Source: Candidatus Methylarchaceae archaeon HK02M2 (GTDB taxonomy: Archaea > Thermoproteota > Nitrososphaeria > Nitrososphaerales > JACAEJ01). Taken from it: a DNA stretch of 39,638 bases. The first letter of the stretch is position 1; each line of letters opens with the position of its first letter. A program made the translations under genes and the position numbers. Shown in pieces: positions 1-39,638 of the stretch. A model generated the notes under the pieces. That model saw only the letters and a list, made by a program, of their open reading frames with translations, was not told the DNA's origin and did not search any database. Location of the stretch: NCBI GenBank assembly GCA_024256165.1, contig JAKLZG010000068.1, positions 1-39,638 on the forward strand, given 5' to 3'.

Positions 1-1
1 A

Positions 2-184
2 AATAAGGTTAATGACTTAAAAGAGATAGCATCATTTAGGGGGCGATTCTGTGAGCAAGCAAAGAATGGAGAGACTGTGATTGCCCAAGGTAAAATTGAG
101 AGAGTAATTAATACCTATGAAGATCACCACCGCATACTTTTGGGAAATAAACTGACAGACTTCATGATAGCCAATATTTCATAA
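2..184 (+). CDS. C-terminal end of a nucleotidyltransferase-like protein (5' truncated by window)
   Basis: The reading frame is open from base 2 to a TAA at 182-184 and encodes about 60 residues; the start lies outside the window. The visible part contains SFRGRFCEQAKNGE followed by AQGKIERV and a HHRILLGN stretch. This follows the same pattern as the C-terminus of the next gene (VYEGVYSGIFEIGEE, VRGKLEKV, YYRVLVGS). The two therefore look like tandem paralogues of an archaeal nucleotidyltransferase family with a conserved C-terminal beta domain. Family assignment rests on this resemblance and on recall of the family; no catalytic motif is visible in the fragment. Confidence 0.6.
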   Translation, partial: NKVNDLKEIASFRGRFCEQAKNGETVIAQGKIERVINTYEDHHRILLGNKLTDFMIANIS

Positions 185-242
185 TCTTTTATACAACGAT
201 TCGAATAAATAGTTACTATTACTTACTTCAAAAATAATTAAA

Positions 243-1304
243 ATGATTAAACGAAAGTTCAAAGATAAGGACTTCATACAAAGTCTTGAAGGCCTCTTCT
301 TTTGTGTTGTCGGATATTTGCATCCAGATGACAAGATACTGTCTTACATCAGGTATATGCCCAATACTTCTGGTGAATGGGGTAACATTTCAGCAAAGTA
401 TTCTCGTACAATGCCCTCGTATACTATACCTTATCTAATTAAAAATATTAATATATTGAGAAAAGATTATCCAGATTACATTTTCTATTCCGACATCTTT
501 AATACTTGGATGTCTGCTGTGCCCCACAAAAGGATAATGAAGTATTTTTGTCCCGAGCAAAGACTTGAACAGATATTTAAACTTGAAAAACCTGATCTTC
601 TTCAAAACAAAGCGATTAAACTAGTCACCCTAATTTCAGAAAAAAGCGGTACACCTGTGAGCTCTATCGGTGTGACAGGATCGATCCTAATAGATATCCA
701 TAGATTAGAATGTTCAGATATAGACCTTACAGTTTATGGAAGAAAAAATTCTTTAAAGATTAAAGAGACACTTTTATCTTTATACGAAGAGAAAGAGAAA
801 GATATCAGTAAGCTTCATGGAGATTCTTTGAATAGATGGTGTAAAGAGAAGGTTGAAGATTATCCACTAACCTTGGATGAAGCCAAAAAGTTATATGATA
901 GGAAGTGGAATTATGGTTTATTTGAAAGAACGAATTTCTCAATACATCCAGTAAAACTCGATTCAGAAATTACAGAACAATATGGGGATAAAATTTTCAC
1001 TCCTGTATGTGTGATAAAGATAAAGGCAACGATCTCTGAAATATCAGACTCTCTCTTTCTTCCTCATACTTATTCAGTACAAAAGGTAATTGTAGAAGAG
1101 GGCCCTGAATTACATGATATAAGAGAGGTTACTGTATATGAAGGTGTATACAGTGGAATTTTTGAGATAGGGGAGGAAATAATCGTGAGAGGAAAATTGG
1201 AGAAGGTAGTCGATAAAAGATCTCAAGAAGTATATTATCGTGTTTTGGTAGGCTCTCTCTCTGGAAAAGGAGTGGAGTATATTAAACCGATTAACCATCA
1301 ATAA
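243..1304 (+). CDS. Predicted nucleotidyltransferase with C-terminal beta domain
   Basis: A 353-residue protein. Around residues 143-167 it has GVTGSILIDIH followed by SDIDLTVYG, the G-S...DxD pattern of the DNA polymerase beta-like (minimal) nucleotidyltransferase fold, in which the acidic pair binds the catalytic metal. The C-terminal quarter (from about residue 275) matches the truncated upstream gene, so this is a tandem pair of paralogues 58 bases apart. The substrate is unknown; archaeal members of this kind are annotated only as predicted nucleotidyltransferases. The ATG at 243 is the first in-frame start. A short ATAAATATCA repeat lies just downstream, and no strong ribosome binding site is visible. 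Confidence 0.65.
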   Translation: MIKRKFKDKDFIQSLEGLFFCVVGYLHPDDKILSYIRYMPNTSGEWGNISAKYSRTMPSYTIPYLIKNINILRKDYPDYIFYSDIFNTWMSAVPHKRIMKYFCPEQRLEQIFKLEKPDLLQNKAIKLVTLISEKSGTPVSSIGVTGSILIDIHRLECSDIDLTVYGRKNSLKIKETLLSLYEEKEKDISKLHGDSLNRWCKEKVEDYPLTLDEAKKLYDRKWNYGLFERTNFSIHPVKLDSEITEQYGDKIFTPVCVIKIKATISEISDSLFLPHTYSVQKVIVEEGPELHDIREVTVYEGVYSGIFEIGEEIIVRGKLEKVVDKRSQEVYYRVLVGSLSGKGVEYIKPINHQ

Positions 1305-1320
1305 AAGACAAAATTAATGA

Positions 1321-1348
1321 ATAAATATCAATAAATATCAATAAATAA
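1321..1348. repeat. Short AT-rich tandem repeat
   Basis: The 10-mer ATAAATATCA occurs twice and then partially a third time, between the nucleotidyltransferase gene and the fwd operon. It is probably simple AT-rich intergenic sequence, possibly part of the fwd promoter region. Confidence 0.6.
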
Positions 1349-1468
1349 AGTTAACTACATGAGTAATCATCAAAAAATCAGTAATTTTTACTATAATATC
1401 TATAAAAAATTGAAATATCTAATAGAGAAAAATAGTTAAATGGTTAAGAACTAGATTTTTTGAAAATT

Positions 1469-1864
1469 ATGAGGGGATTTAAGGCTACATTATTGACTGG
1501 CAGGAGCTTAAAACAAGGTATGGGAAAGGAAGTCAGTAAGACTTCTGATAGATATAAGGAAAGTGTTTCCATCTGTGAAGTTCATCCTAATGATATGGAG
1601 AATGCAGGTCTAAAAGAAGGAGATCTTATACGTGTTACAACAAAGTTCGGTAGCATTGTTGTTAAATGTGTTCCATCAGATCATATTCCAAAGCCTGGCA
1701 TAATCTTTATTCCTTATGGACCTTATGCGAGTTCACTTATAGGCATAAGCACTGATAGTACAGGTATGCCAACATTTAAAGGAGCATCAGCTGAAGTCGA
1801 GGCAGCTCCAGAGGAAAAAGTTTTAGATATAAAGCAATTACTGACCAACCTAGTAGAGGAATAA
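1469..1864 (+). CDS. fwdD: Formylmethanofuran dehydrogenase subunit D
   Basis: The small molybdopterin-dinucleotide-binding subunit of formylmethanofuran dehydrogenase, which reduces CO2 to formyl-methanofuran or runs in reverse. Visible family signatures are LLTGRSLKQGMGKE at the N-terminus, the LKEGDLIRVTTKFG strand pair, and IIFIPYGPYASSLIG with STGMPTFKGASAEVE at the C-terminus, all typical of the FwdD/FmdD double-psi barrel. About 131 residues is normal for the family. An in-frame TTG lies at 1460, but I prefer the ATG at 1469 because MRGFKATLLTGR matches the family start. It is first in a tight fwdD-fwdB-fwdA operon (3 bases to fwdB). Confidence 0.9.
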   Translation: MRGFKATLLTGRSLKQGMGKEVSKTSDRYKESVSICEVHPNDMENAGLKEGDLIRVTTKFGSIVVKCVPSDHIPKPGIIFIPYGPYASSLIGISTDSTGMPTFKGASAEVEAAPEEKVLDIKQLLTNLVEE

Positions 1865-1867
1865 AAA

Positions 1868-3163
1868 ATGGCTGTAATAGAAGATGTAGTATGCCCGATA
1901 TGTGGATGCGTATGTGATGATATTATCGTTACAGTTGAGGACAATAAAATAAAGAAAGTAAAAAATTCATGTTCAATCTCAGCTACTAAATTCTTAAACT
2001 TCCATAAACATAGGCTCCCATCACCTTTGATAAAGAAAGATGGAGATCAGATTCCTATTAGCCTAGAAGAAGCAGTAGAAAAGGTTGCCAAAATCTTAGT
2101 AAATGCAGAATACCCAGCTATTTACGGTTTGGCCTTGTCGAGTTGTGAAGCTCAAGGTTTAGGCGTAGAGTTAGCCGAAGAAATCGGTGGGGTCATCGAT
2201 AATCAAACCGTAACATGCCACGGTCCTACTGCCTTAGGCTTACACGATGTAGGAATGCCTACTTGCACTCTTGGAGAAGTCAGACATAGGGCCGATTTGA
2301 TCGTATACTGGGGATGCAACCCTGAAGAAGCTCATCCGAGACATCTAAAAAGATACAGCGTTTTATCAAAGGGAAGGTTTAGAAAAGAAAGAGAGGAGAG
2401 GAAGATGGTGATCATAGACGTAAGGAAGACAAAAAGTACTAAACAAGCAGATCTTTTCTTACAGATTGAACCTGGTCAGGACTTTGAACTTATGTCTGCA
2501 TTACGTGTGATTTTAAACTTTGATGAGATCGAGGAAGAAAGCGTTGCTGGCTTGCCGATAGAGAAAGTCGAAGAATTTGCTGAATTATTGAGAAACTGTG
2601 AATTCGGGATCATATTCTTTGGACTAGGTCTCACTATGAGTCGAGGAAAGGAACGAAACATAGATGCAGCTGTTTCCTTAGTTCGTGATCTGAATAAATG
2701 GGCAAAATTCAGTATAATTCCTATGAGAGGACATTATAACGTAACTGGTATGAATGAAGTAACTGCTTGGCAGACAGGCTATGCTTATGCTGTAGATTTA
2801 AGCCATGGTTATCCATGGTATAACCCTGGAGAGACCTCATTTGTGGATATTTTACGAAGAGGGGAGTGTGATGCAGCACTTATAATCGCTTCTGACCCCG
2901 TTGCACATTTCCCAAAAGAAATAGCTCGAAACTTATGTAAAATACCTTTTGCTGTCATAGACCCCCATCCATCTATTAGCTCTCTTCTTGCAGATATTGT
3001 GATACCCTCCGCTTTTACAGGGATAGAAGCTGAAGGTTCAGCCTATAGAATGGATGCTGTTCCTTTGCGACTCAAAAAGGTCCTTGAGCCTCCACCAGGG
3101 ATATACTCTGATGAAGAGATAATAAGTATGATATTGGAAAAGATAAGATCTATGAGGGGGTGA
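1868..3163 (+). CDS. fwdB: Formylmethanofuran dehydrogenase subunit B (catalytic, Mo/W)
   Basis: The catalytic subunit (431 residues) of formylmethanofuran dehydrogenase, holding a bis-molybdopterin metal centre and a [4Fe-4S] cluster. The N-terminus has the cluster motif CPICGCVCDD (Cys9, Cys12, Cys16) with a further Cys35. TVTCHGPTALG places Cys117 where the family has its Mo/W-ligating cysteine (or selenocysteine); here it is an ordinary TGC codon. Later motifs such as VYWGCNPEEAHPRH and AEGSAYRMDAVPLR fit the molybdopterin oxidoreductase fold. It sits between fwdD and fwdA (5 bases to fwdA), and its stop overlaps the likely ribosome binding site of fwdA. Mo versus W use cannot be told from sequence. 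Confidence 0.95.
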   Translation: MAVIEDVVCPICGCVCDDIIVTVEDNKIKKVKNSCSISATKFLNFHKHRLPSPLIKKDGDQIPISLEEAVEKVAKILVNAEYPAIYGLALSSCEAQGLGVELAEEIGGVIDNQTVTCHGPTALGLHDVGMPTCTLGEVRHRADLIVYWGCNPEEAHPRHLKRYSVLSKGRFRKEREERKMVIIDVRKTKSTKQADLFLQIEPGQDFELMSALRVILNFDEIEEESVAGLPIEKVEEFAELLRNCEFGIIFFGLGLTMSRGKERNIDAAVSLVRDLNKWAKFSIIPMRGHYNVTGMNEVTAWQTGYAYAVDLSHGYPWYNPGETSFVDILRRGECDAALIIASDPVAHFPKEIARNLCKIPFAVIDPHPSISSLLADIVIPSAFTGIEAEGSAYRMDAVPLRLKKVLEPPPGIYSDEEIISMILEKIRSMRG

Positions 3164-3168
3164 TATAA

Positions 3169-4890
3169 ATGGAATTATTAATAAAAAATGGAGTAGTTTA
3201 CGATCCTATTAATAAGATCGATGGAGAAGTTATGGACATCGCTATTAAAGATAATAAGATAGTGGATATGGTCGATGAATCAAAGGCATACATGATAGAT
3301 GCATCGAATAAGCTTGTAATGGCCGGAGGAGTTGATGTGCATACTCATATAGCAGGACCAAAGATGAATACCGGAAGAATACTGCGTCCGGAAGATCACT
3401 ATGGGGATGTCGCACCCAAGACTCAAATAAAGCGTTCAGGAGGAGGTTATTCAACCCCATCAAGCTTTGTAATGGGATACAGATACGCTGAGATGGGCTA
3501 CACTACTGCTATAGAACCTGCAAATTCACCCATAAAGATGTTGCATTGCCATCATGAATTCAGAGATATACCTATTCTCGATAAATCTTGTTTCGTACTC
3601 TTCGGAAATAATTGGTTTGTCTGGGAGTATTTGATGGAAAACAAACTTGATGAATGCGCAGCTTATGTCGCTTGGGTTCTTAATGCGACAAAGGGTTATG
3701 CAATAAAGATTGTAGACCCAGGAGCTGTTGAGGCTTGGAAATGGGGAGATGTGGAGTTTCTGGACATATTGTGGGGTAGACCACAAACAATGGATCAACA
3801 AGTCCCACGCTTTGGAATAACGTCTAGAGATATAATAAGAGGCTTATGTAAGGTAAATAAGCTCCTAAATCTGCCTCATCCAATACATGTCCATCCAAAT
3901 GGTCTAGGTACACCTGGTAATTATCAGACAACAATAGAAACAATGGACTGTGTGAAGGATCTCGCTGATGGAGACAAGCCAATAATTCATATGACTCACG
4001 TTCAATTCAATGGATATGGTGGCTCAGACTGGGTAAATTTCAGATCTGGTGCCTATGAAATAATGAAGTATGTTAATGCCAATAAACATGTATCTATGGA
4101 TCTAGGACAAGTTATTTTCACTAATACAACTACGATGACAGGTGATGGACCTTTCGAGTATCGACTTTATCGACTTACCAAAAATAAATGGACAAATGCT
4201 GATGTAGAAGTTGAGTCTGGCGCAGGTATTGTACCAATGCACTATAAAAGGAATAACTTCGTCCATGCAGTAATGTGGGCAATCGGTTTGGAATTAGCTT
4301 TATTTGCTAAAGATCCTTGGAGAGTCTTCATTACAACAGATCATCCAAATGGCGGGCCTTTCACCAACTATCCAAAATTACTATCTTGGCTGATGAGTAA
4401 AGAAGCTAGGCAAAGGATTATTAACAAAATCCCAAAAAGAGCAAAATCCAAAACTAACTTAGAAAGTATGGATCGTGAATATTCATTTTACGAGATAGCT
4501 ACAACGACTAGGGCAGCAACCGCCAAGATACTAGGATTGAAGGATAAAGGACATCTTGGAGTCGGTGCAGATGCAGATATCTCCATATATGATATGGATC
4601 CTAAAGAGATAAATCCATCGAAGGATTACAAACAATTACGAAAAGCCTTCAGTAAGGCCATGTTTACCATCAAAGAAGGAGAAATAGTAGTAAAGGACGG
4701 AGAGACCGTCAAATCTATCGATGGAAGGGTATACTGGGTCAAGCCTAATGTACCTAGCGATCTAATGAATGCGATGGAGAGCGAATTGGCTGGTAAGTTT
4801 GATGACTACTATACGGTGTCGATGCAGAACTTTAAGATACCTGAAAGATACATTATGAGATCTACACCCATAGCCGCACACTACGGATAA
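3169..4890 (+). CDS. fwdA: Formylmethanofuran dehydrogenase subunit A (amidohydrolase-like)
   Basis: A 573-residue subunit of the amidohydrolase superfamily. In the characterised methanogen enzyme it condenses formate, made by FwdB and passed through an internal tunnel, with methanofuran. The binuclear metal site is visible: HTH (His58, His60), a lysine in GYAIKIVDPG (Lys180, the likely carboxylated lysine), HPNGLGTPGNYQTT, THVQFNGYGG and the aspartate in TTDHPNGGPFTNYP. The ATG at 3169 is preceded by GGGGGTGAT, a good ribosome binding site overlapping the end of fwdB. The family partner fwdC does not follow; the next gene is convergent. A strong hairpin lies just after the stop. Confidence 0.95.
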   Translation: MELLIKNGVVYDPINKIDGEVMDIAIKDNKIVDMVDESKAYMIDASNKLVMAGGVDVHTHIAGPKMNTGRILRPEDHYGDVAPKTQIKRSGGGYSTPSSFVMGYRYAEMGYTTAIEPANSPIKMLHCHHEFRDIPILDKSCFVLFGNNWFVWEYLMENKLDECAAYVAWVLNATKGYAIKIVDPGAVEAWKWGDVEFLDILWGRPQTMDQQVPRFGITSRDIIRGLCKVNKLLNLPHPIHVHPNGLGTPGNYQTTIETMDCVKDLADGDKPIIHMTHVQFNGYGGSDWVNFRSGAYEIMKYVNANKHVSMDLGQVIFTNTTTMTGDGPFEYRLYRLTKNKWTNADVEVESGAGIVPMHYKRNNFVHAVMWAIGLELALFAKDPWRVFITTDHPNGGPFTNYPKLLSWLMSKEARQRIINKIPKRAKSKTNLESMDREYSFYEIATTTRAATAKILGLKDKGHLGVGADADISIYDMDPKEINPSKDYKQLRKAFSKAMFTIKEGEIVVKDGETVKSIDGRVYWVKPNVPSDLMNAMESELAGKFDDYYTVSMQNFKIPERYIMRSTPIAAHYG

Positions 4891-4921
4891 ACACATAGTT
4901 TAAGCATATTAGACTCTATTT

Positions 4922-4947
4922 GGGACTGTAAAATAGCTTATAGTCCC
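4922..4947. terminator. Hairpin between convergent fwdA and HisA-like gene
   Basis: GGGACTGTAA (4922-4931) pairs with TTATAGTCCC (4938-4947) over ten base pairs, one of them G-U, around a 6-base loop. It lies between the fwd operon and the convergent gene and overlaps the last codons of the latter. It may stabilise transcript 3' ends; archaeal termination usually relies on T-tracts, so the role is inference. Confidence 0.5.
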
Positions 4948-5663
4948 ATAAGATCTTTCTTCGTTATCTTTGAAGTATGTAGAGCTGTAGAAACCAGTAC
5001 ACCAGATATACCACATTTCTGTAGTTCAATAATATCTTCGATACTATTAACACCACCTCCAAAAATAACGGGAACACTCACAGAATTCACGACTTTTTTT
5101 GATAACTCGATATTTACCCCTGATCCACTCCCTACTTTCGAGAGATCGAGAACGATAACTTCCTCTACACCTATCAATTCTAGTTTTTTTGTAAATGATT
5201 TGGGACTCAGTCTTGCTATGCTTTTACACTTCGAGAAGATTTTCTTATTCAAAATATCTATTGAAACTACAACATTTTCATATCCAGCGAATTCAAGAAT
5301 ATCTTTTAAATTCTCAATACTTTTCAGAGTTTCTGTTCCAACAACGATCTTTGAAATGCCAACTTGAAAAAGTTCTTTAACTTTTAATACATTATTAATA
5401 CCTGAATCGACCATGACCTCTAAACCACCTAATTCAGAGATCTGACGCAGAATCTCGATATTCTGACTACGTCCTAAAATGCTGTCTAAATCTGCGATAT
5501 ACAATTCATTAAAACCAAAATTCGACTTTAGAGCGAGAGCTAAATCCATCGGAGAAGAAGTTTTACATAAAAAGCTCTTTAATGGTCGATATTTTTCTCT
5601 TTTACCATACTCGGCATGAACTACTAATTTACCCATTATGTCAATAACAGGAATTACTCTCAT
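4938..5663 (-). CDS. HisA-related TIM-barrel protein of unknown reaction
   Basis: A 241-residue (beta/alpha)8 barrel. VIPVIDIMGK at the N-terminus and VVSIDILNKK in the middle supply the two aspartates expected at the HisA/HisF active site, and VMVDSGINN and IFGGGVNSIEDI match the two phosphate-binding repeats. Overall it resembles the HisA-related proteins of methanogens and H4MPT-using methylotrophs (COG1411-type, from recall) rather than true HisA, and no other his genes are nearby. It is convergent with fwdA. The C1-metabolism surroundings suggest a role in coenzyme synthesis, possibly a phosphosugar or ring rearrangement. That is inference from context only. A TATA-like CTTTATTTATG lies at 5690-5700 on the upstream side. 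Confidence 0.7.
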   Translation of the reverse strand: MRVIPVIDIMGKLVVHAEYGKREKYRPLKSFLCKTSSPMDLALALKSNFGFNELYIADLDSILGRSQNIEILRQISELGGLEVMVDSGINNVLKVKELFQVGISKIVVGTETLKSIENLKDILEFAGYENVVVSIDILNKKIFSKCKSIARLSPKSFTKKLELIGVEEVIVLDLSKVGSGSGVNIELSKKVVNSVSVPVIFGGGVNSIEDIIELQKCGISGVLVSTALHTSKITKKDLMGL

Positions 5664-5865
5664 TTTGTAAGTTCTTTTTACTAGTAAACCTTTATTTATG
5701 CTGTGTTTTTGCGATATGAATACGATGTTAGATTGATTCAGGGGAATCCGATTGACCTCAAGCTTTTACTACTTTCATGAATTATCTTTTATCTCAATCT
5801 ATTAGCATATTATCGGAAGTTTTTTTACGGGAATCACTTAAAATGTTTGGATTCAGATGGTTGCG

Positions 5866-6279
5866 TTAGAGTTCCCTTAAATTATCCATCTTCTGTTGAG
5901 CTTTTTTAAGGTCTTGTAGGAATCGGTTAAGCTCAGAGGGGGCAAAGAATTTTTGTGGTGTCGTTATGGTGACCAAGGCTAGTTCACCAGTACTCAGTAG
6001 CTGTATGTCATACAGTTCTCTTTTCTCAATTATCTTTACATCCGATGCCGATGCAGTATCGTGACTGGTTACGTGAGCTTTCGTCTTTGTCTTTTCATAA
6101 TGCTTCTTGCCCAGATCTTTAGCTACTTCTACGGCTTCTATAAACTTCGCAAATTCAGAGGGATCGAAATCTCCTGCTGGAATATCAATGATAAAATGTT
6201 GACCTCTCTCTCCTACCTTGATTTGAGCTAGGAGGGCATTGACGCAGCGTACTTCAATCACCCACTGTAGTTCAGCCAT
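5866..6279 (-). CDS. Hypothetical protein with C-terminal helix
   Basis: A 137-residue protein that I do not recognise. It begins MAELQWVIEVRCVNALLAQ, has a central polar stretch with HVTSHDTASASD, and ends in a charged helix (NRFLQDLKKAQQKMDNLREL) with coiled-coil character. There is no signal peptide or membrane segment, and only one cysteine. The start is the ATG at 6279. It stands alone, divergent from the tspO-like gene across 303 bases. It may be a small cytoplasmic protein of a lineage-specific family. The coding call rests on a single open frame with a sensible amino acid composition. Confidence 0.6.
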   Translation of the reverse strand: MAELQWVIEVRCVNALLAQIKVGERGQHFIIDIPAGDFDPSEFAKFIEAVEVAKDLGKKHYEKTKTKAHVTSHDTASASDVKIIEKRELYDIQLLSTGELALVTITTPQKFFAPSELNRFLQDLKKAQQKMDNLREL

Positions 6280-6412
6280 ATCTATCCTCTCAGGTAAAAT
6301 TATCTTTGTATTAAAGACTTTAAAGAGTATAATTTAAAGCATGTACGTCATTATTGCCTAGAAGATAGCAACAGATACTTAGTAGTTCCTGAATTTTTTG
6401 TTGCTCAATTTG

Positions 6413-6438
6413 GTCTAAAAACAAGTGAGTTTTTAGAC
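6413..6438. other. Perfect 10-bp hairpin in the intergenic region 6280-6582
   Basis: GTCTAAAAAC and GTTTTTAGAC form a perfect ten-base-pair inverted repeat around a 6-base loop. It is the main structure visible in the 303-base gap between the divergent hypothetical gene and the TspO-family gene. The rest of that gap is AT-rich, with a TATA-like AAATTTATAATAAC around 6468-6481. It could be an operator or a transcript structure. Confidence 0.5.
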
Positions 6439-6582
6439 TGTGTGGCGTAACGTAAAGGGATTCGAACAAATTTATAATAACTATTGCGCCCAAGAGTCAT
6501 AGGATTGTGAGTTGGCCTTTTCTTATAACAAATTTTCGATTGTTTTAAAAAGGCAGTGGGAGAACATATTGTAGGTGTCTAG

Positions 6583-7062
6583 ATGCGCCTTGGGAATGTT
6601 GGAAAACTTATCATAAGTATCGTGCTGTGTGAGTTAGCGGGTGTTGTTGGTTCAGTATTTACATCTCCGTCGATTCCTACTTGGTATGCTTCGCTTCAGA
6701 AGCCGAGTTTTAATCCGCCAAACTGGCTTTTTGCCCCTGTCTGGCTAATTCTCTTTGGTCTCATGGGCGTCTCAGCGTATTTAATATGGATTAAGGGGCT
6801 AGAATCCAAAGGGGTAAAAGCAGCGATTTTTATTTTTATAATTCAGCTAGTGTTAAACATGTTGTGGTCAATCATTTTCTTTGGGCTACATTCAATATTT
6901 TACGGTTTTGTTATTATAATTGTGCTTTGGATTACAATTGCTTTGACAATAATTGCGTTTGTTAGGATCTCCAAAAAGGCGGGAGCCCTGCTACTTCCAT
7001 ATATACTTTGGGTCAGTTTTGCGTTGGTTCTCAATTATTATATTTGGCTACTTAACCCGTAA
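6583..7062 (+). CDS. TspO/MBR-family membrane protein
   Basis: A 159-residue integral membrane protein with about five hydrophobic segments, the usual TspO layout and length. Family hallmarks are visible: PTWYASLQKPSFNPPNWLFA, then PVWLILFGLMGVSAYLIW, and LNMLWSIIFFGLH in the third helix. TspO proteins bind porphyrins and other tetrapyrroles or sterols; in microbes they are linked to stress and tetrapyrrole handling. Nothing in the neighbourhood points to a specific ligand. The start is the ATG at 6583. The gene appears monocistronic, with an upstream 303-base gap carrying a perfect hairpin. Confidence 0.88.
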   Translation: MRLGNVGKLIISIVLCELAGVVGSVFTSPSIPTWYASLQKPSFNPPNWLFAPVWLILFGLMGVSAYLIWIKGLESKGVKAAIFIFIIQLVLNMLWSIIFFGLHSIFYGFVIIIVLWITIALTIIAFVRISKKAGALLLPYILWVSFALVLNYYIWLLNP

Positions 7063-7154
7063 AATTGACACATCATTTGTGAATGAAAGAGGTTAAACAT
7101 CAATTTAATGAAGATAGCTCATCTAAAGGAAAATAAGAAATATGGGGGTTTTTT

Positions 7155-7283
7155 GTGCGAGCCAGATATAAGACAAAGTGCTCAGAATGTGAGGGTGACA
7201 TTAAGGTAGGTCAGGAGATAGTCAAGTACAAGGAGAGATGGATCCACAAGAAATGCATGCCTGAGGAAGAAATATTTCCTTAG
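7155..7283 (+). CDS. 42-residue zinc-ribbon-like protein
   Basis: A short reading frame from a GTG at 7155 to TAG at 7281-7283. The product contains KCSECEGDIKVGQEI and then RWIHKKC, giving CxxC followed by HxxC, the ligand set of a small single zinc-binding domain. Small archaeal proteins with the same plan (CxxC, a short glycine turn with 'I..GxEIV', then WxHxxC) are common. An upstream TAA at 7134 closes the frame, leaving GTG as the best start. Function is unknown; nucleic-acid binding is possible. The spacing of metal ligands is the main support. Confidence 0.6.
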   Translation: MRARYKTKCSECEGDIKVGQEIVKYKERWIHKKCMPEEEIFP

Positions 7284-7376
7284 TCTTTGTTTATTTTTAC
7301 AGTATAAACTTTTATTTATGTGGATTTTTTAAATTGCTGACGCATTATAATATTGTTTGACAAGGGATAACTAAGT

Positions 7377-8000
7377 ATGCCATATAAGTTTACATTCGAT
7401 TTATCACACTTATCTCAATCATTTTTTCAAGAACTTGCTAAATTTTCCAATAAAAGAAAATTACATAGAGAAATTGGAGAAAAAGTACAATATTTGGTTG
7501 AGAAATTTCGAATTGGAGAGATGACTGGGTTAAATATCTCTGACGCTTTAATAATTGTCGGAGACTTGATAGATGTTTATATAAATAATCTTACTGAAAA
7601 AGAGAGGTTTTTAAAAACTAGTAAAAGGGCTATTTTCTTACCTCATTGTTCAAGAAAATTTATGGATAATAGATGTCAAGCTCGTTTCAACCCTGAAGTT
7701 CCATCTTTTTTTTGTGCTCATTGTTCTTATGATTGTCTTGTTAATCAAGCAACAATTTTAGCAGAAAAAAGAGGTTATGACGTTTATGTCATACCAGGAA
7801 GCTCTTGTATCCCCAAACTACTTAAAAAAAATTATGAAGGAATTATCGGAGTTGCTTGTTGTGAAGAACTTAAATTGGGTATGGAATATCTCAAAAAGGT
7901 AAATCTAGTTGGACAAGGAATTTTTCTTACAAAAAATGGTTGTGCTAATACAAGATTCAGTCTTGAGAGTTTGGAAAAAATTTGTGAACCATTGAAGTAA
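7377..8000 (+). CDS. DUF116-family cysteine-rich protein
   Basis: A 207-residue protein with a helical N-terminal half and a cysteine-rich C-terminal domain of the DUF116 type: FLPHCSRKFMDNRCQARFN, FFCAHCSYDCLVNQA, a Rossmann-like VYVIPGSSCIPKLL, GVACCEELKLG and LTKNGCANTRFSLE. The arrangement suggests a metal or iron-sulfur site, but the family's reaction is not known to me. It lies just upstream of the mfn operon on the same strand, with a 149-base gap holding a small hairpin, so it need not be co-transcribed. The start at 7377 (ATG) gives the family-like N-terminus. Confidence 0.8.
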   Translation: MPYKFTFDLSHLSQSFFQELAKFSNKRKLHREIGEKVQYLVEKFRIGEMTGLNISDALIIVGDLIDVYINNLTEKERFLKTSKRAIFLPHCSRKFMDNRCQARFNPEVPSFFCAHCSYDCLVNQATILAEKRGYDVYVIPGSSCIPKLLKKNYEGIIGVACCEELKLGMEYLKKVNLVGQGIFLTKNGCANTRFSLESLEKICEPLK

Positions 8001-8006
8001 TTTAAT

Positions 8007-8029
8007 CAATACTATAGTTGCAAGTATTG
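8007..8029. terminator. Small hairpin downstream of the DUF116 gene
   Basis: CAATACT and AGTATTG form a seven-base-pair inverted repeat with a 9-base loop, seven bases after the DUF116 stop codon. It may mark the transcript end before the mfn operon. Confidence 0.35.
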
Positions 8030-8149
8030 GTAAAAATTCCATCTATAATAATAAGGAACACAATTTCTCTCATTTAAGAAGGATATAACCTGAACTGTTT
8101 AGATAAATGATAACCCTCATTTACCAGAACAATTTAATAAAAATACAAT

Positions 8150-9376
8150 TTGAAGATTGCTGTTGTAGAGTATCTGTCTGGCGGTGGTTTATCAGAAAGA
8201 ACATTGTCCTCAAGCGTATTAAGTGAAGGCTATAGCATGCTTCACTCAGTTTTAAGAGATTTTAAAGAAGCAGGCTATTGCACCTCTACCTTATTAGACT
8301 CAAGGCTTGCTAAATTTCAACCTCCTTTGAAAGCAGATAGGATTTACGTAACAGATTCTTATAGAGAATTTAAAATCAAATTTAAAGATTTGTTAAAAGA
8401 TAGTGATGCTTCATTCTTGATAGCGCCAGAATCAGATTGCATACTCATTGATCTTTTAAGATTAAGCGAAGAGATAGGCGTTGCATCAATAAATTGCACA
8501 ATACCTTCGATTGTAAGTGTAAGTAACAAATTGAGACTTTATAAAAAATTGGAAGATAGGGGGTTTATAGTACCGGAGACTAGATGTGTTAAAATTGATG
8601 AAGGATTAGAAAAAGCTCAAAAAATCGTTGAAGAGATGGATTTCCCTCTCGTTATAAAGCCTATAGAGAGCATCGGTTGTTGTGGATTAAGCATCTTGTA
8701 TGATGTTTTCCATTTGCCAAAGGCAATAAACAAGATAATGATGGAAGCTGGTATTCGTACATACCTAATACAAAAGTTGGTAAGGGGCGTCCATGCAAGC
8801 GTCAGTCTAATTTCAAATAAAGGGAAAGCAGTACCTCTCACTTTGAATCTTCAGATGATTGCCCTTAATCGACCTAGAAAAATCTCAGAATATATTGGTG
8901 GTTTAGTTCCTTTGGATCACACATTGAAAGAAGTTGCATTATATACAGCAAAAAGGGCTGTAGAACTTTTCAGAGGATTGAGAGGTTATGTAGGAGTGGA
9001 TATTGTCTTATCAAAGAGTGGACCTGTATTGATCGAAATTAACCCCCGTCTGACAGTATCTTATCTGGGTTTAAGGGAGGTATCTAATCTGAACGTAGCT
9101 AAAATGATGGTTGAGGCTTCTCTTGAAAATAGGTTGCCAGGAGATTTCAACACTTCTGGATGCGCTCTCTTCTCAAAACAGATTCTACCATTAATCAATA
9201 AAGATTTGCTTAAAGAAACTTACAAGATGAAAGAAGTTTTAGCACCTCCGTTTCCTATCAATAATAATAACTATGCATTTTACATTACAAAAGGAAGGGA
9301 CATTAAAGAAGCCAAAATTAAATTTACACAAGTAAAAAACCGTCTTCGAAGAATAGTTGAATCAGATGTGAAGTAA
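8150..9376 (+). CDS. mfnD: Tyramine--L-glutamate ligase-like ATP-grasp protein (methanofuran biosynthesis)
   Basis: An ATP-grasp ligase of 408 residues. MfnD of Methanocaldococcus joins glutamate to tyramine through the gamma-carboxyl, an early step to methanofuran. The N-terminus (VVEYLSGGGL, then LSEGYSMLHSVLRDF) matches the MfnD pattern of an 'EY' strand followed by 'EGYAML'. The ATP-grasp core shows FPLVIKPIESIGCCG, VLIEINPRLTVSYLG and the ATP-binding lysines. The start is a TTG at 8150; no better in-frame start precedes it. It abuts mfnF with no gap and leads the mfnD-mfnF-mfnE operon. It is longer than I recall for MfnD (about 300 residues), with an extra C-terminal part of unknown role. 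Confidence 0.82.
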   Translation: MKIAVVEYLSGGGLSERTLSSSVLSEGYSMLHSVLRDFKEAGYCTSTLLDSRLAKFQPPLKADRIYVTDSYREFKIKFKDLLKDSDASFLIAPESDCILIDLLRLSEEIGVASINCTIPSIVSVSNKLRLYKKLEDRGFIVPETRCVKIDEGLEKAQKIVEEMDFPLVIKPIESIGCCGLSILYDVFHLPKAINKIMMEAGIRTYLIQKLVRGVHASVSLISNKGKAVPLTLNLQMIALNRPRKISEYIGGLVPLDHTLKEVALYTAKRAVELFRGLRGYVGVDIVLSKSGPVLIEINPRLTVSYLGLREVSNLNVAKMMVEASLENRLPGDFNTSGCALFSKQILPLINKDLLKETYKMKEVLAPPFPINNNNYAFYITKGRDIKEAKIKFTQVKNRLRRIVESDVK

Positions 9377-10450
9377 ATGCAGATCATTGGATGGGATATT
9401 GGTGGAGCAAATATTAAAGCTACATTAATGGAGATTCGGGAGAAGAAAGCATATGTTCTTAAAACAATTAGACATTATTTTCCATTGTGGATTAAGGGTA
9501 AAGAGAAGCTACCCTTTACGTTAAAGAAGTTGAAAACTAAGTTAGTTAGAGACTCCCACGTTGATTTTATTGGTGTGACTATGACTGCTGAGCTTTCTGA
9601 TATCTATATAACAAAAAAAGATGGTGTTAGCCATATACTAGATTGTATTGAAGAAGTCTTCCCTGAAGAATTGATATTTGTGCTAGATGTCAACGCTCAT
9701 CTTTTAACTATTGAAAAAGCCAAAGAAGAACATTTGAAGGTAGCCAGCGCAAACTGGGCTGGTACAGCTTGGATGGTTTCTAAATTGGTAAAAGACTGTA
9801 TTCTTTTAGATGTTGGTAGTACTACCACCGACATAATCCCTATCATTAACGGAGAAGTTATGGCGATAGGAAAAACCGATTTGGATAGACTTGCAACTGG
9901 GGAACTTGTATATAGCGGTGCACTTAGGACAAATGTCGCAACTATCGTTGAGAAGATTCTAGTAAAAGGGCTTAAAACAAGGGTATCCTCAGAGCTTTTC
10001 GCGCTCTCTGGAGATGTACACCTTATTCTTGGGAACTTAAAACAAGACGATTATATAACTGAAACAGCAGACGGTAGGGGAAAGACTCGGGGCGAAGCTC
10101 TTTCTAGATTATCAAGATTGGTATGTGCAGATACATACATGCTAAAAGAGGATGATATATTTTCCATTGCCGATTATGTACATAGAAAACAATTGGACAA
10201 AATAGCAGATGGACTTACACAGGTGTATGATTCGATAAAACCCTTAATTAAGAATAATATATCTCTTGTCATAACCGGGATTGGGAGAGACTTTCTGGGC
10301 AGAAGATTAGGAGAAAAGTTAGGGTTTAAGAATATTATTGACCTAGCACAGATTATAGGTAAAGATGCATCTATCGTTACCCCTTCTGTAGCTGTAGCAT
10401 CGATAGTAGCTTATAATCAAGGAGCAAAAGAGATAGAATGGTCTCAATAA
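9377..10450 (+). CDS. mfnF: MfnF-type synthase (H4MPT-linked C1 pathway protein family)
   Basis: A 357-residue protein with an actin/ASKHA-like nucleotide fold: IGWDIGGANIKATLME at the N-terminus, LLDVGSTTTDIIPI in the middle, and VITGIGRDFLGRRLGEKLG near the end. In methanogens MfnF condenses the aminomethylfuran diphosphate made by MfnE with gamma-glutamyltyramine, forming the core of methanofuran. The family is also annotated 'H4MPT-linked C1 transfer pathway protein' in methylotrophs. ATG at 9377 directly follows the mfnD stop, and the 3' end overlaps mfnE by 13 bases, indicating translational coupling within one operon. Confidence 0.88.
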   Translation: MQIIGWDIGGANIKATLMEIREKKAYVLKTIRHYFPLWIKGKEKLPFTLKKLKTKLVRDSHVDFIGVTMTAELSDIYITKKDGVSHILDCIEEVFPEELIFVLDVNAHLLTIEKAKEEHLKVASANWAGTAWMVSKLVKDCILLDVGSTTTDIIPIINGEVMAIGKTDLDRLATGELVYSGALRTNVATIVEKILVKGLKTRVSSELFALSGDVHLILGNLKQDDYITETADGRGKTRGEALSRLSRLVCADTYMLKEDDIFSIADYVHRKQLDKIADGLTQVYDSIKPLIKNNISLVITGIGRDFLGRRLGEKLGFKNIIDLAQIIGKDASIVTPSVAVASIVAYNQGAKEIEWSQ

Positions 10451-11100
10451 TAAAAATAGGGGGTAGCTTGGCTAAAAACCAATGCAGTCTAGTTCGGTTA
10501 TGCCAAAAATTAAGTCTCATCTCCAAAAAACATGATATAATTATTGTTCCTGGAGGGGGAGATTTTGCAGATACTGTGAGGTATTTCTATAATAAATTTA
10601 AACTGTCAGATGATATCGCTCATAAAATGAGCATCTTAGCAATGGATCAATACGGATTGCTTCTAAAGGATATCATAAGAGAAGCTATTCTGATTTATAG
10701 TTTTGATGAAGCTTTAGAATATAAAAAAGGATTGGCCATCATTCTCCCATCAAAGATCATGTTTTCCTTAGGTTCTATAGAACATTCATGGAATGTAACT
10801 TCAGATTCTATTTCAGCTATGATAGCTTCATCATTAAAGGCTGAAAAATTCCTTTTAGTAAAGGATGTTGACGGAATCTTCACAGCAGACCCTAAAAAAA
10901 AATGCAGAGCAAAGATTTTCAAAAGGATTTCTGCAGAGAAATTATTAAATGAAAATATGGAAAGTTGTGTAGATAGATTTCTTCCAAAAATTCTCATTGA
11001 AAATCAACTTGTATGTTATGTAGTAAATGGAAATCATCCTGTAAGAATTGAGAGCGTATTAGATGGTAGAAAAGATCTTTACACAAAAATAATTCCGTAG
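10438..11100 (+). CDS. mfnE: [5-(aminomethyl)furan-3-yl]methyl phosphate kinase
   Basis: A 220-residue amino-acid-kinase-fold protein. IIKIGGSLAKN at the N-terminus and IIIVPGGGDFADTVR supply the phosphate-binding glycines, and LLVKDVDGIFTADPKK is the characteristic nucleotide-binding stretch of the family. MfnE phosphorylates aminomethylfuran methyl phosphate to the diphosphate used by MfnF. The start ATG at 10438 lies inside the end of mfnF (13-base overlap). The stop TAG is immediately followed by GAGGTG, the ribosome binding site of the next gene. Operon position and fold together make this assignment secure. Confidence 0.88.
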   Translation: MVSIIKIGGSLAKNQCSLVRLCQKLSLISKKHDIIIVPGGGDFADTVRYFYNKFKLSDDIAHKMSILAMDQYGLLLKDIIREAILIYSFDEALEYKKGLAIILPSKIMFSLGSIEHSWNVTSDSISAMIASSLKAEKFLLVKDVDGIFTADPKKKCRAKIFKRISAEKLLNENMESCVDRFLPKILIENQLVCYVVNGNHPVRIESVLDGRKDLYTKIIP

Positions 11101-11115
11101 GAGGTGCACCATTTT

Positions 11116-11958
11116 ATGCGCTATATAGCGATACCAATAAAAACAAAATATTGGAAACCCGGCGACGATTATATTGACATCATAACAAACTCAATAATCG
11201 ATAAGATTGAAGATGGGGATATTTTAACATTATCTGAGAAGGCAATATCCGTTGCAAAAGGAAGTTTGATCGATGAAAGCAAAATTAAACCAAGTTTGCT
11301 CGCTAAATTCCTATCCCATTTTTGGATGAGATACATATGGGGATACATATTAGCAAAAATATGCCATTTAAAGTTAAAGAATGTCTATCGTCTTCGGAGG
11401 TATCCTAAAAAGGAAGGGGCGGCACATAAGCAAGTGGCACTTATGTACGCGGGATTTTTACAATCTTTAAGGCATGGATCAGAAGGAGGGATAGATGTAA
11501 GCAACCTCCCTTTTTCCTATGCATGCTTGCCTCTAGAAGACCCCTATTTAGAATTAGAGAAAATTGAATTTCAAATTCAGAGAATTACGGGAAAAAAGGT
11601 AAGTATAATGATTGTCGATACAGATATGACTTATTCTTGGTATAATTTGCACTTCACACCTCTCCCAAGACCGATGAAAGGCATTATTTCCAAAGGAGCT
11701 TTTATTAACTATATTATTGGGAGAAGCCTAAGGCTCAAGTATAGGGCAACACCCTTAGCTGTTAGCTCCAATATGGACCTAGATGAAGCATTAGATATCT
11801 CACAAATTGCCCATAAAGTAAGGAGATCGGGGGCAGGGAGGACAGCATGGGATGTTGCAGAAAAGTTTGGTGTGGACCTTACGAAGGTTACTTGGGGGAT
11901 GCTAGATAGAGTCGAGCATCGTCCAATCGTTTTAATCCGTCCAAGCAAAGAAGATTAG
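11116..11958 (+). CDS. CofE-like (F420-0:glutamate ligase family) protein in the mfn operon
   Basis: About 280 residues. The N-terminal part (YIAIPIKTKYWKPGDDYIDI, then IEDGDILTLSEKAISVAKGS) follows the CofE pattern of 'GDD...', 'DGDILVVTSKVVSKAEG'. The C-terminus has AVSSNMDLDEALDISQ and IAHKVRRSGAGRTAWDV. CofE adds gamma-linked glutamates to coenzyme F420 using GTP. This copy ends the mfnD-mfnF-mfnE operon, so a role in adding glutamate to methanofuran is a strong but unproven possibility. A genuine CofE cannot be excluded. An in-frame GTG at 11104 exists, but it overlaps the ribosome binding site (GGAGGTG, 11100-11106); the ATG at 11116, nine bases after, is the better start. Confidence 0.75.
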   Translation: MRYIAIPIKTKYWKPGDDYIDIITNSIIDKIEDGDILTLSEKAISVAKGSLIDESKIKPSLLAKFLSHFWMRYIWGYILAKICHLKLKNVYRLRRYPKKEGAAHKQVALMYAGFLQSLRHGSEGGIDVSNLPFSYACLPLEDPYLELEKIEFQIQRITGKKVSIMIVDTDMTYSWYNLHFTPLPRPMKGIISKGAFINYIIGRSLRLKYRATPLAVSSNMDLDEALDISQIAHKVRRSGAGRTAWDVAEKFGVDLTKVTWGMLDRVEHRPIVLIRPSKED

Positions 11959-11978
11959 TTTATTAATATTTTAGTAAC

Positions 11979-12716
11979 TTAAAGCAACTTCATTATTTTT
12001 AAAAAGTCAGAAACGAGAACTTCCTGAACTTTTCCAATATGGAAATTGTGATTGTTACAAACCGCCCTCCTTACACCAATAATATCGGCGCCCAGTTCTT
12101 GAATTTGAACTATGTTCTCCTTGCCCAATTTTCCAGCCAATGCAGCTATCAGACCAAGTTTATGTGATTCATTGACAAAAAGGCGTATTTGAGATGGATT
12201 AAGAAAGTTAAATAGATTTGATTCTCCTTTATTTTTAACGTCAATCAACACTCCTTCTGCTCCAGCTTTAAATGCTATACTTGGCAGTAGTAGAGGATCT
12301 ATTCCACCGAATTCCACATAATCGGCATAGCTTGCGGCAACTACCTTCACTCTAGAGCTAAAACCCTTAACAGACTTGACTACGTTACTCATCATATAAA
12401 GTGCCTCATCAAAAGACTTCGGTCCAAATAAACCGATTTTAATATAATCTGCGCCTGAAAATGCAGCTCCCAATGCTGCAAGAGAGGCCGTTCCTGGAAG
12501 GTTTGGCATATCTCCTATCGTTGCACTTATCTGAGCTCTCTGCCCAATGATATTTTTTACTTTTGCTATTATCCAAGGGAAGTTCGCACCTAACGCACCT
12601 TCTTTTGGATTTTTTACATCTATGATATCTGCTCCTCCTTTAATTGCATCTATGGCCTCGTCAACTTCATTTATACTGACCAACAGCTTCAAGGCATTCA
12701 TGTTGGCTCTCACCAT
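11979..12716 (-). CDS. mfnB: (5-formylfuran-3-yl)methyl phosphate synthase
   Basis: A 245-residue TIM-barrel enzyme of the former DUF556 family. MfnB makes the furan ring of methanofuran from two molecules of glyceraldehyde 3-phosphate. Diagnostic stretches are LLVSINEVDEAIDAIKGGAD, IIDVKNPKEGALGANFPWII (Schiff-base lysines), SATIGDMPNLPGTASLAALG, DYIKIGLFGPKSF, VEFGGIDPLLLP and GVLIDVKNKGESNL. It is convergent with the CofE-like gene (20-base gap), completing a five-gene methanofuran block. The start may be the ATG at 12716 or the second ATG five codons in; the family usually begins close to KLLVS. Confidence 0.92.
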   Translation of the reverse strand: MVRANMNALKLLVSINEVDEAIDAIKGGADIIDVKNPKEGALGANFPWIIAKVKNIIGQRAQISATIGDMPNLPGTASLAALGAAFSGADYIKIGLFGPKSFDEALYMMSNVVKSVKGFSSRVKVVAASYADYVEFGGIDPLLLPSIAFKAGAEGVLIDVKNKGESNLFNFLNPSQIRLFVNESHKLGLIAALAGKLGKENIVQIQELGADIIGVRRAVCNNHNFHIGKVQEVLVSDFLKIMKLL

Positions 12717-12768
12717 CTATTCAGAAAATTAGTTGTATTTGATTATTTTTATTCTAAACTATATTAAA

Positions 12769-13998
12769 TCATAGAATCTCTTCAGGTTTCTGAATTCTGC
12801 TTTCACGATAGTAACGGGCTTTCAGAAAGTATATACCTACTGTGCAAATTAATACAGTAGATACGATGACTGTAAGTACTATTTCTCTAAAAAGTATAGC
12901 ATTTTCTATTCCAGATTCTACAAGTAATTCTACAAGTACAGCCGCGGCCAAACCGCGTGGTAACATGACTGTTAAGACGCTTCTATCTATCTTTAAAATA
13001 GGTGCTTTGATGGTAGTAAACAAAACAGCTCCATACCTAATTAAGAGCAAAAGAAATGAAATAGCTACGCCCACTAAAATAAGGTATAAGTTATTGAATA
13101 AAAGAATAATGCCCATATATGTGAAGAAGAAAGTCCGAATAACAAATGAGATCTCCGAGTGAAATCTTTTCATCATCTTATTGGTTTCAACTCGATGGCC
13201 AATATGAATCGTCTCCGAAATTTTAATCTCGTTCCCGAGAACAAGTCCAAAGACCAAAGCAGATATAGCTCCAGTACCACCTATTTCTTCAGCAAATCCA
13301 TAAATCAATAGAGCTAAGGCGAGAGTAAGAATATCTCCATATGGCTCATCTGTAAAACTACTTAAAACTCTCTGCCACAATATCCCTCCGATAAAGCCAA
13401 CTACGATTCCAATAGAAAGGCCCGAAGCTATGCCTCTTATTATTAAGTTGAATCCATCTTCAGTTTGACTTGGAAATGTCATGAGCTGTAGAATGGCTAT
13501 AGCTACAACTATACATATCGCATCTGTAAATGTGGATTCTAGGCTAAGTAAGGTTGAGACCTTTTGGCTAACGTTAATCCTAAATGCAAGCGGAATTACG
13601 ATAGCTGAGCTTGAACCGCCTATAATGGCACCTAAAAGTAAACCATGCATAAGTTCCCACTCAAAAACCAAAACTGTAAAAATAGATGTAGCTATTATTG
13701 ATGTTAAAATACTCAAAGAGGCAAGAACAATTGCCCTGGGGCTCTCCTTTAGAACACCATACAAATTTAGATTTAAACCACCATCAAAGAGAATAACTGC
13801 GATAGCTAAAGGAGTGAAAATTGGTGCGACACCTTCAAAACCTGATCTATCTATCAAGTTGAGAACCGGTCCAACTAGAAAGCCAATTAAGATCAATATT
13901 ATGACATCTGGTATCCCTGTCCTCTTAAAGAAGTAGTTACCTAAAAAGCCGATTATAACTATTGTACTGGCAATAATGAAGGCTAATGGGGCATCCAT
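12769..13998 (-). CDS. Cation:proton antiporter (NhaP/Kef type)
   Basis: A 409-residue membrane protein with roughly 12 hydrophobic segments and no cytoplasmic C-terminal regulatory domain. Monovalent cation:proton antiporter features are visible: FKRTGIPDVIILILIGFLVG, ILFDGGLNLNL in the third or fourth helix, GGSSSAIVIPLAF, and LESTFTDAICIVVAIA, the conserved acidic helix of the transport site. These proteins exchange Na+ or K+ for H+ at the cytoplasmic membrane. It sits between mfnB and mptD on the same strand (52 bases after it to mfnB), with no obvious functional link to coenzyme synthesis. The ion specificity cannot be told from sequence. Confidence 0.88.
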   Translation of the reverse strand: MDAPLAFIIASTIVIIGFLGNYFFKRTGIPDVIILILIGFLVGPVLNLIDRSGFEGVAPIFTPLAIAVILFDGGLNLNLYGVLKESPRAIVLASLSILTSIIATSIFTVLVFEWELMHGLLLGAIIGGSSSAIVIPLAFRINVSQKVSTLLSLESTFTDAICIVVAIAILQLMTFPSQTEDGFNLIIRGIASGLSIGIVVGFIGGILWQRVLSSFTDEPYGDILTLALALLIYGFAEEIGGTGAISALVFGLVLGNEIKISETIHIGHRVETNKMMKRFHSEISFVIRTFFFTYMGIILLFNNLYLILVGVAISFLLLLIRYGAVLFTTIKAPILKIDRSVLTVMLPRGLAAAVLVELLVESGIENAILFREIVLTVIVSTVLICTVGIYFLKARYYRESRIQKPEEIL

Positions 13999-14057
13999 AG
14001 CTTTTACAAAAAGTCTAAAAGCAATCTATTTCCTATTATACTTTCCTAAATATGTGT

Positions 14058-14453
14058 CTAAACTTCTTCCAATTTCTCTATATACATAAGCGTAAAATCT
14101 ATCTTAGGAATGTATCTCATTCTTACAGTTGCCTTAGCACTACCATATCTTGTCTTCACCCTTAAATCTAAATGCTTGCCTTTAAGAGTCTCATAATCAT
14201 ATGGATGTTTTTTCTGTCCTTTTATTAGATCAGTATTTATCTTAACTTCTACGCTTTCTCTATAAGGTTGTAATCGCATAGTCTTGCCGATAGTCTCTTC
14301 TAGGGCTCCTATAACCTTCTTATCTTTACAGATAGGTGTGCCAACAAATTGATGGTATATCGCGCCTAGGGCTATCGCTCCCTCGAATATTGCCCTCTCC
14401 CTATCAGTAATGCTCTTATCGAAATATCTATTGGCAGATTCCTCGGTGGTCAT
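14058..14453 (-). CDS. mptD: Archaeal dihydroneopterin aldolase
   Basis: A 131-residue protein of the archaeal MptD (DUF372) family. MptD cleaves 7,8-dihydroneopterin to 6-hydroxymethyl-dihydropterin and glycolaldehyde in H4MPT synthesis. Family features are ERAIFEGAIALGAIYHQFVG, the GTPI and EETIGKTM stretches, and YGSAKATVRMRYIPKIDFTL at the C-terminus. It lies three bases downstream of mptA on the same strand, so the first two pterin steps of H4MPT synthesis are co-transcribed. Length agrees with the family (about 120-130 residues). The start ATG at 14453 is next to the mptA stop. Confidence 0.9.
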   Translation of the reverse strand: MTTEESANRYFDKSITDRERAIFEGAIALGAIYHQFVGTPICKDKKVIGALEETIGKTMRLQPYRESVEVKINTDLIKGQKKHPYDYETLKGKHLDLRVKTRYGSAKATVRMRYIPKIDFTLMYIEKLEEV

Positions 14454-14456
14454 AGA

Positions 14457-15458
14457 TTAACACTTAGTCTCAATATTTGAATTTAGTTCATTTCTTATCT
14501 CGCCCAAAGTTGTTTTCCTCTTAGCGACCATATCATGTTGATGTATGCTTTCCATACTCCTTACCTTAAACATCAGATATGTACTATCGGGAAAGTCAGG
14601 AAAATCCCTTATAACATAATACATCATATAACGGACGCAATCTTCAACGAACCTTAAATTAAATGCTGCGCGAAGTACTAACTCAGCCTCATCCGATCTT
14701 TTTAAAATTTCAAAAGTCGATGAACTCATAGAATCAGTAATTATCTGAACCAACCGTATGGCATCCATCTCAACTCCATCGGGTATTTCTATAATAATCG
14801 AACTTTGGGCACGTTGCATATGAGTTGCCATAGGGATTTTATTCATAATCTTCCTTACTTTATTTGTCGTTATACCAAGTTTCTCAATCTCTTTTTCTGA
14901 AATCTTTTTTAAAACCTCTTTGACACAAGGACAAGCAGTTATGCCTGTCAAACCAATACCGATCATTCTTTTCGCACTGATAGAACCATCTGCTCTTCTT
15001 TTTGCATAAGCTTTCGCCATCATCTTAAAGGGTTCGTAACTCAGAATCCTCGTCTTTGGAGTCTCTCGTTCGAAGATGGCTTCTCCGTGTGCTTTTACTT
15101 CAGATCGAGTTGCATACTCATGTTTCTCAAGCAGTTCCTTTGATATAGCAACAGAAACATCTTCAAGTTTATACATCTTGCCAACATATTTACTTAAGAC
15201 ATCTGTAATTACCTCATAATTTCTGGACGTGTGTATCCCTTTCTGACTAGAGGGTAAGTCAATAAAGACATCAAATGTTGGAACTACAATCACAGGTTTG
15301 TTCTTAAGTGAAATATAACCTATAGGCATCTTTAGCCCGACAATCCCGACCTTATTTAAAGAGAGGTTGATTTCAGGGTATTTACCATGTATATCTGGCA
15401 ACTCTTTTTTCGAAATCACATGAGATTCCTTCCTTTTAAAACTCCTTTTTTCTAACAA
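14457..15458 (-). CDS. mptA: GTP cyclohydrolase MptA (archaeal FolE2 type)
   Basis: A 333-residue Fe(II)-dependent GTP cyclohydrolase of the COG1469 family, which converts GTP to dihydroneopterin 2',3'-cyclic phosphate as the entry to H4MPT. Recognised features are KVGIVGLKMPIGYI at the start, the conserved GLTGITACPCVKEVL with the catalytic cysteine, IPMATHMQRAQSSIIIE, and FVEDCVRYMMYYVI with the conserved C-terminal acidic residues. It is followed at once by mptD. Upstream it diverges from mtd across a 168-base gap with a 14-base perfect palindrome. ATG at 15458 gives the complete protein. Confidence 0.93.
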   Translation of the reverse strand: MLEKRSFKRKESHVISKKELPDIHGKYPEINLSLNKVGIVGLKMPIGYISLKNKPVIVVPTFDVFIDLPSSQKGIHTSRNYEVITDVLSKYVGKMYKLEDVSVAISKELLEKHEYATRSEVKAHGEAIFERETPKTRILSYEPFKMMAKAYAKRRADGSISAKRMIGIGLTGITACPCVKEVLKKISEKEIEKLGITTNKVRKIMNKIPMATHMQRAQSSIIIEIPDGVEMDAIRLVQIITDSMSSSTFEILKRSDEAELVLRAAFNLRFVEDCVRYMMYYVIRDFPDFPDSTYLMFKVRSMESIHQHDMVAKRKTTLGEIRNELNSNIETKC

Positions 15459-15563
15459 CTATATGTATATTGCTAAATAACTCAAGTAAGTAAATATTTA
15501 ATCACGAAGATTTTATCTTTCACTCGAAATTGAGATTTAATATATTGGACCTTAAATACGAAC

Positions 15564-15588
15564 AAGCTTTTATGTATACATAAGGCTT
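15564..15588. promoter_or_regulatory. Palindromic operator candidate in the mptA/mtd divergent promoter region
   Basis: TTATGTATACATAA (15570-15583) is a perfect 14-base palindrome. Its flanks continue the symmetry (AAGC at 15564-15567 and GGCTT at 15584-15588), giving a near-perfect 25-base inverted repeat. It overlaps a TATA-like CTTTTATG and lies about 40 bases before the mtd start and 106 bases before the mptA start. A dimeric regulator could bind here and control one or both directions. This is inference from symmetry and position. Confidence 0.5.
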
Positions 15589-15626
15589 ATCAATATCGTA
15601 ACTTTTCATTAATTGTTGGCAATGGA

Positions 15627-16469
15627 GTGAAAGATAGGTTGGTCGTAAAGATTGGATTTGTAAAAATAGGCAATATAGGTTCTGCACCTATGATCGAACT
15701 ACTACTTGATGAGAGAGCAGAGAGAGAGGATATTGATGTACGAGTTATAACTACTGGCGCAAAGATGGATGTTGAACAAGCGATAGAAATCACCAAAAAT
15801 ATGGTTGACTACAAACCAGACTTTGTTGTTTCAACTAGCCCAAATGCTGCTCTTCCAGGTCCAGGTAAAATTCGAGAAGTGCTAAAAGAAGCAGGGATTC
15901 CCGCAATAATCATTTCAGATAGTCCTGCTAAAAAAGCGACAAAAGAGATAGAAGAATTGGGTCAAGGATATATGATAGTTTTGGCCGATTCGATGATTGG
16001 TGCCAGGAGAGAGTTCTTAGACCCTATTGAGATGGCTCTATTCAATGCGGACCTAATAAAAATATTGTCAGTAACAGGGGTCTTCAATATTCTATGTTCA
16101 GAGATGGACAAGATTATAGATGCTTATAAGAAGGGCGAGACACCCAATTTACCAAAGATGATAATAGACAAAGATATAGCAATATCAGCTTCTGGGCTTC
16201 AAAATCCTTATGCAAAAGTGAAGGCTATGGCTGCATACGAGATAGCTAGAAGAGTTGCTGATTTAAGCGTTGAAGGATGCTTTATGGTGAAAGAATGGGA
16301 AAGGTACACCGCACTAGTCGCTGCTTCCCATGAGATGATGCGTACTGCTGCATTATTAGCTGATGAAGCACGCGAGATTGAAAAGAATAATGATAGTGTT
16401 CTTCGTATGCCTCACTATGATGATGGGACGATAATGCAGAAAAGGAAGTTAATCGAGAAGCCAAAATAG
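15627..16469 (+). CDS. mtd: F420-dependent methylene-H4MPT dehydrogenase
   Basis: A 280-residue protein of the Mtd family, which interconverts methenyl- and methylene-H4MPT using coenzyme F420. The N-terminus VVKIGFVKIGNIGSAPMIEL and the following LLDERAEREDIDVRVITTGAKM are highly characteristic. FVVSTSPNAALPGPGKIRE, IIISDSPAKKAT and YMIVLADSMIGARREFLDP continue the match. Usual family length is about 275-285. The start is GTG at 15627; a TTG five codons in is an alternative. A palindrome overlaps its promoter, and a large hairpin follows downstream. It has no distant relative with another function, so confidence is high. Confidence 0.95.
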   Translation: MKDRLVVKIGFVKIGNIGSAPMIELLLDERAEREDIDVRVITTGAKMDVEQAIEITKNMVDYKPDFVVSTSPNAALPGPGKIREVLKEAGIPAIIISDSPAKKATKEIEELGQGYMIVLADSMIGARREFLDPIEMALFNADLIKILSVTGVFNILCSEMDKIIDAYKKGETPNLPKMIIDKDIAISASGLQNPYAKVKAMAAYEIARRVADLSVEGCFMVKEWERYTALVAASHEMMRTAALLADEAREIEKNNDSVLRMPHYDDGTIMQKRKLIEKPK

Positions 16470-16601
16470 ATCAATGATAAGTTTCAATAAATAACAGAAC
16501 ATTTAGCTAAATAATAGAGGTCTGAAAATAGACCTTTAGTAATGTATCCTATCAGCATAGACTACCAAATTTTAATGCCAGATCTGTCTTCCAAACCTAT
16601 T

Positions 16602-16645
16602 GGGACCCTGTTAAGTTCTTAAGGGACTTAAGCCTTAAGGGTCCC
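16602..16645. terminator. Compound hairpin between convergent mtd and a small gene
   Basis: GGGACCC (16602-16608) and GGGTCCC (16639-16645) form the outer stem. It is extended by TTAAG/CTTAA past a two-base bulge, and the loop contains a second pair of CTTAAG boxes. A T-run (16653-16658) and a later G/T-rich stretch follow. The 240-base gap 16470-16709 holds nothing else that I recognise. A shared 3'-end structure is likely. Confidence 0.5.
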
Positions 16646-16709
16646 TACACCTTTTTTAGAAAAAAAGGAAGGTGGGGGGTTTTATTTGACTTTAATTTGT
16701 TTTTTTGGC

Positions 16710-17048
16710 TTATTTCAGCATCTTCATTGCTTCTTCCATGCTTGTTGCCGATTTTATTTCAGTCGTCATATATGAAGACGATTTTGTAATCTCTTCCCAT
16801 TCCATTTCGAATTTTTGCAAAGCCTCAAAACTAGGGGCTTCATAGACTATGAATGTTAGGTGTTCCGTAAATACAGACCAGCCTCCAATCATTTTGACTC
16901 CGTGTTTCTTTAACAATCCCTCTAGTTGGTTTATACCCGGCAGCAACATTTTTTTGACTTTTTCGTTGTATACAGGGCAGTTCTCAGGTGAATGTCTAGA
17001 GATCTCCAAGAATGTAGGTATATTCATCACTCTCCAAATTTTTTCCAT
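16710..17048 (-). CDS. Small DUF3303-like protein (ferredoxin-like fold)
   Basis: A 112-residue protein starting MEKIWRVMNIPTFLEISRHS with ENCPVYNEK soon after. It alternates short strands and helices (LEGLLKKHGVKMIGGWSVF, LTFIVYEAPSFEALQKF), as in dimeric alpha/beta ferredoxin-like proteins of the DUF3303/GYD/muconolactone-isomerase type. Such small domains are common in archaea and usually lack a known function. It is divergent from a second protein of the same general kind (17143-17454) across 94 bases. The ATG at 17048 is the best start. The fold is an inference from pattern; the function is unknown. Confidence 0.6.
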   Translation of the reverse strand: MEKIWRVMNIPTFLEISRHSPENCPVYNEKVKKMLLPGINQLEGLLKKHGVKMIGGWSVFTEHLTFIVYEAPSFEALQKFEMEWEEITKSSSYMTTEIKSATSMEEAMKMLK

Positions 17049-17142
17049 ATAGGTTACTCATGATTTAAGTTTTCTTTGCTAGCTTATGGTATATAGTGCT
17101 AATATTTAATTATCACAATATCCTTTATCTTATCGACAAAAT

Positions 17143-17454
17143 ATGAAGTTCTTGGTAAAGTGGTGCCTAAACCCGATGCCTCCAGAAATGATGAAGAAAG
17201 CATTGGATTTAATACCAGCTTCGATGGAATATCAGAAAGCTCTTGAAGAAAAGGGCAAATCTCTGGCTACATACACCTTCGCTGGGAAAAGTGAGGGAAT
17301 TGGAATCTATGATGTAGAATCACATGAAGAACTTAACGATATCTTGGCAAAGGAGCCATATAGTTTGATGCTCAGCTTCGAAGCAATCCCAATTGTAGAT
17401 TTCGAGCAATCCTTAAAAGTATGGAAAGAATTATTAGAAAGGGCTTTGAAATAA
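17143..17454 (+). CDS. Small muconolactone-isomerase-like or DUF3303-like protein
   Basis: A 103-residue protein: MKFLVKWCLNPMPPEMMKKA, then YTFAGKSEGIGIYDVESHEE, LNDILAKEPYSLMLSFEAIP and a C-terminal helix. The order of strand, helix, strand, strand with 'GIGIYDVES.EEL...L...P' is typical of small dimeric alpha+beta barrel proteins such as muconolactone delta-isomerase-like and DUF3303 families. It is divergent from a similar-sized protein upstream. No catalytic residues can be assigned. ATG at 17143 fits; the frame is complete. Confidence 0.62.
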   Translation: MKFLVKWCLNPMPPEMMKKALDLIPASMEYQKALEEKGKSLATYTFAGKSEGIGIYDVESHEELNDILAKEPYSLMLSFEAIPIVDFEQSLKVWKELLERALK

Positions 17455-17580
17455 GCCCACTTCTCTATTTTTTCTAATATTCCCAAACTTATTGAGACTA
17501 GGTATACAGGAACTTAAGCAGGAAATCTTTGAAATCAAGATCAAGAATCGACTTTAGATAATTTAATATATTTACACATT

Positions 17581-18051
17581 ATGTTGCATGTGAGAAAGAT
17601 GCAAGCGCCATCGGTTAAGATTGGCTCTAAAGTCATGTTCACCATGGGGATTTACGCCCTCGCTGTTTCACTATTTTGGATATTCCTGACAGAATCGATG
17701 TTCATGAGTGATTTTGCAGCATATACAGGCCAGAGTTGGTCTGATTTCTTAGCCAGCAGCCCCAAACCGGCAGAGCTGTATCTCACAACGAAAAGACTAT
17801 TCGGGATTGAAATATTCCTGATAAGTCTACTTATTATTCTCATAACCCATAAGAGCTATAGCAGAGCTGAGAAATGGTCCTGGTACGCCCTCCTGATAGC
17901 TGGTATCATACTTTGGGGAAGCTTGATAGGATACCGTATCGTAATCGGATATTTGGCACCCAGTATTATAACCTTTATAATTGGGGCCGTGCTTTTTGTC
18001 ATTGGCATAACACTTCCAGCTAAGGAAATCTTGGGTAAAAAATACACTTAA
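17581..18051 (+). CDS. Four-helix membrane protein of unknown function
   Basis: A 156-residue protein with four clear hydrophobic segments: about residues 20-42 (FTMGIYALAVSLFWIFL), 75-92 (GIEIFLISLLIILITH), 99-120 (WYALLIAGIILWGSLIG) and 124-146 (YLAPSIITFIIGAVLFVIGI). A soluble loop with AYTGQSWSDFLASSPKPAEL lies between the first and second. I recognise no family. It stands alone between the small ferredoxin-like protein and the dihydropteroate-synthase-like operon, with more than 120 bases on each side. ATG at 17581; an ATG six codons in (MQAPS) is an alternative. Confidence 0.65.
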   Translation: MLHVRKMQAPSVKIGSKVMFTMGIYALAVSLFWIFLTESMFMSDFAAYTGQSWSDFLASSPKPAELYLTTKRLFGIEIFLISLLIILITHKSYSRAEKWSWYALLIAGIILWGSLIGYRIVIGYLAPSIITFIIGAVLFVIGITLPAKEILGKKYT

Positions 18052-18215
18052 GTGATCCTAAACAAGGAATAAATTCTAACCTAAACCTCATTGAGACAGG
18101 GTTGATGAAGATTTTATGATCCACCTATTATTCCAGAAATCATTTTAAAAATGGAAGTATAACTAAATATAAAGGGATATCATGCACTTTAGAATACTGT
18201 ATAGAGGAGGATTCA

Positions 18216-19784
18216 ATGAGGGTTCTTCTAATAACAGGACAGTTAGCCAAGAAGATGGTGAAAAAATATGCGAGTGAGAGTAACGTAGAGTTTGAAATAA
18301 TGGATCTTTCAACATCTGTAGCTGCTTTGTTAAAACCTCAATTTATACTTCAAGAGTTGAAGATAAGAAAGGTTAAGGATTTTGATGTAGTAATCATCCC
18401 CGGACTCATTTCTGGGAACGTGTCCTTAATAGACGAAATCGGCATCCCAACTTTTAAAGGTCCAAGATATGCTGCAGATATACCCCTCGTACTTGATCTT
18501 CTTGGAAAAGTCAAACTATCCAAGACATTACCCGCTGATAAATTACTCAAAGAGGAGCTGAAGCGTAGAGCCCTTGAAGAGATTGAGACTATAAATCGAT
18601 ATAAAGATGAACTTTTAAAAAGACCATGGAATAAACTCATAAGAGACCTCCCTATCGGTAAAGACTTTCCAGTAAAAATAATGGCTGAGATTGTTGATGC
18701 TCCTCAATTAACCGATAAAGAGATTATAAAAAAAGCCAAGTATTATGTTAAATCAGGGGCAGATATTATAGACGTAGGTATGATTTCGGGAGAATGTAGA
18801 CCTGATGACGCTAAGCGGGCTGTCAAGGCTATTCGATCTACAGCGGACTCCCTAATAAGTATAGACACAATGGATCCAAAGGAGGCTGAAGCTGCTATAT
18901 CAGCAGGTGCTGATTTGATCTTAAGCGTTGATGGTAGTAATATTGAAGAGATGGCTTCTTTTGCTTCAAGTTCAACTATAGTGGTTATTCCAACTAATTA
19001 TGATAAACAACAATTCCCCGAGGAACCCTTTGAGAAGGTCAACCTCATCGAAGAGAATATTAGAAAAGCTAGAAAACTTGGAATGAATAATATAATAGCG
19101 GATTTGATCCTCAACCCTATTATCTCTCTAGGGGTTGTAAACTCTTTAGTAGCGTTTAATGAGTTCAAGAGGAGGAACCCTGATGTGCCTCTTTTGATGG
19201 GTGTAGGGAACGTTACAGAACTTCTAGATGCTGATACAATAGGTGTAAATGCTTTGCTCACTGGTATAGCATCCGAGTTAGGGGTTAGTATACTTCTAAC
19301 TACAGAAGTAAGTGATAAGACGAGAGGTAGTGTGAACGAGCTATCTGTCGCATCCCGATTAATGTTCTTGTCCAAGAAAAGATCTTCTGTACCAAAAGAT
19401 CTCGGTCTTGATTTACTTGTTATGAAAGAAAAGAAGTTGATGGAAGAACCCTATGATAGAAGAATAGAGGGAAATGTAGAAGTGATCAAATCTAAGAACG
19501 ATCGAGAAAGAAAGATGGATCCGAAAGGATGCTTTAAGATACTATTGGACAGAGATGAAAACGAGATCGTTACCATGTTTTATCCAAGCTACGATCTTAA
19601 TGGATGCAGTCTGATCGTAAAAGGAAAGAAAGCAGAGGAGATTTACCATACATTGATAGAGCTAAATCTCGTTTCACTTTATGACCATGCCGCTTACATA
19701 GGTAGCGAATTACAGAAGGCTCAGATCGCCCTTAAGACTGGTAAAAATTATCTTCAAGATGCCCCTATTTTTAGTGAGTTGTAA
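18216..19784 (+). CDS. Dihydropteroate synthase-related protein
   Basis: A 522-residue protein. The first 140 residues form an archaeal-specific domain (VLLITGQLAKKMVKKYASES, VVIIPGLISG). From about residue 150 there is a pterin-binding TIM barrel like dihydropteroate synthase: VKIMAEIVDAPQL, YVKSGADIIDVGMISGE, LISIDTMDPKEAEAAISAGA, IIADLILNPI and LLMGVGNVTELLDADTIGVN. A C-terminal domain of about 120 residues follows. This family co-occurs with H4MPT and is thought to act in H4MPT synthesis, possibly joining pterin to the ribofuranosyl-aminobenzene unit; that step is inferred. A strong ribosome binding site (GGAGG, 18206-18210) precedes the ATG. It is followed 5 bases later by mer. Confidence 0.85.
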   Translation: MRVLLITGQLAKKMVKKYASESNVEFEIMDLSTSVAALLKPQFILQELKIRKVKDFDVVIIPGLISGNVSLIDEIGIPTFKGPRYAADIPLVLDLLGKVKLSKTLPADKLLKEELKRRALEEIETINRYKDELLKRPWNKLIRDLPIGKDFPVKIMAEIVDAPQLTDKEIIKKAKYYVKSGADIIDVGMISGECRPDDAKRAVKAIRSTADSLISIDTMDPKEAEAAISAGADLILSVDGSNIEEMASFASSSTIVVIPTNYDKQQFPEEPFEKVNLIEENIRKARKLGMNNIIADLILNPIISLGVVNSLVAFNEFKRRNPDVPLLMGVGNVTELLDADTIGVNALLTGIASELGVSILLTTEVSDKTRGSVNELSVASRLMFLSKKRSSVPKDLGLDLLVMKEKKLMEEPYDRRIEGNVEVIKSKNDRERKMDPKGCFKILLDRDENEIVTMFYPSYDLNGCSLIVKGKKAEEIYHTLIELNLVSLYDHAAYIGSELQKAQIALKTGKNYLQDAPIFSEL

Positions 19785-19789
19785 AATTA

Positions 19790-20785
19790 TTGGCTAAGTT
19801 TGGCATTGAATTCATACCTGCTTATGACTACTCAGAGATTACAAGATATGCTATATCTGCAGAAAAATCTGGATTTGAATATGTTTGGGTATCTGATCAT
19901 ATAAGGCACAGAAATGCATATTCGTGTCTTACTTCGATAGCCATCAATACGAAAAGGATAAAGATAGGGCCAGGCGTTACAAACCCATATCTCATTCATC
20001 CAATTGTTACAGCCCAAGCATTACTCTCATTAAATGAAATTGCTCGTGGAAGGGTTATATGTGGCATAGGTGTAGGCGATAAGACCGCTATGAGTATGCT
20101 TAATGTTGAGCAAAAAATGCCACTGAAGACAATGAGAGAGGCAGTCGAAATAATAAGGAGAATTACTACTGAAGAGAATATAACCTTCTTGGGAGAAATT
20201 TTTAAAGTCTATGGTGCTGGCTTTAGCTTTAAAGCAGAGTCAATTCCTATCTTCTTAGGTGCTCAAGGACCTAAGATGGCTAAATTAGCGGGTAAAATAG
20301 GAGATGGTGTACTTATCAACACTGCTCACACAAAGAATTTTCAAATAGCCCTAAAACATGTTAAGTCAGGAGTTAGTAGTTCTGATAAAGATATTGATTG
20401 TCTAGAGATAGCGGTGTTTACACCTTTATCAATATCCGAAGACAGTAGAAAGGCATTACTTGCAGCTAAGCCAATCGTGGCTCGTATAGTGGCTGGATGT
20501 TCGAAAAATATTTTGAAAATACATAATATAGAAATAGATGATGCTGTAAAAATCAGAGAATTAATATTGCGAGGTGATCGTGAATCAGCTTATTCTTCAG
20601 TCGATTTAAAAATGCTAGAAGCCTTCTCCATCTATGGCACTCCCGATGAATGTATTACAAAGATAGAAAGGTTCTTCGATCTTGGCACAAAGTCCTTCGT
20701 TGCAGTCATTCCTATGGAATCCGATGCCAACGAATCTATAAGATTGATGAAAGAAAAAGTTCTATCTTATTTTGAGAAAAGGTAA
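19790..20785 (+). CDS. mer: F420-dependent methylene-H4MPT reductase
   Basis: A 331-residue luciferase-like (beta/alpha)8 protein. Mer interconverts methylene- and methyl-H4MPT with coenzyme F420. Family features visible are FGIEFIPAYDYSEITRYA, YVWVSDHIRHRNAYSCLT, KIGPGVTNPYLIHPIVTAQA, GRVICGIGVGDKTAM and IPIFLGAQGPKMAKLAGKIG. Other F420-dependent luciferase-like enzymes are related, but gene context (dihydropteroate-synthase-like gene upstream, mtd nearby) and close motif match favour Mer. It starts with TTG at 19790, five bases after the preceding stop, and belongs to the same operon. Confidence 0.9.
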   Translation: MAKFGIEFIPAYDYSEITRYAISAEKSGFEYVWVSDHIRHRNAYSCLTSIAINTKRIKIGPGVTNPYLIHPIVTAQALLSLNEIARGRVICGIGVGDKTAMSMLNVEQKMPLKTMREAVEIIRRITTEENITFLGEIFKVYGAGFSFKAESIPIFLGAQGPKMAKLAGKIGDGVLINTAHTKNFQIALKHVKSGVSSSDKDIDCLEIAVFTPLSISEDSRKALLAAKPIVARIVAGCSKNILKIHNIEIDDAVKIRELILRGDRESAYSSVDLKMLEAFSIYGTPDECITKIERFFDLGTKSFVAVIPMESDANESIRLMKEKVLSYFEKR

Positions 20786-20819
20786 ATTATGATATCCATT
20801 ACCGTAAAAGGTATATAAA

Positions 20820-21491
20820 ATGTCGACTAAAAATATTTTATCTGACCTGGGGTTCATAAAAAATTGTTTATTTGAAGCTATTATCTCCACATATGGATCT
20901 GACTGCATGCCGAATGCAGCCCCTATGGGAGTTATGACCGATGATATGCGACAATTGATAATTAAACCTTATACTAAATCTCAAACTTTCAAAAATATTC
21001 TTTTACGTAAATGTGCTGTAGTCAATCTATCCGCTAACCCAATAGTTTATTATGAGACAGCATTTAAAGATGTGAATCTTGATAATAAATTTTCATCTGA
21101 ATGGTTCGAAAAATCTGATCTAATTGATGCTCCTAAATTAAAGAAATATGTTGACATATGTATCGAAGTGAACATAATAGGAGCAGAAGATATAGAAAAA
21201 GATAGAGCTAGATTTCTTTGCAAAATAGAAAAGATAGATTCTATTAGAAGCGCGTATCCAAGGGTTTATTGTCGAGCGCCTTTTGCTTTAATTGAAAGTA
21301 TTATACATGCTACAAGAATCGAGGTGTTTTTATCCAATAAAGAAAAAAAGAGAGCAGAAGAATTGATTAACTTGGTAAAACTTTATGAAGCATTGATTAG
21401 GAGAGTAGCACCAGATACAGCTTATGTTAAGATAATGGCTGAAATTCTTTTAAGAATCGAAGCTTGGAAAATAAAATATAATTGTTTATAA
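20820..21491 (+). CDS. DUF447-family protein (FMN-binding split-barrel type)
   Basis: A 223-residue protein of the archaeal DUF447 family: FIKNCLFEAIISTYGSDCMP, then NAAPMGVMTDD and LIIKPYTKSQTFKNI and VVNLSANPIVYYETAF. These form the split beta-barrel that in relatives binds flavin mononucleotide. The C-terminal half is helical (RIEVFLSNKEKKRAEELINL). Relatives occur in H4MPT gene clusters of archaea and methylotrophs, but no reaction is established to my knowledge. It is 34 bases downstream of mer on the same strand and probably in the same operon. ATG at 20820. Confidence 0.82.
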   Translation: MSTKNILSDLGFIKNCLFEAIISTYGSDCMPNAAPMGVMTDDMRQLIIKPYTKSQTFKNILLRKCAVVNLSANPIVYYETAFKDVNLDNKFSSEWFEKSDLIDAPKLKKYVDICIEVNIIGAEDIEKDRARFLCKIEKIDSIRSAYPRVYCRAPFALIESIIHATRIEVFLSNKEKKRAEELINLVKLYEALIRRVAPDTAYVKIMAEILLRIEAWKIKYNCL

Positions 21492-21643
21492 TGCTCAATG
21501 AGAAAATGACTCAATAATCCCCAATAAGCCACTTCATAGTTGCCCTATTCATTTTTCTAATAGTCGTCTTCATAATCTGCATCAAAGAGATGGGGATTGG
21601 AATAGCCACAAATGGCTCGACCCAAACTTCTTTAATTAACTGG

Positions 21644-21673
21644 AATTTTCATGATATCGTTAATATGAAAATT
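21644..21673. terminator. Inverted repeat across the 3' end of the HAD phosphatase gene
   Basis: AATTTTCAT (21644-21652) and ATGAAAATT (21665-21673) pair perfectly over nine bases around a 12-base loop. The repeat overlaps the stop codon of the HAD gene (minus strand) and lies in the convergent gap after DUF447. It is a candidate 3'-end element for either gene. Confidence 0.4.
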
Positions 21674-22358
21674 AGCATAATATCCAATTTAACATATGTC
21701 TTAAGTCCTGTTCCTTTATGACCACATCAGCGTACTTAATGCCTAATTTTTCATCTTTAGGGTCAAAAGCTATTCCTGTACCTGCTTCTTCTAACATACA
21801 CCAATCACCTAAAGAATCTCCTATAGCAATACAATTAGATATTGGAATCTCCATTAAAAAAGCAAATTTTCTTAGAAAAAATCTTTTACATACCGAACGT
21901 TTGCACCCACAATTAACTTTTTCCCAACCCAAAGGCATAGAAATCTGTCCTGTTGCTATTCCTTCTTGAACCTCGAGTTCATTAGCAATATCAAAGTCCA
22001 TATTGAATCTCTTAGCTAAGTAAGATGTAGCAATCGTATAGCTATCGCTTATTATCCCCATTTGATATCCACTCTGTTTTATCTTATTAATCGTTTCAAG
22101 AGCTCCTGTCATTAGTGGAATCTTCTTTACTGCTTCAAATATTTCTTTAATTTTATACCCAGCTAATTGCTTAGCTATAATCTTAGATTTTTCAAGGGGA
22201 GGTAATCTTTTATTGATGATGCTTTTTAAGTTCTCTAAAATTCCAAACTTTTCTCCAATGGAGTAGATAACTCTCCCATTTAGCAGTGTCCCATCCATAT
22301 CAAAGACTACTAATTTAGATTTTTTATTAGATATTCGATTATCGATCATTTGCTTCAA
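21672..22358 (-). CDS. HAD-family phosphatase (SerB-like)
   Basis: A 228-residue haloacid dehalogenase-fold phosphatase. Motif I is VVFDMDGTLLNG (nucleophile and acid aspartates), motif II is MGIISDSYTIA, and motif IV is CIAIGDSLGDWCMLEEAG with the Mg-binding aspartates. The helical cap between motifs I and II resembles phosphoserine phosphatase. A short cysteine-bearing insertion (VNCGCKRSVCKRFFLRKF) sits before motif III. It is convergent with the H4MPT-related operon, and a role as a phosphatase in coenzyme synthesis is possible but unproven. ATG at 22358 starts MKQMIDNR; the third codon is also ATG-like context. Confidence 0.85.
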   Translation of the reverse strand: MKQMIDNRISNKKSKLVVFDMDGTLLNGRVIYSIGEKFGILENLKSIINKRLPPLEKSKIIAKQLAGYKIKEIFEAVKKIPLMTGALETINKIKQSGYQMGIISDSYTIATSYLAKRFNMDFDIANELEVQEGIATGQISMPLGWEKVNCGCKRSVCKRFFLRKFAFLMEIPISNCIAIGDSLGDWCMLEEAGTGIAFDPKDEKLGIKYADVVIKEQDLRHMLNWILC

Positions 22359-22654
22359 TTTTTATTTATTCACTTTTACGGAGTATGGATTTATTTAAGT
22401 TGAAAGATTCATAAATTACATTTTCTCTTTAGACCTTTTTAAAGAAATTATACCTTCTTTTAAAAGGAGTTCATAAATATTATTGACCTCGAATCTTGTT
22501 CCTAATCAATCATATTTTTTCTTCTACAAGATATATGGTTATTTCCTTTAAATAAGGAAGTGTCCATAGATTTTGAAACTATGGGATAATCCCTTGCTTC
22601 ATCTTCCCCTCTTCTTCAGATCATGAAACAATACTTTTTTTCTAGATCTGACAT

Positions 22655-22677
22655 TCACTAACTACATCTGTTAGTGA
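22655..22677. other. Perfect 8-bp hairpin
   Basis: TCACTAAC and GTTAGTGA pair perfectly around the 7-base loop TACATCT, in the middle of the gene-free region. No flanking gene explains it. It could belong to an untranslated RNA or an operator. Confidence 0.4.
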
Positions 22678-22930
22678 TATAATTGTAGCTAAAGAGAGTA
22701 TCGCTGATAAGATGCTGTAAATGGTAGATCGAAAAGGTATAGAAGGGCTATCAACGGGATTGAGGGTTAGTGGATATAGGAGGAGGGGTAGTGACATGTT
22801 GCCAAGAGACGATCATAGGGATAACGGAGGAGTATCAGGTATTCCTAGTTAGGTCTTAGAGTACCTTTTTTTAGTATTACTATATAGTCTACATTATAGT
22901 AAAAAAATGATTTTAAGAAAACATCATTCT

Positions 22931-22976
22931 CCCTGACCCTCCCTGACCATCCCCTACCGCCCTCCCTCATACTCCC
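22931..22976 (-). other. C-run tract; possible G-quadruplex on the minus strand
   Basis: Seven runs of three or four C (22931-22933, 22937-22939, 22941-22943, 22951-22954, 22960-22962, 22964-22966, 22974-22976) lie within 46 bases, spaced 1 to 7 apart. On the minus strand these are G-runs that satisfy the usual four-run G-quadruplex rule several times over. The tract contrasts sharply with the AT-rich surroundings and starts with a direct repeat of TCCCTGACC. Confidence 0.55.
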
Positions 22977-23208
22977 TAGTCATCCTTAATTATCCCCTCC
23001 ACCATACCTATCATGGATTCTTTTGAGCGCAAATGATGTGCTTGAAGATATTATTGAAGAACTTCTCTACTCATCCAGAGCTAAGGAAATTAAATTGTCA
23101 TTGATATTATTAATTATTCTATGAAAAGTGAATGTAAAAACTTATTTTTTATTTTAAAATCTGTTTAGAAAAATTAATATTTATGTTAATAAAATGGAGT
23201 TAAGAATC

Positions 23209-24765
<1,557 letters not shown>

Positions 24766-24814
24766 TGTGGTTTTAATGAAGTACATAATTAATTTAAGTT
24801 CATGGGGGGTGTGA

Positions 24815-25072
24815 ATTACGCGTTCTTCCTACTGGCAATACTTAGGGGCTGTGTTAGTTGGGATTGGAGGATCATTATCCATTTCTGGCTTAATTGCTTA
24901 TCTTTATTATTATGAACATAATTGTTTTGGCGCATGTATTATAAGCCATAGATATGGTCCATACTCTCTGCCAATATTTTTTATTGGTATTTGTGCTCTA
25001 ATTTTAAGTATGGTGGCTTTCTATCTATTTAAAAGAAGTGATGAAAACAAAAATTTATTACTCCAAGAGTAG
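24815..25072 (+). CDS. Small two-helix membrane protein, start uncertain
   Basis: The frame closes with TAG at 25070-25072. The clear part begins at a GTG (24851) and gives 73 residues with two membrane segments (VGIGGSLSISGLIAYLYYY and LPIFFIGICALILSMVAFYLF) around a short loop with two cysteines (HNCFGACIISH). The frame is open upstream to TGA at 24812-24814 and there encodes RSSYWQYLGAV, a natural extension of helix one, but without ATG, GTG or TTG. A GGGGGGTG ribosome-binding-like stretch (24804-24811) would position the ATT at 24815 as a non-standard start. If only standard starts are allowed, the gene begins at 24851. Function is unknown; it follows the VWA gene by about 50 bases. Confidence 0.5.
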   Translation: MTRSSYWQYLGAVLVGIGGSLSISGLIAYLYYYEHNCFGACIISHRYGPYSLPIFFIGICALILSMVAFYLFKRSDENKNLLLQE

Positions 25073-25392
25073 ATATGAGATCATTAAAGAAGCTTTCCAG
25101 AATTACATATTTAGGAATTTAAGAAGTAGGCAGCTTAGGAGATAAGTAGGAATAATTTAGGCTTTTTTAATTGTATTTTTAAAAAAAACTCCTTGTTTGA
25201 AGTGTTGCCTCAGGAAAGTTGTTGTTAGGTTCAAAATCATATAATAAAAAACTTTATTAATCAACATTTTTTGCTTTTGTAAGGTGTAGCAATAAATATT
25301 GTTAGAAACCGGAACATATAATCTAACTACGATTAGAAGAAAGGGGAAAGCATCTTTTTTCTACCAAAGCATTCTACTAGGAAACTCCTCTT
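25073..25392. other. 320-base intergenic region upstream of carA
   Basis: AT-rich, with no convincing reading frame. A T-run followed by an A-run (25165-25190) lies mid-way and could end transcription of the preceding gene. The last 80 bases contain a TATA-like AACATATAATC around 25314-25324 that would serve carA. Confidence 0.4.
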
Positions 25393-26553
25393 ATGGATTT
25401 TACTCAAAATCATCTGAAGGTGCAGATTTTGATTAAAGCCGTATTGGCTTTAGAAGATGAAACAATAATAAATGGTTCTGGTTTTGGCTATCCTCGTAAA
25501 GTTTCTGGGGAAGTTGTTTTTAACACAGGAATGGTTGGTTATACTGAATCTTTGACTGATCCTTCTTATTTTGGACAAATATTAATTCAAACTTATCCTT
25601 TAGTTGGAAATTATGGTGTACCTTCATATTCAATTACTGATGAATTTGGAATCCCCCTGTATTTTGAGTCCAATAGGATACAAGTAAAAGGCTATGCGAT
25701 ATATTCATTAGCCCAAAATCCAAGCCACTGGTCATACAAAAAGACATTAAATGAATGGATGTATGAGCAAAAAATATCTTGCATTGAAGGCATTGATACA
25801 AGAGAGCTTACAAAAAAGATAAGAGTTAAAGGTACAATGCTTGGCATTTTAAAAATAGCAAAAGAGATCGATTACAAAGAAATTATGACAGAATTAGGAA
25901 ATATTGAAGACCCTAATAAGCGAGATTTGGTAAGAGAAGTTACAATAAAAAAACCGATCGAATATAACTTCGGAAGATCGATAAAAATTGTTATGATCGA
26001 TTGTGGTACCAAATATGGGATATTAAGAAATCTTTTAAAACGTAAAGTAGATGTTGTTAGGGTTCCTTATGATTATTCTGTTGAAAATATTTTAAAATTG
26101 AATCCATCTGGAGTTGTAATCTCAAATGGTCCTGGAGATCCGAAAAAATGTGAAAAGACTATAAAAACAGTTAGAGAAATCATAGAGACCAATATTCCTG
26201 TTATGGGTATCTGTCTAGGCAATCAAATTCTTGCCCTTGCAGCAGGCGCAGATACCTATAAAATGAAGTTTGGACACAGGGGTCAGAACCATCCTTGTAT
26301 GGATGTATCTAATAAAAGGTGTTATATAACAACTCAAAATCATGGATATGTCGTCGAAGATGAAAGTTTAAAAGAAACTGGATTCGATATATGGTTCAAG
26401 AACGTGAACGATAAAACCGTAGAAGGTATAAAACACAAAAAGAAACCTGTATTTGGGATTCAGTTCCATCCTGAAGCATCACCTGGTCCTTATGAAACTG
26501 GGTCTTTATTCGATTATTTCATAGAAAAGGCGAAAAGATTTGGCAAAGTTTGA
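25393..26553 (+). CDS. carA: Carbamoyl-phosphate synthase small subunit
   Basis: A 386-residue glutamine amidotransferase subunit that releases ammonia from glutamine for carbamoyl phosphate (arginine and pyrimidine synthesis). The N-terminal domain shows [38 protein letters not shown] and [19 protein letters not shown]. The class I amidotransferase domain has [26 protein letters not shown] with the nucleophile Cys274, and [13 protein letters not shown] with the catalytic His-Glu pair. The ATG at 25393 gives a slightly long N-terminus; a TTG at 25429 would give the family-like [11 protein letters not shown]. It overlaps the carB start by 14 bases. Confidence 0.93.
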
Positions 26554-29500
26554 ATGGATAAAAAAGGTTCTAATTTTAGGAAGTGGAGCTATAAAGATCG
26601 GAGAAGCTGGGGAATTTGATTATTCAGGTGCACAAGCGATAAAGGCTTTAAAGGAAGAGGGGATACAAGTTATACTTGTCAACCCAAATATAGCCACAAT
26701 TCAAACTGATAAAAAATTTGTTGATAAAGTTTATTTTCTTCCTATTAATTAAGATTTTGTTGAAAAAATTATATAAAAAGAAACACAAGATCGAAAACTT
26801 TTAGTAAACGGCGGTCAAAATCAATTAAATTGTGGTGTAGAATTAGCTGAAAAAGGAATTTTAGATAATTGGAATGTAAAAGTCATAGGAACTGGAATAA
26901 GAGCAATAAAGATCGCAGATGATAGAGATTTCTTTAGGAAGACTATGATTGAAAATAGCATTTCAATACCTAGAAGTAAGAAGGCGAATTCTATCTCTGA
27001 AGCAGTGCGAGCAGCCGATGAGATAGGCTATCCAGTTATGGTAAGAGTTGCATATACATTGGGTGGACAAGGTTCTGGAGCAGCAAGTGATAAAGAAGAA
27101 TTGATCGAAATCGCAACTAGAGGACTTGCTCATAGTAGAATAAAACAAGTTTTAATAGAAGAATACATCGGAAAATGGAAAGAAGTAGAATATGAAGTAA
27201 TGAGAGACTGTAAAGATAATTGTGTAATTGTTTGTAATATGGAAAATTTCGATCCTATGGGAGTCCATACAGGCGACAGTATCGTCATTGCACCTTCCCA
27301 AACTTTGACTAACAGAGAGTACCATCTTTTAAGAATGATTGCATTTAAAGTCATAAGGGCTTTAGGAATTATAGGCGAATGTAACATACAATTTGCTTTA
27401 GACCCTAACTCTGAAAAATATAAAGTGATTGAAGTAAATTCTCGTTTATCAAGAAGTTCAGCCCTTGCATCAAAAGCTACCGGTTATCCCATAGCGTACA
27501 TCGCTGCAAAACTTGCGATTGGCTATACTTTACCAGAGTTGACGAATAAAGTTACAGGGGTGACTACTGCTTGCTTCGAACCCGCATTAGATTACGTGGT
27601 AGTTAAAATACCCAGATGGGATTTCCAAAAATTCGAGGATGTAAGTAGAAAAATTGGAACGCAGATGAAATCTGTAGGAGAAGTGATGGCAATTGGTAGA
27701 ACCTTTGAGGAAACTTTGCAAAAAGCAATCAGGATGCTTGATATAGATAAAGAATTGATGGATGTCGATGATATAGAAATTGGTAAGGATGATCTCTTCA
27801 ATATTGAGATAATAGAATATGAATTAGAAAATCCTACAGATAAAAGAATATTTTTTATCATTAAGGCTTTACAATCTGGAATAGATATCAAAAGAATCCA
27901 TAAGTTGACTGGAATTGATCCTTGGTTCTTGAATAAAATTAAAGGAATTATAGATTTTCAAGGATCATTGAAGAAAAAGTTAACTGCTGAAACCATAAAA
28001 AAAGCTAAACAACTTGGTTTTTCTGATAAAATGATTGGCAATATAGTTGATAAGAGTGAAGCAGAGATAAGAAAAATAAGAAAATCTTTTGGAGTAGAAC
28101 CTGTTATAAAGCAAATCGATACACTAGCGGCTGAATGGCCTGCTATTACCAATTATCTATATCTCACCTATAATGGAGATGAAGATGATATAGGAATCTC
28201 AAAAAATAGCAAAGTTATTGTCCTTGGTTCTGGTTGTTACAGAATTGGTTCTAGTGTCGAGTTTGACTGGTGTTGTGTAAATATGGCTTGGGCTTTAAAA
28301 AGAAAGGGAATCGAAGAGGTCATAATGATAAATTATAATCCAGAAACTGTTTCAACGGATTATGATATTTTGGATAAATTGTATTTTGAAGAGTTGACTC
28401 TTGAAAGAGTTTTAGATATAACTGAAAAAGAGGGTCCAAACGGAGTAGTAGTAAGCGTAGGCGGTCAAATACCTAATAATTTAGCCATGAAACTAGTTGC
28501 TTATGGTATTGAAGTCTTAGGAACATCTGCTGAAGATATTGATAAGGCGGAGGATAGGTCTAAGTTCAGCACAATTCTTGACGAATTAGGGATAGATCAA
28601 CCGAAATGGAGTAAATTGGAAACTATTGAAAAAGCAGAGGCATTTGCGAATAGGATAGGATATCCAGTATTGATAAGACCTTCATATGTTCTTTCTGGAT
28701 CTGCAATGAATGTTGCTTTTGATAAAAAACAATTAGAGAATTACTTGAAAAAAGCAACTAAAGTATCAAAAGAATATCCTGTAGTTATTACAAAATTCAT
28801 TACGAATGCCAAAGAAGTAGAAGTCGATGGAGTCTGTGATGGAAAAAACATCTTCATTGGAGCGATAATAGAACATGTAGAAAATGCAGGTATCCATTCA
28901 GGAGATGCTACAATGTCGATCCCTTCAATAAGTATTTCTGAGTCTGTCAAAGATATCATAAGGGACTATACCAGAAGAATTGCTAAAAGATTGAATATTC
29001 AAGGTCCTTTCAACATTCAGTATATAATAAAAAATGAAGATGTATATGTTATAGAATGTAACTTAAGAGCATCAAGAAGTATGCCTTTCGTCTCAAAAAC
29101 GGTTGGTATTAATCTTATGGATGTTGCTGCAGATGCCATACTAGGAAAAAGAATCAAAGATGGAGAAGCTACAGCGAATAAGTTTGGGGTAAAAGTTCCT
29201 CAGTTCTCTTTCATGAGATTAGAAGGTGCAGATCCTATTACAGGAGTTGAGATGGTCTCAACAGGAGAGGTAGCTTGTTTTGGAAAGACCTTTGAAGAAG
29301 CCTTTTTAAAGGGTTTGATAGCAGGAGGTCTAAACATTCCTGAAAAAGGCGACTCGATTCTTATAACAGTAGGTGGAGATAAAGAAAGTTTAATTTCTAT
29401 AGCAAAGAAATTTTCGGAAAAAGAATTTCAAATATATGCTACTCAACATACAGCAGAGGCTTTGATTAAAAATGATATAAATTGTGAAATATTGCACAAA

Positions 29501-29707
29501 GTAAGTGAAGAGAAAAAACCGAATATACTTGATTACCTAATTAATCAGAAGATAAAGCTGGTTATCAATGTCTTAAAGTTAAAAGGAGTTAAATCCAAGA
29601 AAGTATTAGATGATGACTATCTAATAAGAAGAAAAGCAGTAGAGTTTGGAGTTCCTGTTATCACAAATCTTGAACTTACAAACGCTTTAGTACATGCTAT
29701 TAGATGA
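26540..29707 (+). pseudogene. carB: Carbamoyl-phosphate synthase large subunit, interrupted by two in-frame TAA codons
   Basis: One continuous frame from a TTG at 26540 to TGA at 29705-29707 encodes a full-length CarB, except for TAA at 26750-26752 and again 24 bases later at 26774-26776. The first part ([35 protein letters not shown]) and everything after about 26945 are typical: two ATP-grasp halves and the C-terminal MGS domain. The family has roughly 'PVTPEFVEKVIEKE' where this gene has PIN-stop-DFVEKII-stop-KE. Nearby residues are also off-consensus (GGQNQLN for GGQTALN; GTGIRAI). The 920 codons from an ATG at 26945 are intact, so a truncated protein is possible. A fresh pseudogene, sequence errors or readthrough are alternatives. 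Confidence 0.85.
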
Positions 29708-29749
29708 TGGTCAAAAAAAGTAACAGATAGATCAAACAACAAAAAATAA

Positions 29750-30319
29750 TCATACATTCCTTTTGTTGCTCAATTCATCCAATCTTTTATCGATAAAGGT
29801 TATCATTTTATTCAGCATACGAACAAGTCGTTGTGATTCTTGTCGCAATTTCTTTAAGGATATGATCCTTTCCTCAATCGAAGCTTTTTCGTTTAAAAGT
29901 AGCAGTTTTATGAATGGCATAGTAACTGTTGGTATTTCAACCTCTTCCATAATTTGAAGATCAGCAAGTTCTTTGAGGGTCCACTTCCTAATAGAGGAAG
30001 CTAATTCATAGTGTTTTTCTACTGCCTTCCTAAAAACATCTTTGCCCTTATCTGTTATGTAGTATATTTTCTTCTCTTCATGTTCCCATTCTCCATTTAT
30101 GAGCTTTCTCTTTTCGAGTTCTTTTAGTGCTGGGTATATCCCCCCAGCAGTTGGAGCAATAATGCCTAGCGTAAATTCATTTATGCTTTTCATCAGCGAA
30201 TAACCATGAGATGGACCTTTACTTAAAGTGAATAATATTGCAAGTTTTAAATAGCCCTTTTGCATCTGACTCTTCCAAAAGGAAGCTATTTCTTCTGTTG
30301 TGGAGTCCACCACATACAC
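29750..30319 (-). CDS. PadR-family transcriptional regulator
   Basis: A 189-residue protein with an N-terminal winged-helix PadR domain: LAILFTLSKGPSHGYSLMKS, GTAP-like IIAPTAGGIYPALKELEKRK, and the wing EWEHEEKKIYYITDKGKDVF. The C-terminal helices (ASIEERIISLKKLRQESQRL) are the dimerisation part. PadR proteins usually repress a neighbouring gene and often respond to toxic compounds. It is divergent from an ABC exporter-like operon across 74 bases and probably controls it. The start is GTG at 30319; a further GTG downstream is possible. Confidence 0.88.
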   Translation of the reverse strand: MYVVDSTTEEIASFWKSQMQKGYLKLAILFTLSKGPSHGYSLMKSINEFTLGIIAPTAGGIYPALKELEKRKLINGEWEHEEKKIYYITDKGKDVFRKAVEKHYELASSIRKWTLKELADLQIMEEVEIPTVTMPFIKLLLLNEKASIEERIISLKKLRQESQRLVRMLNKMITFIDKRLDELSNKRNV

Positions 30320-30393
30320 CTTTCTTAAATTATATGTATAATAGTTATATATATAAGATTCTGATATATACTAGATTATTATAATGGTGGGAT
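30320..30393. promoter_or_regulatory. Divergent promoter region between padR and the ABC operon
   Basis: This 74-base gap is very AT-rich (TATATGTATA at 30331-30340, TATATATAAG at 30348-30357) and must hold both promoters. TATATAAG lies about 37 bases before the permease start. No clear ATGT-N8-ACAT PadR box is present, but the overlapping TATA-like half-sites could be the regulator's target. GGTGG (30386-30390) is the ribosome binding site of the permease. Confidence 0.5.
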
Positions 30394-31551
30394 TTGTTGT
30401 TTAAGACTTTAAGATTTTCATTCAGAATGGCAAAACGAAGTATTGGACGAAGGAAGTTCCGGTCAGCTCTAACCATACTGGGTGTTATCATTGGCATCGC
30501 AGCTATAGTTTCCTTGATGACATTAGGATATGGGATGAGGTATCAAATTGAAACAACTCTTAATGAGATGCTTGGAGCTGGTGTCATTATAAGCAGTAGA
30601 GACGGTAGCGCTGACATACCTGAATATGTTCAAGAGTATGTATTACAAGTACCTGGTGTAAATGCCTCTATACCTCTAATAATGACGATGGTATATATTG
30701 ATGAGCAACCAACGATGATTGTTGGCATCGATCCGATTGAGGTAGCTAGTCTGTATCATGTAACTTATGAATATGGAAGGGGGTTGGAACCTGAAGAGGA
30801 CGAATCAATAATTTTCACAAGCACAACTGCCAACAATCTAGAAATATCTGTCGACGATAAAATTACCATAAGTAGCACTGGATTGGGCGGGATTGGACAA
30901 ACCTTTACAGTTGTCGGGATTTTACATACAGTTGGTGCTGAACAGATGAACATTGGTTGTTTCATCACTCTCGAGGCTGCACAAAAGTTGTTAGGAAAGG
31001 AGGGGTATGCTAATACGATTATGGTTAGGATCGATGATCCTAGTCAAGGAGAGCAAATTGAAGCTATTCTTGAGAATATGTATCCTACCGCCTACATAGC
31101 TAGAGAAGAGGAGCTCATGAGTGAAATAGGTCAGATCATGGACATCATCGATGGTGTTCTCATTGGTTTGGGTTCAATAAGCCTTGCGGTAGGAGCTTTG
31201 GGAATAATGAACACGATTATGATGTCTGTACATGAGAGACGGAGGGAAATAGGAATGTTGAAGGCCGTAGGGGCTGAAAGAAGGCACATCCTATTCATCT
31301 TTCTTTCAGAAGCTCTATTGATAAGCTTCTTCGGGGGTGTATTAGGATGTATATTCGGTCTCTTTGGAGTATATATTGCTCAGTGGTTCATCGCTATGCT
31401 TGGGTTGAACATCACCATACCACTAATAATCTCACCATATATTCTTGGGATTGCATTAATGGCTGCTGTTTCAGTTGGCATTATGGCAGGCCTTTTCCCA
31501 TCTTGGACAGCAGCAAACATTCGTCCTGTGGAGGCTTTACGTTATGAGTAA
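30394..31551 (+). CDS. ABC transporter permease (MacB/FtsX type)
   Basis: A 385-residue permease with one N-terminal helix (LTILGVIIGIAAIVSLMTLG), a large extracytoplasmic MacB-core-like domain (residues about 50-240), and three C-terminal helices with the FtsX motifs ALGIMNTIMMSVHERRREIG and MLKAVGAERRHILFIFLSEA. Proteins of this type do not import solutes; they use ATP hydrolysis to drive changes outside the membrane or to extrude lipids, peptides or drugs. The start is TTG at 30394, or the next TTG codon at 30397, which spaces better from the ribosome binding site. It overlaps the ATPase gene by 8 bases. Confidence 0.9.
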   Translation: MLFKTLRFSFRMAKRSIGRRKFRSALTILGVIIGIAAIVSLMTLGYGMRYQIETTLNEMLGAGVIISSRDGSADIPEYVQEYVLQVPGVNASIPLIMTMVYIDEQPTMIVGIDPIEVASLYHVTYEYGRGLEPEEDESIIFTSTTANNLEISVDDKITISSTGLGGIGQTFTVVGILHTVGAEQMNIGCFITLEAAQKLLGKEGYANTIMVRIDDPSQGEQIEAILENMYPTAYIAREEELMSEIGQIMDIIDGVLIGLGSISLAVGALGIMNTIMMSVHERRREIGMLKAVGAERRHILFIFLSEALLISFFGGVLGCIFGLFGVYIAQWFIAMLGLNITIPLIISPYILGIALMAAVSVGIMAGLFPSWTAANIRPVEALRYE

Positions 31552-32428
31552 TCCAGTTGAGCTTCGGAACGTTGTCAAAACATATGATCTAGGTGATATC
31601 AAGATAAATGCTCTTCGAGGAGTCGACCTAACTGTAAAGAAAGGTGAATCTCTATCAATCATGGGCCCATCTGGTTGTGGAAAAACTACTTTACTAAACA
31701 TGATTGGTGGGCTTGATCACCCGACTGAAGGACAGGTCATCATCGACGGTATTGACATCACCCGTATGAGTGAAAAAAAATTGGCTAGGATAAGACGTGA
31801 AAAGATTGGGTTCATCTTCCAATTTTTTAACTTAGTACCGATGTTATCTGCCCTGGAAAATATCCAACTTTCAATGAACTTTGTAGGAAAATTTACGGAA
31901 TCAGAAATAAGAGATAAAGCCTTAGAACTCCTTCGATTAGTTGGTCTGGAACAAAGGATGTACCATCGTCCAACTCAAATGAGTGGAGGAGAACAACAAC
32001 GGGTGGCAATCGCACGCGCCCTTGCAAACGAGCCATCCATAATTCTTGCAGACGAGCCAACAGGAAATGTAGATCAGAGAACTGGTTGGAAGATTGTTAG
32101 GTTAATTCAGAATTTGAATAAAATTTTAAAACAGACATACATCATAATAACTCATGACCCTAATATAGCTAAGATATCTGAGAGAATTTACTATATGGTC
32201 GATGGACAGCTATATGATGATCCGCCAAAATCGATTAAAAACCCCTCCCAAGAAGTCTTAGCAGAAGAGCGTCGACAGTTGATTTTGTCAGAGCTAAGAT
32301 GGTTAAAAACTTCATTGATGAGTCTTGAGAATAAAAAAACAAAATTAGATTATGAATATTACGTCCAAGCTAAATTAGGATATGCAAAACAGCTAGAAAG
32401 ATTAAGAGAAATAATCCAAGATCATTAA
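31544..32428 (+). CDS. ABC transporter ATP-binding protein (LolD/MacB type) with C-terminal extension
   Basis: About 294 residues from the ATG at 31544, which lies inside the permease end (TATGAGTAA). Walker A is [12 protein letters not shown], the signature is [15 protein letters not shown], and Walker B is [12 protein letters not shown], with the H-loop in [11 protein letters not shown]. The first 225 residues are a normal LolD-type domain. The last 65 (from about [17 protein letters not shown] to the end) are an added charged helical region likely to form a coiled coil. A longer frame from 31475 exists, but its extra residues overlap the permease and are not family-like. It is followed 14 bases later by the large surface protein. 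Confidence 0.9.
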
Positions 32429-32442
32429 AAAAGGAGATCTAT

Positions 32443-34713
32443 ATGAGACATCTATGTACATGTTTTCTTTTCATCATTTTATCTATTTCTGTAGTATTGA
32501 CAATTGATACTAACATCGTTCAAGGATCGATAACACAAAATGATATTGATGATCAACCTGAACTCTTATGTAAGAAAAATGAACATATAGAGTTGAAGTA
32601 TTCTCCAGTTGGTGATCTGACTTCAAAATCGGCAAAAGTTTGGTTTGAAGTCTACAATAATGGATCGCGACCAACTACAGTTGATATAATAGATCGCATC
32701 GATTCGATAAATGCTTCGACATTGAATATGCTTTATGGTACTCCAAATCCAAAAAAATTGGAAAAATTTGGAAACCTTACTCTGATTAAATGGAATGATG
32801 TAAGTATTGATGCAGGGAGTCGTATCGAGTTTCAGTTTTTGGCTGATAGCTTGAAAAAAATCCCAGTAACTGTTAATGAAACAATGATGATAAATGGAAA
32901 ACCAGCAAACATAACAAAAGCAAAAAAGATTTACATGGTTGATGCAAATATCTCTGATGTCATCACTTTCCAAATAACTGTGAAAAATGTAGCACAAAAA
33001 CTTATTTCGGATAAAGGTTATCGTGATATAGATCATCCAGATGAAGGATTTTTATATGAAGTCACACCTCCTCTTGCAAGTATAATTTCTGCATCTCTCT
33101 CTGAGGACTATTTCACAAACATACAGACCGAACCAGAAACTAACTCTACTTCGACTATGGGTGAAAGATCAATGATGACTTGGTATGTCTTTTTAGAAGA
33201 ATCTTCTGTTACTTTTTCCTTTTCTGCAAAGATTTCAAAGGTGAGTTCTTGGGGTGAAGTCCCGATAGAACCTATATCAATCCAGATTGCTTCAGACCCC
33301 GATGTTTTGGAGCAACAACTAGAAGTAGGAATCGATAGTTTAGATGCATCAATTGAGCTATTGGAGGAATTTATGAATGCGATGTCCGATATAAGTGATG
33401 CATTCGAGGGAATTAGCTCGGCAGTAAGTTATATAGGGAGTGCCATAGGTATGGTGGAAGAATATGAGTATAGCCTAGCGTATGCATTGTATGCGGTTGG
33501 AAATGGTATAAAAATCTCTTGTACATCACTTGATTTATCAAAAAGTTACCTTCTCAATGCTAATGAATCGATATCTCAGTTTATATATGACAAGCCAGGC
33601 CCAAATGAGTATTTGTGGTATGCTATTGGAAATATTACATCTGCTTATATGATAATCGATCAAATTCTTCCAGGATTATACGAAATTTACGACAGTATTC
33701 ATCAAATTTCAGTAGCGCTCAACTCTATTGGCGGTGCTCTAGATCAGATTGAAGATGGTTTAAAAAAATTAGCAAATGGAATTGGTTCAGCTTCAAAGTC
33801 AATTAGATCTGCTGGATGGGAGATGATAGAGCCTATATATGAACTAGAAGATGAGAAGGAAGACTTAGAAGATCTAATGCTAATTCTTGAGTATAATAGA
33901 ATGGAACCATATGACCTTGAAATTACGAATTCAGATAATCCTTATAGTCCAGATATTGATTTTGACATCCAGTTGAAAAATAATTGGAAGATCGTCAAAG
34001 CAGAGATAACGAATAAAGAGAGTTACGCACAAATCGTATATGGATTATCTATCCAAATTAAATCTGGTAACGAATTGGTGCAACCAAGTGCCATTGAGGT
34101 GCAGATATCACCTCATATTAGGGGTGTACAATACTCTCGTGAATGGCTTACTTTTGATATAACTGAACTAAAACAAATTGGACTAGAATATGATTCAGAA
34201 AGCAGTACTTTGTATATGTGGCCAATGCAAAGAGTAAATACAAGTAGCAGTGAGAACCTACTTACCGATTGGATGGGTCGTCCTTTGAGTATAATCGTTG
34301 ATAGTAACTCGGAATTAGATATCACCTATGAAATTGATGTTGCAGATTTACCAGAATATGTTCGAATGCAATCTAAAGAGGGTCAAACTATATTCTCTAT
34401 GGTACAACCACATATCTTAGCCCAGAATCTTACTTGGGTGGAGCCACCCCCTCCATTACCTCCACCAAAGAGTTGGATAGAGATTATCTTGGAGAGCTTA
34501 CAAAGGCCTGAGATGCATCTATTACTCATAACTTCAATAGCTATTATAATCTTCTTAATTGGAGCTTTATATATGAGAAGAAGGGAACGGAAAAAATTGG
34601 TTGAGAAAAAAGGAGTTTTACTTGAAAAGCTTAAAACTTCTGATCTAATCCGAGAAATATCTGAGATAGAGAGAATTTTGCATAGAGATAAAGAAGATTT
34701 TAATGCAGATTAA
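32443..34713 (+). CDS. Large surface-anchored protein with long helical region, third gene of the ABC operon
   Basis: A 756-residue protein with an N-terminal signal sequence (LCTCFLFIILSISVVLTI), beta-rich extracellular domains (residues about 50-290), and a long heptad-like region (about 290-470; SLDASIELLEEFMNAMSDIS, ALNSIGGALDQIEDGLKKLA). A second beta domain, a proline spacer (PPPPLPPPK), one membrane helix (about 690-711) and a charged coiled-coil tail (EISEIERILHRDKEDF) follow. I know no named family. The layout suits a periplasm-like adaptor or sensor working with the MacB/FtsX-type pair. A strong AAGGAGAT site lies before the ATG. Confidence 0.7.
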   Translation: MRHLCTCFLFIILSISVVLTIDTNIVQGSITQNDIDDQPELLCKKNEHIELKYSPVGDLTSKSAKVWFEVYNNGSRPTTVDIIDRIDSINASTLNMLYGTPNPKKLEKFGNLTLIKWNDVSIDAGSRIEFQFLADSLKKIPVTVNETMMINGKPANITKAKKIYMVDANISDVITFQITVKNVAQKLISDKGYRDIDHPDEGFLYEVTPPLASIISASLSEDYFTNIQTEPETNSTSTMGERSMMTWYVFLEESSVTFSFSAKISKVSSWGEVPIEPISIQIASDPDVLEQQLEVGIDSLDASIELLEEFMNAMSDISDAFEGISSAVSYIGSAIGMVEEYEYSLAYALYAVGNGIKISCTSLDLSKSYLLNANESISQFIYDKPGPNEYLWYAIGNITSAYMIIDQILPGLYEIYDSIHQISVALNSIGGALDQIEDGLKKLANGIGSASKSIRSAGWEMIEPIYELEDEKEDLEDLMLILEYNRMEPYDLEITNSDNPYSPDIDFDIQLKNNWKIVKAEITNKESYAQIVYGLSIQIKSGNELVQPSAIEVQISPHIRGVQYSREWLTFDITELKQIGLEYDSESSTLYMWPMQRVNTSSSENLLTDWMGRPLSIIVDSNSELDITYEIDVADLPEYVRMQSKEGQTIFSMVQPHILAQNLTWVEPPPPLPPPKSWIEIILESLQRPEMHLLLITSIAIIIFLIGALYMRRRERKKLVEKKGVLLEKLKTSDLIREISEIERILHRDKEDFNAD

Positions 34714-34806
34714 ATTATTGTCAATAATTATTTTAATATAGTATATCTTTTCAAATCACTATCTGAATATAGGTTCTAAAAGGAATTCTATTTGGGAGAA
34801 TAAAGT

Positions 34807-35715
34807 TTGATAGGTATAATTGGTCTTGGAAAGGTTGGAAGCACTATCGCTCAGCAACTCGTACTTAGAGAACTAGACGACTTAGTCTTAATAGATATCG
34901 TTAAAGGTTTACCACAAGGGAATGCGTTAGACCTATGTCATATGGCCTCTGCAGTTGATATAAATGTTAAGATAAAAGGTTCTAACGATTATAAAGATTT
35001 AGAGGGTTGCAATATAGTGATCTTAACGGCTGGTTTCCCTAGAACTCATGATATGAGTAGACTAGACCTTTTACAAAAAAATAAATCGATAATTGTTGAG
35101 ATTTCTAGTAAAATAATAGAATATGCTCCAAAATCAAATGTTATTGTAGTAACTAATCCGTTAGATATGATGACCTACCTTACACTTAAGAGTACGGGAT
35201 TTGACCGTAATCACGTATTCGGCGTAGGTAGTGAACTAGATGCTGCTAGGTTAAAATTCTATATATCGTCCTTTCTAAATGTACCTAGTTCATCTATAGA
35301 TGCAATTGTTATAGGTGAACACGGAGATTCTATGGTTGTTCTTGAAAGTCACTCGAAGGTTAATGGATTACCTCTCAACAAGATATTGGATCCATCTAAA
35401 ATTGCCGAATTAATCAACAAATTAAAGAAATCAGGCGCTGAAGTCATTTCCCTAAAGGGTTTTACCGCTTTTGGAATAGCTTCAGCAACATCTTCTATAG
35501 TTGAGACTATGATTAAAGATAAAAGAATAATGCATTTAGTTTCTTTTTACTTGAATGGTGAATATGGATTCAATGACGTTTGTATAGGAGTTCCAGTAAT
35601 AATAGGAAGAAACGGAATTGAGAGGGTAATAGAATTGGATCTCAATAATGATGAAAGAGAAAAATTGATGAAGAGCGTTAAAGTCATAAAGAATTATATT
35701 GAGCTTTTAATATAA
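34807..35715 (+). CDS. mdh: Malate dehydrogenase (LDH/MDH superfamily)
   Basis: A 302-residue NAD(P)-dependent dehydrogenase. IGIIGLGKVGSTIAQQL is the dinucleotide-binding loop and VLIDIVKGLPQGNALDL has the acidic residue favouring NAD. FPRTHDMSRLDLLQKN has the arginine that in malate (not lactate) dehydrogenases contacts the substrate carboxylate. The catalytic Asp-Arg pair is in SELDAARLKFYI and the catalytic His in VIGEHGDSMVV. It would interconvert malate and oxaloacetate. It starts with TTG at 34807 and appears to be transcribed alone. Malate versus another 2-hydroxyacid is inferred from the arginine. Confidence 0.88.
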   Translation: MIGIIGLGKVGSTIAQQLVLRELDDLVLIDIVKGLPQGNALDLCHMASAVDINVKIKGSNDYKDLEGCNIVILTAGFPRTHDMSRLDLLQKNKSIIVEISSKIIEYAPKSNVIVVTNPLDMMTYLTLKSTGFDRNHVFGVGSELDAARLKFYISSFLNVPSSSIDAIVIGEHGDSMVVLESHSKVNGLPLNKILDPSKIAELINKLKKSGAEVISLKGFTAFGIASATSSIVETMIKDKRIMHLVSFYLNGEYGFNDVCIGVPVIIGRNGIERVIELDLNNDEREKLMKSVKVIKNYIELLI

Positions 35716-35755
35716 TGGTGTATTTGAACTTATATTTTTTAGAGTTGTATTAATG

Positions 35756-37489
35756 TTATTTAGGAACCCAGACTGGTGTCTGCTTCCAACGACGTTTGTG
35801 TCTTCCAATTCTACCCCTCATTTTCATTTCTCTAAACCTTGCTTCAAGTCCCTCATCTTTTTCTGTATCGATCATCTTAGCACACAGTAACTCATCTATT
35901 CTGATAATCATACAAGCAGTTTCTGTAGCTGATTTTATGATTTGCATCTTAACTCTTAGGGGCTCTAGTATGTTATTTTCCTTCATGTCTTCAATTTTAC
36001 CTGAGAATACATTTACTCCATGCCATAAATTACCTTCTTTGTGTTTAGCCCTGAGATTAACTAAAAGAGTTATTTGGTCGAGTCCGGCATTTTGAGCTAA
36101 TGCCGATGGTATGCTCTCTAAAGAATCCGCAAAGGCTTCAACAGCCAACTGTTCCCTTCCACCAACAGTATTCGCAAGCTCTCGAATTTGTTTAGACAAT
36201 TCAGCTTCAGGCGAACCTCCTCCAGCCACGATCTTTTCATCCTCGACAACGTTTCTTATGACACAAAGAGCATCATGTAATGCCCTCTCTGCCTCGTCGA
36301 CCACGTGCTTTGTACCCCCCCTTAAAAGTATAGTAATAAAATCAGGGTTTTTACAATCGCGTAAAAAGATCAACTTTTTTCCACCTATCTTTATCTCTTC
36401 TACTAGACCCGCTTCACCCAGACCATCAGGACCAATGTCATCAATGTGAGATGCTATTCGAGCTCCTGTCGCTTTTGCAATTTTCTTAAGATCTTCTTCA
36501 TCTACTCGCCTTACTCCCATTATTCCTTTTCTTACCATGTTATGGGTAACAACATAATCAAGGGCTGTTTTGCAAAAGAGAACGTTAACACCTGCATCAG
36601 CAATCTTATCAACCCAGCCTTTGAGTATGTCCTTCTCTCCTTTCATGTAATTCTGAAGCTGATCTGGATTGTCGACTTGTAGTTCACGAACAAAAGTCAC
36701 TGCACCTCTATCTAAATCTAGACCCTCATGCTTCTTTACTAGAGCTATTCTAGCATCTTTGACCCTCCTAGGCATGCCGGCTTCTATGGTATCTATAACA
36801 TCTTCTTTTATTACTATACCTTTGATTATTTCTGTTTCTTCTAAGCCTTTTCCACTTTTCTTCACGATTTCGATATTATTGATGTCTACTTTTACCTTTC
36901 CATTCTCTTCTTTAGTTATCAGTCTTATCGCTTTGACAGCTATATCTGCCAAATATTCTTTTACTATTGATGCACTTTTACTTCCCATAGAAGTAATAGC
37001 GATTTTTTTTAATATCTCATCATTATTTTTGTCGACGTTTATAGCTATTTTATCTAGTATTTCCTTTGCCTTTTCAGCGGCTATCTTATATCCGTCTACC
37101 AGAACGTTGGGATGAACTCCTTTTTCTATCAGTTTCTGTGATTTTTTTATTAGCTCTCCAATAATTACAACAACACTTGTAGTTCCGTCCCCAACTTCAC
37201 TATCTTGAGCTTTTGCGGCTTCAACAAGCAACTTCGAAATAGGATGTTTGAAATCTGCATCTTTCAAGATTGTAGACCCATCATTGGTTATGGTGACACG
37301 CTCAATCTTTCTAAGATTATCATCTGTCCATCTAATTGCCGTTAACATTTTATCAAGGCCACGTGGACCTAACGTAGATCGAACCATCTCTGCGGTTATT
37401 ATAGCTGCAGTCATATTGTTCTTCTGTATAATACCTTTTTTTACATGAGTTGTACCTTCTTTTAGGATTAAAGTTGGGGAAGATGACAT
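35756..37489 (-). CDS. Thermosome (group II chaperonin) subunit
   Basis: A 577-residue ATP-dependent chaperonin subunit that folds proteins in a double-ring complex. Motifs include NMTAAIITAEMVRSTLGPRG, GDGTTSVVVIIGELIKKS, DIDDIGPDG in the apical region, and GGGSPEAELSKQIRE. It is longer than most archaeal subunits (about 545), and the C-terminus is unusual: instead of a flexible GGM-type or acidic tail it ends in RGRIGRHKRRWKQTPVWVPK. The start ATG at 37489 is preceded by a good TATA box (37538-37545). It is convergent with mdh. Confidence 0.95.
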   Translation of the reverse strand: MSSSPTLILKEGTTHVKKGIIQKNNMTAAIITAEMVRSTLGPRGLDKMLTAIRWTDDNLRKIERVTITNDGSTILKDADFKHPISKLLVEAAKAQDSEVGDGTTSVVVIIGELIKKSQKLIEKGVHPNVLVDGYKIAAEKAKEILDKIAINVDKNNDEILKKIAITSMGSKSASIVKEYLADIAVKAIRLITKEENGKVKVDINNIEIVKKSGKGLEETEIIKGIVIKEDVIDTIEAGMPRRVKDARIALVKKHEGLDLDRGAVTFVRELQVDNPDQLQNYMKGEKDILKGWVDKIADAGVNVLFCKTALDYVVTHNMVRKGIMGVRRVDEEDLKKIAKATGARIASHIDDIGPDGLGEAGLVEEIKIGGKKLIFLRDCKNPDFITILLRGGTKHVVDEAERALHDALCVIRNVVEDEKIVAGGGSPEAELSKQIRELANTVGGREQLAVEAFADSLESIPSALAQNAGLDQITLLVNLRAKHKEGNLWHGVNVFSGKIEDMKENNILEPLRVKMQIIKSATETACMIIRIDELLCAKMIDTEKDEGLEARFREMKMRGRIGRHKRRWKQTPVWVPK

Positions 37490-37537
37490 TTACAATTCAC
37501 CAATATAGTCTGCTAAATAAAAATTCAAAGTTGGAAA

Positions 37538-37545
37538 TATTTAAG
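37538..37545 (-). promoter_or_regulatory. TATA box of the thermosome gene
   Basis: On the minus strand the sequence AAACTTAAATATTTCC has the BRE-plus-TATA layout of archaeal promoters. Transcription would start about 25 bases downstream, near 37513, leaving a leader of about 24 bases before the ATG at 37489. Confidence 0.5.
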
Positions 37546-37585
37546 TTTGTTGCGCTCTACTTATTATGAGAGTTTATGAGAAAAG

Positions 37586-37744
37586 TCCCGCGGGCAGGAC
37601 ATTCAGGTTAATTGCACCTTTTGAACCTGCGACACTCCGGTTTCTGTGTGCTCAGTAGGCTGGTGAAGTGAACCATGGCTCACCTCTACAGCATCTCCCC
37701 CTCACATGAGGGTCGGAAGCTCTACCAAGCTGAGCTACCGCGGG
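37586..37744 (-). tRNA. tRNA-Tyr (GTA) with three introns
   Basis: On the minus strand CCCGCGG (37744-37738) and CCGCGGG (37593-37587) form the acceptor stem, with discriminator A at 37586 and no encoded CCA. The D-arm is GCTC/GAGC around AGCTTGGTA. Anticodon-stem bases TCCG (37717-37714) are separated from G (37692) by about 21 bases (intron 1, with a CCCTC/GAGGG hairpin). GTA (37689-37687) is the anticodon, followed by G37. About 44 bases (37685-37642, intron 2) precede A38 and CCGGA. The T-stem GCAGG/CCTGC encloses 27 instead of 7 bases (intron 3, 20 bases). The spliced length is 74, and C1-G72 with A73 is typical of archaeal tRNA-Tyr. Confidence 0.85.
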
Positions 37745-37770
37745 ACAGATTGCAGTTAATGTAAGGAGAC

Positions 37771-37785
37771 AAATAAATATTTATC
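37771..37785 (-). promoter_or_regulatory. TATA box of the tRNA-Tyr gene
   Basis: On the minus strand GATAAATATTTATTT lies about 30-40 bases before the tRNA 5' end, the usual place for an archaeal box A. A run of four T (37581-37584 region) after the tRNA 3' end would stop transcription. Confidence 0.5.
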
Positions 37786-37875
37786 CACTAATAAATGTGG
37801 ACTAAATGTTAGACACCAATTGACTTTCTGCCTATACTATAAATCGTGAGTAAAATATAACTAAAAATTACAGTT

Positions 37876-38205
37876 TCACCAATTTATTTTTAGATATTCT
37901 AATAATTTTAATTTTAGTATTTTTATCAGTTCTGGATCATCTCTAAAATATCTGTCTGATATGTTTAGGACTATTATTTTGTTTTTAGCTGTTGGTTTTA
38001 AGTTAAGTATGGCTGTCTTATGGTAATTTTCCATAACGAAGATTATATCACTCCAGTCTATGAGGTTTATTGTAACCTTTTTACGAGCTCTTATCCATGT
38101 TCCAGCCGAGATAACTTCAAATTTTTCTCTACCTGTAAAAAGCTTTTCAGCAGTAGGACTTCGAGCTATATTACCTGTACAGACAAAAAGAATCCTTTTA
38201 GTCAA
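37876..38205 (-). CDS. Short low-molecular-weight tyrosine-phosphatase-like protein
   Basis: A 109-residue protein with the LMW-PTP P-loop in ILFVCTGNIARSPTAEKLF (C-x5-R), a FEVISAGTW strand, DIIFVMENYHKTAIL and a C-terminal RYFRDDPELI whose aspartate matches the general acid of the family. It is shorter than the usual 140-160 residues because the middle region is reduced. It may dephosphorylate proteins or act in cell-envelope polysaccharide or arsenate handling. The start is TTG (38205). It sits alone between the tRNA and lysJ. Confidence 0.8.
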   Translation of the reverse strand: MTKRILFVCTGNIARSPTAEKLFTGREKFEVISAGTWIRARKKVTINLIDWSDIIFVMENYHKTAILNLKPTAKNKIIVLNISDRYFRDDPELIKILKLKLLEYLKINW

Positions 38206-38344
38206 CCAATCTTATCATTTATAATCATTCTTTTAAACATCAAATTAATGTATTTTTACGGAAATGATGGAGAGATCAGAAAAAACCATAATGTCCAATT
38301 GAAGTTACATATAATGTTATAAATTCAAAAAGACTAAATAGACT

Positions 38345-39544
38345 TTAAGATTTTATTCTTGATTCCTCCTCTTTAGATATCAATAGATCAAGTATTTCAG
38401 TTGCTTTATGAATCTGATTTCTACTTATAACCAAAGGTGGTAAAAAACGTAAGATGTTTCTTCCTGAATAGAGCATGATTAATCCTTTTTCAACTCCTCC
38501 GATCAGGATGTCACGGATATCGAATCTTAACTCCATTCCCAACATCAAACCCAAACCTCTTACTTCACGAACTATTTGATGCTTCTTTTGTAAATTCTCC
38601 AGCCCTTCTTTGAAGACTGATCCTAGCTCTACAGCTCTTTCGACTAATTTCTTCTCCAATATATAATCTATAGTGGCACATGCGGCGGCACAAGACAATG
38701 GATTGCCTCCGAATGTACTTGTATGGTCGCCAACGTTAAATGCTGACATAACCTCTTGTTTAGCTAAAGTTGCTCCTAATGGTAATCCTCCACCTATCCC
38801 CTTTGCTAAGCACATTATATCTGGGATAACTTTCCAATGCTCACAAGCCCACATCTTCCCAGTCCTTCCAAACCCCGTCTGTATTTCATCAAAGATAAGT
38901 AGTAGATCTTTATCATAACATATCTCCCTAAGTTCCTTTAAGAATCCATGAGGTGGCACATTTACTCCTCCTTCTCCTTGTATAGGTTCTACTATTATAG
39001 CGCCAGTCTTTTCTGTTATAGCCTCTCTTACTTTTTCTGCATCTCCAAATGGAGTAAACTTTATTTCTGGAATTAATGGCTCGAATGCTGAGCGATACTT
39101 CTTATTCCATGTAGTTGATAACGCACCTAAAGTCTTACCGTGATAACTCCTTGTCATAGCGATTACTCCGGGTCTTTTGGAATATTTACGGGCTAGCTTT
39201 AGGGCACACTCAACGGATTCAGCACCGCTATTGGAAAGATAAACCTCTTCTAACCCTTTTGGCGATACTTTAATAATCTTCTCAAGTAAATCGGCTCTTG
39301 TATCGTTATATATGGATGCGTGACATGTGATGAGCTTTTTTATCTGATCTTTTATTGCATCAACTACATATGGATTGCAATGCCCAACAATAGCAACACC
39401 ATAGCCCCCCATGCAATCTAAATATTCGTTTCCATTGATGTCCCTAAGAATCGCCTTTTTACCTTTTACTATAACTACTGGTAATTTCTCATAAACTTTG
39501 GCGAGATGCTGATCCTCAATATCTATTACTATCTTCTCATCCAG
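38345..39544 (-). CDS. lysJ: LysJ/ArgD-type aminotransferase (LysW-dependent lysine/arginine biosynthesis), non-standard start
   Basis: A class III PLP aminotransferase of about 399 residues. PLP-site features are SNSGAESVECALKLARKYS, IIVEPIQGEGGVNVPP, FDEIQTGFGRTGK and LAKGIGGGLPLGA (Schiff-base lysine). In the LysW pathway it transfers the amino group to LysW-bound aminoadipate or glutamate semialdehyde. The first ATG (39412) would remove about 44 residues that belong to the family (KVYEKLPVVIVKGKKAILRD, NGNEYLDC). The frame is open upstream to TGA at 39551-39553, with only CTG (39544-39542) or ATT (39547-39545) as starts. GGTGAT (39555-39550) is well placed for CTG. It overlaps the lysZ end by 8 bases, supporting an upstream start. 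Confidence 0.85.
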   Translation of the reverse strand: MDEKIVIDIEDQHLAKVYEKLPVVIVKGKKAILRDINGNEYLDCMGGYGVAIVGHCNPYVVDAIKDQIKKLITCHASIYNDTRADLLEKIIKVSPKGLEEVYLSNSGAESVECALKLARKYSKRPGVIAMTRSYHGKTLGALSTTWNKKYRSAFEPLIPEIKFTPFGDAEKVREAITEKTGAIIVEPIQGEGGVNVPPHGFLKELREICYDKDLLLIFDEIQTGFGRTGKMWACEHWKVIPDIMCLAKGIGGGLPLGATLAKQEVMSAFNVGDHTSTFGGNPLSCAAACATIDYILEKKLVERAVELGSVFKEGLENLQKKHQIVREVRGLGLMLGMELRFDIRDILIGGVEKGLIMLYSGRNILRFLPPLVISRNQIHKATEILDLLISKEEESRIKS

Positions 39545-39638
39545 AATATATCACCGTACCAATTTTATGATCAATAGCCATCTTTATTGGATCGTCTATT
39601 ATACCTGATGTTATAATACTCTCCTTAACACCCATGCT
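39537..39638 (-). CDS. lysZ: [LysW]-aminoadipate/glutamate kinase, C-terminal end (5' truncated by window)
   Basis: The last 33 or so codons of a kinase that runs off the window edge on the minus strand. The product MGVKESIITSGIIDDPIKMA followed by KIGTVIYSG matches the C-terminus of LysZ-type amino acid kinases, which end 'EVIIASGLVENPV...GTVI'. LysZ phosphorylates the LysW-attached aminoadipate or glutamate. The next gene is lysJ, the usual neighbour. The fragment is short, so the call relies on this tail pattern and on position. Confidence 0.7.
   Translation of the reverse strand, partial: SMGVKESIITSGIIDDPIKMAIDHKIGTVIYSG

Follow-up and report, generated by a model that had tools for sequence, protein, structure and literature searches.

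Archaeal tRNA genes with several introns have been described from Thermoproteales and, with tRNAscan-SE 2.0, from Thaumarchaeota (PMC8450103); their bulge-helix-bulge (BHB) introns lie at canonical and noncanonical sites, number at most three per gene, and go together with a two-subunit EndA. The permuted tRNA-Tyr(GUA) and tRNA-iMet of Thermofilum pendens are broken at position 59/60 of the T-loop with a BHB, and a canonical intron is present in addition (PMC3218864). Two further systems concern modification of the anticodon region. The intron of archaeal pre-tRNA-Trp contains a box C/D guide for a modification in the anticodon region of its own tRNA (references in PMC6313347), and the Sulfolobales H/ACA guide Sso1 directs the formation of pseudouridine 35 (Ψ35) in tRNA-Tyr, with a 5-nt 3' guide strand and an ACA about 15 nt away (PMC4652768).

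The window analyzed here, that is, the whole stretch of 39,638 nt, contains a tRNA-Tyr(GUA) gene with three introns. As such, the gene is another case of an already known type, found here in an apparently Nitrososphaeria-like clade whose other members reach four and five predicted introns. Its T-loop intron lies at the site of the break in Thermofilum pendens, where the gene halves are swapped; in the present locus the gene is linear and the intron an ordinary one. The 37/38 intron carries a conserved element that can be compared with both guide systems. Whereas the tRNA-Trp intron guides box C/D 2'-O-methylation, the motif found here resembles H/ACA, points to Ψ35 and takes the D-loop as one strand of a stem, and its function has not been shown. 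The element shares the proposed target U35, the 5-nt 3' guide and the ACA distance with Sso1; however, Sso1 is a separate trans RNA with a full pocket and a '10/5/9' fold, whereas the intron element acts, if at all, in cis and has neither a K-turn nor a 5' guide.

By direct reading, the gene runs from position 37744 to 37586 on the minus strand, as do its parts and the upstream element given below (159 nt; CCA is not encoded), and its four exons and three introns alternate with lengths of 31, 21, 7, 44, 22, 20 and 14 nt. Exon 1 (37714-37744) covers tRNA positions 1-30, with the acceptor 5' strand, the D arm and the 5' part of the anticodon stem; exon 2 (37686-37692, GCUGUAG) covers positions 31-37 including the anticodon GUA; exon 3 (37620-37641) covers positions 38-59, with the anticodon stem 3' strand, the variable region, the T-stem 5' strand and UUCAAA; and exon 4 (37586-37599) covers positions 60-73. 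An AT-rich TATA-like element approximately 27-40 nt upstream of the tRNA 5' end (37771-37784), recognized by inspection only, was found in relatives too. The spliced RNA, the 74-mer CCCGCGGUAGCUCAGCUUGGUAGAGCUUCCGGCUGUAGACCGGAGUGUCGCAGGUUCAAAUCCUGCCCGCGGGA, forms a perfect cloverleaf in which every stem is paired throughout, with the Levitt pair G15-C48 and with the C1-G72 pair and A73 of archaeal tyrosine identity, and ARAGORN called it as tRNA-Tyr(gta). No tRNA was called by ARAGORN on the unspliced gene or by ARAGORN and Rfam over the window, lax thresholds included; the unspliced region folded 4.1 sd better than its shuffles.

No second tRNA-Tyr was found by Rfam, pattern or covariance model search in the draft assembly (91 contigs, 96% complete). 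The covariance model R1, built on tRNA-Tyr precursors, gave the gene 144 bits and the runner-up in the genome, a tRNA-Phe, 65.6 bits; since the rows of R1 include, besides relatives, the gene itself, a high score for this gene is built in, and it is the gap to the next match that counts. Rfam reported 32 tRNAs in the genome, with the tRNA-Tyr gene not among them, so that common annotation tools miss the only tRNA-Tyr gene detected. Being the single tRNA-Tyr in the assembly, the gene is likely to be functional and apparently single-copy, and its charging with tyrosine and use in translation are inferred on the same ground. The tRNA-Phe(GAA) gene of the genome (L235, G000:C91:37179-37267) has a D-loop intron and was also missed by ARAGORN, and other tRNAs are probably hidden by introns too, given the small Rfam count. 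Misnaming is a further trap: a 'tRNA-Tyr(gta)' call by ARAGORN elsewhere (L024) was rejected by inspection as a class II tRNA-Leu with an intron.

Intron 1 (37693-37713; 21 nt, ACCCTCATGTGAGGGGGAGAT) interrupts the anticodon stem at 30/31, a position kept in 7/7 genomes of the family with a varying loop; its BHB, drawn by inspection, is relaxed, with a hairpin CCCUC/GAGGG and a central helix UUCC/GGAG. Intron 2 (37642-37685; 44 nt) lies at 37/38 within another relaxed BHB, in which the central helix CUGU(32-35)/ACAG, kept in most genes, is accompanied by a 3-nt bulge on the 3' side. Intron 3 (37600-37619; 20 nt, AGGTGCAATTAACCTGAATG) lies at 59/60 in a canonical 3-4-3 BHB composed of the outer helix GCAGG/CCUGC, the bulge AA|A, the helix UUCA/UGAA, the bulge UG|U and the inner helix GGU/ACC. 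Among the 50 related genes with a T-loop intron described below, the 4-bp BHB helix was fully paired in 18 (shuffled introns: mean 2.1, maximum 8); in family f8 (approximately 16 genes), 58/59 is seemingly used instead, with a helix GCUC/GAGC that was read by eye.

The original prediction had placed introns of these three lengths at 30/31, at 37/38 and in the T-loop, which proved right almost to the base and agrees with the uninterrupted T-loop of relatives; the 74-base product with anticodon GTA and C1-G72/A73 was recovered as predicted, and the warning that tRNA finders may miss the gene holds for the unspliced form with both ARAGORN and Rfam. It had also named two outcomes that would refute it, an intact second tRNA-Tyr(GTA) gene combined with a lack of evidence for splicing at this locus, or a spliced sequence that fails to score as a tRNA; the searches described above detected no second tRNA-Tyr gene in the assembly, and ARAGORN accepted the spliced sequence. 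Its reservation that splice points were ambiguous by a few bases survives only at 37/38, which may shift by one base to 38/39 without changing the product, whereas the sequence and the comparison with relatives leave no such freedom at 30/31 and 59/60. Similarly, the difficulty of drawing a BHB at every site persists for 30/31 and 37/38, where only relaxed forms were drawn, but not for the textbook motif in the T-loop.

The genome encodes RtcB and two EndA paralogues of 208 aa and 181 aa; by inspection, one paralogue has apparent Tyr/His/Lys catalytic residues and the other lacks the His. The two paralogues fit the two-subunit enzyme with which relaxed splice sites have been associated (PMC4090602; PMC6379350). 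The introns at 30/31, 37/38 and 59/60 would be removed from the precursor by a two-subunit EndA at BHB sites and the exon ends would be sealed by RtcB. Comparison establishes the gene structure; splicing itself is inferred from sequence, without RNA data.

R1 retrieved tRNA-Tyr precursors from nearly all genomes searched of the order and class, most genomes used being drafts, and 117 distinct tRNA-Tyr genes of related archaea were spliced computationally by dynamic programming. The 37/38 intron was present in all 117 and the T-loop intron in 50, and introns at 30/31 and in the D arm were frequent. Four introns were predicted in nine sequences (L084, L132-L134, L142-L145 and L147), most of them with one intron at the T-stem/T-loop border (approximately 53/54) and another at 59/60. 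Three more genomes had five predicted introns (L138, G017:C63:10026-10208; L149, G061; L151, G077), located at 8/9 or 9/10, at 22/23 or 30/31, and at 37/38, 53/54 and 59/60; in both groups, a standard mature tRNA-Tyr remains after removal. These predicted introns would exceed the maximum of three per archaeal tRNA gene stated in the open-access literature (PMC8450103). The expectation that three introns are uncommon, and a T-loop intron rarer still, therefore fails in this clade, in which tRNA-Tyr is an intron hot spot. In L142 and L145, a second CCCGCGGTA stretch lies directly upstream of the tRNA-Tyr, which may be a further intron or a partial duplication. No extra role is visible for the introns in the T-loop and at 30/31, which resemble ordinary BHB introns with recurrent gain or loss.

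The 37/38 intron, in contrast, is not neutral filler; it contains a conserved element that the original prediction did not notice. In the present gene, G37 and the 5' part of intron 2 form a 9-bp hairpin (37665-37686) that overlaps the 5' splice site, shows compensating changes between genera and would be the upper stem of the guide fold proposed below. It is followed by CAGCC (37658-37662), which pairs with G30-G34 immediately 5' of U35, and by the 8-nt UACUGAGC (37650-37657), which pairs with positions 15-21 of the D-loop (strand GCUUGGUA, 37723-37730). An ACA (37645-37647), which in this gene overlaps the BHB partner ACAG, lies 15 nt downstream of the start of CAGCC.

A CAG-like triplet with an ACA 14-16 nt downstream was found in the 37/38 intron of 117/117 genes, and the distance was exactly 15 nt in 100 of the 108 distinct introns, against a mean of 0.9 and a maximum of 5 in shuffles. 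The distance from ACA to the 3' splice site is variable (6-24 nt), and the 15-nt spacing is retained in 22 of the 23 introns that lack the usual ACAG before the splice site. An additional nucleotide within the element is balanced by one fewer before the ACA, which preserves the 15 nt. Among 30 other tRNA genes of the genome, the pattern CAG-(14-16)-ACA occurred in one, within exon sequence.

In the general form CAGNN, the 5-nt segment pairs with G30-G34 and stops beside U35. Between CAG and ACA, 7 or 8 of the D-loop 15-21 bases have partners in 116/117 genes, and the D-loop complementarity was complete in 145/152 genes. The pair at D-loop position 17 is C-G or U-A (one U-G), and that at position 20 is U-A, U-G, C-G or A-U. 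A first covariation test, with random D-loops and introns anchored on the splice site, was weak (30 of 2000 shuffles reached the value) because many introns were mis-anchored; re-anchoring on CAG...ACA, in which complementarity was not used, cured this. In 38 distinct composites, 98.9% of cells were paired, compared with 22-48% in slid controls; both-side changes numbered 19 versus 4.8 in shuffles (0/500) and occurred at three pairs, and pairing at 31-34 held in 100% of cells. The composites were made of picked segments, with the mis-anchored distant gene L268 and the class gene L089 excluded, so that these pair counts lean towards the structure, and related rows inflate the covariation counts, the independent changes being fewer than the cells. 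The CAG-ACA spacing test is independent of the choice of segments. The D-loop bases involved lie outside the cloverleaf stems; thus, stem constraint cannot explain the covariation. A local intron hairpin, GCCU/AGGC, was also considered as the cause of conservation and was rejected, since it is broken in 14 of 26 distinct elements whereas the D-loop helix retains 7 or 8 pairs.

Pairing between the intron and the D-loop persists outside the class (L248, L249, L265 and others), where a D-loop A20 is matched by an intron U; the distant L271, L274 and L280 have CAGCC or CGGCC and partial D-loop complementarity, with no ACA. Both predicted helices, CAGCC with G30-G34 and the intron with the D-loop, are supported by covariation and fixed spacing across the phylum. 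Our confidence is high for the gene with its three introns together with the conserved helix between intron and D-loop. No prior report of the intron element was found in the open-access literature, and a description in a subscription journal is not excluded.

We propose that the 37/38 intron, in this gene and across much of the phylum, is a cis-acting H/ACA-like guide for Ψ35, a reading to which we give an even chance; the function has not been shown and RNA data are lacking. In the unspliced precursor, the intron would fold onto the tRNA part: CAGCC would pair with G30-G34 and the 8 nt after it with the D-loop of the same molecule, so that U35 stays unpaired beside the helix, with ACA 15 nt downstream. 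CAGCC would position U35 and the D-loop would supply the lower stem; the ACA would recruit Cbf5, to which U35 is presented, and Ψ35 would be made before splicing. The intron would afterwards refold (CUGU/ACAG) and be spliced out. Two folds of the precursor without introns 1 and 3 were nearly equal in energy (-52.2 and -49.0 kcal/mol), which makes such a modify-then-splice switch possible. Cbf5 is present in the genome. TruD/Pus7 is absent in 7/7 genomes of the family (f1) and in several other families of the order, and present in the rest.

Archaeal H/ACA guides have 14-16 nt between pocket and ACA, a 3' guide strand of 5-6 nt and a lower stem of 7-9 bp (PMC4652768; PMC7991803 is cited beside it for the H/ACA interpretation). 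The element meets the first requirement when measured from the start of CAGCC, the second with a 3' guide strand that ends beside the target U, and the third with 8 bp, but one strand of this stem is the tRNA D-loop. A 5' guide strand is missing, as the target runs directly into the hairpin with no separate strand, and no conserved K-turn or K-loop for L7Ae was seen on inspection of the upper hairpins of several families, which are plain 8-9 bp stems. For lack of these two features, we do not class the element as an H/ACA RNA. The presence of TruD in many families that keep the element, the 2-7 nt linkers between hairpin and CAG in many species, and the missing ACA in L271, L274 and L280 also count against the guide reading. 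If true, a cis guide would explain why every sampled tRNA-Tyr gene of the class has the 37/38 intron whereas its other introns vary in occurrence; the intron would then possibly be a pseudouridine guide built into the precursor, a parallel on the H/ACA side to the box C/D guide of the tRNA-Trp intron. The strong and covarying constraint on D-loop pairing offers a concrete, testable reason for the retention of one tRNA intron over a whole class.

Both helices could instead serve as a folding or splicing chaperone that holds the precursor in a non-tRNA fold until the other introns or the ends have been processed, with the ACA spacing as a by-product. Such a fold is in competition with the D-stem as well as the BHB, in most genes the ACA falls within the BHB partner ACAG, and removal in a set order is needed in the many genes that have several introns. 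However, the 15 nt between CAG and ACA are maintained even in genes with the BHB partner at another place and in elements with an extra nucleotide, and the element is also kept in genes with a single intron; we regard a chaperone as possible, though on the unlikely side. It is doubtful that the intron acts after excision, as an H/ACA-like guide in trans that targets spliced tRNA-Tyr or other RNAs. The complementarity is to tRNA-Tyr itself, and separate trans guides for Ψ35 are known in Sulfolobales (PMC4652768; PMC6313347), but a D-loop strand as lower stem requires either cis action or a long trans duplex, and the 3' side of the target has no 5' guide strand to pair with.

Apart from the proposed cis guide, the status of the T-loop insert was examined in seven genomes of the same family, which represent three genera and all have an orthologue. 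All three introns recur in the other two genomes of the genus, whereas four genomes of two sister genera have the introns at 30/31 and 37/38 and an uninterrupted T-loop. The sister-genus sequence GCAGG-TTCAAAT-CCTGC is exactly the product predicted on removal of the 20-nt insert. Mature tRNA-Tyr differs at no more than two positions among the seven genomes, and the introns vary; the inner helix of the T-loop intron changes from GGU/ACC to GGGU/ACCC between species with its pairing kept. This natural comparison with and without the insert is the strongest evidence, at the sequence level, that the 20 nt are an intron. That the insert is instead a gene-inactivating insertion (a pseudogene or an assembly error), which the absence of RNA data and the 91-contig draft assembly leave formally conceivable, is very improbable and was rejected, given nearly invariant exons in the genome's only detected tRNA-Tyr gene, the comparison with relatives, an insert of the same position and length in three species, whose inner-helix changes preserve pairing, and the use of 59/60 in many families.

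The similarity of the T-loop introns of the genus to those of other families is no more than about that reached by the best shuffles, and gain in the genus versus loss in the sister genera remains unresolved. In one sister genus (g3; L038-L040), the 30/31 intron of tRNA-Phe closely resembles that of tRNA-Tyr, which suggests copying between tRNA genes. Elsewhere in the window (1868-4890 and 15627-16469), genes for formylmethanofuran dehydrogenase subunits A and B and for an F420-dependent methylene-H4MPT dehydrogenase were observed, indicating a C1 pathway in this archaeon.
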